Below are positions 1 through 64,000 of a stretch of DNA of 64,000 nt, piece after piece. Source of the DNA: Clostridiales bacterium. Lineage in GTDB: Bacteria > Bacillota > Clostridia > TANB77 > CAG-508. The position numbers and the translations under genes are program-made. The notes under the pieces were generated by a model. It worked only from the letters and a program-made list of their open reading frames with translations, made no database searches and was not told the origin of the DNA. The DNA is taken from assembly GCA_015056485.1 (NCBI GenBank), contig SVGD01000002.1:1-64000 (forward strand). The letters are read 5' to 3'. Position 1 is the stretch's first letter, and the number at the start of each line of letters is the position of its first letter.

Positions 1-996
1 TTCTAGTTTCACTTTAACATATCCTTTGTTTTTATTATATGAAACTACTTCTCCTATTTTTATTCCAATATGATTAGGTCTTTTAGTATACATCATTTCT
101 TTGCCAAGTTTTCCATTTAAGTATCCTGTACTAAATCCACCTCTATTAAATATTTGCATTAATTTTTCTCTATCAGAATCTTCTACAATATATGTTTTAC
201 CACTTTGTGCTAAATCTATATATTTTCTATAAATAGAAGTTACTAATCCCACATAATAAGGTGATTTCATTCTACCTTCTATTTTTAATGATTTTACACC
301 TGTTTTTAAAATTTTAGGTAGAATATCTAGAGTACAAACATCTTTAGAACTAAGTAAATAACCTTTATTTACTACACTATCATTTTTAAGCAAAGCATAA
401 GGAAGCCTGCAGCTACCTGCGCAGGTTCCTCTATTTCCGCTTCTCCCTCCAATTAAACTACTCATTAAGCATTGACCTGAATAGCAAATACAAAGTGCAC
501 CATGTATAAAAACTTCTATATCTACATTTGAGTTTTTACAAACATCTTCTATTTCTTTTACTTCTAGTTCTCTTGCAAGTACAACTCTATTTACTCCTAG
601 TTTTTCTAGCTGTTCTACTCCCTCTTTATTATATGTTGTCATTTGTGTACTTGCATGAACCTCTAAGTTTGGAAAAGTTTCTATAATTTTTTTTGCTAAA
701 CCTAAATCTTGTACAATAACTGCATCTATACCAGCTAAGTATGCATCTTTTACTAAATTAAGAGCATCTTCGAATTCATCATTTTTAATAACAATATTTA
801 TTGTTAAATGTGTTTTTACATTTCTTAATTTAGCATACTCAATTGCCAAGCTTAATTCTTCTTTATTAAAATTTTTACTATTTGCTCTTGCATTAAATTG
901 ATTAGCACCAAAATATACTGCATCTGCTCCATTTTGCACCGCTGCTTTTAAACAATCAAAATCTCCTGCTGGTGATAGAAGTTCTATATCGTTCAT
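1..996 (-). CDS. Peptidase U32 family protein, C-terminus cut by window edge
   Basis: About 332 codons are visible, running off the left edge. The start is ATG at 996 behind AAAGGAGA. The N-terminus reads LLSPAGDFDCLKAAVQNGAD, typical of U32 proteins, and the Cys-rich family signature lies near residues 160-190 (EVFIHGALCICYSGQC, then GNRGTCAGSCRLPY). Family members are either collagenase-like peptidases or RNA hydroxylation factors (RlhA/TrhP type); the sequence alone does not decide between them. The Shine-Dalgarno site begins right at the carB stop codon, so the two genes are probably co-transcribed. No sense CGG codon was seen. Confidence 0.92.
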   Translation of the reverse strand, partial: MNDIELLSPAGDFDCLKAAVQNGADAVYFGANQFNARANSKNFNKEELSLAIEYAKLRNVKTHLTINIVIKNDEFEDALNLVKDAYLAGIDAVIVQDLGLAKKIIETFPNLEVHASTQMTTYNKEGVEQLEKLGVNRVVLARELEVKEIEDVCKNSNVDIEVFIHGALCICYSGQCLMSSLIGGRSGNRGTCAGSCRLPYALLKNDSVVNKGYLLSSKDVCTLDILPKILKTGVKSLKIEGRMKSPYYVGLVTSIYRKYIDLAQSGKTYIVEDSDREKLMQIFNRGGFSTGYLNGKLGKEMMYTKRPNHIGIKIGEVVSYNKNKGYVKVKLE

Positions 997-1008
997 TTAT
1001 TTCTCCTT

Positions 1009-4000
1009 TTACTCGTCTATTGTTGATATACAAAGTGTAATTTCTTCTAAAACATCTAGTAATACTTCTACTGTATCTAATGCAGTAAACATTGCAACAT
1101 TGTTTTCTACTGCACATCTTCTTATTTTAAATCCATCTGTTTCTTGGTCTATTGAATCTACTTCTCTTGTGTTAATTACATAATTAACATATCCTTTTCT
1201 TATAGATTCTAATATTGCATCACTACCTTCACTGATTTTATCTTTTGTTCTTGTACGTATTCCATTTGCTTTTAAGAACTTAGCTGTTCCTTTTGTTGCT
1301 TCTATATTAAATCCTAAGTTATAGAATCTTCTAATAAGTGGTAATGCAACTTCTTTATCTTTATCTGCTAATGTTACAAATATAGTTCCATAATTTTCTA
1401 CATTCATTCCTGATGATTGTAAAGCTTTGTATAATGCTCTTGTTAAGGTTTTATCATATCCTATAGCTTCTCCTGTTGATTTCATTTCTGGTGATAAATA
1501 AGCATCTATTCCTGTAAGTTTTGAGAATGAAAATACTGGAGCTTTTACATACCATTTTTGTTTTTCTTTTGGATATACATGTATTATACCTTGAGCTTTC
1601 AAACTCTTTCCTAGCATTGCAAGTGTTCCTATATCTGCTAAAGGATACCCTGTAGCTTTTGATAAAAATGGAACTGTTCTTGATGATCTTGGATTAACTT
1701 CTATTACATACACATTATCTTCTTTATCTACAATAAATTGAATATTATATAATCCAACTATACCAATTCCTAAACCTAGTTTTACTGTGTATTCCAAAAT
1801 CTTTTCTTTAGCTTCTTCACTTACACTAAATGTAGGATATACGCTTATACTATCTCCTGAATGTATACCTGTTTTTTCAACGTGTTCCATTATACCAGGA
1901 ACAAAAACATCTCTACCATCACATACCGCGTCTACTTCTAACTCTCTTCCTGTAATGTATTTATCTACTAAAACTGGTTGTTTTTTATTTATAGCAACAG
2001 CAGATTTTAAGTATTTTTCTAATGCTCTTCTACTTCCAACTATTTGCATAGCTCTTCCACCAAGTACATAACTTGGTCTAACTAATACTGGATATCCAAT
2101 TTCTTCTGCAACTTTAATACCTTCTTCAATACTTGTAACAGCTCTTCCTTCAGGTTGTGGTATTTCTAATTCTTTCATTATTTTTTCAAAAGCATCTCTA
2201 TTTTCAGCTTTTTCTATTGCTTCGAAATCTGTTCCTATTATTTTAACACCTAATTTCATTAATCCTTCTGCTAAGTTTATTGGTGTTTGTCCTCCAAGTG
2301 ATGCTATTATACCTTCTGGTTTTTCTATATCTATTACATTCATGATATCTTCTATTGTTAATGGTTCAAAGTATAATTTATCACTTGTTGTAAAATCTGT
2401 AGAAACTGTTTCAGGGTTATTATTTACTATTATTGCTTCATATCCAGCTTTTTTAATTGTTGTAACAGCATGTACTGTTGAATAATCAAACTCTACACCT
2501 TGTCCTATTCTAATTGGACCAGAACCTAAAACTACAATTTTCTTATCTTTATGGTTAGGATCTTTTTTTGGCATTGTGCTTTTTCCATTATATGTTGAAT
2601 AGAAATATGGAACATATCTTTCACCTTCAATTGGTGCAGTATTTATCATTCTGTATGAAGGATAAACATTATTTTCTTTTCTAAATAAGTAAATATCAGA
2701 TTCTTCTTTATTCCATAATTTTGCTATGTATTTATCACTGAATCCCATTTTTTTAGCTTGTTTTAAAACATCTAAATCCATAGGATTTTTTTCTACTACT
2801 TTTTCTAAATCGATTATATTTTTAATTTTTTCAAGGAAAAATACTGTTATTTTTGTCACATCAAATATTGTTTGTAAATCTGTTCCTCTTCTTATTAATT
2901 CTGCTACTGCAAAGAATCTATCATCTCTACCATCTTTAATATATTCTAATAATTCTTCTGTTGTCATGTCATCAAATTTTTCTAAGTATAAATGACATGC
3001 ACCTATTTCCATTGACCTAATTCCTTTTAGAATTCCTTCTTCAATAGTTCTTCCTAAACTCATTATTTCTCCTGTTGCTTTCATTTGAGTTCCTAGTTTG
3101 TTAGAAGCAGATGTAAATTTGTCGAATGGAAATCTTGAAATTTTTGTTGCAATATAATCTAACTGTGGTTCTAAATTTGCTGGTGAATTTACTATATCTA
3201 TTTCTTCTAGATTCATTCCCATAGCAACTTTTGCAGTTACTCTTGCTATTGGGTATCCACTTGCTTTTGATGCTAATGCTGATGAACGTGATACTCTTGG
3301 GTTAACCTCTATCAAATAATATTCTGATGAATTTGGATTTAATGCGAATTGAACATTACATCCACCTTCTATTTTTAAAGCTCTAATTAATTTTAAACTG
3401 CTTTCTTTTAGCATATTAAAATCATGTTCATTTAATGTTTGAATAGGTGCTACAACCATTGAATCTCCTGTATGAACTCCTACTGGGTCTAAATTTTCCA
3501 TACCACATATTGCAATTGCTGTATCATTACTATCTCTCATTACTTCAAATTCAATTTCCTTATATCCTTTTACACTTTTTTCTACTAATACTTGATTTGT
3601 TGGAGATAATTGTAATGCATTTTTCATTATTTCCTTTAATTCTTTTTCATTTTCAGCAAAACCACCACCAGTTCCACCTAATGTAAAAGCTGGTCTTAAC
3701 ACAACTGGATATCCTATTTCTTTTGCAGCTTTTACAGCTTCTTCAATTGAATAAGTTATTTCAGATGCGATTACTGGTTCACCTATTGATTCACAAAGTT
3801 CTTTAAATCTTTCTCTATCTTCAGCACATTCTATACTTTCTAGACTTGTTCCTAAAAGTTTAACTCTACATTCTTGTAAAATACCTTTTTTAGCTAATTG
3901 CATACCTAAATTTAAACCTGTTTGTCCACCTAAACCTGGTATTATCGCATCTGGTCTTTCGTATCTGATTATTTTTGCAACATACTCTAAAGTTAAAGGT

Positions 4001-4200
4001 TCCATATATACTTTATCTGCAATAGTTGTATCTGTCATAATTGTTGCTGGATTTGAATTTACTAATATTACTTCATATCCTTCTTCCTTTAAAGATAAAC
4101 AAGCTTGTGTACCTGCATAATCAAACTCTGCAGCTTGTCCTATAACAATAGGTCCTGACCCTATTACTAAAACTTTTTTTACATCTGTTCTTTTTGGCAT
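1009..4200 (-). CDS. carB: Carbamoyl-phosphate synthase large subunit
   Basis: Makes carbamoyl phosphate from bicarbonate, ammonia from the glutaminase subunit, and 2 ATP, for arginine and pyrimidine synthesis. The protein of about 1063 residues has the normal length and duplicated architecture: a first carboxyphosphate half starting PKRTDVKKVLVIGSGPIVIG, with an ATP-grasp glycine loop (GGTGGG), a second half starting near residue 555 (KIVVLGSGPIRIGQGVEFDY), and a C-terminal MGS-like allosteric domain (GTAKFLKANGIRTRTKDKIS). I chose the ATG at 4200 (MPKRTD) because GAAAGGATGG lies just upstream; the longer frame to 4245 adds a poor N-terminus. The small-subunit gene carA is not in the window. 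A U32 peptidase gene follows directly. Confidence 0.97.
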   Translation of the reverse strand: MPKRTDVKKVLVIGSGPIVIGQAAEFDYAGTQACLSLKEEGYEVILVNSNPATIMTDTTIADKVYMEPLTLEYVAKIIRYERPDAIIPGLGGQTGLNLGMQLAKKGILQECRVKLLGTSLESIECAEDRERFKELCESIGEPVIASEITYSIEEAVKAAKEIGYPVVLRPAFTLGGTGGGFAENEKELKEIMKNALQLSPTNQVLVEKSVKGYKEIEFEVMRDSNDTAIAICGMENLDPVGVHTGDSMVVAPIQTLNEHDFNMLKESSLKLIRALKIEGGCNVQFALNPNSSEYYLIEVNPRVSRSSALASKASGYPIARVTAKVAMGMNLEEIDIVNSPANLEPQLDYIATKISRFPFDKFTSASNKLGTQMKATGEIMSLGRTIEEGILKGIRSMEIGACHLYLEKFDDMTTEELLEYIKDGRDDRFFAVAELIRRGTDLQTIFDVTKITVFFLEKIKNIIDLEKVVEKNPMDLDVLKQAKKMGFSDKYIAKLWNKEESDIYLFRKENNVYPSYRMINTAPIEGERYVPYFYSTYNGKSTMPKKDPNHKDKKIVVLGSGPIRIGQGVEFDYSTVHAVTTIKKAGYEAIIVNNNPETVSTDFTTSDKLYFEPLTIEDIMNVIDIEKPEGIIASLGGQTPINLAEGLMKLGVKIIGTDFEAIEKAENRDAFEKIMKELEIPQPEGRAVTSIEEGIKVAEEIGYPVLVRPSYVLGGRAMQIVGSRRALEKYLKSAVAINKKQPVLVDKYITGRELEVDAVCDGRDVFVPGIMEHVEKTGIHSGDSISVYPTFSVSEEAKEKILEYTVKLGLGIGIVGLYNIQFIVDKEDNVYVIEVNPRSSRTVPFLSKATGYPLADIGTLAMLGKSLKAQGIIHVYPKEKQKWYVKAPVFSFSKLTGIDAYLSPEMKSTGEAIGYDKTLTRALYKALQSSGMNVENYGTIFVTLADKDKEVALPLIRRFYNLGFNIEATKGTAKFLKANGIRTRTKDKISEGSDAILESIRKGYVNYVINTREVDSIDQETDGFKIRRCAVENNVAMFTALDTVEVLLDVLEEITLCISTIDE

Positions 4201-4286
4201 TTTTACATCCATCCTTTCAAAATATTTATTATTATTAATTATCATTTAGTACTACAGCATAACAGTTTATTTCTTACAATTTCTCC

Positions 4287-4409
4287 GTTTTAAAAAGAAA
4301 CAAGTATTGCTAGGCAACTTTCTTTTAAAAATCCGAAGGTGTGCATTTGCACATTGTAGGCATTTTTGAAAGAAAGTTAACAACGCAAGACGCCGTTTAT
4401 TTTTAAAAC
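4287..4409. repeat. Imperfect 123-base palindrome upstream of carB
   Basis: Nested inverted arms are visible: outer 4287-4301 with 4395-4409 (one mismatch in 15), middle AACTTTCTTT at 4316-4325 with AAAGAAAGTT at 4370-4379, and an inner hairpin GTGCATTTGCAC. It lies between the terminator of a small ORF and the carB start, so it would be in the carB leader or promoter region. It could be a MITE-like insertion or an RNA regulatory structure. Confidence 0.6.
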
Positions 4410-4415
4410 TAATTT

Positions 4416-4448
4416 ACAAAAAAAAATAAGGATGACAATATCCTTATT
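4416..4448 (-). terminator. Intrinsic terminator of the 30-residue ORF
   Basis: Nine-base-pair stem AATAAGGAT (4425-4433) with ATCCTTATT (4440-4448), six-base loop, followed on the minus strand by an uninterrupted T run. The stem overlaps the stop codon of the small ORF 4447-4539. Confidence 0.85.
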
Positions 4449-4539
4449 AAAATCTAAATAATATAAATGGAAATAAAACAACTGTAGAAGTTTCTTTTTG
4501 TAAAGATATTAAATTACATTTTGTTTCATAAATTTCCAT
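4447..4539 (-). CDS. Small peptide, 30 residues, unknown
   Basis: ATG at 4539 has a good Shine-Dalgarno (AGAGGTAG, spacing about 6) and the frame reads MEIYETKCNLISLQKETSTV followed by VLFPFILFRF and TAA. A perfect intrinsic terminator starts at the stop codon, which makes this a complete stand-alone unit rather than chance reading. The last third is hydrophobic and aromatic. The unit sits upstream of carB in the same direction, so it may be a leader peptide or an independent small protein. No family is recognised. Confidence 0.55.
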   Translation of the reverse strand: MEIYETKCNLISLQKETSTVVLFPFILFRF

Positions 4540-4635
4540 TTTTCTACCTCTTTTTTTACATCTTAAATATTATAACAAAAATCACATATGATTTGCAAGG
4601 GGTTATTAAAATTTTTAATATTTATTAAAAAAATA

Positions 4636-4666
4636 TGTATGGGCGGGCCCTGTGTCCGCCCGTACA
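4636..4666. repeat. REP-like GC-rich palindrome (GGGCGG...CCGCCC type)
   Basis: First of a family of short GC-rich palindromes scattered between genes here, each ending in CCCTACA (TGTAGGG on the other strand). The GTAG tetranucleotide next to a GC-rich hairpin is the arrangement known for REP elements mobilised by RAYT (TnpA-REP) transposases; no such transposase gene is in the window. Confidence 0.7.
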
Positions 4667-4709
4667 TATATAATGTAATATTTTTTATAATTCATTCCAA
4701 TATATTATT

Positions 4710-5544
4710 TTAAAACTCCATTATAAATTCTGTCTCAAATTCTTTATTAGGTTCTAATGTAATTATACCTTCTTTATCCTTGAAATATCCTGTTTCTTTT
4801 ACTTTATCTGCAAAGTTATACCATGGTTCTATACATATGTATGGCGCTCCTGGAATTGACCATAATGCAAGTACTGGGTAATTTCCAAAATCAAATTCAA
4901 CTATTTTTTTATTACCTTTTTCATTCACTTCATATAAAGTAATTTTTTTTGATTTAAAATTTTTAAACATTATTGCATCATTTATAAAACTATCTGGTTT
5001 TATTTTTATTATTTTTTTATTTTCTAGTAAATTTTTTGCGGGTTCATTAGATATAAAGTTTCCTTCTACTTCCATAAATTCAATGTCTTTTTCTTCTTGT
5101 TCTAATTCAAAGAAATGTTCTTTTGTTATATCTATTTTTATTCCTGGATGTCCACCTATACCAAAAATCATAGTTTCATTTCCAGTATTTATAACTTTAT
5201 ATTCTGTTGATAATGTATTATCTGTAATTGTATATGTTACATATAACTTAAATTCAAAAGGAAACATTTTTAAAGTCTCTTCATTACTTTCTAATAAATA
5301 AACTTGTTTATTTCCGTGTTTCTTCGATTTTTACAAAATTCATATCCTTTGCAAAACCGTGTTGTGGTATAAAATATTCTTGATTATTTATTATTGTTTT
5401 ATTATCTCTTAATCTACCTACTGTTGGAAAAAGTATTGGTGCTTGTCTATCCCAAAAAGTTTTTCCATCATGTAATTTTTCTTCTCCATCAACTTTTATA
5501 CTTACTAGTTCCGCACCTGGGTTTTTAACTTTAATTTCAATCAT
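4710..5544 (-). CDS. Aldose 1-epimerase family protein (LacX/GalM-like), +1 shift at CGG
   Basis: Interconverts sugar anomers; cytoplasmic. The frame opens at 5544 (MIEIKVKNPGAELVSIKVDG, then RQAPILFPTVGRLRD and PQHGFAKD, the family's conserved blocks) and hits a stop at 5308. Skipping one C at the in-frame CGG (5314-5316) continues as GNKQVYLLESNEETLKMFPF with matching C-terminal motifs (YICIEPWYNFAD) to the stop at 4710, giving 277 residues, close to family length. Codon before the site is ACA, the codon read afterwards is GGA. It is either a frameshifted gene or, given eight identical cases in this window, a gene decoded by a +1 event. Confidence 0.85.
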
Positions 5545-5615
5545 AAATATACTCCTTATATGTTTTTATTTATTTTATAATATAAATCCTTAATTGTCCA
5601 TTATAAATTATTTTA

Positions 5616-5722
5616 ATGAATAGTGAATAATGAAGAGTGAATAATAATGGAAAGTTTTTGACACTTGTGTCAAAAACTAACAAAAACTATTCACTATTAA
5701 CCATTAATTATTCACTATTCAC
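5616..5722. repeat. Low-complexity inverted repeat (TGAATAGTGAATAA type) around a perfect hairpin
   Basis: The left part repeats TGAATAGTGAATAATGAAG, the right part is its inverse (TTCACTATT, TTATTCACTATTCAC). The centre is a perfect hairpin, GTTTTTGACAC / GTGTCAAAAAC, at about 5654-5678. Related repeats occur at 33290-33440. Confidence 0.6.
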
Positions 5723-5733
5723 TAAAAAGGAGC

Positions 5734-5763
5734 ACCCCCTCCCCGGAAAACCGGAAAGGGGGT
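5734..5763 (-). terminator. Terminator of the NagB-like gene
   Basis: GC-rich hairpin ACCCCCTTTCCGG / CCGGGGAGGGGGT with a TTTT loop, followed on the minus strand by GCTCCTTTTTAG, just beyond the stop at 5781. Confidence 0.7.
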
Positions 5764-5780
5764 ATGGTAACTGTAAAAAA

Positions 5781-6617
5781 TCAAAGACTTTCCCAAATAT
5801 CAAGATCTTCGGGATTTGTGAATACTGATTCGCCTTCTTTTTCGACAATTGTTGATGCTGAATCTTCGTCAAGGATTACGAAAAGAACGCCGTCATGTGT
5901 CTGCAGGGCGCTAGCCGGTACATCTGTCGTTACTTCTCCGAAGAACGAACGATGCATGATGTCTGCCTTTGCCTTGCCGAAACCTGCCATAATAATTGCG
6001 TTAGCCTTCAGAATGTCTCCAATACCACTTGTTATTGCCTGCTTAGGCACCTTTGTGGTATCGCCGCCGAAAAACTTATTTGCATTTGCTTCAATTGTTT
6101 CCTGATTGAGGTCAACAACATGAACTGTTGAATCAAATGCATCACCGGGCATATTGAACGCGATATGTCCATCCTTGTCGCCTATACCGAGAAGCTGGAT
6201 AAAATACGAAGCCCATTTATTGGTTGCTTCAATAATTGTTATGTATCTTCCGACTTCCGCATCCGGGCTCACCCATTCATGAGGGACATGTGCATCAAGA
6301 TGAGGCACTTTCCACACGCTGTTTTTGAGCTCAGTCTGATAGCTGTAGAACGGAAGGTTGTCTTCACTGGAATCGGGAGAAATGTAATTATCGAGCTGAC
6401 GGAAAATCAAATCGTTTTCGCTACCTACAATCGTATTCATCATTTCGATGAAATGCTCGTAAATTTTAACCGGTGTCTGGCCTGTTGCTGTACCGAAAAG
6501 AAGTTTTTCGAACTTGCGATATGCAGTGCAAAAAATCTCCGCCGCAAATTTTGATGCTGCATCCCTGTCGGGGAATTTAAGAAATATTCTTTCCTGATTT
6601 TTGGTTGCCTGGTTCAT
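5781..6617 (-). CDS. NagB/GlcN6P-isomerase-like protein with altered active site
   Basis: 278 residues related to glucosamine-6-phosphate deaminase: TATGQTP (phosphate loop) near residue 45, FRQLDNYI at the place of FNMDEYVG, and LGIGDKDGHIAFNMPG for the family's LGIGxDGHIAFNEPG. The Asp and His of that loop are kept, but the catalytic Glu position is Met and the DE pair is DN, so ordinary deaminase activity is doubtful. Start ATG 6617 follows GGAGTAAAAACATT. It has its own promoter and terminator and clearly higher GC and different codon use than neighbours, pointing to transfer. A ChbG-like deacetylase of similar composition lies at 40307-41290. Confidence 0.8.
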   Translation of the reverse strand: MNQATKNQERIFLKFPDRDAASKFAAEIFCTAYRKFEKLLFGTATGQTPVKIYEHFIEMMNTIVGSENDLIFRQLDNYISPDSSEDNLPFYSYQTELKNSVWKVPHLDAHVPHEWVSPDAEVGRYITIIEATNKWASYFIQLLGIGDKDGHIAFNMPGDAFDSTVHVVDLNQETIEANANKFFGGDTTKVPKQAITSGIGDILKANAIIMAGFGKAKADIMHRSFFGEVTTDVPASALQTHDGVLFVILDEDSASTIVEKEGESVFTNPEDLDIWESL

Positions 6618-6729
6618 AATGTTTTTACTCCTTTTATTTTATTTCTGCTTATGTCATTACCTATTGCTGCCTCCTAAATTTCAGCAAAAATATTTTAGTC
6701 TGACCTTTGACATTGCAGTAATCTGTAAT

Positions 6730-6758
6730 ATTATATATTAAATTTATGTAAACGTCAA
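6730..6758 (-). promoter_or_regulatory. Promoter for the NagB-like gene
   Basis: Minus strand TTGACG (6753-6758), 17-base spacer beginning TTTACATAAA, TATAAT (6730-6735). The start of the transcript, ATTACTGCAATGTCAA, is shared with the leader of the 7196-7534 gene. Confidence 0.75.
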
Positions 6759-6774
6759 TATCTATTAAAAAACA

Positions 6775-6813
6775 AATAACCGCATAGAGAAATTATTTCT
6801 CCATACGGTTATT
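6775..6813 (-). terminator. Terminator of the 7196/6832 gene pair
   Basis: Stem AATAACCGTATGGAGAAAT / ATTTCTCTATGCGGTTATT with a minus-strand T-rich tail (TGTTTTTTAA), shortly after the stop of the gene at 6832. Confidence 0.85.
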
Positions 6814-6831
6814 GCTACCTTAAGTCATAAA

Positions 6832-7167
6832 TTACAATTTCAACACCACTGTTGCTGCATAATGATTACCTTTGGAATTAGATTCGTGTAAATCAATCTT
6901 TTTTATAACAAAAGCATTCATTAGTGCATTCTGTATACAACACAATGCGTTGAATTCATACGAAAGATTATATAACATAATCATATAAGAATTATTGTCC
7001 GTCTGCTTTATAAAAATGTTAACAGTATCTATATTGTATACGTGAGATTTTTCCTGGCAAACTTTAAGTTCTTTGTTTCCAAGAAAATTAGGATTCTTTT
7101 TCAGCTCAGATACAACAGTTTTTTTTATAAGTTTTATCTTTTCGTTGTCCTTTTTGAATTTTGCCAT
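6832..7167 (-). CDS. Small protein of unknown function, paralogue of 7196-7534
   Basis: 111 residues, Lys-rich N-terminus (MAKFKKDNEKIKLIKKTV) followed by a compact alternating region. It aligns along its length with the upstream gene: GNKELKVCQEKSHVYNIDTV against NGKKIVYCKEKVDLYKYEDV, and GNHYAATVVL against GHYAMMDINF at the end. No signal peptide or membrane segment. Start ATG 7167 follows AGAGGGATAATACA. It is 28 bases downstream of its paralogue and ends in a strong terminator, so the two are a co-transcribed pair. Family not recognised. Confidence 0.7.
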   Translation of the reverse strand: MAKFKKDNEKIKLIKKTVVSELKKNPNFLGNKELKVCQEKSHVYNIDTVNIFIKQTDNNSYMIMLYNLSYEFNALCCIQNALMNAFVIKKIDLHESNSKGNHYAATVVLKL

Positions 7168-7195
7168 TGTATTATCCCTCTTGTAGTAATATTTT

Positions 7196-7534
7196 TTAGA
7201 AATTGATGTCCATCATAGCATAATGTCCATTGAAAAAAGCTGAACCATCAAAATTAATATTCTTGACTTTCATATCCGAACATATTTCCTCCGTAATAGT
7301 CGTTAATGCTTGGTATTCAGATGATGAAAGATTTGAAAAATAAATTTTGAACGTTTTTTCATCGATTTTCAATATACAGATGGATACATCCTCATATTTG
7401 TATAAATCGACCTTTTCTTTACAATAAACAATTTTCTTACCATTAAGGTATCTCGCTTCTTTTTTTAAAGCTTTCGTAATTAATTCTTTAAGCCGTTCTT
7501 CTTTTGAAACAGATTTTTGCGTAATTTGACTCAT
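7196..7534 (-). CDS. Small protein of unknown function, paralogue of 6832-7167
   Basis: 112 residues; I place the start at ATG 7534 (MSQITQKSV) because GAGGTGAT lies about 7 bases upstream. First gene of a two-gene unit driven by the promoter at 7653-7681. It contains an in-frame CGG (7493-7495) between GAA and CTT (EERLKE), used as an ordinary sense codon, unlike any core gene here. An unusual soluble alpha/beta-like composition with one Cys (VYCKEK); no family recognised. Confidence 0.7.
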   Translation of the reverse strand: MSQITQKSVSKEERLKELITKALKKEARYLNGKKIVYCKEKVDLYKYEDVSICILKIDEKTFKIYFSNLSSSEYQALTTITEEICSDMKVKNINFDGSAFFNGHYAMMDINF

Positions 7535-7652
7535 TAATATCACCTCATAATATTTTTAATTACTAGCTGTCACGCGTTTTAATGTTATCCTCTTTAGCAA
7601 TATAATCTTCGAGGTTATTATAATAATACTTGACATTGCAGTAATCTTGCAT

Positions 7653-7681
7653 ATTTTATCATATGTTTATGTAAATGTCAA
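7653..7681 (-). promoter_or_regulatory. Promoter of the 7196/6832 pair
   Basis: Minus strand TTGACA (7676-7681), 17-base spacer starting TTTACATAAA, TAAAAT (7653-7658) with a TG one base upstream. The early transcript contains AGATTACTGCAATGTCAA, as in the NagB-like unit. Confidence 0.75.
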
Positions 7682-7711
7682 AAAAAGACATCTTCTTAAA
7701 AATGTCTTTTC
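7680..7711 (-). terminator. Terminator downstream of pdxK
   Basis: GAAAAGACAT / ATGTCTTTTTTT hairpin on the minus strand with a seven-T tail, past the pdxK stop and REP. Its T tail abuts the -35 of the next unit. Confidence 0.75.
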
Positions 7712-7715
7712 AATT

Positions 7716-7766
7716 TGTAGAGGCAGGTTTCGACCTGCCTTGGGTCGATCAAGACCGCCCCCTACA
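7716..7766. repeat. Double REP-like element (GGCAGGT..ACCTGCC plus GGTCGATC..GACC)
   Basis: Two adjacent hairpins bounded by TGTAG and CTACA, between pdxK and its terminator. Same two-hairpin layout as 33042-33092, 40159-40209 and 49044-49095. Confidence 0.7.
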
Positions 7767-7781
7767 AGATTTAATTATAAT

Positions 7782-8612
7782 TTATTTTATACCTTCGATT
7801 AATTTTTGTAATACTTTTTCAAAATCTGTTCCATATGCATTTTCTTTCTTTTCGTCATATGTTACTTTTATACATTCCCACACATAATCAGTAGCTACCT
7901 TTAAAGCTTCTTCTAATGACAATTCATTTACTAAAGCCCCTAAAAGTGTGCTTGCAAAAATATCTCCTGTTCCGTGGTATTTTACATCAATTCTTTCTTT
8001 GAAATATTTAAAGAAAGAATTTGTTTCTTTATCATAACTCATAACACCTAATTCATTTTCTTTAAAACTTACTCCTGTAATTACAACTCTTTTAGGCCCT
8101 AGAGCACTTAATTTTATTAGTAGTTCTTTTATTTCTTCTTCTGAATATTTTTCTTTATATTCAGTTTGTAACATATATGATACTTCTGTTAAATTAGGAA
8201 CAATTATATCGGCTTTACTACATAATTCTTTCATTCTAGTTGCAAATTCTTGATTGAATCCAGTATATAATTTTCCATTGTCTCCCATGACTGGATCTAT
8301 AAATATAAAATTATTTTTTGTTTTTAAATCTTTAAAGAAATTTTCTAATATAGCAATTTGTTCATATGACCCTAAATATCCTGTATATATTGCTTCGAAT
8401 TCAAAGCCTTCTTTTTTCCAATGTTCTTTTATATCTAATAAATCAGAAGTTAGGTCTCTGTATGTAAAACCTTTAAACTGTGTGTGTGTTGATAGCACAG
8501 CTGTCGGAAGTGCTGCTACTTCTACTCCCATACTTGATATTATTGGTAAAGCAACTGTAAGTGAACATTTTCCTATACATGATATATCCTGAACTGTTAA
8601 AATTCTTTTCAT
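7782..8612 (-). CDS. pdxK: Pyridoxamine/pyridoxal kinase (ribokinase-like)
   Basis: 276 residues of the PfkB/ribokinase fold, phosphorylating the B6 vitamers pyridoxal, pyridoxine or pyridoxamine with ATP in the PLP salvage pathway. Seen: N-terminal ILTVQDISCIGKCSLTVALP, FIDPVMGDNGKLYTGF, the segment VPNLTEVSYML, and the catalytic anion hole GTGDIFAST near residue 215. These match the PdxY/PdxK class better than ThiD. The start overlaps the MFS transporter stop by four bases, so translation is probably coupled and the transporter may import a B6 vitamer or another pathway substrate (inference). Confidence 0.88.
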   Translation of the reverse strand: MKRILTVQDISCIGKCSLTVALPIISSMGVEVAALPTAVLSTHTQFKGFTYRDLTSDLLDIKEHWKKEGFEFEAIYTGYLGSYEQIAILENFFKDLKTKNNFIFIDPVMGDNGKLYTGFNQEFATRMKELCSKADIIVPNLTEVSYMLQTEYKEKYSEEEIKELLIKLSALGPKRVVITGVSFKENELGVMSYDKETNSFFKYFKERIDVKYHGTGDIFASTLLGALVNELSLEEALKVATDYVWECIKVTYDEKKENAYGTDFEKVLQKLIEGIK

Positions 8613-9910
8613 TTTTTTCCTTCTTTCTTAACTTTAAATTTTATATCTTCTTTTCTATATTCTTCTGGTTTTAAACCTACTCTAGATTTCATAATCATTA
8701 GTACTACAAACATTATAATTAAGAACATTATTCCTAAGATTATAAAATTATTTTCAACTGTTGTAATTGTTAATAAATAACTTGCAAATAAAGCTACTAA
8801 AATTTGTGAAATGCTTTTTATTAAATCAAAACTCGATGATATTTTTGTTCTTATTTCTGATGTTGTAAAGTTTTTAATATATCTACTTGATAATGTATGA
8901 TATGGAGCTTGCATCGCATATTGAACCATATACATAGCTAAAATTATTGCTATTTTTATAACCCAATTAACATTTAGCAAAGATACTAATCCTATTATTA
9001 CAAATGTAGGAACATACACACTTACAAGAAAAGTTAATGCTCTGTTTCTAAATTTATTATGTATTGTTTGTTGTAAAAAAGCAAATATACCAGATACTAT
9101 TGTTAATCCTGATATTATTATTGCAAAAAACTGTGGTGGTACATTAAGATTTGTTAGCATACTTTCTCTTAAAGTATATGATGAATAAATTAGTCCATCG
9201 AAAAACAGCGTAAACATCATAATTGCTTGCAATCTATGTGATTTAAAAATAAATTTAAATGCAGTTGAAACCTCATCTTTATAATTTTTAAATCTTTGAA
9301 TTAAATTTTCACCTTCATTTGTTTTCTTTTTTGTTACTTCTTTAAAACAAGTTGATAAAGCTATTGAAACGACTACAAACATTAATGAAACGAGCATTGG
9401 CAAATATCCATTTACTACAAATAAAAATCCTGTTGCCATAGATGTAATTCCATCTAAAAAGTAGTAATTTCTTGCGCCAATTTCTTCAATTTTTGAAAAT
9501 ATACTTTTACCTTTTCTATGTGATACTGATTCATATAAAAGATCTGATTCTGCAATTGATTTTATAGAAAATGCAAAAGCCATTATAATATATGCTAAAA
9601 TTAAAGTTAATAAACCATTACAATAAATCAAAGCAATTAAAGATAATGCTAATATAAAATTAGCTAATACCAAACTATTTCTTTTTCCAATTTTATCAAT
9701 TATAGTCATACTAGGAATATTTAATATTATTTTAAATACTGGAACCAATGCATCTGTTAACATGACTTGTGCTATTGAAAATCCTTTTGTACTTGTTAAA
9801 AAAACAAATGAAATTGCATAATAAAATAGCAAATCCCATGAAAACATTTTGTATATTGGATATAATCTTGCGTTTCCTTTTTTTAATTTTATTAATTCTC
9901 TTTTGTTCAT
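8609..9910 (-). CDS. MFS transporter
   Basis: 433 residues with about twelve hydrophobic segments and the short basic loop after the second pair (IDKIGKRNSLVLANFILA), the MFS A-motif region. The centre holds a hydrophilic loop (EVTKKKTNEGENLIQRFKNY) separating two six-helix halves. Inner-membrane exporter or importer of unknown substrate. It overlaps pdxK by four bases and is the first gene of that operon. Start ATG 9910 is preceded by AGGTGTAATAA. Confidence 0.85.
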   Translation of the reverse strand: MNKRELIKLKKGNARLYPIYKMFSWDLLFYYAISFVFLTSTKGFSIAQVMLTDALVPVFKIILNIPSMTIIDKIGKRNSLVLANFILALSLIALIYCNGLLTLILAYIIMAFAFSIKSIAESDLLYESVSHRKGKSIFSKIEEIGARNYYFLDGITSMATGFLFVVNGYLPMLVSLMFVVVSIALSTCFKEVTKKKTNEGENLIQRFKNYKDEVSTAFKFIFKSHRLQAIMMFTLFFDGLIYSSYTLRESMLTNLNVPPQFFAIIISGLTIVSGIFAFLQQTIHNKFRNRALTFLVSVYVPTFVIIGLVSLLNVNWVIKIAIILAMYMVQYAMQAPYHTLSSRYIKNFTTSEIRTKISSSFDLIKSISQILVALFASYLLTITTVENNFIILGIMFLIIMFVVLMIMKSRVGLKPEEYRKEDIKFKVKKEGKK

Positions 9911-10022
9911 TTATTACACCTATTTTTCTTATTATTGTATATTTAATAGTATTTCTTAATTATTCTATATCAAAAAAAATGTTTTGTCTATATTAATTTT
10001 TATATTCCATAGCATTGCAAAA

Positions 10023-10046
10023 GGCAGTCTCTGTTAAGAGACCGCC
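10023..10046 (-). terminator. Terminator of the 10069 gene
   Basis: GGCGGTCTCT / AGAGACTGCC hairpin with GTTA-type loop, minus-strand tail TTTTGC. Same layout as the terminator at 10522-10546. Confidence 0.75.
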
Positions 10047-10068
10047 CCTGCATGTTTGTGTTAGGTGA

Positions 10069-10434
10069 TTAATAGTCTACAAGAACTTCAATCTTGTCCT
10101 TGTTGGCATTTTCACCCGGGAAGTTGTATCTGTTACCGGGTTTTTCGTTGTCTCCTGAGATTTTAATCCAGTTAACACTATATCCATTTCTGGTAAGTGT
10201 AACCTTGTAAGAAACTTTCGAATATTTCACGCCCTTTATGACGGGATTGTTTACACTGTAGACGCCCTCACCATGTCCCGTAAATTTCCGTTTCGATGCT
10301 TCCTGCATCCTGTCAATCGCCGCTCTTGTTATACCTAACTTAGAAACTGAATTAGGGTCAATTTCACTGTTGAGGAAATAAACAATCGGTGAAAAAGCGT
10401 TTCTTGACATTGTGAGTTTTTCTGTTTTTTTCAT
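10069..10434 (-). CDS. Small protein of unknown function, paralogue of 10564-10932
   Basis: 121 residues from ATG 10434 (MKKTEKLTMS), chosen because AAGGTGG lies 8 bases upstream. It aligns with the next gene: SKLGITRAAIDRMQ against SRLGLSRRSIDLMK, and GYSVNWIKISGDN against GYRVPWIRIYDKN, ending NFPGEN against VFPGKK. The N-terminal block resembles a small helical recognition motif; the rest is beta-rich. CGG at 10288-10290 is an ordinary sense codon (SKRKF). Own promoter, leader and terminator. Family not recognised; composition suggests transfer. Confidence 0.7.
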   Translation of the reverse strand: MKKTEKLTMSRNAFSPIVYFLNSEIDPNSVSKLGITRAAIDRMQEASKRKFTGHGEGVYSVNNPVIKGVKYSKVSYKVTLTRNGYSVNWIKISGDNEKPGNRYNFPGENANKDKIEVLVDY

Positions 10435-10478
10435 GGATTTAACCACCTTATAAAAATTTACCTTTCGGTATGTTAAAT

Positions 10479-10507
10479 ATTATAACACAATCTAACAATT
10501 ATGTCCA
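10479..10507 (-). promoter_or_regulatory. Promoter and GNRA-hairpin leader of the 10069 gene
   Basis: TGGACA (10502-10507), 17-base spacer, TGT-TATAAT (10479-10484) with extended -10. The leader then carries TTAACATACCGAAAGGTAAAT, where ACC-GAAA-GGT forms a tetraloop hairpin just ahead of AAGGTGG. Confidence 0.7.
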
Positions 10508-10521
10508 CTTCTATTGCAAAA

Positions 10522-10546
10522 GACAGTCCTTGTAAAAGGACTGTCC
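10522..10546 (-). terminator. Terminator of the 10564 gene
   Basis: GGACAGTCCTT / AAGGACTGTC hairpin, TTTTGC tail on the minus strand. Confidence 0.75.
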
Positions 10547-10563
10547 CTGCATTTTGTTTGTGG

Positions 10564-10932
10564 TTATACCTCTTCTCCAACATCGACAAATATGCGACGT
10601 CTTTTTGTCGCTTTTTTGCCGGGAAATACATATTCCTTGGTGAGAGTTTCATTTTTGTCGTAAATTCTTATCCAGGGCACTCTGTACCCTTTCTTTTCTT
10701 TTACAACTTTGAATCTCATAGGAGGATAATATAATCCATTTACGGTACACTCCTCCGCATAAAAAACTCCTTCAGACTCTTCGCGAATGTACTTGTCGGT
10801 CTTCATCAAGTCGATGGAACGTCTTGAAAGACCAAGCCGCGAAACAGTTTCGGGTTCAGTTGCGTTCCTTACGAACCAATCAACACCGCACAGTTCCTTA
10901 GGACCCATGTACATTCTTTCATCGTTGTACAT
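10564..10932 (-). CDS. Small protein of unknown function, paralogue of 10069-10434
   Basis: 122 residues, start ATG 10932 behind AAGGTGG. It carries the same block order as its neighbour (SRLGLSRRSIDLMK, then GYRVPWIRIYDKN, then VFPGKKATKRRR) and a basic C-terminal stretch. CGG at 10837-10839 (VSRLG) is read as sense and aligns with Lys in the paralogue, consistent with Arg. It has a separate promoter and terminator, so the pair arose by duplication of a whole transcription unit. No membrane segment. Function unknown. Confidence 0.7.
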   Translation of the reverse strand: MYNDERMYMGPKELCGVDWFVRNATEPETVSRLGLSRRSIDLMKTDKYIREESEGVFYAEECTVNGLYYPPMRFKVVKEKKGYRVPWIRIYDKNETLTKEYVFPGKKATKRRRIFVDVGEEV

Positions 10933-10975
10933 AAAAAAACCACCTTAATTAAATTTAGCTTTCGCTATGTTAATT

Positions 10976-11004
10976 ATTATATCATATTTCTAATTTTATG
11001 TCTA
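10976..11004 (-). promoter_or_regulatory. Promoter and GNRA-hairpin leader of the 10564 gene
   Basis: TAGACA (10999-11004), 17-base spacer, TGA-TATAAT (10976-10981). Leader TTAACATAGCGAAAGCTAAAT matches that of the 10069 gene, with the hairpin AGC-GAAA-GCT in place of ACC-GAAA-GGT, a compensatory base-pair change. Confidence 0.7.
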
Positions 11005-11051
11005 CTTTAAATTTTATTAGTTTTGTGTTATACTTCTATATGGTGATTTTT

Positions 11052-11939
11052 GTGATTTTAAAATATATTGTAGAAAGAAACAATAAATATAAAACCATTA
11101 GAGAAGTTCTTAAAAATGAATTTAAAATTTCGTCTAGACTTCTTACAAAATTAAGGAGCAATAAAAAAGTTTTATTAAATGGTTTTTCTACATATTTTGA
11201 TAAAGAAATAAATTTTAATGATATTGTAGAAGTTTATTTAAATTATGAGGAGGATAATTCAAATATTGTCCCTAATAATATACCTCTTGATATTATTTAT
11301 GAAGATGAATCTTTCATTGTAATAAATAAACCTGCTGGGATTGCTATTCATCCATCATGTCTTCATTATGATAATAGCTTATCTAATGGTGTTAAATATT
11401 ATTTTGATAAAATTGGATTAAAGAAAAAAATTAGACCTGTTAATAGATTAGATAAAGATACTTCTGGTTTAGTAATTTTTGCTAAGAATGAATATATACA
11501 AGAATGTTTAGTTAGACAAATGAATTCTGCTCTTTTTTATAAAGAATATATGGCTATTGTTAATGGTATTTTAGAACAAAAAAGTGGAGTTATAGATGTT
11601 TCTATTGCAAGAAAAGAAAATAGTATAATAGAAAGATGTGTTTCTAATGATGGTGAAAATGCAGTTACTCTTTATGAAGTACTTAAAAGTTTTGACAACT
11701 TATCTTTGCTTAAATGTATTCTTAAAACTGGAAGAACTCATCAAATAAGAGTTCACTGTAAATTTATTGGTCATCCAATTATTGGTGACACATTATATGG
11801 AACAAAATCAGATATAATTTCTAGACAAGCTTTACATGCATATAAAGTAAAATTTATTCATCCATTATATAATAATACAGTTGAATTTTGTGCCCCCTTG
11901 CCAGATGATTTTAGGAAAATTATAGAAAATGAAATATAA
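11052..11939 (+). CDS. RluA-family pseudouridine synthase
   Basis: Isomerises specific uridines in rRNA or tRNA. It has an N-terminal S4-like region (KTIREVLKNEFKISSRLLTK) and the catalytic domain with IIYEDESFIVINKPAGIAIH, the active-site motif RPVNRLDKDTSGLVIFAKN (catalytic Asp in RLDKDT) and the C-terminal GRTHQIRVH and HAYKVKFIHP blocks. About 295 residues. Start is uncertain: GTG 11052 has GGTGAT upstream, while ATG 11040 lies very close to the likely transcript start (TGTTATACT -10 near 11025). Isolated gene, opposite to both neighbours. Confidence 0.9.
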   Translation: MILKYIVERNNKYKTIREVLKNEFKISSRLLTKLRSNKKVLLNGFSTYFDKEINFNDIVEVYLNYEEDNSNIVPNNIPLDIIYEDESFIVINKPAGIAIHPSCLHYDNSLSNGVKYYFDKIGLKKKIRPVNRLDKDTSGLVIFAKNEYIQECLVRQMNSALFYKEYMAIVNGILEQKSGVIDVSIARKENSIIERCVSNDGENAVTLYEVLKSFDNLSLLKCILKTGRTHQIRVHCKFIGHPIIGDTLYGTKSDIISRQALHAYKVKFIHPLYNNTVEFCAPLPDDFRKIIENEI

Positions 11940-11971
11940 TTGATTTTATAAAAAAATAATATCAACACAAT

Positions 11972-12001
11972 CGCGGGTCGCTGAGGGCAGCGACCCCTAC
12001 A
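11972..12001. repeat. REP-like palindrome (GGGTCGCTGAGGGCAGCGACCC)
   Basis: Between the convergent pseudouridine synthase and YkgJ-like genes; ends CCCCTACA. Compared with the 21278, 22292, 35630 and 54368 copies the arms show paired changes. Confidence 0.7.
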
Positions 12002-12004
12002 ATT

Positions 12005-12616
12005 TTAATTAAATTGTTTTATATATAAATATTTCGCTCTTTCCATATTGTTTCTTACTTGTTTTTTTATATTTCTTTTCTTTAAATTATAATCTTTAAA
12101 TAAAATTATTTTAATTTCTTTACGAGTTTTTAAAGGTAGCTTTTTCCAATTCTCTTGAATTAGCTCCATTAATTTTATCCATTCAATATATATATCCTTG
12201 TATTTTTTGTATATTCCATGATTTCCATTTAACCATTTTTCAATTTTAATTAATTTTTTCTCTTTACATACACATGTTCCCTTGTTGAAAAAATAATCTC
12301 TTTTTAAATTTTCAGGAACTAAAGGATACATTACACATTGCATAGGTTCAACTTTGTGTATACTGCAATGTTTTTCTTTTCTATCGTAAAAAATGCAATC
12401 TCTTCGTTCTCCTACTGCTTTTATTGCAATTTCTGGTTGTTCATCTTTTAATTCATATGTATATTTTTTTAAAAATTCTTCAATTGTAATTGATAAATGT
12501 TTACTAATTTGAATTACGTTTATAGGGGTTAATTTTATATCTCCTCTATTTATACAGCATTTATCACAATTATCACATCCTAAATAATCTTTATCTTTTA
12601 TTGTTAAAATATCCAT
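12005..12616 (-). CDS. YkgJ-family cysteine-cluster protein
   Basis: 203 residues with eight conserved cysteines in the family pattern: CDNCDKCC near residue 14, then RRDCIFYD..KHCSIHKVEPMQCVMYP and GTCVC. Such clusters bind Zn or an Fe-S centre; the biochemical role of the family is not established. The C-terminal third is Lys-rich and helical. Start ATG 12616 behind TAGGAGAT. Eleven bases separate it from the upstream phosphodiesterase, so they are likely co-transcribed. Confidence 0.85.
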   Translation of the reverse strand: MDILTIKDKDYLGCDNCDKCCINRGDIKLTPINVIQISKHLSITIEEFLKKYTYELKDEQPEIAIKAVGERRDCIFYDRKEKHCSIHKVEPMQCVMYPLVPENLKRDYFFNKGTCVCKEKKLIKIEKWLNGNHGIYKKYKDIYIEWIKLMELIQENWKKLPLKTRKEIKIILFKDYNLKKRNIKKQVRNNMERAKYLYIKQFN

Positions 12617-12627
12617 TTTATCTCCTA

Positions 12628-13146
12628 CTAAATTTTTAAAGTTTTTATTATTTCACCTTGTAAATCTTTTAATTGTATTTGTTCTTCATCAATAATCAAA
12701 TAGCTATGTTTTGTTCCTCCTCGTGGCTTAGATATAGAACCTGGATTTGCAATAATTTTTTCTCCTAGTTTCTCTATCATACCGCGGTGAGTATGACCAA
12801 ATAAAAATATATCTCCACAATCACTTGGTAAATTATATGGACCATATATATGTCCATGTGTTAAAGTTACTTTTTTATTATTTATTTCAATAGTTCTCAT
12901 ATATGTTAAACTAAAATTAAATATGTCATCTATATATTCACTATCACAATTACCTTTTACTGCAATTATTGCTCCTGCCATGTTGTTTAATTCTTCTGCA
13001 ACTTCATAATCTGATGAAGAATGAACATATCCTCCGAAATCTCCAAGTATCAATAATTTTTCTGCATCTTCTTCTTTATATCTCTCTAAAGCTCTATTTA
13101 AATATACAATATTTCCATGAATATCAGAAATAACCATTACTTTCAT
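12628..13146 (-). CDS. yfcE: YfcE/MJ0936-type metallophosphodiesterase
   Basis: 172 residues starting MKVMVISDIHGN at ATG 13146 (AAGGAGAAATTT upstream); the longer frame to 13188 has no ribosome site. Metal ligands are in order: DIHGN, LGDFGG, KGNCDSE, THGHIYG, FGHTHRG. This is the complete calcineurin-like set, with the two-metal site expected to hydrolyse phosphodiesters. Cytoplasmic. First gene of a two-gene unit with the YkgJ-like protein. Confidence 0.9.
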   Translation of the reverse strand: MKVMVISDIHGNIVYLNRALERYKEEDAEKLLILGDFGGYVHSSSDYEVAEELNNMAGAIIAVKGNCDSEYIDDIFNFSLTYMRTIEINNKKVTLTHGHIYGPYNLPSDCGDIFLFGHTHRGMIEKLGEKIIANPGSISKPRGGTKHSYLIIDEEQIQLKDLQGEIIKTLKI

Positions 13147-13244
13147 AAATTTCTCCTTAAAAATATCAAGTTGATTTAAGTATAACATATGATTAAATTC
13201 TTTTCTATATTTATATTAGATGAAATATTATTTTATATGCTTTT

Positions 13245-13345
13245 GAAGTGTGAGGTGGGATGTGTGATGTGTGATGTGTGAAAATCATTTAAATCTTACG
13301 AATTATATGCTTTAAATCACATCTCTCACTTCTCACCTCTTAAAA
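13245..13345. repeat. GTGAGGTG-type inverted low-complexity repeat
   Basis: Left half repeats GATGTGTGAT units after GTGTGAGGTGG; right half is the inverse (CACATCTCTCACTTCTCACC). The 13190-13427 interval holds only this, an AT-rich stretch and the tRNA promoter (TTGACA near 13385). A relative lies at 50110-50216. Confidence 0.6.
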
Positions 13346-13427
13346 TATAATTTATATAAATTATATTTTTTATAATTTCAGATATTGACAACATTATAAA
13401 AAATATGTTAATATATATTTTGTTAAT

Positions 13428-13510
13428 GCGGATGTGGCGGAACTGGCAGACGCGCTGGTCTTAGGAACCAGTACTTCGGTGTGGAGGTTCAAGTCCTCTC
13501 ATCCGCACCA
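13428..13510 (+). tRNA. tRNA-Leu (anticodon TAG)
   Basis: Acceptor GCGGATG (13428-13434) pairs with CATCCGC (13500-13506), A discriminator and encoded CCA at 13508-13510. Anticodon loop CTTAGGA gives TAG, reading CUA. Long variable arm (TACTTCGGTGT) and T-arm GGTTCAAGTCC. An intrinsic terminator follows at 13516-13541. Confidence 0.96.
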
Positions 13511-13515
13511 GATAA

Positions 13516-13541
13516 AGACTAACGAAAGTTAGTCTTTTTTT
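13516..13541 (+). terminator. tRNA-Leu terminator, first copy
   Basis: AGACTAAC-GAAA-GTTAGTCT hairpin followed by seven T. Part of the 53-base block 13494-13546 that is repeated at 13661-13713. Confidence 0.9.
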
Positions 13542-13546
13542 GTATT

Positions 13547-13660
13547 CTAACGAGAGGACTTGAAAAGGAGGTTGCCAAGTTTCGAGCAGGTCTGAGGCCT
13601 GCCGAAACGAAGGCTAAAATAGTCCGGTGGACTATTTTACCGACGCGCTTGACCGGAGGC
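13547..13660 (+). mobile_element. Structured insert between two copies of the tRNA-Leu 3' end
   Basis: A 114-base insert flanked by direct repeats (13494-13546 and 13661-13713, 52 of 53 identical) made of the T-stem 3' strand, acceptor 3' strand, CCA and terminator. Its left end is an inverted copy of the T-loop/T-stem (GAGAGGACTTGAA). It then shows AAAAGGAGG, a hairpin (GTTTCG-A-GCAGG / CCTGC-CGAAAC), a perfect hairpin AAAATAGTCC-GGT-GGACTATTTT, then CCGACGCG and CTTGAC. The same core is found next to the tmRNA at 32483-32556. GC-rich against its surroundings. Confidence 0.65.
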
Positions 13661-13713
13661 TCCTCTCATCCGCACCAGATAAAGACTAACGAAAGTTAGT
13701 CCTTTTTTGTATT
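13661..13713 (+). repeat. Second copy of tRNA-Leu 3' end and terminator
   Basis: TCCTCTCATCCGCACCA plus the terminator hairpin and GTATT tail, identical to 13494-13546 except T to C in the U tract. It is not a tRNA gene: the 5' half is absent. Confidence 0.9.
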
Positions 13714-13772
13714 AAAATCAAACCTCATTGTGTTTTTTTAAATTGTATAACCCATGCAAAGTAGCAGATTAA

Positions 13773-13801
13773 TTGATTTTTGCATTGATTTGTGATAAAA
13801 T
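13773..13801 (+). promoter_or_regulatory. Promoter of the 13850 gene
   Basis: TTGATT (13773-13778), 17-base spacer, TGA-TAAAAT (13796-13801). The leader has a GTTAC/GTAAC hairpin, then AAGGAGG. Confidence 0.65.
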
Positions 13802-13849
13802 TAAAGTAGTTACTTTTTCGTAACCATTAAATTTAAGGAGGATCACTTC

Positions 13850-14188
13850 ATGGAAATCATTAACGCAAGAATCAAAAATGTAACTGTAGGTTTGGACGAT
13901 CGGGATAGATTGGCCGCAAATATGACTTTTGAATGTCCGCACGGCTCCTGTTCCTGGGGATTCATACTGACCAATCCGACAGATTCTCAGCGTCTTTTAA
14001 AGCTTCTGCAGTATACAGGCGCAAATGAGGTCAATAATCTGAACGGCAAAATCGTTCGTGCAATCAATCATGATTGTTGTTTCGCAGGATTCGGAGATCC
14101 TATCAAAGATGAGTTTGTTCCTACTTTTGGCGAAGAACTCAAGGAAGTCACAGAAGTTCAGTTTAAAGAACTTCTGGAAACCAAATAA
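13850..14188 (+). CDS. Small protein of unknown function, lone gene
   Basis: 112 residues, ATG 13850 behind AAGGAGGATCACTTC. Contains Cys residues in two groups (FECPHGSCSWGF near residue 28 and NHDCCFAGFGDP near residue 78) that could bind a metal (inference). Codon use is richer in GC than in the flanking genes, and codon 18 is CGG (13901-13903, DDRDR), read as sense; if CGG were skipped the frame would stop within eight codons. Own promoter and terminator. No family recognised. Confidence 0.7.
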   Translation: MEIINARIKNVTVGLDDRDRLAANMTFECPHGSCSWGFILTNPTDSQRLLKLLQYTGANEVNNLNGKIVRAINHDCCFAGFGDPIKDEFVPTFGEELKEVTEVQFKELLETK

Positions 14189-14203
14189 AGTTTCATTTAC
14201 TCC

Positions 14204-14242
14204 TTACAAGACCACCTTAATACATGAAGGTGTCCTTGTTCA
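14204..14242 (+). terminator. Terminator of the 13850 gene
   Basis: ACAAGACCACCTT / AAGGTGTCCTTGT hairpin followed by TCATTTT. Confidence 0.7.
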
Positions 14243-14430
14243 TTTTAGATGCCACAGATAAAGGCTAACTTTTGTTACTCTTTTTTTGTATGTTAATATT
14301 GTAAAATAAAAAAAGAAAATCTATTGCTTTGAAAAACATTTTATGTTATGATTTTTTATAGGCAAAAAATATAAATTCTATAAATATTTTATTATTTTCG
14401 CCTGTATTTCCAATTTTTTGGAGGGGAAAA

Positions 14431-15285
14431 ATGAATATCGGTTTAGTCTTATCAGGTGGTATGGCTAAAGGTGCCTATCAAATTGGTGCATTAAAAGCTT
14501 TAAGCAATTTCGTTCCACTTGAAGAAATTAAATATATTAGCGCTGCTTCAGTTGGTGTATTAAATGGTTATGCTTATGCTACAAATAATATTGAAAGTGC
14601 AGAAACAATGTGGAAAAATATTTGTTCTGAGGATTCAAAATCACTAATAAGTAAAATATTAAAAAGCAGTATGTTACAACAAAATATAAAAGGACTTTAT
14701 TCTCCTGAACAAAAAATGTCTGCTGATTTTTATTGTTCATTGTTAAATATAACTAATAGAACTATAGATTATAAAAACCTTTTATCTGTTGAGAAAAGTG
14801 ATATACCTGACTTTTTAAAAGCAAGTGTTGCTATGCCAATTTATAATAAATCAGTTCAAATTGATAAAATATCATATTATGATGGAGCAATGATTGATAA
14901 CATTCCAGTATTTCCACTTTTAAAACACAATCTTGATTATATAATATGCATCTATTTTGATGATACTTGTTATAAATTTGAAAATACATTTTTTGATAAT
15001 AGAATAATAAAAATAACATTTCCATCTAAGAACATGTTAAAACAATCTATTGTTTTTAGTAAAGATAGTATTGATGATATGATAAATGAAGGATATCTTA
15101 AAGCTACTCAAATTTTAAGAACTATATTCTCTCAAGGTTATGATAATCTTGAATATATATATAATGTTATAGATTATATGAATTTAACATCAGAAAAAAG
15201 GTCTTTACGTATTACTGGTGATGTCCTTGTTACAAACTTTAATAAATTTACACAAAAATTTACGAAAAGAAAAATTGTAGTTTAA
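14431..15285 (+). CDS. Patatin-like phospholipase
   Basis: 284 residues. The oxyanion loop SGGMAKGAYQIG is near residue 8, the nucleophile elbow reads AASVGVLNG near residue 42 (first residue Ala rather than the usual Gly of GxSxG) and the dyad Asp lies in YYDGAMIDNIP near residue 150. Expected to hydrolyse acyl esters of lipids in the cytoplasm or at the membrane; no signal peptide is visible. Start ATG 14431 follows TTGGAGGGG. Single gene with its own terminator (15290-15325). Confidence 0.88.
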   Translation: MNIGLVLSGGMAKGAYQIGALKALSNFVPLEEIKYISAASVGVLNGYAYATNNIESAETMWKNICSEDSKSLISKILKSSMLQQNIKGLYSPEQKMSADFYCSLLNITNRTIDYKNLLSVEKSDIPDFLKASVAMPIYNKSVQIDKISYYDGAMIDNIPVFPLLKHNLDYIICIYFDDTCYKFENTFFDNRIIKITFPSKNMLKQSIVFSKDSIDDMINEGYLKATQILRTIFSQGYDNLEYIYNVIDYMNLTSEKRSLRITGDVLVTNFNKFTQKFTKRKIVV

Positions 15286-15289
15286 AAAT

Positions 15290-15325
15290 AAAACATGAGG
15301 AGAAAAATACCTCATGTTTTATTTT
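15290..15325 (+). terminator. Terminator of the patatin gene
   Basis: AAAACATGAGG / CCTCATGTTTT with an ATTTTG tail. Confidence 0.85.
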
Positions 15326-15333
15326 GTACTCTT

Positions 15334-15362
15334 TTGCTTTTTTATGTTAATTGTGTTATAAT
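15334..15362 (+). promoter_or_regulatory. Promoter of the 15452 gene
   Basis: TTGCTT (15334-15339), 17-base spacer containing TTATGTTAATT, TGT-TATAAT (15357-15362). The leader then forms AGATATGC / GCATATCT (15389-15417). Confidence 0.7.
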
Positions 15363-15451
15363 ATATATATGTCATTGATCACAAAAAAGATATGCATGTT
15401 AATTTAAAGCATATCTCCGTGTAGATTTAAAAATGATTGGAGGATTTCACA

Positions 15452-15715
15452 ATGACAGTAGACAACACATCCAAAAGAGTCGACCCTACCAAAAAGGAAG
15501 GCCCCTTCCGTTTCCACATTTTCAAGGATTCTGAAGGAAAATGGACCGCAGAGGCCGGCCTCAAAGCTCTCCTTGATGAATACCCTCAGGAGCAGATTGA
15601 ATCTATGGCTATCCTCAGCGATGGACATTACATACTTGAGTTTATCGCTGGTTTCGACCATAACGATGCTCTTGTGTATGTCAAAACGCCTCCCCCGCCA
15701 GATTCGGCAAACTAA
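15452..15715 (+). CDS. Small acidic protein of unknown function, lone gene
   Basis: 87 residues from ATG 15452 (MTVDNTSKR), preceded by TTGGAGGATTTCACA; the longer frame from 15437 overlaps that site. Highly GC-rich codon choice for this window (CTC, GGC, CCC). The end is a proline cluster, KTPPPPDSAN. No signal peptide, membrane segment or recognised domain. It has its own promoter with a hairpin leader and a strong terminator, the pattern of the other lone genes here. Confidence 0.7.
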   Translation: MTVDNTSKRVDPTKKEGPFRFHIFKDSEGKWTAEAGLKALLDEYPQEQIESMAILSDGHYILEFIAGFDHNDALVYVKTPPPPDSAN

Positions 15716-15728
15716 ATCACACAAAAAA

Positions 15729-15757
15729 GTTCAGCGGATTCACTCCGCTGACTTTTT
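15729..15757 (+). terminator. Terminator of the 15452 gene
   Basis: AGTTCAGCGGA / TCCGCTGACT hairpin with a TTTTTT tail. Confidence 0.9.
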
Positions 15758-15894
15758 TATGTAATAGGAAAGTTCTACTTTCCTATTATATAAATCGGCA
15801 AGAAAAAGTGTGCAAAAACACATTTCTTGTGAAAACATATTAATTTTTTTATAATAATGTGATAATATATAAAAAAACAAATGGAGAAAATATA

Positions 15895-17298
15895 ATGTTT
15901 AGTTTAAAAGATTTAGAAAAATATACTAATGGAAAAATAATAAATGGTAATGAGAATACTATGATTAATAACTATTGTGTTAATCATGAATTTTATATTA
16001 ATGGTGCTTTCTATGTTCCTATAATTTTTCATGGTATTAATAGGGAAATTTACATTATAGAATCAGTAAAGCTTGGTGCTATTGGTTTCATGATTGAAAG
16101 GACATCTGAAAATTATGAAAATATAATAAAAGAATCAAAATCAATAAATCCCAATATATGTATTTTAGAAGTTAATCATGTTAATGATTCAATATGTGCT
16201 CTTGCAAAAATAAATAGAAGCTTAAATATAAATATACCTATAATAGGTGTTACGGGAAGTGTTGGAAAAACAACCATGAGTTGTTTATTATCTAATATAT
16301 TAAAAAAAGAAAAAAAGGTATTTCACGATTTTGATAATAGAAATATGAATACTGATGTTTTAATTTCTAATGATTTAATGCATTTAGAAAATTATGATAT
16401 GGCTGTTATAGAAATGGGAACCTCTGCTCCAGGTAACATGACTGTTCTTTCTGATTTAGTACGACCTTCAATTGGAATAATAACCACAATTGGCACTGCT
16501 CATCTTAATAAATTTCATACTAAGGAAAATATTTTAAAAGATAAATTACATATTGCTGATTATATTAAAGATGAAAAATTATTGTTTGTTAATAGTTCTG
16601 ATTCTCTATTAAATAATTTAGAAGAAGTTTTTTCATACAGTATAATAAAATGCTCTATGAATGAAGCCACTAATATTATTGAAAACGATTTTGGTATTTC
16701 TTTTGAAATTGATATATACAATAAAAAAACAAAATTTGATTTAGAATTATTTGGATTACATTATTTATCAAGCATAGTTATAGCTATAAGAATAGCAGAA
16801 CATTATAAAATAAAATATGAAAATATCATATCAGGAATACAAGAATTTAAACCTATTGACGGAAGACAAAAAGTATTAACAAATAAAAATAAAAATCTAT
16901 TTTTAATAGATGATTCTTATAGTTCAAGTTTTGAATCTGTAAAGCTTGGTTTAGATGTTTCTAATAAAATAAAAAGTAAAAGAAAAATTGCTATTTTAGG
17001 TAAAATGGCTGCATACGGAGATGATGCAACTTTTATGCATGAAAAATTAGGTCAATATTTTGAAAATTTAAATTTTGACTATCTATATTTAACAGGTGAA
17101 TATACTAAACATATTTTCAAAGGTGCATTAACCTGTTTAGAAGAAAAAAGAATCAAAAAATTTAAAACAAGAGAATTATTACTTGAAGATTTGAAAAACA
17201 ATATTCAAGATGGTGACCTACTTTATATTAAAGCTGCCCATACACAAGATTTTAATTATATTGTACAAGAACTAAAAAAAGAATATGAACTCTATTAA
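15895..17298 (+). CDS. murF: Mur ligase, MurF-like
   Basis: Joins D-Ala-D-Ala to the UDP-MurNAc-tripeptide in peptidoglycan synthesis, using ATP, in the cytoplasm. From ATG 15895 (MFSLKDLEKYTNG, TGGAGAAAATATA upstream) the protein has 467 residues, normal for MurF. N-terminal UDP-binding domain, then the P-loop GVTGSVGKTT near residue 115, VIEMGTSAPGNM, the metal-binding IGTAHLNKF, and the C-terminal DGRQKV and LIDDSYSSSFESVK blocks. It is isolated from other cell-wall genes, so a dedicated paralogue of the main murF is possible. Confidence 0.88.
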   Translation: MFSLKDLEKYTNGKIINGNENTMINNYCVNHEFYINGAFYVPIIFHGINREIYIIESVKLGAIGFMIERTSENYENIIKESKSINPNICILEVNHVNDSICALAKINRSLNINIPIIGVTGSVGKTTMSCLLSNILKKEKKVFHDFDNRNMNTDVLISNDLMHLENYDMAVIEMGTSAPGNMTVLSDLVRPSIGIITTIGTAHLNKFHTKENILKDKLHIADYIKDEKLLFVNSSDSLLNNLEEVFSYSIIKCSMNEATNIIENDFGISFEIDIYNKKTKFDLELFGLHYLSSIVIAIRIAEHYKIKYENIISGIQEFKPIDGRQKVLTNKNKNLFLIDDSYSSSFESVKLGLDVSNKIKSKRKIAILGKMAAYGDDATFMHEKLGQYFENLNFDYLYLTGEYTKHIFKGALTCLEEKRIKKFKTRELLLEDLKNNIQDGDLLYIKAAHTQDFNYIVQELKKEYELY

Positions 17299-17306
17299 AC
17301 ATACAC

Positions 17307-17376
17307 ATTATGGGGACGGAGAAAAAAATCAGCTTTTGAAAAAAGAAAAGCTGATTTTTTTCTCCGTCCCCATAAT
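17307..17376. terminator. Long perfect hairpin, bidirectional terminator between murF and ktrA
   Basis: Arms of 31 bases (17307-17337 and 17346-17376) are exactly complementary: ATTATGGGGACGGAG then an A run, ATCAGCTTTT, and the inverse. T runs occur on both strands, so it can end both convergent genes. A sister element is at 41467-41530. Confidence 0.8.
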
Positions 17377-17381
17377 GCTTT

Positions 17382-18035
17382 TTATAACAATCCACTCTCA
17401 TCTAGTTTTTTATTTTCTGCTATTGCAACTAATGTATCTTTTTCTTCTATTACATATTGCTCATTTGGTGATATTTCTAAATCCTTATCTGCATTTTTTA
17501 CACATAAAACATTTAGACCATAGTTTTCTCTTAAATTTAATTTTCCTATTGTTTTTCCGAGCCATTTTTCTAGTGCATTGATTTCTACTATACTATATTC
17601 ATCTGAGAAGTTTATCGCATCTATTACACTTTCATTCATTATACTTTTGGCAAGTTTTATTCCCATTTCTGTTTCAGGTGAAATTATTTTATCTATATCC
17701 ATTTTTTCTAATATTTTTTTATGCATTTCGCTTGCAGATTTTACAATAATTTGTGGGATTCCTTTTTCTTGGAACACCAATGCAGCCATTATGCTTTCTT
17801 CTATACTATCTAAAGTAATAATTGCTACATCAAAACTATTTAATGATAAATCCTCCATTTTATCTAAATCATGCATATCAACTTGAATTGCTTGTGTTGC
17901 ATATTCATCTGCAACTTCTACTCTTTCCATGCTTTTATCTATCGCTAATATTTCACAAGTATATTTTGACAATTGTTTTACTATGCTTAATCCAAATGAT
18001 TTTAATCCTAATACTAAAATATGTTTTTTTACCAT
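17382..18035 (-). CDS. ktrA: Ktr/Trk potassium channel regulatory subunit (RCK)
   Basis: 217 residues: N-terminal Rossmann RCK_N domain (HILVLGLKSFGLSIVKQLSK, acidic residue IDKSMERV at the end of strand 2) and a C-terminal RCK_C domain from about residue 135. The dinucleotide loop is GLKSFG. Forms a cytosolic ring that gates the KtrB pore with ATP/ADP or c-di-AMP (known for the family). It is followed upstream by ktrB, 12 bases away, in one operon. Confidence 0.9.
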   Translation of the reverse strand: MVKKHILVLGLKSFGLSIVKQLSKYTCEILAIDKSMERVEVADEYATQAIQVDMHDLDKMEDLSLNSFDVAIITLDSIEESIMAALVFQEKGIPQIIVKSASEMHKKILEKMDIDKIISPETEMGIKLAKSIMNESVIDAINFSDEYSIVEINALEKWLGKTIGKLNLRENYGLNVLCVKNADKDLEISPNEQYVIEEKDTLVAIAENKKLDESGLL

Positions 18036-18047
18036 AATACTTCTCCT

Positions 18048-19476
18048 TTACCCTACTATAATATTTCCTTTTGGATATGATGTTCTACTTTCATTTTTTT
18101 CTTTTCCATTCTTAAATATTGCCACAGATATTGTAATTGGACCTAATCTTCCAATAATCATTAACATTAAAATTATTACTTTACCCATTGCAGATAATCC
18201 ACTTGTTACATTTAATGAAAGTCCAACTGTTCCAAATGCTGATACTGCCTCAAAGAACACATCCATAAAACTAAATGTTGTATATTTTGCTGTTTCTGTT
18301 CCATATATATCCTCTTGGAGCGATATTTCTGAAACAAGTAATCCTAATATAGCTATTATAACAATAAATATACTAATTGCAAGTATTACTAATGCTCTTT
18401 TTACTATTTCAAATGATATATTTTTCTTAAATATATTTATTTCATTTCTTCCCTTTATAAAATTCATTACACATAGTACTAAAATTGCAAATGTTGTTGT
18501 TTTTATTCCTCCTGATGTACTAGCCGGCGACCCACCAATAAACATATAGCAAATTGATATAAATTTTCCTGCTGTTGTAAGTTCTTCTTGGTTTATAGTG
18601 GAAAAACCTGCAGTTCTTAAAGTTGTTGACTGAAATGCTGATTTTAATATTTTTATTCCCTGTGAATCACTTCCCATAACAGTCAAATTATTGCTCTCCA
18701 ATCCATATATTAATGCTGTTCCCGATAACAATAATATTAAAGTTGTGACTAAAACAATTTTTGAATGTAGAGATAATTCTTTCCACATTCTTTTTATATT
18801 CAACTTTTCTCTAATTACTTTTCTTAATGTTCTAAAAATATCGCTCCAAACAGTAAATCCTAAACCTCCAACTATAATTAGAGTCATTAATGTAATATTA
18901 ACTATGATATCTGAACTATAACTTATAAAACTATTATTTCCTATAACATCAAATCCTGCATTACAAAACGCTGAAATCGAATGAAATATTGAATAAAAAA
19001 TTCCTGTTTTCGTTCCATATTCTGGTATAAATCTTATTGCTAAAAATAAAGCCCCTATTAATTCAAATATAAAAGTATATTTACAAATTCTTTTTACTAA
19101 ATTAACCATTCCGCTAAAATTATCTTGATTTAAAGATTCTTTTATAATTATTCTATCAGATAAATTAATTTTTTTACCAATAAACATTAATATTAATGAT
19201 ATTAATGTCATGAAACCGTAATCCACCTATTTGTATTAAACACATTATTACTACTTGTCCAAATATAGTAAATTGTTCTGCTGGAATTTTAGTTGTTAAA
19301 CCAGTTACACACACTGCAGATGTAGATGTGAATAACGCATCTATAAAACTAATTGTTTTTCCAGATTGATTAGATATAGGTAATCTTAAAAGTATTGTAC
19401 CTATTAAAATTATAATTAACATCCCAAAAAGTAAAATTTTTGTTGATGACATTTTTGATTTTATAGCTTGTTTCAT
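18048..19476 (-). CDS. ktrB: Ktr/Trk potassium channel subunit, +1 shift at CGG
   Basis: Membrane pore of the K+ uptake system. The frame from 19476 (MKQAIKSKMSSTKILLFG) contains the first pore loop (STSAVCVTGL) and reads on to IQIGGL, where in-frame CGG (19216-19218) throws it out of frame. Skipping the C gives GFMTLISLILMFIGKK, the conserved continuation in KtrB (GGLGFMT), and then the remaining helices and pore loops (NAGFDV, LRTAGFST, AFGTVGLS) to the stop at 18048. Restored length 475 residues, normal for the family. Codon before the site TTA, glycine codon after it GGT. Confidence 0.88.
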
Positions 19477-19541
19477 TTGTTTTTCCTTTCCTTTTGTATA
19501 ACATTTATATATTAATTTTTATCATATAAAGTTTAATTTGT

Positions 19542-20417
19542 CTACTCTATTATAAATTGACTAGCTAATTTATCAATAGTAATTCCACCTTGATTTTTCC
19601 AATCTATTTCAATTTTATTAAATCTATCATCTTGAAACTTATTAAGAATTTCTGCATCTTTATCTTCTATTTTAAAATTCAATGATTCTAAATTGTTATC
19701 TATATTTTTTATATTATTACTTTTTATTATTGTATTTAAACCTTTATTATTTACTATCCAATTAAGCAATATTTGATTTTGAGTTTTATTATATTTATTT
19801 GCCATCTTCACTAAAAATGGATACTTCATCTTCGCTATATTATTTCTTCTTAATGCTTGATAGCATACAAATTTTATATCGTTTTCCTTGCAATAATCTA
19901 TCAATCCTATATTTTCATAATACTTGCATTCTAAATTATAAACACCTTCATAACTAAATAATTTAAAATATTTTTGTATTTCCTTTAATTCTTCAAAACT
20001 TGTGTTACTTGCTGACAAATATTTAACTTTTCCCTTTTTTACTAATTTATCCATTTCATTATATGTATCTATAAGTGGAATTTTTGATACATAAGATGTA
20101 TGAACTTGTAAAGAATCTACATATTCAATGCCTATTCTTTTTAGATATTCATCTAATTGTTTTTCTATATCTTCCTTCTTTTCTATGTATGCTTCTAAAT
20201 GACATGTAAGAAATATTTTATCTTTATTTACTTTTCTAAAAAATTCATATAAAAAATTTACTACATTATAATTATCATATATAAGACTTGTACTCATGAA
20301 ATTTTGTCCTTTTTCTACTGAATATAATAATGCTTTTAAAGTTTTATCTTTATTTTCTAAATCAAGTTTATATGTACCTATTCCTATAGGATTTATTTCA
20401 TTCAAATTTCTATCCAT
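19542..20417 (-). CDS. Aldo/keto reductase-like protein with degenerate active site
   Basis: 291 residues from ATG 20417 (MDRNLNEINPIGIGTYKLD; GTGGAGAAAAAAT upstream). TIM-barrel AKR organisation is visible: GIGTYKLD, the strand-2 block FMSTSLIYDN, DSLQVHTSY, SASNTSFEEL, and the NADP-side LLNWIVNNKGLNTIIKSN. The catalytic Asp (normally F-D-T-A) is absent from FMSTS and the catalytic Lys position reads LTC, while Tyr and His remain. Reductase activity is therefore uncertain; it may bind a ligand or act structurally. Separate unit between ktrB and the 20511 gene. Confidence 0.75.
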   Translation of the reverse strand: MDRNLNEINPIGIGTYKLDLENKDKTLKALLYSVEKGQNFMSTSLIYDNYNVVNFLYEFFRKVNKDKIFLTCHLEAYIEKKEDIEKQLDEYLKRIGIEYVDSLQVHTSYVSKIPLIDTYNEMDKLVKKGKVKYLSASNTSFEELKEIQKYFKLFSYEGVYNLECKYYENIGLIDYCKENDIKFVCYQALRRNNIAKMKYPFLVKMANKYNKTQNQILLNWIVNNKGLNTIIKSNNIKNIDNNLESLNFKIEDKDAEILNKFQDDRFNKIEIDWKNQGGITIDKLASQFIIE

Positions 20418-20483
20418 ATTTTTTCTCCACAATATATTTCTTTAATTATATTACATCAATAATTTAATTGCAATAAAAAAGAC

Positions 20484-20513
20484 ACTGGCGGGCAGGTACC
20501 AGTGTGTTCTTTA
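20484..20513 (-). terminator. Terminator of the 20511 gene
   Basis: ACACTGGTACCTGCCCGCCAGTGT hairpin (arms ACACTGG and CCAGTGT), TTTTTT tail. Nearly identical to the one at 21346-21376. Confidence 0.85.
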
Positions 20514-20987
20514 AAAGCCAAAATTATCATCTTTAAAATTAGCCTTTTCTTCAGGAAAAATTTCTTCAATTTCAATATCTTTTCTATTTATCTTTGTTCT
20601 ATGAACAAGCGAAGAAGTTTCTGCGTCAACAGCCAATAAAACAATCATATCATTTGGTCGCTGTTGCGCATAAAAGTTAAATGAAGAATGAAGTTCGTTA
20701 AAATATCGTTCATTGTCTTTTTCAAAAAAACTTAATTTAACTTTTATATATTCATTTTCATTTCTTGGAAGTGCCTTGTAAAATTTTTCCTGAATATCAT
20801 CGATTTTAGGCCTAATTGATATTTTTAGTATCACCTTATATATTACAATCATTAAGGCATTAAAAGCAATACTTATTAACAAATCAATTATGTCACCACG
20901 AAATTCTATTACGTCATGAATTGAAAAAAAGATTTCAGCTATAATACCCCATTTTATAGCTAGCCTTTGTAATTTTAGTCTTTCCAT
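20511..20987 (-). CDS. Membrane-anchored protein of unknown function, paralogue of 21401-21928
   Basis: 159 residues from ATG 20987 (MERLKLQRLAIKWG); this start is a compromise because AAAGG lies rather far upstream and the long frame to 21068 runs through a structured leader. Two hydrophobic N-terminal segments (about residues 11-24 and 30-52) are followed by a soluble domain aligning with the neighbour: FYAQQRPNDMIVLLAVDAET against FYAKRKPNDIIAIMAESATG and KDIEIEEIF against EDIEIDDVY. Own promoter, leader and terminator. No family recognised. Confidence 0.65.
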   Translation of the reverse strand: MERLKLQRLAIKWGIIAEIFFSIHDVIEFRGDIIDLLISIAFNALMIVIYKVILKISIRPKIDDIQEKFYKALPRNENEYIKVKLSFFEKDNERYFNELHSSFNFYAQQRPNDMIVLLAVDAETSSLVHRTKINRKDIEIEEIFPEEKANFKDDNFGF

Positions 20988-21100
20988 TATTAAAGTTAAC
21001 ACTACCTTTGCAAAATTATTTGCATTGCACCTAGCTAAGCTAGTTGCAATACAATAAAATTGTATCATAACTAGCCCCTGCCACTTAGCTAATATTATTT
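20988..21100 (-). ncRNA. Structured 5' leader, copy 1
   Basis: On the minus strand TTAGCTAAG, then TGGCAGGGG, then CTAGTT, a hairpin GATACAAT / ATTGTAT, AACTAG, CTTAGCTAG. This is one long helix with a conserved 5' bulge (TGGCAGGG) and an apical hairpin. The copy at 21929-22035 keeps the helix and bulge while the apical hairpin changes on both arms (ATGCGAT / ATTGCAT), which supports an RNA fold. Confidence 0.65.
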
Positions 21101-21112
21101 TACAATGTTAGG

Positions 21113-21141
21113 ATTATATCATAATATTATAATTATGTAAA
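21113..21141 (-). promoter_or_regulatory. Promoter of the 20511 gene
   Basis: TTTACA (21136-21141), 17-base spacer, TGA-TATAAT (21113-21118), extended -10. Confidence 0.7.
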
Positions 21142-21180
21142 ATAAAACTTAATAAAATATATAGTTATTTCTTCAAAGTG

Positions 21181-21207
21181 TGGGCGGACACAGGACCCGC
21201 CCCTACA
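21181..21207. repeat. REP-like palindrome (GGGCGGACACAGGACCCGCCCC)
   Basis: Ends CCCCTACA; one arm base differs from the 33459 copy (GGACCC for GGGCCC). Confidence 0.65.
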
Positions 21208-21277
21208 ATAAAATTTGCTTAGCAAATTTTGTATTATTTCTTTTCTTACTATTCAATTTTTGCATTTCTAATTAGCA

Positions 21278-21305
21278 CGGGTCGCCGAGGGCGACGACCC
21301 CTACA
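21278..21305. repeat. REP-like palindrome (GGGTCGCCGAGGGCGACGACCC)
   Basis: Located between the 20511 promoter and the terminator of the 21401 gene, so it marks the junction of the two duplicated units. Confidence 0.65.
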
Positions 21306-21345
21306 CTGACTCTACAACTTTTATTTATCTACTGAACTGTAAAAA

Positions 21346-21376
21346 AAAGACACTGGCGGGCAGTACCAGTGTGTTG
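21346..21376 (-). terminator. Terminator of the 21401 gene
   Basis: ACACTGGTACTGCCCGCCAGTGTC hairpin and a T run, matching the terminator of the paralogous unit. Confidence 0.85.
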
Positions 21377-21400
21377 TTTTTTATAAAACAGGTTTTGGTT

Positions 21401-21928
21401 TTATTCGGTTTTTTCAGGCTGTTCTTCCTCATCAGTTACTTCTGAGGGAAGCCATTCCCTATAGTATACGTCGTCTATCTCAATATCTTCTTTTGCAAAA
21501 TCTTTTTCAAAAACAATTCCTGTTGCTGACTCTGCCATAATAGCAATTATGTCATTAGGTTTTCTTTTTGCATAAAAACTTGCATGTTCATAAAAAGCAT
21601 AGACGATACCATCATTTTGTTTTGATGAAAAGGTTACCAATACTGACCGATAGTTATCTGTTGAAAGCTTCTCATAAAAGATTTCCTGAAGTTTTTTTAT
21701 TTTGGCAATCGCCATGAAATCAAGGTACTTATATATACCCATCATTATGAGACAGATAATAAATAAGCCTCCAAAAATTAAAAACTCGCCTTCCTTAAAA
21801 CATCCGAAGTTTGATTTGGTAATCTTGTAGAGCAAAATGAATATAAGTCCTACAACTCCAAATTTGAAAATGGAAAGCTGCTTCTTATATTCTTCGCGCT
21901 CTTTTCTCAATATGTCAATAGTTTTCAA
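21401..21928 (-). CDS. Membrane-anchored protein of unknown function, paralogue of 20511-20987
   Basis: 175 residues if started at TTG 21928, which has GAAAGG at a proper distance; the ATG at 21937 abuts that site. Coiled, charged N-terminus (ILRKEREEYKKQL), two hydrophobic segments (FGVVGLIFILLY; FLIFGGLFIICLIMMGIY) and a soluble domain shared with its neighbour. CGG at 21647-21649 (NYRSV) is read as sense. Acidic C-terminus (TDEEEQPEKTE). Own promoter, structured leader and terminator. Function unknown. Confidence 0.68.
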   Translation of the reverse strand: MKTIDILRKEREEYKKQLSIFKFGVVGLIFILLYKITKSNFGCFKEGEFLIFGGLFIICLIMMGIYKYLDFMAIAKIKKLQEIFYEKLSTDNYRSVLVTFSSKQNDGIVYAFYEHASFYAKRKPNDIIAIMAESATGIVFEKDFAKEDIEIDDVYYREWLPSEVTDEEEQPEKTE

Positions 21929-22035
21929 AAAAGTCATCCTTTCGCAAAATTATTTGCATTGCGCCTAGCTAAGCTAGTTGCAATGCAATTTTCATCGCAT
22001 TATAACTAGCCCTGCCACTTAGCTAGATAATTTTC
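21929..22035 (-). ncRNA. Structured 5' leader, copy 2
   Basis: CTAGCTAAG, TGGCAGGG, CTAGTT, apical hairpin ATGCGAT-GAAA-ATTGCAT, AACTAG, CTTAGCTAG, followed by GCGCAATGCAAATAATTTTGC up to the ribosome site. Same fold as copy 1 with changed apical stem bases. Confidence 0.65.
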
Positions 22036-22045
22036 CGATATTTAT

Positions 22046-22074
22046 ATTATAACACATTTTTGTTGTTATGTAAA
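22046..22074 (-). promoter_or_regulatory. Promoter of the 21401 gene
   Basis: TTTACA (22069-22074), 17-base spacer, TGT-TATAAT (22046-22051). The interval 22075-22382 holds in addition an AT-rich hairpin near 22160-22250 and the REP at 22292. Confidence 0.7.
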
Positions 22075-22291
22075 ATTCGATAAGATTTATTCAACCTGTA
22101 TAGAAATAAATAATCGGGCGCTAAATTGAAAAAAATATATACCATGTCGATTTACTTAAAAATTTTATAAATTTTTAAGTAAAAGTTAAAAAGCTAAAAT
22201 AATTAATTTTTGACAAATGAGTATTCATTTTCAAAAATTAATATTTTAGCTTAATTTGTATAATAAAATTATATAGAAATTTCTTCTATGT

Positions 22292-22320
22292 GCGGGTCGC
22301 CGAGGGCGGCGACCCCTACA
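22292..22320. repeat. REP-like palindrome (GCGGGTCGCCGAGGGCGGCGACCC)
   Basis: Arms GGGTCGCC / GGCGACCC; ends CCCCTACA, 60 bases past the ATPase stop. Confidence 0.65.
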
Positions 22321-22382
22321 ATTTAATTAATTTTTAGACAGTCTGCCGCTCCCCTACATAAATTACATCTAATCTTACATCC

Positions 22383-25088
22383 TTACTCTTCATTTTTTGT
22401 TCCGTTTAGTTTGAATAATTTTAATATTTCAACTATTACAACTGGTGCAAATACTAGTAATACTACTTCTAATATATGTTGTGCTGGTAATAATACTAAT
22501 CCAAATATATCTCTTAATGCTGGTATAAATAGTATTATAAACATTAATGCTGCTGAGCCTAATGATGCAAGCACTAATTTACTATTGTTAAATATTCCTG
22601 TTTTGAATATTGATTTTTTATTGTTTCTTACATTATATACATGCACAAGCTCTGATAATGCAAGTACATAGAATGCCATTGTTTGACCTATTTTAACTTT
22701 TTCTTCTTGACTAACTCCTTCTGTGCTTAAACCTATTATAAATGCTGCTAAAGTAAGTAAACCAATCATTGCACCTTGATAAACAATTCTCCATGTCATT
22801 CCTTTTGTAAATATTCCCTTTTTAGTATTTTTTAGCGGTTTTCTTTTCATTACATCTTTAGCTGCAGGGTCTACTGCAAGAGCAAGTGCTGGTAATGAGT
22901 CTGTTACTAAGTTAACCCATAATATGTGTATTGGTAATAATGCTTCAATAAGTGTTATATCTACTCCAAATTTGTTTCCTAATATTGGAGCTATTAACAT
23001 TGCTGTAAATAATAATACTATTTCACCTATGTTACTTGATAATAAGAATTGTATTGCCTTTAAAATATTATCGTATATACGTCTACCTTCTTCAACTGCT
23101 GAAACTACTGTTGCAAAATTATCATCTGTTAAAATTACATCTGCAGCTTCTTTTGATACATCAGTACCTACTATCCCCATTGCACATCCAATATCTGCAA
23201 TTTTAAGTGATGGTGCATCATTTACTCCGTCACCTGTCATAGCAACTATTTCTCCATTTGCTTGCCATGCTTTTACGATTCTTACTTTGTGTTCTGGTGA
23301 AACTCTAGCATAAACAGAATATTGTCTTACATTTTTTATTAAATCTTCATCTGACATTTCTTCTAATTCTGCACCTGTAATAGCTTCACTATCATTTTCT
23401 AATATACCTAAACTTTTCGCTATTGCTGTTGCTGTAATTTTATGATCTCCTGTAATCATTACAGTTTTTATTCCAGCTGATTTACATTTTGCAACTGCAT
23501 CCTTAACTTCTAGTCTTGGAGGATCTATCATTCCAACCATTCCTATATATGTTAATTCTGACTCTAATTTTGCTTTATCTTCTTCAGTTGGTTTATGGTC
23601 TAGCACTTTATATCCCATTGCTAAAACTCTTAATGCATTTTCAGCCATTTCCATATTATATTTTTTTATAGTCTCTTTATAATTATCTAAATCTGTTTTT
23701 ACTTCTCCATTTAGAATATATGAATTACAATTTGCAAGTAGTTCATCTACTCCACCTTTTGTATAAACTACATATTTACCGTCTTGTTCGTGAACTGTAG
23801 TCATTAATTTTCTATCTGAATCAAAAGGTATTTCTTCCACTCTTGGGAACATTCCAAATATAGATTCATCATAGTTTAATTTGAATCCCATATCTACTAA
23901 AGCTGTTTCTGTTGGATCTCCTGCAAGAGATTTATCTTCTGTTATTTTCGTATCATTACATAACATACTTGCATATACTAATTTTTTTATATCTGTCATA
24001 TCTTTTGAGTCATTTAATTCTGCTAAAGTTCCATCGCAAAATACTTTTTCAACTGTCATTTTATTTTGTGTTAATGTTCCTGTTTTATCAGAACAAATAA
24101 CTGAGGCACTACCTAGTGTTTCAACTGCAGGTAATTTTTTTACAATTGCATTTCTTTTAACCATTCTTTGAACACCTATTGCTAAAACAATTGTAAATAC
24201 CGCTGGTAATCCTTCTGGAATTGCAGCAACAGCTAAACTTACTGCTGTCATGAACATATGAATTGGTTCTTTATTATATAAAAATGTTCCGACCAAAAAC
24301 ATTATTGCACAAATTACTAATGCAACTATACCTAGAGTTTTTCCTAATTTGTTTAATTTTTGTTGTAGAGGTGTACTTTGATCTTGTGCAGTGTTTATTA
24401 TATCTGCAATCTTTCCAACTTCTGTATTCATTCCTGTTTCAACAACAACTGCTTTTCCTCTACCATATGTTATTAAGCTAGAAGAAAATAGCATGTTTAT
24501 TCTATCACCTATTCCAACTTTTTCATCTTCAATTTTTTCCGCAACTTTTTCTACTGGAACAGATTCTCCAGTTAATGCTGCTTCTTGAGATTTTAAATTT
24601 ACTGATTCTATAATTCTTAAATCAGCTGGAACATAATCTCCTGTATCTAAAGTTACAATATCACCAGGAACTAAATCCTTAGAAGGAATTACCTCTAAAT
24701 TCCCATTCCTTGTTACTTTTGCTACATGACTACTTAATTTTTGAAGAGCTTCTAATGATTTTTCAGCTTTGTTTTCTTGAGCAACTCCAATTATTGCATT
24801 TACAATAACAACTAATAAAATTATTATTGTATCTGTAAGTCCTTCTCCTTCCATTACTCCAATTATCCCTGATACTATTGCAGAAATAATTAAGATTATT
24901 ATCATAAAATCTTTAAATTGTTCTAAAAATTTTACGAATAAACTTTTCTTCTTTTTTGCCTTTAGCTCATTTAGTCCATAAGTTTCTTGTCTTTTTTTAA
25001 CCTCGTCTAGTGATAAACCCTTTTCTAAATCTGTTTTTAAATTAAGAATTGTTTCATCACTTGTTTGGTTAAACCAATTTGTTGCCAT
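22383..25088 (-). CDS. P-type cation-transporting ATPase (Ca2+/Mn2+ type, P2A)
   Basis: 901 residues, the length of bacterial SERCA-like pumps. Seen in order: N-terminal actuator part (SLDEVKKRQETYGLNEL), TGES loop (AALTGESVPVEK), the M4 motif PEGLPAVFTI (ion-binding PEGL), phosphorylation site CSDKTGTLTQNKM, MITGDHKITA, the hinge MTGDGVNDAPSL, and C-terminal helices with NLVTDSLPALAL. Exports Ca2+ or Mn2+ from the cell with ATP. It lies 17 bases downstream of the HAD gene, both behind a Mn2+ riboswitch, so Mn2+ efflux is the likely role (inference). Confidence 0.93.
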   Translation of the reverse strand: MATNWFNQTSDETILNLKTDLEKGLSLDEVKKRQETYGLNELKAKKKKSLFVKFLEQFKDFMIIILIISAIVSGIIGVMEGEGLTDTIIILLVVIVNAIIGVAQENKAEKSLEALQKLSSHVAKVTRNGNLEVIPSKDLVPGDIVTLDTGDYVPADLRIIESVNLKSQEAALTGESVPVEKVAEKIEDEKVGIGDRINMLFSSSLITYGRGKAVVVETGMNTEVGKIADIINTAQDQSTPLQQKLNKLGKTLGIVALVICAIMFLVGTFLYNKEPIHMFMTAVSLAVAAIPEGLPAVFTIVLAIGVQRMVKRNAIVKKLPAVETLGSASVICSDKTGTLTQNKMTVEKVFCDGTLAELNDSKDMTDIKKLVYASMLCNDTKITEDKSLAGDPTETALVDMGFKLNYDESIFGMFPRVEEIPFDSDRKLMTTVHEQDGKYVVYTKGGVDELLANCNSYILNGEVKTDLDNYKETIKKYNMEMAENALRVLAMGYKVLDHKPTEEDKAKLESELTYIGMVGMIDPPRLEVKDAVAKCKSAGIKTVMITGDHKITATAIAKSLGILENDSEAITGAELEEMSDEDLIKNVRQYSVYARVSPEHKVRIVKAWQANGEIVAMTGDGVNDAPSLKIADIGCAMGIVGTDVSKEAADVILTDDNFATVVSAVEEGRRIYDNILKAIQFLLSSNIGEIVLLFTAMLIAPILGNKFGVDITLIEALLPIHILWVNLVTDSLPALALAVDPAAKDVMKRKPLKNTKKGIFTKGMTWRIVYQGAMIGLLTLAAFIIGLSTEGVSQEEKVKIGQTMAFYVLALSELVHVYNVRNNKKSIFKTGIFNNSKLVLASLGSAALMFIILFIPALRDIFGLVLLPAQHILEVVLLVFAPVVIVEILKLFKLNGTKNEE

Positions 25089-25105
25089 ATTTTTTCCTCC
25101 TTTAT

Positions 25106-25882
25106 TTATATAAATTTTTTTATTATTAACTCAAAAGAACTTTCATTTGATAAAACTACATCAAAATTTTCATTATATTTTTTTAAGTTTTTTTCTATAT
25201 TATAATCGAGAAAGCCTATTGTTAAAGTTTTATGTAGTTGTTCTTTATTTATCATTCTTATATCCTCTACAATGTCTCCAAATAATAAAACTTTATTACA
25301 TTCTTCTATTTCATTTCTTAATTCTTTGGGAATTCTACTATATTCTTTGTTTGAAGTAGACATTATTTTTTCTATAGATATACATGCCTTATTATTTTTA
25401 AATTCAAAAAAATTTGAAACTATTGTAATATTATCATATAAAATTTGTTCATTTTGTAAGAACTCTTTTATAATATTTCCAACTCCTGCAGACATTATAA
25501 CTACTGGAATACTATTTTGCTTCATTTTATATAAGAACTCTTTTGCGCCTTTTCGCAAATTAAGATTTGCTACTTTTGCTGTTTCTTTAACCACATCTTC
25601 TGTTGCATATTCGGAAATTAATGAAAAACTCTTTTCTGCCCATTCTTTCATAAGTTTTTGTTTTTCCTGTTTTGATAAATTATAATCTAATTCAATCGGT
25701 CTATAATATTGAAAATTTTTTGTTCTTTTCTCTAAACATTCTCCACCTAAAAAATTAGGTATAGTTCCTACGCTGGAATCACTATAACTCGTTGTAAGTG
25801 TTTTATCAAAATCTATTATTACAACATAGTCTTTAATGTTTTTTAATTTTTTTATTTTTTCTTTATTATTATAATATTCCAT
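25106..25882 (-). CDS. HAD phosphatase resembling eukaryotic pyrimidine 5'-nucleotidase (UMPH-1/cN-III)
   Basis: 258 residues. HAD motif I IIDFDKTLTTSYSDSSVG (nucleophile DFD), motif II in IPVVIMSAGVGNIIKEFL, motif III/IV in KVLLFGDIVEDIRM. The order SAGVGNIIKEFL, VSNFFEF and LLFGDIVEDIRM closely parallels cytosolic 5'-nucleotidase III. Predicted to dephosphorylate pyrimidine nucleotides or a related phosphate. Start ATG 25882 behind AAAGGAAGAAG. It is the first gene after a Mn2+ riboswitch and shares its transcript with the cation ATPase, an unusual partnership. Confidence 0.82.
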   Translation of the reverse strand: MEYYNNKEKIKKLKNIKDYVVIIDFDKTLTTSYSDSSVGTIPNFLGGECLEKRTKNFQYYRPIELDYNLSKQEKQKLMKEWAEKSFSLISEYATEDVVKETAKVANLNLRKGAKEFLYKMKQNSIPVVIMSAGVGNIIKEFLQNEQILYDNITIVSNFFEFKNNKACISIEKIMSTSNKEYSRIPKELRNEIEECNKVLLFGDIVEDIRMINKEQLHKTLTIGFLDYNIEKNLKKYNENFDVVLSNESSFELIIKKFI

Positions 25883-25902
25883 CTTCTTCCTTTAATACAA
25901 TT

Positions 25903-25947
25903 AAAGACTTTTAAAGAAACTAGCAAGTTAGTTTCTTTAAAAGTCTT
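25903..25947 (-). terminator. Riboswitch expression-platform hairpin
   Basis: Perfect stem of about 19 base pairs (25903-25921 with 25929-25947). Its 5' arm on the minus strand is the 3' strand of the aptamer (GACTTTT), so aptamer closure and this hairpin are mutually exclusive. The T tail is short (TCTTTAATTG). Confidence 0.75.
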
Positions 25948-26022
25948 GCTTACCATTTAAGGTTTACTAACCAGTTTTTAACGTTTTTGTTGATTAGTAA
26001 GTTTCAAGCTACTCCCTTTCAA
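25938..26022 (-). ncRNA. yybP-ykoY (Mn2+) riboswitch aptamer
   Basis: The minus strand reads AAAGGGAGTAGC at 26019-26008 and closes with GGTAAGCAAGACTTTT at about 25938-25953, the two conserved loop regions of the yybP-ykoY class (GGGAGUAGC and GCAAGACCUUU). Between them lie a stem ACTTACTAATC.. / GGTTAGTAAACC. Known members sense Mn2+ and switch on exporters. Downstream genes are a HAD phosphatase and a P-type ATPase. Confidence 0.85.
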
Positions 26023-26043
26023 AAATTATTTAATAATTTTGTA

Positions 26044-26222
26044 TATTTATTTTTTTATTGTATAGGAAAAATCGACTTTTATCTTGACCACATTTAAGAT
26101 TTTTCCGTATACAACAAGGTTAGGCTACCTTAGTCTGCCCGAGCTTTAGCTCGTGGCATGTATTTCGCACCTGCTTCAAAGGCTGACTAGGCGAAATGCC
26201 TTTCTTATATTATTCATTGTTT
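26044..26222 (-). ncRNA. Unidentified structured leader RNA upstream of the Mn2+ riboswitch
   Basis: Transcribed first from the promoter at 26232-26260. Two parts: 26108-26205, GC-rich for this genome, with hairpins AAGGT-AGCCTA-ACCTT, CGAGC-TAAA-GCTCG (inside GCC..GGC), and ATTTCGC able to pair with GCGAAAT; and 26052-26107, a hairpin TTGTATACGGAAAAATC / GATTTTTCCTATACAA. I do not recognise the class. It fills most of the 445-base gap 25883-26327 together with the riboswitch. Confidence 0.55.
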
Positions 26223-26231
26223 GCAATAAAT

Positions 26232-26260
26232 ATAATATATTTTTTTATTATTTTTGTCAA
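26232..26260 (-). promoter_or_regulatory. Promoter of the riboswitch/HAD/ATPase operon
   Basis: TTGACA (26255-26260), 17-base spacer, TATTAT (26232-26237); no TG extension. Confidence 0.75.
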
Positions 26261-26295
26261 GCTCATTTTAATGTTTTAGAATTTTTTCAAAAAAA

Positions 26296-26320
26296 CGTCT
26301 GTGTATTAATTCACAGACGC
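26296..26320 (-). terminator. Terminator of the 26328 gene
   Basis: GCGTCTGTG / CACAGACGT hairpin, seven-T tail on the minus strand. Confidence 0.9.
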
Positions 26321-26327
26321 ATTATTT

Positions 26328-26903
26328 TTATTGTTTATTTTCTTCTTTTTTCTTTTTTTTATTGACTACAACAATAATAACTACTATCATTGTTACAATT
26401 CCTATAAATAATATAAATCCAAATCCTAGTATTAAAAATATAGTTCCAACTATCATAAATACTGTTTTAGTCACATTTTCTGCCCCAATTTTATCAAATA
26501 AATCTGTATAAGTAATTTTATATGCTCCATATTCTTTTTCAACCTCAAAAGATACTGTGAATCCATTTGCTGTCCAGTTCTCTCCACTAGCTTCTATTTT
26601 TCCTTTAACTTTATATGTATTATCACTTATTTTTTCGATTTTCTTCACATCATATTCTATATCAATATATTTATACAAATATTCAACTATACCTTGGTAT
26701 AATTCTGTATTTGTACTATCAATAACATTGTATATGCTAGAACTACCTATATCAAGATAAAAAATAAAATCATCAACAGTATTTTCTACTTTATAATAAT
26801 CGTCATTAACACGAGCGACATCTGCATTCACATTTTTAGTAACTATAAATGATAACATAAACATTATTACAATTAAAATTAAAAATTTACAACTTTTTTT
26901 CAT
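26328..26903 (-). CDS. Secreted/membrane protein of unknown function
   Basis: 191 residues from ATG 26903 (MKKSCKFLILIVIMFMLSF; GGAGGAATAT upstream). N-terminal signal peptide ending near NVNA-DVARV, an extracellular domain of about 115 residues (contains DNTYKVKGKIEASGENWTAN), then one or two strongly hydrophobic segments (TVFMIVGTIFLILGFGFILF and GIVTMIVVIIVVV) and a Lys-rich cytoplasmic tail. No Cys for lipidation. Separate unit next to the sortase gene, so a surface role is plausible. Family not recognised. Confidence 0.72.
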   Translation of the reverse strand: MKKSCKFLILIVIMFMLSFIVTKNVNADVARVNDDYYKVENTVDDFIFYLDIGSSSIYNVIDSTNTELYQGIVEYLYKYIDIEYDVKKIEKISDNTYKVKGKIEASGENWTANGFTVSFEVEKEYGAYKITYTDLFDKIGAENVTKTVFMIVGTIFLILGFGFILFIGIVTMIVVIIVVVNKKKKKEENKQ

Positions 26904-27009
26904 ATATTCCTCCATCCTCTTCATTTGTATTATAATATATTTATTTACATTTTAATTTTAATATTTGTTTTTATATGTGTCAAGTTTTTATTTTATCAAC
27001 CGTTAAAAT

Positions 27010-27813
27010 TTATTTTTTTATTTTTCTTGCCACTACTGCAAATCGTCCATCTTCTTGTGAAAATTCACATGTTGAAAGTGTTAAAAGCTGGTCTCCATAT
27101 TTAGCTGTTGCTTCTATATTATATAAACTTGCTTTTTTACTTTCTTTAACATATTCATTAAATTCTTTTTCATTGTTTGCATTTATAAAATAATAATATC
27201 TGAATACATTTGTTTCTGATTTGTAATAAACTCTAGATAAAAATACAGCTATAATTTCGTACTCTGCATCTTCTTCATTTGTTGTAAATCTAATAGTTTT
27301 ATGTGTCTTATAATATTCTTCGTCTTTATATTTTAATAAATCAACAAACATTTCTTTACTTCCTCGATTATTATGTCCATATATCAATAAATTGCTACTT
27401 GGTATAGACCAATCATAATCTTTATCTAAAAACAAAGAACCATCTATAGAATATTCTTTTTTATAATTATGTGTCATATAAAAACTATTATCTGTTGTTT
27501 GTAATATTGGATAATTTATATTACTGTCTTCTATTTGCAACCATGCGACTATATCTGAATTATCTTTTTGTAATTCTTCTAATTTGAGCATTCTATCTGT
27601 TTTTACATTTTCTTGTATTTCTGAATTATCATTTGCAATTTGTTGAAATTCCTCATCGTTTTTTGCTGAATTTCTATTTGATAATCTTACTATTAATAAA
27701 ATTACAGCTACTATTAAAATTAAAATCAAAAATAGTCTAAAAATTTTAGCTTTCGATTTTATTTTAAATCTTCTTTTTCTTGATTTTGAATTACTATGTT
27801 TCCCTTTTGCCAT
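27010..27813 (-). CDS. srtB: Class B sortase
   Basis: 267 residues: a Lys/Arg-rich cytoplasmic head, one membrane anchor (IFRLFLILILIVAVILLIV, residues 24-42), then the sortase domain with NINYPILQTTDN, the catalytic His in LLIYGHNNRG, catalytic Cys in LLTLSTCEF and Arg in DGRFAVVARK. Cuts a C-terminal sorting motif and links the surface protein to peptidoglycan or pilin. The adjacent upstream gene encodes a protein ending in a DTPKTGS sorting-type motif, the likely substrate. About 75 bases with a weak hairpin separate the two. Confidence 0.93.
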   Translation of the reverse strand: MAKGKHSNSKSRKRRFKIKSKAKIFRLFLILILIVAVILLIVRLSNRNSAKNDEEFQQIANDNSEIQENVKTDRMLKLEELQKDNSDIVAWLQIEDSNINYPILQTTDNSFYMTHNYKKEYSIDGSLFLDKDYDWSIPSSNLLIYGHNNRGSKEMFVDLLKYKDEEYYKTHKTIRFTTNEEDAEYEIIAVFLSRVYYKSETNVFRYYYFINANNEKEFNEYVKESKKASLYNIEATAKYGDQLLTLSTCEFSQEDGRFAVVARKIKK

Positions 27814-27835
27814 AAAAATCCCCTATATAATATTT

Positions 27836-27863
27836 AGAGCAGAAATATAATTTCTGCTCCACT
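27836..27863 (-). terminator. Hairpin between surface protein and sortase genes
   Basis: GGAGCAGAAAT / ATTTCTGCTC stem; the tail (TAAATATT) is poor, so read-through into srtB is likely. Confidence 0.5.
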
Positions 27864-27887
27864 TTTATTTTATAAATTATTCTTTAA

Positions 27888-29231
27888 TTATTTTGTATAT
27901 TTTTTAACTAAAACTATTCCTGCTAAAGATATTGTAGCAATTATAGCACTTGCATAAAGAACAACATCAATTGAACCTGTTTTTGGTGTATCATCTTTTT
28001 CTTCTGCTTTTGGAGTTTCTACTACTGGTATTTTTTCAAATTGGGCATCTACAATTACTCCTAAATCTGGCATTGTAAATTTGTTATCTTTAACTTCAAC
28101 TTTGCTATCTGCAGCTGTAATTACTGTTAATGATTTTAATTTATATCCTTCGTTTGGTGTAACTGTTAATTCAACTGTTTGTCCTTGTACAGCTTTTTCT
28201 AATGAAGCTTTTAGTGTTCCATTTTCTGTTTTTTCTACTTTAATATCATGTTCTTCTCCTACATAGAATACTCCATTTTCTTCTACTGAAACTAATGAAT
28301 CATCCATATATTCTTCAACATCAGTATTGAAAGAACCTCCAGATATGAAGTTAGATACATTTTGGCTAACTACTGCATCATACCCTTCTCCTAATGCTTC
28401 AAAATTTCCTGCATTAATTTCTATTGCTACTTTTTCAGGTGCTGGATTTGTTTCAGGTGTTAATTCAACTAGTGCTGAAAGACCTTTTACATCTCCACCA
28501 TTTATAACAACATTTATTTCATTTTTTGTTGTATGTTGTGATATAGCAATACCTGCTCCTTCTACTGTAGAACCGCTTCCATTTGGAGCAACTTTTTCAT
28601 CACCATTTCCAATAATTGTTCCACCATTTACTTCTAAATTACCAGAACGCATTTCTATACCTGTTGTTCCTTCTATATGTCCTCCATTAACAATTAATGT
28701 ACCTAATTGTGGATGGAAAATAGCTGCTGCATTTTTTCCTATTATTTTTCCTCCATTAATTGTAATTTCAGTATTTATTCTATCTGGATTTCCATTTCCT
28801 GATATAGCAAAACTATCTGCTTCAAGTGTTCCTGACTCAACTACTAATACTGCTTTTGGTTCTGTAGTTCCAGATGCTTTAGTCATTTTTACACAAATAC
28901 GTCCTCCTGCTTTATTTGTAGCAGCAATTTTACCTGTACCAACTGAATCTTTTATTGTAAGTTCTCCCCCACGTAAAACTATAATTAATGAATCAGCTGT
29001 CATTAAATTTGAATCTGTAATAGTATGTCCATTTAAGTCTATTGTAACTTCTCTACCAATCTCTATTGATGAATCAAGTACAATATCTTTTTTTAATGTT
29101 ATAACCGAATCTGTTCCAGCAATTTCGTCTGCTAACTTAACCGCAGTATCTGCTTCTCCTGCTTGTACCATTGTTGGTATTGCAAATAATGCAATTAATG
29201 CAACAATTGTTAATGTTAAAAGTTTTTTTAT
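27888..29231 (-). CDS. Cell-wall-anchored beta-helix surface protein, apparent AUA start
   Basis: The open frame contains a signal peptide (KKLLTLTIVALIALFAIP then TMVQA-GEAD), a long parallel beta-helix-like region (ITINGGKIIGKNAAAIF, LIVNGGHIEGT, LEVNGGTIIGN repeats, residues about 60-260), a beta-rich domain, and a C-terminal DTPKTGS motif, hydrophobic segment and KKYTK tail. The first codon of the signal peptide, where ATG is expected, is ATA at 29229-29231, 9 bases after GGG; the first ATG (29171) would remove the signal. So it is an AUA start, a start mutation, or an error. Likely sortase substrate; about 447 residues. Confidence 0.78.
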   Translation of the reverse strand: MKKLLTLTIVALIALFAIPTMVQAGEADTAVKLADEIAGTDSVITLKKDIVLDSSIEIGREVTIDLNGHTITDSNLMTADSLIIVLRGGELTIKDSVGTGKIAATNKAGGRICVKMTKASGTTEPKAVLVVESGTLEADSFAISGNGNPDRINTEITINGGKIIGKNAAAIFHPQLGTLIVNGGHIEGTTGIEMRSGNLEVNGGTIIGNGDEKVAPNGSGSTVEGAGIAISQHTTKNEINVVINGGDVKGLSALVELTPETNPAPEKVAIEINAGNFEALGEGYDAVVSQNVSNFISGGSFNTDVEEYMDDSLVSVEENGVFYVGEEHDIKVEKTENGTLKASLEKAVQGQTVELTVTPNEGYKLKSLTVITAADSKVEVKDNKFTMPDLGVIVDAQFEKIPVVETPKAEEKDDTPKTGSIDVVLYASAIIATISLAGIVLVKKYTK

Positions 29232-29429
29232 TGTATTTTACCCATTTCATTTGTACAATACTTTTTTATCTTTTGTATTGTAATACATTATTTTTATTAC
29301 ATACTTATCTTATATCTTTAAAATATTTAAGTCAATACTTTTTTTGTTTTTTTCCTTAGAAAAATCAGTGGAAATTTATAAGTTTTTTGTAGAATTTTGT
29401 AAATTAAATTTCAATTTTCTTAAAACAAA

Positions 29430-29472
29430 AAAATTGTAGGTAGCCGAAACTAATCAGCTACCTACTTTTTTT
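29430..29472. terminator. Bidirectional terminator beside the rpsC-like fragment
   Basis: GTAGGTAGC / GCTACCTAC hairpin with T runs on both sides. The rest of 29240-29499 is AT-rich promoter-like sequence. Confidence 0.75.
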
Positions 29473-29850
29473 GTTGCTCGAGCCGAAACAAAAACTATGC
29501 TAACAATTCTGTCGAGGTAATATGCACCTCTTAGTAATCCTTTGTATAGCAATTCTTATAAACTGCCTTACATTTCCATAAAAGGAACTGTACTTTGTGG
29601 TTTTTGCTTTAACTGTTGACCCTTCATCGTCTATTTTTTTTACCGTTGACTGTTCATCATTTGATTTTTTCACCATTGACTTATAGTATTCGGAAACCTC
29701 ATTTCGATTATAGTCATCAGCATACCAACGTGACTCCCAATTCTTTAAGACACTTATTCTCAAGCCAGTAGGATTAATTTTCTGTCCTATGATGATAAGC
29801 CTCCTTCTCATCAAACTATATAAGTATAATTGGCTAAAGCTCGAGCAACT
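29473..29850 (-). mobile_element. rpsC-fragment unit bounded by inverted GTTGCTCGAG repeats
   Basis: GTTGCTCGAG at 29473-29482 and CTCGAGCAAC at 29841-29850 flank a single small reading frame that starts like ribosomal protein S3. No transposase is present. The inverted ends could pair 5' and 3' in the transcript or mark a mobilised unit. Confidence 0.45.
29500..29790 (-). CDS. Chimeric small protein beginning like ribosomal protein S3
   Basis: Residues GQKINPTGLRISVLKNWESR and WYADD match the N-terminus of S3 (rpsC), but after about 30 residues the frame reads a Ser/Thr/Lys/Glu repeat (NDEQSTVKKIDDEGSTVKAK) and ends KRCILPRQNC, so it is not S3 (about 220 residues). AGGAGG at 29800-29805 is placed for a start at 29790, where S3 has ATG but here the codon is ATA; an in-frame ATG at 29814 precedes the ribosome site. 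It may be a translated S3 decoy, a recruited gene piece, or a pseudogene. Confidence 0.5.
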   Translation of the reverse strand: MGQKINPTGLRISVLKNWESRWYADDYNRNEVSEYYKSMVKKSNDEQSTVKKIDDEGSTVKAKTTKYSSFYGNVRQFIRIAIQRITKRCILPRQNC

Positions 29851-29937
29851 ATTACCAATTTATACTGTTTGTCAATTATACTATTTTTTTACATAAAATT
29901 CAATATTAAGTTTATATTCATACGTGATTCTATATTT

Positions 29938-30819
29938 TTAATTATTTTTTATAAATTTTATAATTTCTTCTGCTAATTCTTTTTCTTTGTTCGTATATCC
30001 ATGGTCTGTTTTTTCAATGTACGATATATCTAATTGAGCATTAGTAATTTTTGTTTTTAAAAACTCTATTAAATCTGTTAGTTTTTGTATAACTAAATCC
30101 TTTTCCCCCCATCTAATAAATAAAGGTGATTTTATATTATTTAATTCTTTAAAATCATAATCTTTTTCACTAAATTTTGCAAAATCTATATCTTTATTAT
30201 CTCTAAAATATCTTAAATATGATTTTACACTTATCGGGTGGTCAAATGCACCATTTGGCATTAAATCCATTTGTTTTCCTTCTTGTTCTTTACTCTCTGC
30301 CCAATTTAACATTTCATTATATTTATCCATTCCTAAATCATATTTTTGACAATCAACAATATCTACTAATGATAAAAGTATTATAGATTTAATATAATTT
30401 AACATTTCATAATTTTCATTTTTCATTCTATTATATGTATAAATTATTTTTGTACATCCTAAACTATGTCCTTGTAAATGGATTTTTTTATATCCTAGTT
30501 CAACTGCTTTGTCTATTGCACCTTTTATGTCATAATAGCTTTCTAAAACATCTTCATAAACAGAGCCACCATTTAATTCTTTTCTTCCATCTGTTTTTTT
30601 TGTATAACACATTAATTCTGTTCCTCTATTATTAAATGCAAAATATGCAATATCTGCATTATTTATATTTTTAGCTAATATATCTTCTCTTTTTTTAAAA
30701 CAATTACTTTGCATTCCATGTATTGATATTACAATTTCATCTGTTTTTACTTGTGGTGTATGAAGCAATCCAACTAACTCTACTTTATCTTCTAATTCAA
30801 AATAAATTTTTTCTATCAT
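29938..30819 (-). CDS. Alpha/beta hydrolase (DUF1749-like)
   Basis: 293 residues. Nucleophile elbow LQGHSLGCTK near residue 115, oxyanion strand VISIHGMQSNCFKKRE, acid in FIRWGEKDLVIQ and the catalytic His in KTDHGYTNKEK, giving a full Ser-Asp-His triad. Similar proteins act on ester or siderophore-like substrates, but substrate cannot be told from sequence. Cytoplasmic (no signal). Start ATG 30819 behind AAAGGAGGATAAT, with a promoter TTGAAT/TATAAT about 30850-30880. Confidence 0.83.
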   Translation of the reverse strand: MIEKIYFELEDKVELVGLLHTPQVKTDEIVISIHGMQSNCFKKREDILAKNINNADIAYFAFNNRGTELMCYTKKTDGRKELNGGSVYEDVLESYYDIKGAIDKAVELGYKKIHLQGHSLGCTKIIYTYNRMKNENYEMLNYIKSIILLSLVDIVDCQKYDLGMDKYNEMLNWAESKEQEGKQMDLMPNGAFDHPISVKSYLRYFRDNKDIDFAKFSEKDYDFKELNNIKSPLFIRWGEKDLVIQKLTDLIEFLKTKITNAQLDISYIEKTDHGYTNKEKELAEEIIKFIKNN

Positions 30820-30900
30820 ATTATCCTCCTTTATTCTAGCTTTATTATATAATTAATATTTTTTTAATTCAAGATTTTCATTATTATATACAAAAAACAA

Positions 30901-30945
30901 AATGTTGCGAAGAATAGTTCTCCACAACATTTTGTTTTTGATAAC
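30901..30945 (-). terminator. Terminator of the VWA-like pair
   Basis: AACAAAATGTTG / CAACATTTTGTT stem with a T tail, just past the stop at 30952. Confidence 0.85.
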
Positions 30946-30951
30946 ATATAG

Positions 30952-31548
30952 CTATGATATCGTAATGACACGAACATCATTAGCTTCTTTGAGTGTTTCT
31001 AATGCTAAATTTGCTTTTTCTGAAAGAGGTTTAGGAGAATATACTATAATTGTCATCTCTTTTGCCTCATCCAAAAGCTTAAGTTCACCTGTGTTGTGTT
31101 CAAGATCAGAACATAACCAAACTGTATCGTATTTCGCCTTTGCTGCTTCATTTATGGCTTTAAACACATTCGTATCTCCACCAAATTCTATTGATGTTAT
31201 ATCAATTTCATTTTTTGATACTTCTGTGTCAAAACTCCACAGCTCATTATTCTTAAAAAATTGAACATTTTCAGAATATACTGCATTTACAAACTCTTTC
31301 ATCGAACCCGATTTATCAATTAAAATGAGTTCCTTGCCTGCATTTTCCTTTTTCGCAGGAATAGGCGTATTCTGTCTTACAACCTGTTTTTCAATAATTT
31401 CTTCAATAATCTCAATTGTTGTATCCGGTTCAGCATACGTTATTTTGTTGCCATCCATAGTCTTTAAAAGAACCTGTGCACAAAATATTCCACATATCGT
31501 CAAAATGATAGTAACAATCAAGCCATTTTGCAATTTTTTATCTCTCAT
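30952..31548 (-). CDS. Membrane-anchored VWA-like protein with intact MIDAS
   Basis: 198 residues: one N-terminal membrane segment (GLIVTIILTICGIFCAQVLL), a Glu-rich linker, and a compact von Willebrand A-type domain. The MIDAS metal site DxSxS is LILIDKSGSMKEF near residue 90, with the Thr/Asp loops in FGGDTNVFKAI and WLCSDLEH. Probably binds a partner through a divalent metal outside the membrane. Second gene after its diverged paralogue (31571-32269), 22 bases apart, sharing promoter and terminator. Confidence 0.75.
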   Translation of the reverse strand: MRDKKLQNGLIVTIILTICGIFCAQVLLKTMDGNKITYAEPDTTIEIIEEIIEKQVVRQNTPIPAKKENAGKELILIDKSGSMKEFVNAVYSENVQFFKNNELWSFDTEVSKNEIDITSIEFGGDTNVFKAINEAAKAKYDTVWLCSDLEHNTGELKLLDEAKEMTIIVYSPKPLSEKANLALETLKEANDVRVITIS

Positions 31549-31570
31549 TTTGTTTCATTCCTTTCGCTAT

Positions 31571-32269
31571 TTAAAATTGCTCAATACTTATTACTGTTAT
31601 ATTGCCTTTTGTTTTTATTTCTTTTATCTCCTCTTGACTTAATTGCTGTGGAGTATACAGTATAACTTTACATTCCATTGGCAAAAGCTCAATATTTGTT
31701 AAATCAGAAAATAACCAAATCGTGTCAAATCCTAATTTATCAAAATTTACTTTTGAAAACTCTGTATCTTTATACTCTATATCAGAAATATTTAATGCAG
31801 TGTAATTTTCAAATTTGCTGTCCTTGATCAAAAATGTTGCATCTTGTCTTTGATTGAAAAACTCAACATTTTGGCCATAAAATTCTTTAATAAAATGTTC
31901 TAATTTCTTAGAATTTGTATCAATTACAATGGCCTGTTTTCCTTCTGGGGTAATTGGTAAAACAATTGATGGAGCATCAATTATTACCTCTTTTTCAATT
32001 GTGTTTACCCGAGTTATTACTTCAGGTGCTGGTTTGATAACTTTGTAATCATAAGTCGCAGGTTTAAAAGTAATTGCTGCAGCATGACCAATAAAGATAA
32101 ACATATTGATTAGCATCATTGTCCACAGAAATTTTGGGATAACAATTTTTTTAATATTAAGAATTTTTCTGTTAACAATTAAAAAAAGAAAAATAATTGC
32201 TACCTGCAAAATTACTGTTTTTATAAAACACTCTCCTGCATACATTTTAATGATGTCGTCTGATGTCAT
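31571..32269 (-). CDS. Membrane-anchored VWA-like protein with lost MIDAS
   Basis: 232 residues, two hydrophobic N-terminal segments (TVILQVAIIFLFLIVN, LWTMMLINMFIFIGHAA) and a C-terminal domain aligning with the next gene: AIVIDTNSKKLEHFIKEFYG against LILIDKSGSMKEFVNAVYS, and FDTIWLFSDLTN against YDTVWLCSDLEH. The DxSxS metal motif has become DTNSK, so metal binding is probably lost: a divergent pair with one active and one degenerate site. CGG at 32009-32011 (ITRVN) is a sense codon. Start ATG 32269 behind GAAAGGATG. Confidence 0.72.
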   Translation of the reverse strand: MTSDDIIKMYAGECFIKTVILQVAIIFLFLIVNRKILNIKKIVIPKFLWTMMLINMFIFIGHAAAITFKPATYDYKVIKPAPEVITRVNTIEKEVIIDAPSIVLPITPEGKQAIVIDTNSKKLEHFIKEFYGQNVEFFNQRQDATFLIKDSKFENYTALNISDIEYKDTEFSKVNFDKLGFDTIWLFSDLTNIELLPMECKVILYTPQQLSQEEIKEIKTKGNITVISIEQF

Positions 32270-32361
32270 TTTTTAACATCCTTTCTTCCAAAATTTTTTG
32301 TATTATATAGATATCAGCTAAAGCTGTAAAAAAGAAAATAATGTATTTTTGCCTGTTTAAA

Positions 32362-32390
32362 ATTATATCACATTTTACATAATATTTCAA
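32362..32390 (-). promoter_or_regulatory. Promoter of the VWA-like pair
   Basis: TTGAAA (32385-32390), 17-base spacer, TGA-TATAAT (32362-32367). The leader contains CAGC-TTTA-GCTG. Confidence 0.7.
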
Positions 32391-32420
32391 GTTTGGTTCA
32401 ATTTGTATATAATAATGAAA

Positions 32421-32482
32421 AAAAGATAAAACCATACCGTTAGGTGTGGTTTTATCTTTTTTGGTGGAGATGGAGGGAGTCG
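32421..32482 (-). repeat. Second copy of tmRNA 3' end and terminator
   Basis: 32462-32482 repeats the 21 bases at 32601-32621 (T-stem 3' strand, acceptor, CCA); 32424-32460 repeats the terminator but with the hairpin core in reverse-complement orientation relative to 32566-32600. The tmRNA body is absent here, so this is not a gene. Confidence 0.88.
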
Positions 32483-32556
32483 TCAAGCCGCGTCGGGAAA
32501 AAGGTCCACTGGACCTTTTTCTATTTCCTCCTTTTCGACTCCTCAATCTTTATTCA
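32483..32556 (-). mobile_element. Structured insert between two copies of the tmRNA 3' end
   Basis: On the minus strand: an inverted T-loop/T-stem copy (GAGGAGTCGAA), AAAAGGAGG, a perfect hairpin AAAAAGGTCC-AGT-GGACCTTTTT, then CCCGACGCGG, CTTGAC and the direct T-stem copy CGACTCC. GGAGTCG and CGACTCC pair. The core (AAAAGGAGG, GTCC..GGAC, CCGACGCG, CTTGA) is the same as at 13547-13660. Confidence 0.65.
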
Positions 32557-32600
32557 AAAAAACACAAAACCACACCTAACGGTATGGTTTTATCTTTTTT
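32557..32600 (-). terminator. tmRNA terminator
   Basis: AAAACCATACC / GGTGTGGTTTT hairpin directly after CCA, T run downstream. Confidence 0.85.
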
Positions 32601-41466: not shown

Positions 41467-41530
41467 TGCAATTTGGACGGAGAGAAAAATCATCTTTTTT
41501 AGATGATTTTTCTCTCCGTCCCAAATTGCA
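41467..41530. terminator. Long GGACGGAG-type hairpin downstream of the CDF gene
   Basis: TGCAATTTGGACGGAGAG then AAAAATCATCT and the inverse, one extra C in the right arm. Same design as 17307-17376; terminates the 41546-42472 unit and may end both strands. Confidence 0.8.
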
Positions 41531-41545
41531 CCAAATTACATTTTT

Positions 41546-42472
41546 TTAATGATGGTGATGATGGTGATGTCCGTGGTGTTTATGATTTTCTTCTACTTCA
41601 CACTCTCCATTTTCACATTTTTCTTTTTCATATTCAATTTCAACTGTAACGTGATTTATATTATGTTCTTTAGCTTCTTTTTTAATTTGTTTTTTTAGTA
41701 AAATTATATTTTCAGCACTAATATCATCATTGACTAAAACATGCATTGTTATATATGTATTATTACCATCTAGTGTCCATACATGTGTGTGATGAATTTC
41801 TATTATTTGTTCATTTTCTTCTATTAATTCATTTTTGAATTCTTCAAAATCGACTTGTTTTGGAGCTTTTTCCAAAAATATTTCAAAGACTTCTTTTAAA
41901 TTTCTAAACACATGATACAAAATAAAAATTGTTATTCCTATTGATAAAATTGGGTCTAAAATTGGCATATCAAATATTTTCATAACAAGGCTAACTACTA
42001 AAACTGCAATCCATCCTAATAAATCTTCTAATAAATGTAAATTTATAGATTTTTCATTTAATTTTTCACCTTTAGATGTAATTAAAGCACCTATTCCATT
42101 TACTAGTAAACCAATTATTCCTAATATAAGCATTCCATCATATTTAACATATTGAGGATTAATTATTCTTGGAATTGCATTATATAGCATTACAATTGAA
42201 CCTACAGTTAAAACAATAGATGTTATTAATGCTCCTAATACGGAATATCTCGCATATCCATATGTATATCTACTATCAGGCTTTTTGTTAGACTTTTTTT
42301 CTAATAGCCATGCAATTCCTATAGAAATGGCATCTCCAAAGTCATGAACAGAATCAGAAATTATTGATATACTATTTGTAAATATGCCACCTACTAATTC
42401 TATTATTGAAAAAAATAAATTTAAGAAAAATGCAACTCCAATATTATTTGCACTTTCATCTTTTTTCTTCAT
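41546..42472 (-). CDS. Cation diffusion facilitator (CDF) transporter
   Basis: 308 residues with six membrane helices. Metal site motifs: ISDSVHDFGDAISIG in helix 2 (HxxxD) and LHLLEDLLGW in helix 5 (HxxxD), followed by a cytosolic domain (IIEIHHTHVWTLDGN). The C-terminus is a His-rich tail (eleven of the last fifteen residues His), typical of Zn2+ exporters. Start ATG 42472 behind AAGGGGGAGTTTC. Encoded 11 bases downstream of the LCP gene in the same direction. Confidence 0.93.
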   Translation of the reverse strand: MKKKDESANNIGVAFFLNLFFSIIELVGGIFTNSISIISDSVHDFGDAISIGIAWLLEKKSNKKPDSRYTYGYARYSVLGALITSIVLTVGSIVMLYNAIPRIINPQYVKYDGMLILGIIGLLVNGIGALITSKGEKLNEKSINLHLLEDLLGWIAVLVVSLVMKIFDMPILDPILSIGITIFILYHVFRNLKEVFEIFLEKAPKQVDFEEFKNELIEENEQIIEIHHTHVWTLDGNNTYITMHVLVNDDISAENIILLKKQIKKEAKEHNINHVTVEIEYEKEKCENGECEVEENHKHHGHHHHHHH

Positions 42473-42483
42473 GAAACTCCCCC

Positions 42484-43437
42484 TTATCTGTATCCTGTTT
42501 TATCTATTATTTTTTGGCTATATTCCTTTACTTTCTCTGTAGGTTCATAATCTTTTTCATTAAATAAATCTTCATGTAATTTAGATACATTTTCTTCTAA
42601 TGTTACAGGAACTCCATACCATGCATCTAATGTAATTTCTTTTACTTTATACGGCCAACCGGTATTTAATATTACTTTATAATCATTCATAGAACTAGCT
42701 ATTTTCATTATTTCTGTTGTAGATATATTTGTTTGCACATGAGGCATTATTTTCGTCACAATACTAAACAAACTAATTTTATCAATGTTTTTTGCTTTAT
42801 TAAATGTCTCTATTAATACTGTCCTCATTCTTTCTGTACGAGCATAGTCGTTATCAATTTTTCTAATTCTTCCATATTGTAAAGCCTGACTGCCATTTAA
42901 AGTATAGGTTCCACCTTTTTCAATTCCAGTTATTTGAGTAGCCTCTTTATCTGTAACTGTAATTTCAACTCCATTTATACTATCAACAACTTCTTTAACA
43001 GCTTCAAAGTTTATCGTAACATATTCAGTTATATCTAAATCTAGATTTTCATTTAATGTATTTATACTACATTGTTCTTCTCCTTTAGCATATGCGTGAT
43101 TAACTTTATCTAGTCCTTTATTGTTTACATACAAATATGTATCTCTATAAACTGAGACTAATTTCACCTCTTTAGTTTTATTGTTCAAACTTGCTATAAT
43201 TATGCAATCACTTCTTCTTTCTCCTTCATAATCATCTTCATCTGAATCTATTCCTAAAATAACAATATTTCTATACCCTTGTAATTTTTCTTCAGTTTCT
43301 TCATTTATAACTATGTTTTCTGAAGAAATTTCTTTATATGAATCCTTTATTTTATTTATTACAAAAAAAGCCATTGTTACTATCAAAGTAATAATTATAC
43401 ATAATATTATAATAATTTTATTTACTCTTTTTTTCAT
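42484..43437 (-). CDS. LytR-CpsA-Psr (LCP) family cell-wall glycopolymer ligase
   Basis: 317 residues: one N-terminal membrane anchor (IIIILCIIITLIVTMAFFVI), then the extracellular LCP domain with NIVILGIDSDEDDYEGERRSD (pyrophosphate-binding, first Asp and Arg), VSVYRDTYLY and ALQYGRIRKIDNDYARTERM. Attaches teichoic acid-like or capsule polymers from polyprenyl phosphate carriers to peptidoglycan. Start ATG 43437 behind GGAGGTAACAA. First gene of a two-gene unit with the CDF transporter. Confidence 0.93.
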   Translation of the reverse strand: MKKRVNKIIIILCIIITLIVTMAFFVINKIKDSYKEISSENIVINEETEEKLQGYRNIVILGIDSDEDDYEGERRSDCIIIASLNNKTKEVKLVSVYRDTYLYVNNKGLDKVNHAYAKGEEQCSINTLNENLDLDITEYVTINFEAVKEVVDSINGVEITVTDKEATQITGIEKGGTYTLNGSQALQYGRIRKIDNDYARTERMRTVLIETFNKAKNIDKISLFSIVTKIMPHVQTNISTTEIMKIASSMNDYKVILNTGWPYKVKEITLDAWYGVPVTLEENVSKLHEDLFNEKDYEPTEKVKEYSQKIIDKTGYR

Positions 43438-43530
43438 TTGTTACCTCCAAACCTTAGGATTTTAATTATATGGTTTTAATAAAAAAAAGTCAAGAAATGG
43501 AGTTTGGATTTTAGGGTATTCCTATGTAGC

Positions 43531-43556
43531 ACGGACGACCAATGGTCGCCCCTACA
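43531..43556. repeat. REP-like palindrome (GGACGACCAATGGTCGCC)
   Basis: GCGACC / GGTCGC-type arms, CCCCTACA end; overlaps the start of the nrdG terminator tail. Confidence 0.6.
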
Positions 43557-43588
43557 AAAAATCCTCCTAAAACAATTAGGAGGATTTT
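43557..43588 (-). terminator. Terminator of nrdDG
   Basis: AAAAATCCTCCTAAT / TTAGGAGGATTTTTT hairpin at the nrdG stop. Confidence 0.9.
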
Positions 43589-43590
43589 TC

Positions 43591-44163
43591 TTATATGTAT
43601 ATTCCTTTGCATACATTATCAAAATTCGAATAACTTTGATATTTCTTTCGTATTTTATATCTTTCGATTTCTACTGGTGTACCTTTTTCTAGACTTTTCT
43701 TTACATCTAAAACTCTTTGGTTTTCTGAGCCTTTAAAGTGTAAATTTAGACTTCTTTTGTTTTCCTCAAATTTACCATCTACAAGTACATCAAGATTATT
43801 TAAAAAATCTTTTATCTTTTGATTTCTATATGACATATCCATAAGTTGTTCGAAAGTAAAGCCTGTATAGCACCATACATTTAAGTCTTGTTCTTGACAG
43901 AATTTTGCTATTTCTAACGAGGCATCTATTTGGTATAATGGGTCTCCTCCTGATAGTGTAACTCCATCTTGATTTTGAGTCTCCATTATTTGTTTTTTTA
44001 TATCTTCAACATCTACTGATATACCTTTGTTGAAATCATGTGTTTCCGGATTGTGGCATCCTTTGCAATTGTGAGAGCAACCTTGTGTCCAAATAACAGT
44101 TCTTATTCCTTCTCCATCTACAATACTATCTGATTGCAATGGTCCTGCTAATTTAATTTGCAT
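43591..44163 (-). CDS. nrdG: Anaerobic ribonucleotide reductase activating protein
   Basis: 190 residues, radical SAM enzyme that makes the glycyl radical on NrdD. The cluster motif CxxxCxxC is seen as QGCSHNCKGCHNPETHD near residue 30, followed by the SAM-binding GGDPLYQ (GGE-type). Cytoplasmic, oxygen-sensitive. The start codon overlaps the nrdD stop (TAATG), so translation is coupled. Confidence 0.95.
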   Translation of the reverse strand: MQIKLAGPLQSDSIVDGEGIRTVIWTQGCSHNCKGCHNPETHDFNKGISVDVEDIKKQIMETQNQDGVTLSGGDPLYQIDASLEIAKFCQEQDLNVWCYTGFTFEQLMDMSYRNQKIKDFLNNLDVLVDGKFEENKRSLNLHFKGSENQRVLDVKKSLEKGTPVEIERYKIRKKYQSYSNFDNVCKGIYI

Positions 44164-46517
44164 TATACCTTATGTTTAACCCTATCTCTTTCTTCGCTCT
44201 TCTTACCATTGTTGAATCTGTCAACTGTTCCTACTAAATATCCTGTTATTCTTCTAATTCTCTCAAATTTAACATTATCTTCTGTCCTTCCACAACCTGG
44301 ACATGTATCTCCAATTACTCCTGTAAATCCACATACAGGATCTCTATCTACTGGATGATTTATTGCTCCATAACCTATTCCTTTTTCTTTCATTATTCTT
44401 ACAACTTTTTCAAATGCATCTACGTTTTCAGTTGTATCTCCATCTAATTCTATATATGAAATATGTCCTGCATTTGTAAATGCATGATATGGAGCTTCTG
44501 TTTCTATTTTATGTGCAACTGAAGTATTGTAATATACTGGAACATGGAATGAATTTGTATAATATTCTTTATCTGTAACTCCTTTAATTTTTCCATATAT
44601 AGCTTTATCAATTGCTGTAAATCTTCCAGAAAGTCCTTCTGCTGGAGTTGCTAGAAGTGTAAAGTTTAAGTTGTATTTTTCTGAATATTCATCCATTTTA
44701 TCTCTCATGAATTTAATAATTTTCATTCCTAATTCTTGGGAATCTTCGCTTTCACCATGATGTTTGCCTGTTAATGCTTTTAAACATTCAGCTAGTCCTA
44801 TAAATCCTACTGATAATGTTCCATGTTTTAAAACTTTCTTTAGCTTATCTGTTTCTTTTAATTTTTCACTATCTAACCATAAGCTCTGTCCTAGTAAGAA
44901 TGGGAAGTTATATATTCTTTTGCCACATTGAACTTCAAATCTTTCTAATAATTGGTCTTTAACTAATTCCATTCTTTCTTCTAATTCTTTATAGAATCCA
45001 TCTAAGTCACATTTTTCGTTATTAGCAATACCGTGTTTGATTCCTATTCTTGGTAAGTTTATTGATGTAAATGATATATTTCCTCTTCCTGCTGTAACTG
45101 CTTTATTTGGGTCAACATGATTTCCTAGAACTCTAGTTCTACATCCCATATATGCAACTTCTGTATTATAATCTTCTGGTTTGTAATATTCCATATTAAA
45201 TGGCGCATCTATAAAAGAGAAGTTTGGGAACAATCTTTTTGCAGATACTTTACATGCAAGTTTAAATAAATCATAGTTTTTATCCTCTGGATTATAATTT
45301 ATTCCCTCTTTTATTTTAAATATTGATATTGGGAATATTGGTGTTTCATTTTTTCCAAGTCCAGCATCTGTAGCTTTTAAGAAGTTTTCTATAACCATTC
45401 TTCCTTCTGGTGAAGTATCTGTACCAAAGTTTACAGATGAGAATGGAACTTGTGCTCCAGCTCTTGAATGCATTGTGTTTAAGTTGTGAATAAATGCTTC
45501 CATTGCTTGATATGTTATTCTATCTGTTTTTTGGTAAGCTTTTTCATAAGATAACTTAAATAATTTCTTTAATGTTTCTGCTTCTCTACAATATTGGTCA
45601 AATATACTAATATCAAATTCTATACTTTCTATTTTATCAATTTCTCTCATCATTCCATTTATTGCAACGAAATTTCTAAAATCTGAGAAATCTAAATAAT
45701 CATATATAGTTTGTTTTAATTGTTTTTTAAATGTTTTTAAAACTCCTGGTGCCATGTAATAATCAAATGCAGGAATACTTTGTCCACCATGTTGGTCATT
45801 TTGATTAGCTTGAATTGCAATTGCTGCTAATGCTGTATATGACATAATATCATTTGGTTCTCTTAAGAAACCATGTCCTGTAGAAAATCCACCCTCGAAT
45901 AATTTCTTTAAATCTATTTGGCAACATGTTGTTGTTCCCATTGGAAGGAAGTCCATATCGTGAATGTGAATATCTCCACTATCATGTGCATCAGCAAATT
46001 TTCTTTTCATAAGATATGACTTTGAAAATTCTTTAGAAACTGTACTTCCATATTGAAGCATTGTTCCCATTGCTGTATCACCATCAACATTTGCATTTTC
46101 TCTTTTAGAGTCTTCTTCATGAGCTGATTTTAACCCTAAATTCTCTAATGCTTTTAAGAATTTATGTTGTTTTTTCTCATCAAAAAATACTTGTCTAGAT
46201 TGATTTCTTCTTTCACGATAATTTGAAAATGATTCATAAACATCTTCATAACCTTTTGTTTTTAATTTTGCTTCTATAATATCTTGAATTTCTTCAATTT
46301 TTATTCTTTCTTTATTTGATTTTTCAATTTCATCTATAACTGAATTGTAGATTTTATTAATATCTTTTTCGTTATATTTCTTTTCTCCCTCTTCATTAAC
46401 TATACTATCAAAACCTTTTTTGATAGCTAAAGCAATTTTAGGACCATTAAAATCTACTTTTTTTCCATCTCTTTTTACCACAGTAATATTAATACTTTTT
46501 TCTAAATTTTCTGGCAT
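44163..46517 (-). CDS. nrdD: Anaerobic ribonucleoside-triphosphate reductase
   Basis: 784 residues, reduces ribonucleotides to deoxyribonucleotides without oxygen. An N-terminal ATP-cone (VKRDGKKVDFNGPKIALAIK) gives dATP control. Central barrel with active-site cysteines (TTCCQIDLKKLF, MGCRTRVLG). The C-terminus carries the zinc CxxC pairs (VCGFTG, TCPGCGRTED) and the glycyl radical motif RRITGYLVGTVDRFN. Start ATG 46517 behind GGGGAGGAACAAA. First gene of nrdDG. Confidence 0.96.
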   Translation of the reverse strand: MPENLEKSINITVVKRDGKKVDFNGPKIALAIKKGFDSIVNEEGEKKYNEKDINKIYNSVIDEIEKSNKERIKIEEIQDIIEAKLKTKGYEDVYESFSNYRERRNQSRQVFFDEKKQHKFLKALENLGLKSAHEEDSKRENANVDGDTAMGTMLQYGSTVSKEFSKSYLMKRKFADAHDSGDIHIHDMDFLPMGTTTCCQIDLKKLFEGGFSTGHGFLREPNDIMSYTALAAIAIQANQNDQHGGQSIPAFDYYMAPGVLKTFKKQLKQTIYDYLDFSDFRNFVAINGMMREIDKIESIEFDISIFDQYCREAETLKKLFKLSYEKAYQKTDRITYQAMEAFIHNLNTMHSRAGAQVPFSSVNFGTDTSPEGRMVIENFLKATDAGLGKNETPIFPISIFKIKEGINYNPEDKNYDLFKLACKVSAKRLFPNFSFIDAPFNMEYYKPEDYNTEVAYMGCRTRVLGNHVDPNKAVTAGRGNISFTSINLPRIGIKHGIANNEKCDLDGFYKELEERMELVKDQLLERFEVQCGKRIYNFPFLLGQSLWLDSEKLKETDKLKKVLKHGTLSVGFIGLAECLKALTGKHHGESEDSQELGMKIIKFMRDKMDEYSEKYNLNFTLLATPAEGLSGRFTAIDKAIYGKIKGVTDKEYYTNSFHVPVYYNTSVAHKIETEAPYHAFTNAGHISYIELDGDTTENVDAFEKVVRIMKEKGIGYGAINHPVDRDPVCGFTGVIGDTCPGCGRTEDNVKFERIRRITGYLVGTVDRFNNGKKSEERDRVKHKV

Positions 46518-46779
46518 ATTTTGTTCCTCCCCTTATTTTTTCTTTTGACTATAATTGATTATATAGGTTCGTTTTTTTTTGTCAATAGTTTTTGTAAAAA
46601 TATTTTCATTTTTGGAATTTTTAAAAAAATCATTTTTTGGAAATTCTTTATTTTTCAGGACTTTTTCTTTTTTTGTTTTTTCTTGATTTTACTTGATTCG
46701 TACAGTATTTTACCGTTTTTATGTTTTAACTTTTTATGTATATTTTTATATTTTCCAAAAAAACATTTTTCAAGAAAAC

Positions 46780-46812
46780 ATAAAAAGAGCAGATGTTTTT
46801 TATCTACTCTTT
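46780..46812 (-). terminator. Hairpin in the nrdD upstream region
   Basis: AGAGTAGAT / ATCTGCTCT stem and TTTTTAT tail. The 751-base gap 46518-47268 also holds ACACAATATATCCA near 46842, loosely like an NrdR box (weak), three REP-like elements and an AT-rich palindrome near 47128-47164. Confidence 0.5.
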
Positions 46813-46931
46813 TGTGCGTTCTTTTATTTTATACCACACAATATATCCAATTTCAATAGTTGTAACACAACTGTAATACAATTGTAATATTTCTTAGGAT
46901 TTGGTGATTGGTCATTTTTTTATTACAAACG

Positions 46932-46958
46932 TTGTAGGGACAAACTGTGTTCGTCCGC
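46932..46958. repeat. REP-like palindrome (GGGACAAACTGTGTTCGTCC)
   Basis: GTAGGGACAAAC and GTTCGTCC; a degenerate member. Confidence 0.5.
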
Positions 46959-47070
46959 ATTTCGTAGAACCGCTCTATATAATCAACACGAATACATTTT
47001 TAGTAAAATTTGATATTTTAACTTTTTGCGTATATATCGTGATATATTTTTAGAAAATTCTTCGCAGAAC

Positions 47071-47093
47071 TGGCGATTAAAATCGTCCCTACA
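47071..47093. repeat. Short REP-like palindrome (GGCGATTAAAATCGTCCC)
   Basis: GCGATT / AATCGT arms and CCCTACA end; related short forms at 54314 and 54414. Confidence 0.5.
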
Positions 47094-47178
47094 TTTTGAA
47101 CTATTCAATTGATATTATAAATAGGTGGCCATGGTATATACGTCAAACTATATGAGTTTGCGTATATCACAAATTAAT

Positions 47179-47204
47179 AAGGACGGCTAATAGCCGTCCT
47201 TACA
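47179..47204. repeat. REP-like palindrome (AAGGACGGCTAATAGCCGTCCTT)
   Basis: Perfect 10-base arms AAGGACGGCT / AGCCGTCCTT, ends ACA. Confidence 0.6.
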
Positions 47205-47230
47205 ATATTTACAATCGTTTTTATACTCTG

Positions 47231-47264
47231 TTTCTAATTTCCAAACTCCAAATTCCAAATACAT
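47231..47264. repeat. TCCAAATTCCAAA-type tandem low-complexity repeat
   Basis: TTTCCAAACTCCAAATTCC repeats; the same words recur at 52885-52910 (CCAAATTCCAAATTCTAAAT). Confidence 0.45.
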
Positions 47265-47268
47265 TATT

Positions 47269-47604
47269 TTATTGTAATAAGTCTTGCACTGATTCTCCTA
47301 TTATTTTATTTACATCTGCTAGCATAATATTAAATCTAACTTCAATATCGAAAAATTCTTTTATCTTTGCGTCTTGTAAAAGGATTTGGTACATTTCTTC
47401 TAGTTTTTTAGTTTTTTCTATATTTTGAGTTTCTCCTTGAAATGTTGCAAGTTGAACTTCGTATCTTAATTTTTCAAATTCTTCAATTTTGCTTTTCATT
47501 TCAGGATTAGAATTAACCTCTTGTTTTATTTTTTTATATTCTAAATACTCTTTACTTTCTTTTATTGCTTTTGCTAAATTGTTTGCTTCATCATAAACAT
47601 ACAT
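47269..47604 (-). CDS. YlbF family protein
   Basis: 111 residues, almost entirely helical (ANNLAKAIKESKEYLEYKKI, then LEEMYQILLQDAKIKEFFDI). Family members in Bacillus act with YmcA and YaaT on RNA processing and developmental control. Start ATG 47604 behind GTAGGAGGTTCAAAA. Follows the GT4 gene by 18 bases and is co-transcribed. Confidence 0.88.
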   Translation of the reverse strand: MYVYDEANNLAKAIKESKEYLEYKKIKQEVNSNPEMKSKIEEFEKLRYEVQLATFQGETQNIEKTKKLEEMYQILLQDAKIKEFFDIEVRFNIMLADVNKIIGESVQDLLQ

Positions 47605-47622
47605 TTTTGAACCTCCTACATT

Positions 47623-48906
47623 TTAAGCGTAAGCTTGTTGTCCTCTATTAAAATGTAATAAATTTTTAATTTCTGAACCATCTTTTGCTTTTTTTGCTTT
47701 TTCTTGCGCAATTTGGTTTGCTTGACGTTCTGCCATAGTTTGACAGATTGCTTTTTGATATGTAAAATGAGTATCTTGCGCTATTTTTGCCCAATTGTAT
47801 TCATTTTTCACTTTTACTTTAGCTTTTTTTACTATATTATCACATAATTCTGGTTTGAATAGTAACTCTAAAATAGAATCTGCTAATGAATTACAATTTC
47901 CCGCATAGCTTTTCATTCCATCTACTCCATGAGTAACAATTTCATTCAATCCTCCAACATCTGAAACTACTGTAGGTACTCCTGCAAGCATTGCTTCTAG
48001 AGCGACAATACCAAAAGGTTCATATGTACTTGGAAAAACTGATATGTCTGCACATCTATACATTTTTGAAACCTGTCTTGCATTTAAGTATCCTGTAAAA
48101 TAAACTTTATCTCTTAGCCCCATGCGTTCTACTTGCGCTTTTAATTCGTTTTCCATTCCGCCTTTTCCTGCAATTAATAATTTTGCATCATGATATTTAT
48201 CTAATATTTTTGGCATTGCAGAAATCAAATGTTGAACACCTTTTTCATAAACTAATCTGCCCATAAATAATATTATTTTTTCATTGTCCATTGCGTATTG
48301 TCTTCTAAATTCATAATCTTTTTCTATTCCTGTATAAGCTGTTGTATTTATTCCATTTGGTATAACATTTATTTTTTCATATGGTAATCCAAATAATCTT
48401 TGTAATTCATTTTTCATGTAATTACTGTTTACTATAACCTCTGATGATTCATATGTTAAAAGCCATTCTGTATCGTTTACATACCTTTGAACTTCGTTAT
48501 GTATTCCGCTATTTCTACCTGCTTCTGTTGCATGTATTGTAGAAACTAATGGTGTTCCATAAGAATTTTTTAAAGTTTTTGCTGCATATGCCACTAACCA
48601 GTCATGTGCATGTATTACATCAAAGTTTCCTTCTTTTAAAATTATTTCATTAGCTTTAGCAACCATATTGAAATTTAATTGCATTATCCAATCAATAAAA
48701 TTGTTTGGATTTATCATGTAATTATCAACCCTATGTACGTAAACTCCTTTATCATTTTCATAATATGGAACATCGCCTTCTTTATAAGTTATAACATGTA
48801 CTTCATGACCATCTTTAATTAATCTTTTTGATAAATCGTTTACAACCCTTGCTATTCCTCCTACGATTCTTGGTGGATATTCCCAAGTCAACATTAGTAT
48901 CTTCAT
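47623..48906 (-). CDS. Glycosyltransferase family 4 (glycogen synthase-like)
   Basis: 427 residues, GT-B fold. N-terminal acceptor-domain loop MLTWEYPPRIVGGIARVV; donor-domain motifs IPNGINTTAY, ILFMGRLVYEKGVQHLI, and the acidic nucleotide-sugar site FPSTYEPFGIVALEAMLAG (E-x7-E). Adds glucose or another sugar from a nucleotide donor. Neighbourhood with DUF4912 and GH57 branching-type proteins points to alpha-glucan (glycogen-like) synthesis. C-terminal tail is Lys/Ala-rich. Confidence 0.87.
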   Translation of the reverse strand: MKILMLTWEYPPRIVGGIARVVNDLSKRLIKDGHEVHVITYKEGDVPYYENDKGVYVHRVDNYMINPNNFIDWIMQLNFNMVAKANEIILKEGNFDVIHAHDWLVAYAAKTLKNSYGTPLVSTIHATEAGRNSGIHNEVQRYVNDTEWLLTYESSEVIVNSNYMKNELQRLFGLPYEKINVIPNGINTTAYTGIEKDYEFRRQYAMDNEKIILFMGRLVYEKGVQHLISAMPKILDKYHDAKLLIAGKGGMENELKAQVERMGLRDKVYFTGYLNARQVSKMYRCADISVFPSTYEPFGIVALEAMLAGVPTVVSDVGGLNEIVTHGVDGMKSYAGNCNSLADSILELLFKPELCDNIVKKAKVKVKNEYNWAKIAQDTHFTYQKAICQTMAERQANQIAQEKAKKAKDGSEIKNLLHFNRGQQAYA

Positions 48907-49043
48907 TTATTTTCTGCCCCTTTCAAATATCTTTTGTATAACGTCCCATAATACAAATACATTTTATAGGATATTTTTACAAAAGTAAACATTTATTTTG
49001 AATATTTTTCAAATATTTGTTGATAAAATTAATTTTGATAAAT

Positions 49044-49095
49044 TGTGGGGGCAGGTCTTGACCTGCCCTCGGGTCGGTCGAGACCGACCCCTACA
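49044..49095. repeat. Double REP-like element
   Basis: GGCAGGTC..GACCTGCC then GGTCGGTCGAGACCGACC, bounded by GTGGGGG and CCCCTACA, between divergent GT4 and DUF4912 genes. Confidence 0.7.
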
Positions 49096-49271
49096 TTTTT
49101 ATTCAATATTTTCATAAATATATTTTTATTTATTTTAAATTTTATGTTGAAAAAAATTTTTTAATGATATATGATAATATAGATTGGAAATTAGTTTGTG
49201 CATATATTTTTATTATATGCAATATAAATTATTATATTTCTAATTTCTATGAAACCAAGGAGGAAAAATTA

Positions 49272-50051
49272 ATGCCAAAAAAAACAGAAGAATCAACAAA
49301 AAAAGTTGTATCTAAAAAAGTTAATTCAACAAAATCTACAAAAACTACTTCTGTAGTAAAGAAAACTCCTGTAAAAAAAGCTGCTACAAAAGCTTCAACA
49401 AAGAGTAAATCTACTACATCCAAAAAGAAAACTACTAAAACTACAGTAGCTAAAAAAAGTAATTTAAATTCTAAACAAAACTCAAATATGATTGAATATT
49501 ATGATTTACCATATAAATATAATAAAACTATTGTAAAAATATTAGCTCAAACTCCAAAAACACTTTTTGTTTATTGGGAAATATCTGATGAAGATTGTAA
49601 AAAATTCTCTCAATCTTTTGGAGAAGATTTCTTTAGTAAGACTGTTCCTGTGCTAATTGTAACTAATACTACTAAAAATTATAGTTTTGAAATTCAAATA
49701 AATGATTTTGCCAATAGTTGGTATTTTGACGTAAATGATGAAAAATGCAAATACACTGTTGAACTTGGTAGAAGATCAATCTCAACTGAAATTACAATAC
49801 CAAACAATTATGTATATGTTGCTTCTTCAAATAAAATCGAATCTCCAAATGGTCATATTTTATTTGACAAAGCACAAAAAGCTATATATTTTAAAAATAC
49901 AAAAACAAATGAAACATATTCAAAAGATATTGCTAAATTACATTTTATGAAATATATGAATAAGATTTATAATGTTTCTGATGTTTATAAAAAGATTTAT
50001 AAAGATGAAAATATTTTCGACATTAATAATCCAACGTCAGATTTTAAATAA
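49272..50051 (+). CDS. DUF4912 domain protein with Lys/Thr/Ser-rich N-terminus
   Basis: 259 residues from ATG 49272 (MPKKTEESTKKVV; AAGGAGGAAAAATTA upstream), not the longer frame from 49164. Residues 1-75 are a low-complexity Lys/Thr/Ser tract (histone-like, nucleic-acid or polymer binding is possible); the rest matches DUF4912 (LAQTPKTLFVYWEISDEDCK, VYVASSNKIESPNG). The family is commonly found beside GH57/branching proteins and may bind glucan. The GH57 gene lies downstream after a repeat. Confidence 0.82.
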   Translation: MPKKTEESTKKVVSKKVNSTKSTKTTSVVKKTPVKKAATKASTKSKSTTSKKKTTKTTVAKKSNLNSKQNSNMIEYYDLPYKYNKTIVKILAQTPKTLFVYWEISDEDCKKFSQSFGEDFFSKTVPVLIVTNTTKNYSFEIQINDFANSWYFDVNDEKCKYTVELGRRSISTEITIPNNYVYVASSNKIESPNGHILFDKAQKAIYFKNTKTNETYSKDIAKLHFMKYMNKIYNVSDVYKKIYKDENIFDINNPTSDFK

Positions 50052-50109
50052 TACTATAATTATTAAAATTTACATCATTATTATGAATAATTTGTTTTAC
50101 AATCTTAAA

Positions 50110-50216
50110 AAATCAAGAGGTGGGAAGTGTGAGGTGCGAGGTGTGATTTTATGGAATAGGCTTCGTAGACTTTCCATAATTTTTCGCACTTCCCACTTCT
50201 CACCTCTCACTTCATA
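50110..50216. repeat. GTGAGGTG-type inverted repeat between DUF4912 and GH57
   Basis: AGGTGGGAAGTGTGAGGTGC at left, GCACTTCCCACTTCTCACCT at right, with an inner TGGAATAG..TTTCCATAA arm. May fold as a 100-base hairpin in the transcript. Confidence 0.6.
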
Positions 50217-50237
50217 AATTTAACAAAGGAGAAAAAA

Positions 50238-51824
50238 ATGAATAATACAAAAGGATATGTAAGCTTTATTTTACACGCTCATCTTCCATTTATACATCAC
50301 CCAGAAAGTGAAGATTATTTAGAAGAAGAATGGCTTTTTGAAGCTATTTCTGAGACATACATACCATTATTACAAAATTTTAAAAAACTTGAAGAGGAAA
50401 AAGTTGATTTTAAAATAACCATGACTCTTACTCCCCCTCTTCTTTCTATGCTTGATAATAAATTATTACAACGTAGATATATTAAATATTTAAAAAAACA
50501 TATTGAACTTTGTAAAAAAGAAGTTATAAGAACTAGTTACGATTCTAGATTAAATGAATTATCACATTATTATTTAGAAAGATACTCTAATGATTTACAT
50601 TTTTTCAAAGATGTTCATAATTGTAACTTAATAAATGCATTTAAATATTTCCAAGACATCGGAGTTCTTGAAATAATTACTTGTGGTGCAACACATGGTT
50701 ATTTTCCTATTCTATATGTTACTGAAGCAACTGTTAAAGCTCAAATTGCTGTTGGAGTTCAAACTTATGAAAAATACTTTGGCAGAAAACCTAGAGGAAT
50801 TTGGCTTCCTGAATGTGGTTATGTTCCGGAAGCTGACAAGTATTTAAAAGAATTTGGAATAGATTATATTATTACAGAATCTCATGGTATTTTATATGCA
50901 GACCCAACTCCTATTTATGGTACTTTTGCTCCTATTGTATCACCTAATGGAGTAATCGCTTTTGGTCGTGACATTGAAAGTTCAAAACAAGTTTGGAGTT
51001 CTGTTTGTGGATACCCTGGTGATTTTAATTATCGTGAATTTTATCGTGACATCGGTTACGATGCAGATTATGAATATATAAAACCTTATATTGCAAAAAA
51101 TGGAGTTAGAGTAAACACTGGAATTAAATATCACAGAATAACTTCTAAAGAAGGTTTTAAAGACTATTATAATTTACAATGGGCAAAAGATTCTGCTGAA
51201 AAACAATCAGGTCATTTCTTTGATTCAAGAGTTGAACAAATAAATGCACTTTCAGAAGTAATGGATACTCCTCCTCTTGTAGTGTGTCCTTATGATGCCG
51301 AACTTTATGGTCATTGGTGGTATGAAGGTCCTTATTGGCTATATATATTATTTAAAAAAATACATTATGATAAGGGTAATTTTAAATTAATTACCCCTGG
51401 CGAATATATAGACAAATATCCTTCAATGCAAGTTTGTACACCATGTATATCAAGTTGGGGAGCTAATGGTTATAGTGAAGTATGGCTTAACAATAGTAAT
51501 GATTATGCTCATAAGCATTTACATGTTGCTGGTGATAGAATGGTCGAACTTGCACATCTCTTCCCTAATGCAAAAGGATTAAAGAAAAAAGCATTAAACC
51601 AATGCGCTAGAGAATTACTTTTAGCACAAAGTAGCGACTGGCTATTCATTATAACTCATGGAACTATGGTTGATTATGCAAAAAAAAGAATCAAAATTCA
51701 TATTGGTAGATTTACAAAACTATACGAACAAATTAAATCAGATTCTATTGATGAAGAATTTTTAAAAAATATTAACAAGCAGGACTGCTTATTCCCTGAA
51801 ATCGATTACATGATTTATTTTTAA
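50238..51824 (+). CDS. GH57 family protein (1,4-alpha-glucan branching type)
   Basis: 528 residues. N-terminal catalytic barrel: FILHAHLPFIHHPE (the HxHxP signature), nucleophile region RGIWLPECGYVPEAD (Glu), acid VVCPYDAELYGHWWYEGP (Asp), then a helical domain (SSWGANGYSEVWLN and the DUF1957 end). Family members branch or cut alpha-glucans; length matches the branching enzyme class. Start ATG 50238 behind AAAGGAG. Acts with the GT4 and DUF4912 genes, inference from position. Confidence 0.9.
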   Translation: MNNTKGYVSFILHAHLPFIHHPESEDYLEEEWLFEAISETYIPLLQNFKKLEEEKVDFKITMTLTPPLLSMLDNKLLQRRYIKYLKKHIELCKKEVIRTSYDSRLNELSHYYLERYSNDLHFFKDVHNCNLINAFKYFQDIGVLEIITCGATHGYFPILYVTEATVKAQIAVGVQTYEKYFGRKPRGIWLPECGYVPEADKYLKEFGIDYIITESHGILYADPTPIYGTFAPIVSPNGVIAFGRDIESSKQVWSSVCGYPGDFNYREFYRDIGYDADYEYIKPYIAKNGVRVNTGIKYHRITSKEGFKDYYNLQWAKDSAEKQSGHFFDSRVEQINALSEVMDTPPLVVCPYDAELYGHWWYEGPYWLYILFKKIHYDKGNFKLITPGEYIDKYPSMQVCTPCISSWGANGYSEVWLNNSNDYAHKHLHVAGDRMVELAHLFPNAKGLKKKALNQCARELLLAQSSDWLFIITHGTMVDYAKKRIKIHIGRFTKLYEQIKSDSIDEEFLKNINKQDCLFPEIDYMIYF

Positions 51825-51924
51825 AATTCATACAAGTTACAAAATCTTCCTCTTTATCATAAAATATGTATATCAAATACTTTTTTGGTAGATAATATTT
51901 TTGAATAGAGAGGGGATTTTTTTT

Positions 51925-52776
51925 GTGCTTAAATCATTTTGTATAAAAACTAATAATAGTAATATTATAAATTATCTATTAGAAAGTATTAAATCATCTA
52001 AATTAGAAAATGTTTATATTTCAAATCTAGAATTTAAATTTTATAAAAATATAATCATCCATTATAAAGGATACAATATAGATTTATTTTATAAAGTTAT
52101 ATCAGAAATAATAGCTAATACTGTTTTGCTTTTTTATGAACAAAAAATAGTAAAAAATATGCTCAATACAAATTATTTCTACTTTTCAGAAATAGAACAA
52201 TATTCTATATTAAAAATCTGTATGGAAATTTTGAATTCCAAAGAAGAAGAATCTTTAACAAGAAAAGATTCTTTATATTTGTCTATATACAAATATATTT
52301 CTTCTAATAAATACATGTTGTTAGATGGATTTGTTACTTTTAGAATAAAAGAATATATAAAAATATTAGATTCAATTATAGACTTATCTGTAAATAAATT
52401 TGTTGTTGATAAAGAATATCATGAATTTATCGATTTATTAAAATTATATGTGAACTCCAAATCTTCTTCAAATAAAGAAGTTCATTTAATATATAAAAAT
52501 AAGGAATCTATTTTATTGGATGAGAATAAAAATCTAATAAATGCAGAAGACAATATTTTTGAAATAAAGTATTTATCTGATATATCATTTTCCTCAAATG
52601 ATTTTGCCTTAAGTACTTTACTCTCATTATTGCCGAAGAAAATTATAATTCATATTATTGATAATGAAGATGAATTTATAAATACATTAAAATTAATTTT
52701 TGATAAGAGAATATATATATGTACTGATTGTAAAATATGTGAGATGTATAATTATAGTAGTATAATGAAATATTAA
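51925..52776 (+). CDS. ytxC: YtxC-like sporulation-associated protein
   Basis: 283 residues starting at GTG 51925 (VLKSFCIKTNN), with GAGAGGGG 9 bases upstream. Conserved block LLDGFVTFRIKEYIKILDSIID and FVVDKEYHEFIDLLKLYV identify the YtxC family of spore-formers (role in sporulation not established in detail). AT-rich codon use typical of the host. Convergent neighbour none; TraX gene follows in the same direction about 200 bases on. Confidence 0.83.
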   Translation: MLKSFCIKTNNSNIINYLLESIKSSKLENVYISNLEFKFYKNIIIHYKGYNIDLFYKVISEIIANTVLLFYEQKIVKNMLNTNYFYFSEIEQYSILKICMEILNSKEEESLTRKDSLYLSIYKYISSNKYMLLDGFVTFRIKEYIKILDSIIDLSVNKFVVDKEYHEFIDLLKLYVNSKSSSNKEVHLIYKNKESILLDENKNLINAEDNIFEIKYLSDISFSSNDFALSTLLSLLPKKIIIHIIDNEDEFINTLKLIFDKRIYICTDCKICEMYNYSSIMKY

Positions 52777-52803
52777 ATTAGTGCATATGTCTAACAACAT
52801 TAA

Positions 52804-52912
52804 ATTTTATTATTAGCATTTAGATTTTGGCATTTGGTGATTGGATGTATATAGAAACTCTTCGCAGTTTTCACCCTATATAGCCAAATTCCAAATTCTA
52901 AATTCCAACATC
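52804..52912. repeat. Low-complexity TTTGGTGATTGG / CCAAATTCCAAATTC repeat
   Basis: Left half TTTGGCATTTGGTGATTGG, right half CCAAATTCCAAATTCTAA; words shared with 46899-46915 and 47231-47264. Confidence 0.45.
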
Positions 52913-52975
52913 TTTACAAATCTATATCAATTCCTATATAATAATCTAAAATGTAAAAAGAAAGAAGATTATTAT

Positions 52976-53641
52976 ATGAGTAGTTTTGTTTTAAAAGTAA
53001 TTGCAATAATTTCAATGTCATTTGACCATGTTGGTTATCTTATAATGGGTGGCGCATCATGGTTTAATTATATTGGTAGATTTGCCTTTCCTATTTTTGC
53101 TTTTCAAATTTCTGAAGGCTATTCACATACAAAAGATGTATATAAATATTTGTTTAGATTATTTATTTTTGCAATTATTTCTCAAATTCCTTTTATGCTT
53201 TTTCAATATTCTATGGGAATTAATTTATCTTTAAATGTTTTTTTCACATTACTATTTGGACTTTTAGCAATTTTTATTTATGATAAAATTAAATATAAAT
53301 TTTTAGGAATCTTATGCGCTATTATTTTAGGAATTGTTGCAGAACTATGCAGTTTTGACTATGGATTTTATGGGATTGCTATAATTTTTATTTTCTATTT
53401 ATTTAGAAATAATAAATTAGTTATGTGTTTAGGCTTTATTATTGCAGTTTTACTTAAAAATTTATACAGGATTTATATGTATGGATTTCATCTTTCTTAT
53501 ATATATTCTTCACTTTTTGTTATTGGTGCATTATTCTTCATTTGTCTTTATAACGGCAAAAAAGGAAGAAATATAAAATACCTTTTATATTTCTTCTATC
53601 CTGTGCATTTATTTTTGATTTATTTAATTAGTTTGATTTAA
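52976..53641 (+). CDS. TraX family membrane protein
   Basis: 221 residues from ATG 52976 (MSSFVLKVIAIISMSFDHVG), with the characteristic DHVG near the start, GRFAFPIFAFQISEGY, and about eight hydrophobic segments. TraX was named as a pilin acetylase; chromosomal homologues are acyltransferase-like membrane proteins of unclear role. Start chosen over the ORF from 52841 because of the AAAGAAAGAAG site. Converges with the phosphatase gene four bases away. Confidence 0.85.
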   Translation: MSSFVLKVIAIISMSFDHVGYLIMGGASWFNYIGRFAFPIFAFQISEGYSHTKDVYKYLFRLFIFAIISQIPFMLFQYSMGINLSLNVFFTLLFGLLAIFIYDKIKYKFLGILCAIILGIVAELCSFDYGFYGIAIIFIFYLFRNNKLVMCLGFIIAVLLKNLYRIYMYGFHLSYIYSSLFVIGALFFICLYNGKKGRNIKYLLYFFYPVHLFLIYLISLI

Positions 53642-53645
53642 AATA

Positions 53646-54182
53646 TTATTCTAATTCAAACTCATGTATCTCACAATTATCATGTTCATATTTTTTTATA
53701 ATTCCATCTTCTGGAATACCTTTAAAATAACAACTTATTGCTTTACTAGTTCCCCCATGAGTAACTAACAATATCGTTTTATCTTTATATTTATTTTTTA
53801 ATTCATCTAATAAATCATATACTCTATCTAAAACATTCTTTACAGTTTCTGCATCTTTATAATCTTGTTTAGGATTTAAATTCCACCAATCCTCTTCATC
53901 TATCTTTTCTATTAGTTGTTTAGTAAATATACCTGCATCTCTTTCTAATAATCTATTATCAAAAATTATATCTTTACTTTTAATATTCAATAAATTTGCT
54001 GTATGTTTAGTTCTAGTTAATGGAGATGATATTATAAAATCATAATCTACATTTTCTAGTTTTTTTCCAACTTGTTTAGCTTGTATTATTCCTGTTTCAT
54101 TTAAATCGTCATCATTTAACGAATTTATTTTATTTTCTAAATTAACATCTGTTTGACCATGTCTAATAACATATATTTTCAT
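53646..54182 (-). CDS. Histidine phosphatase family protein
   Basis: 178 residues from ATG 54182 (MKIYVIRHGQTDVN), the phosphohistidine motif RHG at residue 7. Second arginine in SPLTRTKHTA, proton-donor Glu in LLERDAGIF, second His in LLVTHGGTSKAI: the full active site of the phosphoglycerate mutase superfamily. Phosphatase against small metabolites is likely. Start has AAAGGAGTTTTAT upstream; the longer frame to 54242 has none. Terminator-like stem at 54226-54257 lies upstream. Confidence 0.9.
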   Translation of the reverse strand: MKIYVIRHGQTDVNLENKINSLNDDDLNETGIIQAKQVGKKLENVDYDFIISSPLTRTKHTANLLNIKSKDIIFDNRLLERDAGIFTKQLIEKIDEEDWWNLNPKQDYKDAETVKNVLDRVYDLLDELKNKYKDKTILLVTHGGTSKAISCYFKGIPEDGIIKKYEHDNCEIHEFELE

Positions 54183-54225
54183 ATAAAACTCCTTTTTTAA
54201 CTTTTTCAAAATTATAATATCATAA

Positions 54226-54257
54226 AAGCAGATAATTAACAATTAATTATCTGCTTT
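54226..54257 (-). terminator. Terminator of the gpr unit
   Basis: AAAGCAGATAATTA / TAATTATCTGCTTT hairpin with T tail, between gpr and the phosphatase gene. Confidence 0.75.
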
Positions 54258-54313
54258 ATGAATAATATTTAATTATAGTATAGAATTTCATACTTAAAAC
54301 ATTTTTATTTTTT

Positions 54314-54338
54314 GCGGGCGATTAAAATTGTCACTACA
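54314..54338. repeat. Short REP-like element (GCGGGCGATTAAAATTGTC)
   Basis: Degenerate copy ending CACTACA. Confidence 0.4.
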
Positions 54339-54367
54339 TTTTTATAATATTATCATTATTATTTTAT

Positions 54368-54395
54368 CGGGTCGCCGTGGGCGACGACCCCTACA
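54368..54395. repeat. REP-like palindrome (GGGTCGCCGTGGGCGACGACCC)
   Basis: Identical core to 35630-35657; CCCCTACA end. Confidence 0.7.
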
Positions 54396-54413
54396 TTATT
54401 TTGATTTACTACA

Positions 54414-54435
54414 AACGATTAAAATCGTGCCTACA
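54414..54435. repeat. Short REP-like palindrome (ACGATTAAAATCGTGCC)
   Basis: ACGATT / AATCGT arms, end CCTACA. Confidence 0.45.
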
Positions 54436-54450
54436 ATGTTTTATATTAAT

Positions 54451-55395
54451 TTATACTGCAAAGTTTATTCCTCTTGCTATTACTGATGACATATTTTCTA
54501 TTAAATCATCTATTTCTTTTGGTGTTACTATTAAATTATAATTATTAGGAGAAAGTACTTCTCTTATCATTTCGTATTTATCATTTCCTGTAAGTTCATT
54601 TAATATATTATATAGTTTTTCTCCTTCATTATTCTCTTTTACTTTTTCTATAAACATATCTAAACTATCAGTTGCTATTGTTGCTGCGTCTACCACCATT
54701 GGCACCCCTATTGCAACTACAGGAATTCCTAAACTTTCTTGGCTAATTTCATTTCTAACATTGCCTACTCCTGCGCCTGGTACAATCCCTGTATCTGCTA
54801 TTTGGATTGTACTACTAATTCTTTCAATACTTTTTGACGCTAAACTATCTATTACTATTACCAATTTTGGTTTTATATTGTTTACTATTCCTTTTAAAAT
54901 CTCTACTGTTTCAATTCCTGTTGTACCTAAAACACCTGGAGAAATAGCACTTACTGGTCTTGTATTCTCATCTAAATATTGTGGTGCATAATTTAACAAA
55001 TGTCTTGTTACATCTATATCTTGTATAACTTTTGGTCCTAAAGAGTCCGGTGTTACATACACATTTCCTAGTCCAACAACTAAAATATCTTCTTTGCTTT
55101 GAATATGTTTGTTGAATAAATTTTTCAATTCTTCAGTAACTACTTCAGATGCTTTTTGTATATCGTCATCTGTCGCAATTTTCAAGTTTTTCACATCTAT
55201 TGTTGTATAAATTCCTCTTGGTTTTCCTAAAGCATTTTCTCCTTGTTCATCTAATATTTTTACTTTATATATCTTTACGTTTTCATTTATAACTTTTTCC
55301 TCTGTTTCTATTCCCGGAACTTCATCATCAATTTTATTTGCCTTTTTAAAAATATCTCTTCTTTCATCTGCTAAATCTGTATTAAAATTTATCAT
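54451..55395 (-). CDS. gpr: Germination protease (GPR endopeptidase)
   Basis: 314 residues, degrades small acid-soluble spore proteins at germination; a marker of true endospore formation. Typical prodomain start (NFNTDLADERRDIFKKANKI), the catalytic core with VVGLGNVYVTPDSLGPKV, ISPGVLGTTGIETVEIL, VIDSLASKS and the C-terminal VTPKEIDDLIENMS. Start ATG 55395; its Shine-Dalgarno (AAAGGGTGAT) is inside a hairpin (55396-55438). 55448 lies upstream in the same direction. Confidence 0.95.
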   Translation of the reverse strand: MINFNTDLADERRDIFKKANKIDDEVPGIETEEKVINENVKIYKVKILDEQGENALGKPRGIYTTIDVKNLKIATDDDIQKASEVVTEELKNLFNKHIQSKEDILVVGLGNVYVTPDSLGPKVIQDIDVTRHLLNYAPQYLDENTRPVSAISPGVLGTTGIETVEILKGIVNNIKPKLVIVIDSLASKSIERISSTIQIADTGIVPGAGVGNVRNEISQESLGIPVVAIGVPMVVDAATIATDSLDMFIEKVKENNEGEKLYNILNELTGNDKYEMIREVLSPNNYNLIVTPKEIDDLIENMSSVIARGINFAV

Positions 55396-55438
55396 AAAAA
55401 ATCACCCTTTTACTATTTTTAGTAAAAAAGTGATTTTT
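55396..55438 (-). promoter_or_regulatory. Hairpin covering the gpr ribosome site
   Basis: AAAAATCACTTTTTTACT / AGTAAAAGGGTGATTTTT stem on the minus strand. The 3' arm holds AAAGGGTGA, the gpr Shine-Dalgarno, so translation may be limited until the stem opens. It also lies right after the 55448 gene's stop. Confidence 0.6.
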
Positions 55439-55447
55439 ATACTTGTT

Positions 55448-55825
55448 TTAATCTATAACATTATCTTCAAGTGCGTTTTTTTGTTGATTTTCTTTAGAAC
55501 CCGCAACTCTTGCAACTATCTTTGCTTGTCCATTTTTTATTTTGCTTAAATCCTCTGGTTTTAATTCCCAAGGTTTAGTTTCTGATTTACTATTATTTTC
55601 TTCTCTTTGTTCCTTCTCTTTAGCCTTTTCAGCTTCAGCTATTGCTTTATATATTGCATCTAACTTAGGTTGTAGCGCTTGTTCAATATTTAACTGAATC
55701 CCTTCCATTATATTCTGAGTATTTTCTCCTTTTTGTAAATCATTATATATATCCATCATATTGCCTATTACATATTCTAAAAATTTTTTATCCTCTAATA
55801 ATTTTTCATAATCTTTATCTGACAT
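55448..55825 (-). CDS. Small charged protein of unknown function, upstream of gpr
   Basis: 125 residues from ATG 55825 (MSDKDYEKLLEDKKFLEY; GGAGGGATGCAAT upstream). N-terminal helix region, then a Lys/Glu-rich coiled stretch (KAIAEAEKAKEKEQREEN) and a Lys-Asn-Gln tail with IVARVAGSKEN. No signal or membrane segment. Just ahead of gpr in the same direction, so a spore-related role is possible but unsupported by family evidence. Confidence 0.7.
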   Translation of the reverse strand: MSDKDYEKLLEDKKFLEYVIGNMMDIYNDLQKGENTQNIMEGIQLNIEQALQPKLDAIYKAIAEAEKAKEKEQREENNSKSETKPWELKPEDLSKIKNGQAKIVARVAGSKENQQKNALEDNVID

Positions 55826-55992
55826 ATTGCATCCCTCCAACACTCTTTTGTTTTAATAACTTATGTTAATTATAACACATTTAGAAAAATTATGCAAATT
55901 ATGTATTTTTGTTTATAAATTTATTGTTTCAATATTGTAAAAAATATACATCAATGATAATATTAACTAAATTTATTAAAAAGGAGATTGTA

Positions 55993-56571
55993 ATGTTAAA
56001 ATTTATTAAACTTCTATTATTAAGTATTTCTATTATATTACTATTTACAACAATTTCACTAGGAACTTTTACACCTGATTCTGTTAATGCATCTTCCGAC
56101 TCCGATGAATTTCAACCAATTTCTATAATAGATTCTATATTAGATGAATATGGAAATAATGTAGATGATGATGTTGTTAAATATGAAGATAATTATGATG
56201 CTGAAGATGATAATGAAGAAACAAGCTCAGGATTAACACATGATTCTCTTAGACCATATGATGATACTGAAGATGATACCGAGGAAATAAGCTCTTCATA
56301 TAAACCTTATCCTGTTAAAACACATGATGATTCATCTGTTGATGAAATATCAACAATGTCATTAAAAATTACTAGTTTAATTCAAACTATAGGAGTTGCT
56401 GTTTCAATATTCATTCTTTTACCTATATGCCTTATTTTAGGAATTATATATATGGTAAAAAGTAAATCAAGCAAAGCTAAATTCATAGGATTTATTATAA
56501 TTTCCATACCTATTCTCCTATTTATAATCAGTTATATGATACCATTCTTTTATGAACTAGCAAATATGTAA
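55993..56571 (+). CDS. Membrane protein with acidic Asp/Glu linker, unknown
   Basis: 192 residues from ATG 55993 (MLKFIKLLLLSISIILLF; AAAGGAGATTGTA upstream). Signal-like hydrophobic N-terminus, a long acidic low-complexity region with Asp/Glu/Ser (EEISSSYKPYPVKTHDD), then two C-terminal membrane segments (VAVSIFILLPICLILGIIY and FIGFIIISIPILLFIISY). Similar layout to the 26328 gene product but not clearly homologous. A terminator hairpin follows at 56576-56615. Function unknown. Confidence 0.7.
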   Translation: MLKFIKLLLLSISIILLFTTISLGTFTPDSVNASSDSDEFQPISIIDSILDEYGNNVDDDVVKYEDNYDAEDDNEETSSGLTHDSLRPYDDTEDDTEEISSSYKPYPVKTHDDSSVDEISTMSLKITSLIQTIGVAVSIFILLPICLILGIIYMVKSKSSKAKFIGFIIISIPILLFIISYMIPFFYELANM

Positions 56572-56575
56572 ATTA

Positions 56576-56615
56576 TTAAGGGAGAACCTTATTATACAAA
56601 CATGGCTCTCCCTTA
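56576..56615 (+). terminator. Terminator of the 55993 gene
   Basis: TTAAGGGAGA / TCTCCCTTAA stem, longer loop; A/T-rich tail also serves the convergent 56620 gene. Confidence 0.65.
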
Positions 56616-56619
56616 AGTA

Positions 56620-56880
56620 TTATTTCAAATAATTTTTTTCTATATCTTTTGCTAATTCAAATCTGTATTTTTGTCCTGTAATATTATCTGGTCTATTAAT
56701 ATCAATTTCCTCTAAAAACATTTTCTCAGGTCTTACCCATATTTTAGAATCTTCTCTATCATAAATTGGTTTATATATAACCATTCTTTCTTTGTTTTCA
56801 GAGTCTAATGCTATATCTTCTATATAATAATAATTACCTTTAAAATGTCTATAAACTTTCCCTATTTTTACCTCGTTCAT
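56620..56880 (-). CDS. DUF1653 domain protein
   Basis: 86 residues: GKVYRHFKGNYYYIEDIALD then YKPIYDREDSKIWVRPEKMF, the two conserved blocks of the family (RHFKG..Y and WVRP..MF). The function of the family is unknown. Start ATG 56880 behind AGGAGTAATAAT. Convergent with the 55993 gene; divergent from the 56967 gene. Confidence 0.85.
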   Translation of the reverse strand: MNEVKIGKVYRHFKGNYYYIEDIALDSENKERMVIYKPIYDREDSKIWVRPEKMFLEEIDINRPDNITGQKYRFELAKDIEKNYLK

Positions 56881-56900
56881 ATTATTACTCCTTTCTTTTT

Positions 56901-56929
56901 TTGTTTTTTATTAAAATTTATGATATAAT
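56901..56929 (+). promoter_or_regulatory. Promoter of the 56967 gene
   Basis: TTGTTT (56901-56906), 17-base spacer, TGA-TATAAT (56924-56929). Confidence 0.65.
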
Positions 56930-56966
56930 TTATATAATCACATTACCTAATAAGGGAGGTGAAAAC

Positions 56967-57284
56967 ATGCCAGAATTAGGTTCAAAACGGTCAGTTAGAA
57001 TCCCTAAAGGGCTTCACGATGATTGGAAGCAAACTGATTTGTATATCAGTTTTTGTGGAAACACAATCTGCTTAACAACGGAAGAGAAATTTCCGGAAGG
57101 ATTTAATCTTATTGGCACTTCGTATTTAGATTCGAAAATGCTTATATCTCTTCCTGTTGAATCCTTATCGATACTGGGAGTAAAAGGGTATGGTGATGTT
57201 GTGGTTGTTTTTAAAAAGGCTGATGACGATACCACTCTTTATATCCAGAATCCAAGCATTGGCATGGGTAGCGGGAGAACTTGA
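56967..57284 (+). CDS. Small protein of unknown function, lone gene
   Basis: 105 residues from ATG 56967 (MPELGSKRSVRIPKG), AAGGGAGGTGAAAAC upstream. Beta-rich, with VRIPKGLHDDWKQTDL at the start that loosely recalls SpoVT/AbrB-type swapped hairpins (weak). Codon 8 is CGG (56988-56990), read as sense. Own promoter and terminator, codon use richer in GC than recG next to it. Convergent with recG. Not assigned to a family. Confidence 0.68.
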   Translation: MPELGSKRSVRIPKGLHDDWKQTDLYISFCGNTICLTTEEKFPEGFNLIGTSYLDSKMLISLPVESLSILGVKGYGDVVVVFKKADDDTTLYIQNPSIGMGSGRT

Positions 57285-57298
57285 TTCTCTCGCTATTT
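57258..57298 (+). terminator. Terminator of the 56967 gene
   Basis: AGCGGGAGAA / TTCTCTCGCT hairpin overlapping the stop codon, then TATTTTTTT. Confidence 0.9.
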
Positions 57299-57300
57299 TT

Positions 57301-59350
57301 TTAAATTTCTATTCTATTTTCAAATTTTTTCTCAATTTGTTTTCTTAATCTAATATTTTTTTCTTTGCACAGATTTGAATCTTCTTGCATTATTTCTATT
57401 GCTACACTTTGTACTGATTTTAGCATTTCTATATCTTCAAATAAATTTGCTATTTTAAATTCTGGAAGTCCGGTGTTGTTTTGTTCCAAAAAACTCACCT
57501 GAACCTCTTAATTCTAAGTCTTTTTCAGAAATTACAAATCCGTCATTCGTACTTGTCATTACTTTCATTCTCTCTTTAGTGTTTTTACCTTTTCCTTCGT
57601 ACTTTAATATACAATAAGATTTATATTCTCCTCTACCAACTCTTCCTCTTAATTGATGAAGTGTTGCTAATCCAAACCTTTCAGCATTTTCAACTACCAT
57701 AATATTACTATTAGGAACATCTACTCCAACTTCAATTACTGTTGTAGATATTAGTACTTGAATTTCTCCATTTTTGAATTTTTCCATTATAGAATCTTTT
57801 TCTTTTGGCTTCATTTTTCCATGTAAATATTCTACTTTATATTCTTTAAATACATTTTTATATTTTTCATAAACCTCTAAAACAGCTTTTGCTTCAATTT
57901 CTTCTGTTTCTTCTACTAATGGACATACAATATAGCATTGTCTTCCTTCTTCTAGATGTTTTTTTATAAATATATTTATTCTTTCTTCTATATCCTTGGT
58001 TACTGCATATGTATCTATTTTCTTTCTGTTTGGCGGAAGTTCATCTATAATTGAAATATCTAAATCTCCATATAATATAAGTGCTAAAGTTCTTGGAATA
58101 GGTGTTGCTGTCATAACTAAAACATCAGGATTTTCTCCTTTACTATTTATTTTACTTCTTTGTTTTACTCCAAACCTGTGTTGTTCGTCAGTAATAACTA
58201 ATCCTAAATTTTTAAATATAACACTTTCTTCTAATAAAGCATGTGTTCCAATAATTATATTTGTTTTTCCTGTTTGTAAATTTTCTAATATATGTTCTTT
58301 TTCCTTTTTCTTTAATCCACTTACTAAAAGTTCACATTTTATATTAAATTTGTTTAGCATTTTTTTATAATTTTCTAAATGTTGTCTAGCAAGTATTGCT
58401 GTTGGAGCCATTACTGCAACTTGATAACCTGATTTAACTGCTTTATATGCAGCTGTGATTGATATAACTGTTTTTCCGAGAACCAACATCTCCTTGTAGT
58501 AATCGATTCATTGGTTTATTCGATTCCATGTCTTTATCAATTTCTTCTAATACTCTTAATTGTGCATTTGTTAGTTTAAATGGTAATTCATTTATTACAT
58601 CTGACATTTTTATTTTTTTATCAAAAATTATTCCATTCTTATCTTCACTATATTTATTTTTTATATTTAATAATGCTAATTGCATAACTAATAATTCTTC
58701 GAAAACTAGCCTTTTTCTTGCTTTATTATAACTTTCAAAATCCTCTGGAAAATGAATTTGCTTTATTGCTGTATTTAATTCTTCAACACTATACTTTTCT
58801 AATATATATTGTGGTAAAGTTTCTTCAAAATCACTTTCAATTTCTTTTAGTCCATTTTCTATTATTTGTCTTATTACATTTTGTGATAATTCATAAGTTA
58901 ATGGATATATTGGTATAATTTTACCAGTATTTTTGCTTGTTGCTTCACTATCAAAGACTGGAGAATTCATTTCAATATAACCTATTCGTGTTTTTGCTTT
59001 TCCATAAAACTTATATTTTTCACCAATTATAAATTTATTTTTTAAATACCTCTGATTAAACCATGTTATTTGTGCTGTCCCTGTGTCATCTACAACCCTT
59101 AGTTTATATATTGTCATATTTTTTCTTATTCTTGCTTCAGACATTCTTGATGTACATACCGCTTCAATTAAAACTTCTTCTCCATCTACAACATCTGCTA
59201 TATTTTTAGGTTTTCCCCTGTCTTCATATGTTCTTGGAAAATAATAGCATAAATCTTCTAGTGTAAATATTCCGAACTTTGTTTAATAAAGTAGCTCTTG
59301 CAGGTCCGCACTCCTTTTATATACTTTACATCTTTTTTTAAATCTAACAT
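57301..59350 (-). CDS. recG: ATP-dependent DNA helicase RecG, four +1 shifts at CGG
   Basis: Branch-migration helicase for stalled forks. Begins ATG 59350 (MLDLKKDVKYIKGV). Four in-frame CGG codons at 59306-59308, 59272-59274, 58476-58478 and 57470-57472 each break the frame; skipping one C each time gives GV|GPARATLLNKV|GIFTLEDL, then Walker A GDVGS|GKTVISI, then GTKQH|GLPEF. With the four skips the gene is exactly 681 residues, the family length, and has the wedge OB fold, DEQH box (VITDEQHRFG) and motif VI (QLRGRVGRGE). Preceding codons GTG, GTT, TCT, CAC; following codon GGA at all four. Without skipping no functional helicase can be made. Confidence 0.9.
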
Positions 59351-59376
59351 CTATTACTCCTTTGTTAATTTTTAAT

Positions 59377-59405
59377 TTGACATATTCGAAAATTTGTTTT
59401 ATAAT
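59377..59405 (+). promoter_or_regulatory. Promoter of the antitoxin RNA
   Basis: TTGACA (59377-59382), 17-base spacer, TATAAT (59400-59405), perfect consensus, directed into the toxin's 3' end. Confidence 0.85.

Positions 59406-64000: not shown

Follow-up and report, generated by a model that had tools for sequence, protein, structure and literature searches.

The 3′ end of a tRNA-Leu gene in the window (the whole 64,000-nucleotide stretch of a Clostridiales bacterium contig, SVGD01000002.1, that was analyzed) is duplicated around a structured hairpin, and genome comparison indicates that this locus is a member of a mobile family, whose mobility is well supported. The mobile unit appears to consist of a tRNA 3′ end from C56 on, CCA, a terminator, and the hairpin, sited between T55 and C56 of the T-loop (T55|C56). 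Comparison with empty sites shows the exact unit at two loci, tRNA-Asn and tmRNA. By the same comparison, the unit would regenerate the tRNA gene and displace the native 3′ end downstream. The anatomy and the unit are established here, and no description of such a hairpin cassette family was found in the literature searched.

The tRNA-Leu locus and the mobile unit

The closest relative among the genomes compared (G117) was used as the reference for empty orthologous sites; the present genome is labeled G000. A 53-nt block occurs twice at tRNA-Leu (13494–13546 and 13661–13713) with one difference, as originally predicted, whereas the predicted spacing of 167 bases between the copies proved to be the start-to-start period. 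The inverted copy of the T-arm that had been noticed there (GAGAGGACTTGAA) is present at 13552–13564 and is complementary to 13488–13500. The folding of 13547–13713 gave a z score of −4.95, and none of 200 shuffles was as good. In an Rfam search, the structured stretch matched no family above the gathering score and none even at a permissive threshold. The features of the repeat (13428–13713) and of a second unit in the window are as follows.

13428–13510, + strand: tRNA-Leu (anticodon TAG), from ARAGORN and Rfam tRNA; from C56 on, part of the inserted unit in the proposed model
13488–13496, + strand: T-loop TTCAAGTCC (T54–C62), with the proposed insertion point T55|C56 at 13489|13490
13490–13656, + strand: putative inserted unit of about 167 nt (tRNA 3′ end, CCA, terminator, and hairpin), from the period of 167 and the lack of the hairpin and second copy in G117
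13511–13551, + strand: terminator and spacer of the unit, an inverted repeat and T-run identical to the single terminator of G117
13556–13562, + strand: left arm GGACTTG of the outer stem P1, complement of C56–C62, from P1 covariation; the longer extension 13552–13564 is the inverted T-arm copy
13563–13571, + strand: conserved spacer AAAA and inner-stem strand GGAGG, from the alignment and pair counts
13574–13614, + strand: variable hairpin, long class only, from the fold and the mismatch counts given below
13616–13638, + strand: P3 hairpin AAAATAGTCC-GGT-GGACTATTTT, from the fold and pair counts
13640–13647, + strand: inner-stem partner CC and invariant GACGCG (CCGACGCG), from the alignment and pair counts
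13661–13713, + strand: displaced native tRNA 3′ end, CCA, and terminator (second copy), from the 53-nt repeat and comparison with G117
32483–32621, − strand: second unit, 139 nt, in the tmRNA T-loop; minimal class without the variable hairpin, from the G117 empty site
32430–32482, − strand: displaced native tmRNA 3′ end and native terminator, from comparison with G117

The insertion point at tRNA-Leu was placed at T55|C56 because C56 is the start of the direct copies in most family members and because of the Asn and tmRNA empty sites. The right edge of the Leu unit is uncertain by a few nucleotides, since the right arm of this copy is degenerate. In G117, the tRNA-Leu and its terminator are identical to those of the present genome, and the hairpin is missing. 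As both 3′ ends match G117, import and local duplication are indistinguishable at this locus. Downstream, an ORF of 112 amino acids (13850–14189, within 13714–14291) is missing from the orthologous G117 site and has no Pfam match. Downstream of this ORF (14255–14291), the tRNA-Leu terminator recurs a third time in degenerate form, as if the ORF had come in at the same tRNA-Leu.

At tRNA-Asn, the present genome reads GGTT[CGAGTCC...GAGCCA-terminator-hairpin-GGCTTGA]CGAGTCCAACTTGATG, where the bracketed part is 171 nt, and G117 reads GGTTCGAGTCCAATTTGTTG. When the 171 nt are removed, the flanks match G117 over 600 nt at 99.3%. The empty site in G117 holds a truncated T-half only (CGAGTCCAATTTGTTG), left by another insert; thus, the intact tRNA 3′ end probably arrived with the unit, and so did its terminator. 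The terminator of the Asn unit also differs from that of the upstream tRNA-Asn. At the tmRNA, the flanks joined after removal of the 139 nt align to the G117 empty site over 600 nt at 98.2%, and the hairpin scored 84.3 bits with the second covariance model (32476–32542, minus strand). The distal copy carries the native terminator of G117, and the proximal terminator hairpin, that of the unit, is its reverse complement. It had been supposed that the element copies target sequence. The Asn and tmRNA empty sites indicate instead that the tRNA 3′ end and the terminator are part of what the unit imports on entering at T55|C56, and a long target-site duplication made by insertion was dropped as an explanation after these sites were compared.

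Two marks of a tRNA-targeted integrative island were found, namely a regenerated target with a displaced fragment and a precise empty site in the relative G117. Empty-site pairs alone are insufficient to tell gain from loss, because precise deletion between direct repeats leaves the same "empty" allele; the patchiness of the family and its sharing between genera point to gain. Distal tandem copies are often truncated on the right side, which would fit the newest copy lying next to the tRNA and would also be explained by later deletion.

Hosts and fold of the hairpin family

The present genome was searched with the Leu stretch and then with a covariance model, and seven copies were found: at Leu, Gly (two in tandem), Asn, Tyr, Phe, and tmRNA. 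The suggested search for the core at other tRNA genes thus gave six more loci in this genome, and 51 other genomes of the family carry the hairpin. In all, it is present in 52 of 145 genomes and 20 of 39 genera of the same family (uncultured gut Clostridia MAGs), patchily and usually with 1–7 copies per genome. Among the 86 copies listed, those with a recognizable tRNA reside at Leu, Gly, Asn, Tyr, Phe, Gln, Arg, Lys, Ser, Cys, Thr, and Glu, in addition to tmRNA. The right-hand direct copy starts at C56 of the T-loop at most loci (12 tRNA types and tmRNA), and this start is also seen at Pro in another family. The hairpin starts on average 49 nt from the tRNA end (range 19–62 nt, where a tRNA was found within 110 nt).

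Divergent copies occur in other Clostridia families, again 3′ of tRNAs: at Tyr in families f170 and f152 and at Asn in an Oscillospiraceae MAG. Family f12 has three tandem copies at Pro and two at Ser, and f160 has a different core at Arg. A phylum-wide sample yielded no credible copy outside the class. The weak phylum matches of the first model (G481, G147, G306, G413, G436, and others) looked like chance hairpins or tmRNA on inspection, and the actinobacterial, haloarchaeal, and single viral pattern matches were regarded as chance. The nearest neighbor of a core lies in another genome and at another tRNA in 47 of 69 cases, and two genera have an identical core, the first at Arg(CCT) and the second at tmRNA. 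These data bear out the original prediction of a very small element inserting at tRNA 3′ ends, with many tRNA types, empty orthologous sites, and cores common to several genera. A core confined to this locus and the tmRNA, with no empty sites and no conservation, had been named as the opposite outcome and is not what was found.

At nine loci (L052, L059, L069, L074, L075, L081, L086, L087, and L119), the hairpin is preceded by the 3′ part of a tRNA only, which might reflect later entry of larger integrative elements into the tRNA, at the anticodon loop or closer to its 3′ end. At one tRNA-Gln locus (L091, G102:C2), the left arm spans 20 nt and repeats the whole tRNA 3′ end in inverted form, and the right copy is only 12 nt, an asymmetry that is the reverse of the usual one.

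The hairpin measures 66–117 nt across the family and takes three forms: a minimal core of 66 nt, one of about 80 nt, and a long one of about 100–117 nt with an additional variable hairpin. In an alignment of 29 distinct sequences reduced to the common 66 columns, the left arm GGANTYG forms the 7-bp outer stem P1 with C56–C62 of the following tRNA 3′ end. The unpaired spacer AAAA, opposite GCGGCYYGC, is followed by a short inner stem and then by one or two terminal hairpins; the tip of P3 is GTCC-RGT-GGAC. The fold is strongly supported by covariation. In the 29 sequences, 98.8% of the paired cells are complementary, and 14 of the 20 pairs have changes on both sides. The covariation score was 0.389 versus 0.114 for shuffled alignments (0 of 500 shuffles reached it), and the signal was lost on sliding. 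The inner stem covaries as GG/CC, AG/CT, GT/AC, and GC/GC, and the f170 copies have GGCGG/CCGCC in place of GGAGG/CCGAC. The left and right arms are complementary at 648 of 735 positions (shuffles, 547; maximum, 564); the left arm therefore tracks the T-loop of its own tRNA. Mismatches in the variable hairpin, scored symmetrically, were 29 G·T and 5 A·C, which implies that the tRNA-sense strand is the folding strand. P3 is Watson–Crick at 953 of 960 pairs and has no strand bias (G·T 3, A·C 4), and the tRNA stems at the same loci contain 195 G·T among 2845 pairs (2650 Watson–Crick).

A 42-nt inner part (GGAGGATCAG-AAAACAGTCC-RGK-GGACTGTTTT-CCCGACG) was also found in plasmids of Paracoccus, Phaeobacter, Rhodobacter, Rhizobium, and other Alphaproteobacteria (loci L328–L333 and L337–L352). 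This GGAGG–hairpin–CCGAC motif has the same inner stem and P3 hairpin, down to the GTCC-RGK-GGAC tip, but it lies away from tRNAs and lacks the T-loop arm. Several copies are in or beside transposase genes (IS110, IS3, and IS481-like). Homologues of two of the loci lack about 41–45 nt, and two loci have the right flank in common but not the left. The likeness may reflect common descent or a shared recombinase signal. Entry of the 42-nt hairpin into the loops of pre-existing stem-loops was considered and is not claimed, as the complementarity of the flanks was marginal (3.81 versus 3.47 bp, p about 0.03).

Other inserts were seen behind tRNA genes. A different one lies 3′ of tRNA-Asn on contig C10 of the present genome (L004:240–430) and is the same in G117. 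It combines an inverted copy of the 5′ side of the D/anticodon arm (ACAGCCGAGCGC) with a CTGCC-GGT-GGCAG hairpin and with a displaced tRNA copy that runs from the anticodon stem on. This insert resembles a cassette of a similar kind for which the anticodon loop would be the site, and a search of its own genome found that copy only. In G117, an insert of about 200 nt interrupts the anticodon loop of tRNA-Tyr (L326); by eye it resembles a group I intron, and the orthologous tRNA gene in the present genome has no insert. A sequence resembling a promoter (AAATATAGGAAAT...) recurs 3′ of G117 tRNA-Leu (L272) and 3′ of tmRNA (L266); the roughly 110 nt that follow it look like a hairpin RNA, and these loci may represent a family of small RNA genes. 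Another repeat, (A)CGTATCTGTTCGAACTAA..TTGAACAG.., lies behind tRNA 3′ ends, often directly 3′ of CCA (L065, L120, L121, L265, and L277).

Proposed mechanism and alternatives

Here, we propose a mechanism to which we give an even chance: the unit is a protein-free mobile cassette that undergoes folded-strand recombination and is moved in trans by a recombinase, most likely a tRNA-targeting tyrosine recombinase. The unit would enter the tRNA gene between T55 and C56. An intact tRNA 3′ end would be restored from the unit, and the native 3′ end would be pushed behind the hairpin, so that in repeated copies the newest would be the one adjoining the tRNA. The hairpin would be the recombination site, folding in a single strand. 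Its left arm would pair with C56–C62, the seven bases with which the next tRNA 3′ end begins, to form a 7-bp outer box, followed by the unpaired spacer (AAAA/GCGGCYYGC), an inner box, and a variable tip, which is an attC-like layout. The recombinase supplied in trans would join the folded strand to the T-loop.

Action as DNA is favored because the terminator usually lies between the tRNA and the hairpin. An intrinsic terminator precedes most hairpins, and the spacer of ~10 nt has no evident promoter; these features and the near-perfect compensatory changes point indirectly to single-strand DNA. No gene was found within any copy, and the units of 139–171 nt thus hold no tyrosine integrase. An integron integrase was rejected as the mover, since none of the 145 genomes has a match over the TIGR02249 cut-off. 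A reverse transcriptase was also rejected for lack of enrichment: RVT_1 is found in 35 of 52 carriers versus 94 of 145 genomes overall, 17 of the 52 carriers have no match, and G117 has four hairpin matches and no reverse transcriptase. Generic tyrosine recombinases are everywhere in the genomes examined, and none is linked to the hairpin.

Several observations count against this mechanism. A circle of 139–171 bp is very small for double-strand recombination. P3 shows no strand bias, and the core is conserved in primary sequence, unlike attC. The mechanism also does not explain by what route a unit would gain the 3′ end of another type of tRNA and a left arm to match. As the 7-bp arm needs one or two base changes (N59 and R57), selection or palindrome correction may suffice for the arm.

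A possible but rather unlikely alternative is that the units belong to ordinary T-loop-targeting (class II) islands or phages, either as attP-only remnants or as satellites. Their tyrosine integrases would then recombine the units as normal double-stranded DNA, with the hairpin as an attachment arm. A regenerated target with a displaced native fragment is the mark of such islands (PMC4383910). T-loop integration is known for Ms6, which can be retargeted by changing the 7-bp loop (PMC1762012), and other integrative elements seem to split these tRNAs beside hairpins. Against this, no full-size element among the listed copies ends in the hairpin, which starts 19–62 nt past the tRNA where one lies within 110 nt; phages gave no match and viral contigs a single, evidently chance one; and a double-stranded attP does not need strict covariation of a 66-nt fold.

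Spread with no enzyme, by replication template switching or slippage between T-loops, seems improbable to us. It would explain the tandem copies, the partial second copies, and the near-perfect palindromes: the units within a tandem hardly differ, several second copies have lost part of the right side, P3 is closer to perfect Watson–Crick pairing than the tRNA stems, and the terminator hairpin at the tmRNA is inverted. It does not readily account for the same insertion base at most loci across 12 tRNA types and tmRNA or for the foreign terminator in the Asn unit, and the sharing between genera would exceed local slippage.

We consider it quite improbable that the hairpin acts as RNA, as a T-loop intron-like or retro-mobile RNA or as a regulator or decoy of the T-arm. 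The excess of G·T in the variable hairpin, by which the tRNA-sense strand folds, and the complementarity of the left arm to T54–C62 would suit this reading. The terminator upstream of the hairpin, the lack of an evident promoter, the reverse transcriptase counts, and the lack of an Rfam match argue against it. The original prediction of an RNA decoy of the T-arm/acceptor accordingly found little support, with a terminator before most hairpins, no promoter in the spacer, and a core that moves between tRNAs. An assembly artefact or chance repeat has a negligible probability: several contigs end at the repeats, but many projects independently yielded MAGs with the copies, and distant taxa have them with compensatory changes, which excludes the artefact originally allowed for.

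Comparison with known systems

At 140–170 bases and without a protein, the cassette seems to be among the smallest known site-specific mobile elements. It would make the tRNA trick of genomic islands (to break the gene and bring its end along) feasible for a gene-free unit under 180 bases, and one hairpin family can serve many tRNA types. The cassette gives a small system in which folded-strand recombination could be tested outside integrons, and a possible ancestor or parallel of attC sites. Annotation may be misled, as displaced tRNA 3′ ends and contig breaks accumulate at cassette loci. We only tentatively raise the further proposal of a new class of mobile element, in which a tRNA 3′ end is the cargo, the folded strand is the recombination site, and the T-loop of almost any tRNA is the target, with other targets in Alphaproteobacteria for that core hairpin and, as the recombinase, a host or helper protein of a kind not known to act on folded strands.

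MITEs and REP/BIME are likewise short, palindromic, non-coding, dispersed, and patchy. The cassette differs in its fixed tRNA site, in apparently lacking a transposase-type target-site duplication, and in that no partner transposase was found; its inverted arms are present but vary with the tRNA, and no autonomous partner was seen. With tRNA/tmRNA genomic islands of the Islander type, which use tyrosine integrases, the cassette shares the split T-loop, internal regeneration, a displaced native 3′ fragment, and tandem accretion, whereas its unit is 139–171 nt, has no integrase or other gene, and uses one hairpin family for many tRNA types.

In integrons, the outer box of attC is completed by the next cassette. 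The hairpin cassette likewise has a folded site at the unit end, an outer 7-bp box completed by the next unit, an unpaired spacer, an inner box, and a variable tip. An attC strand folds into R and L boxes, and the folded strand recombines with a double-stranded target; attC is defined by the AAC/GTT crossover triplet and has little sequence conservation (PMC4792948). The folded site with paired R/L boxes and an unpaired spacer is matched here in layout only. The hairpin cassette differs in having no IntI, in its junction, which is TT|CRANTCC and not the AAC/GTT triplet, in its T-loop target, in carrying a tRNA 3′ end rather than an ORF, and in its conserved core.
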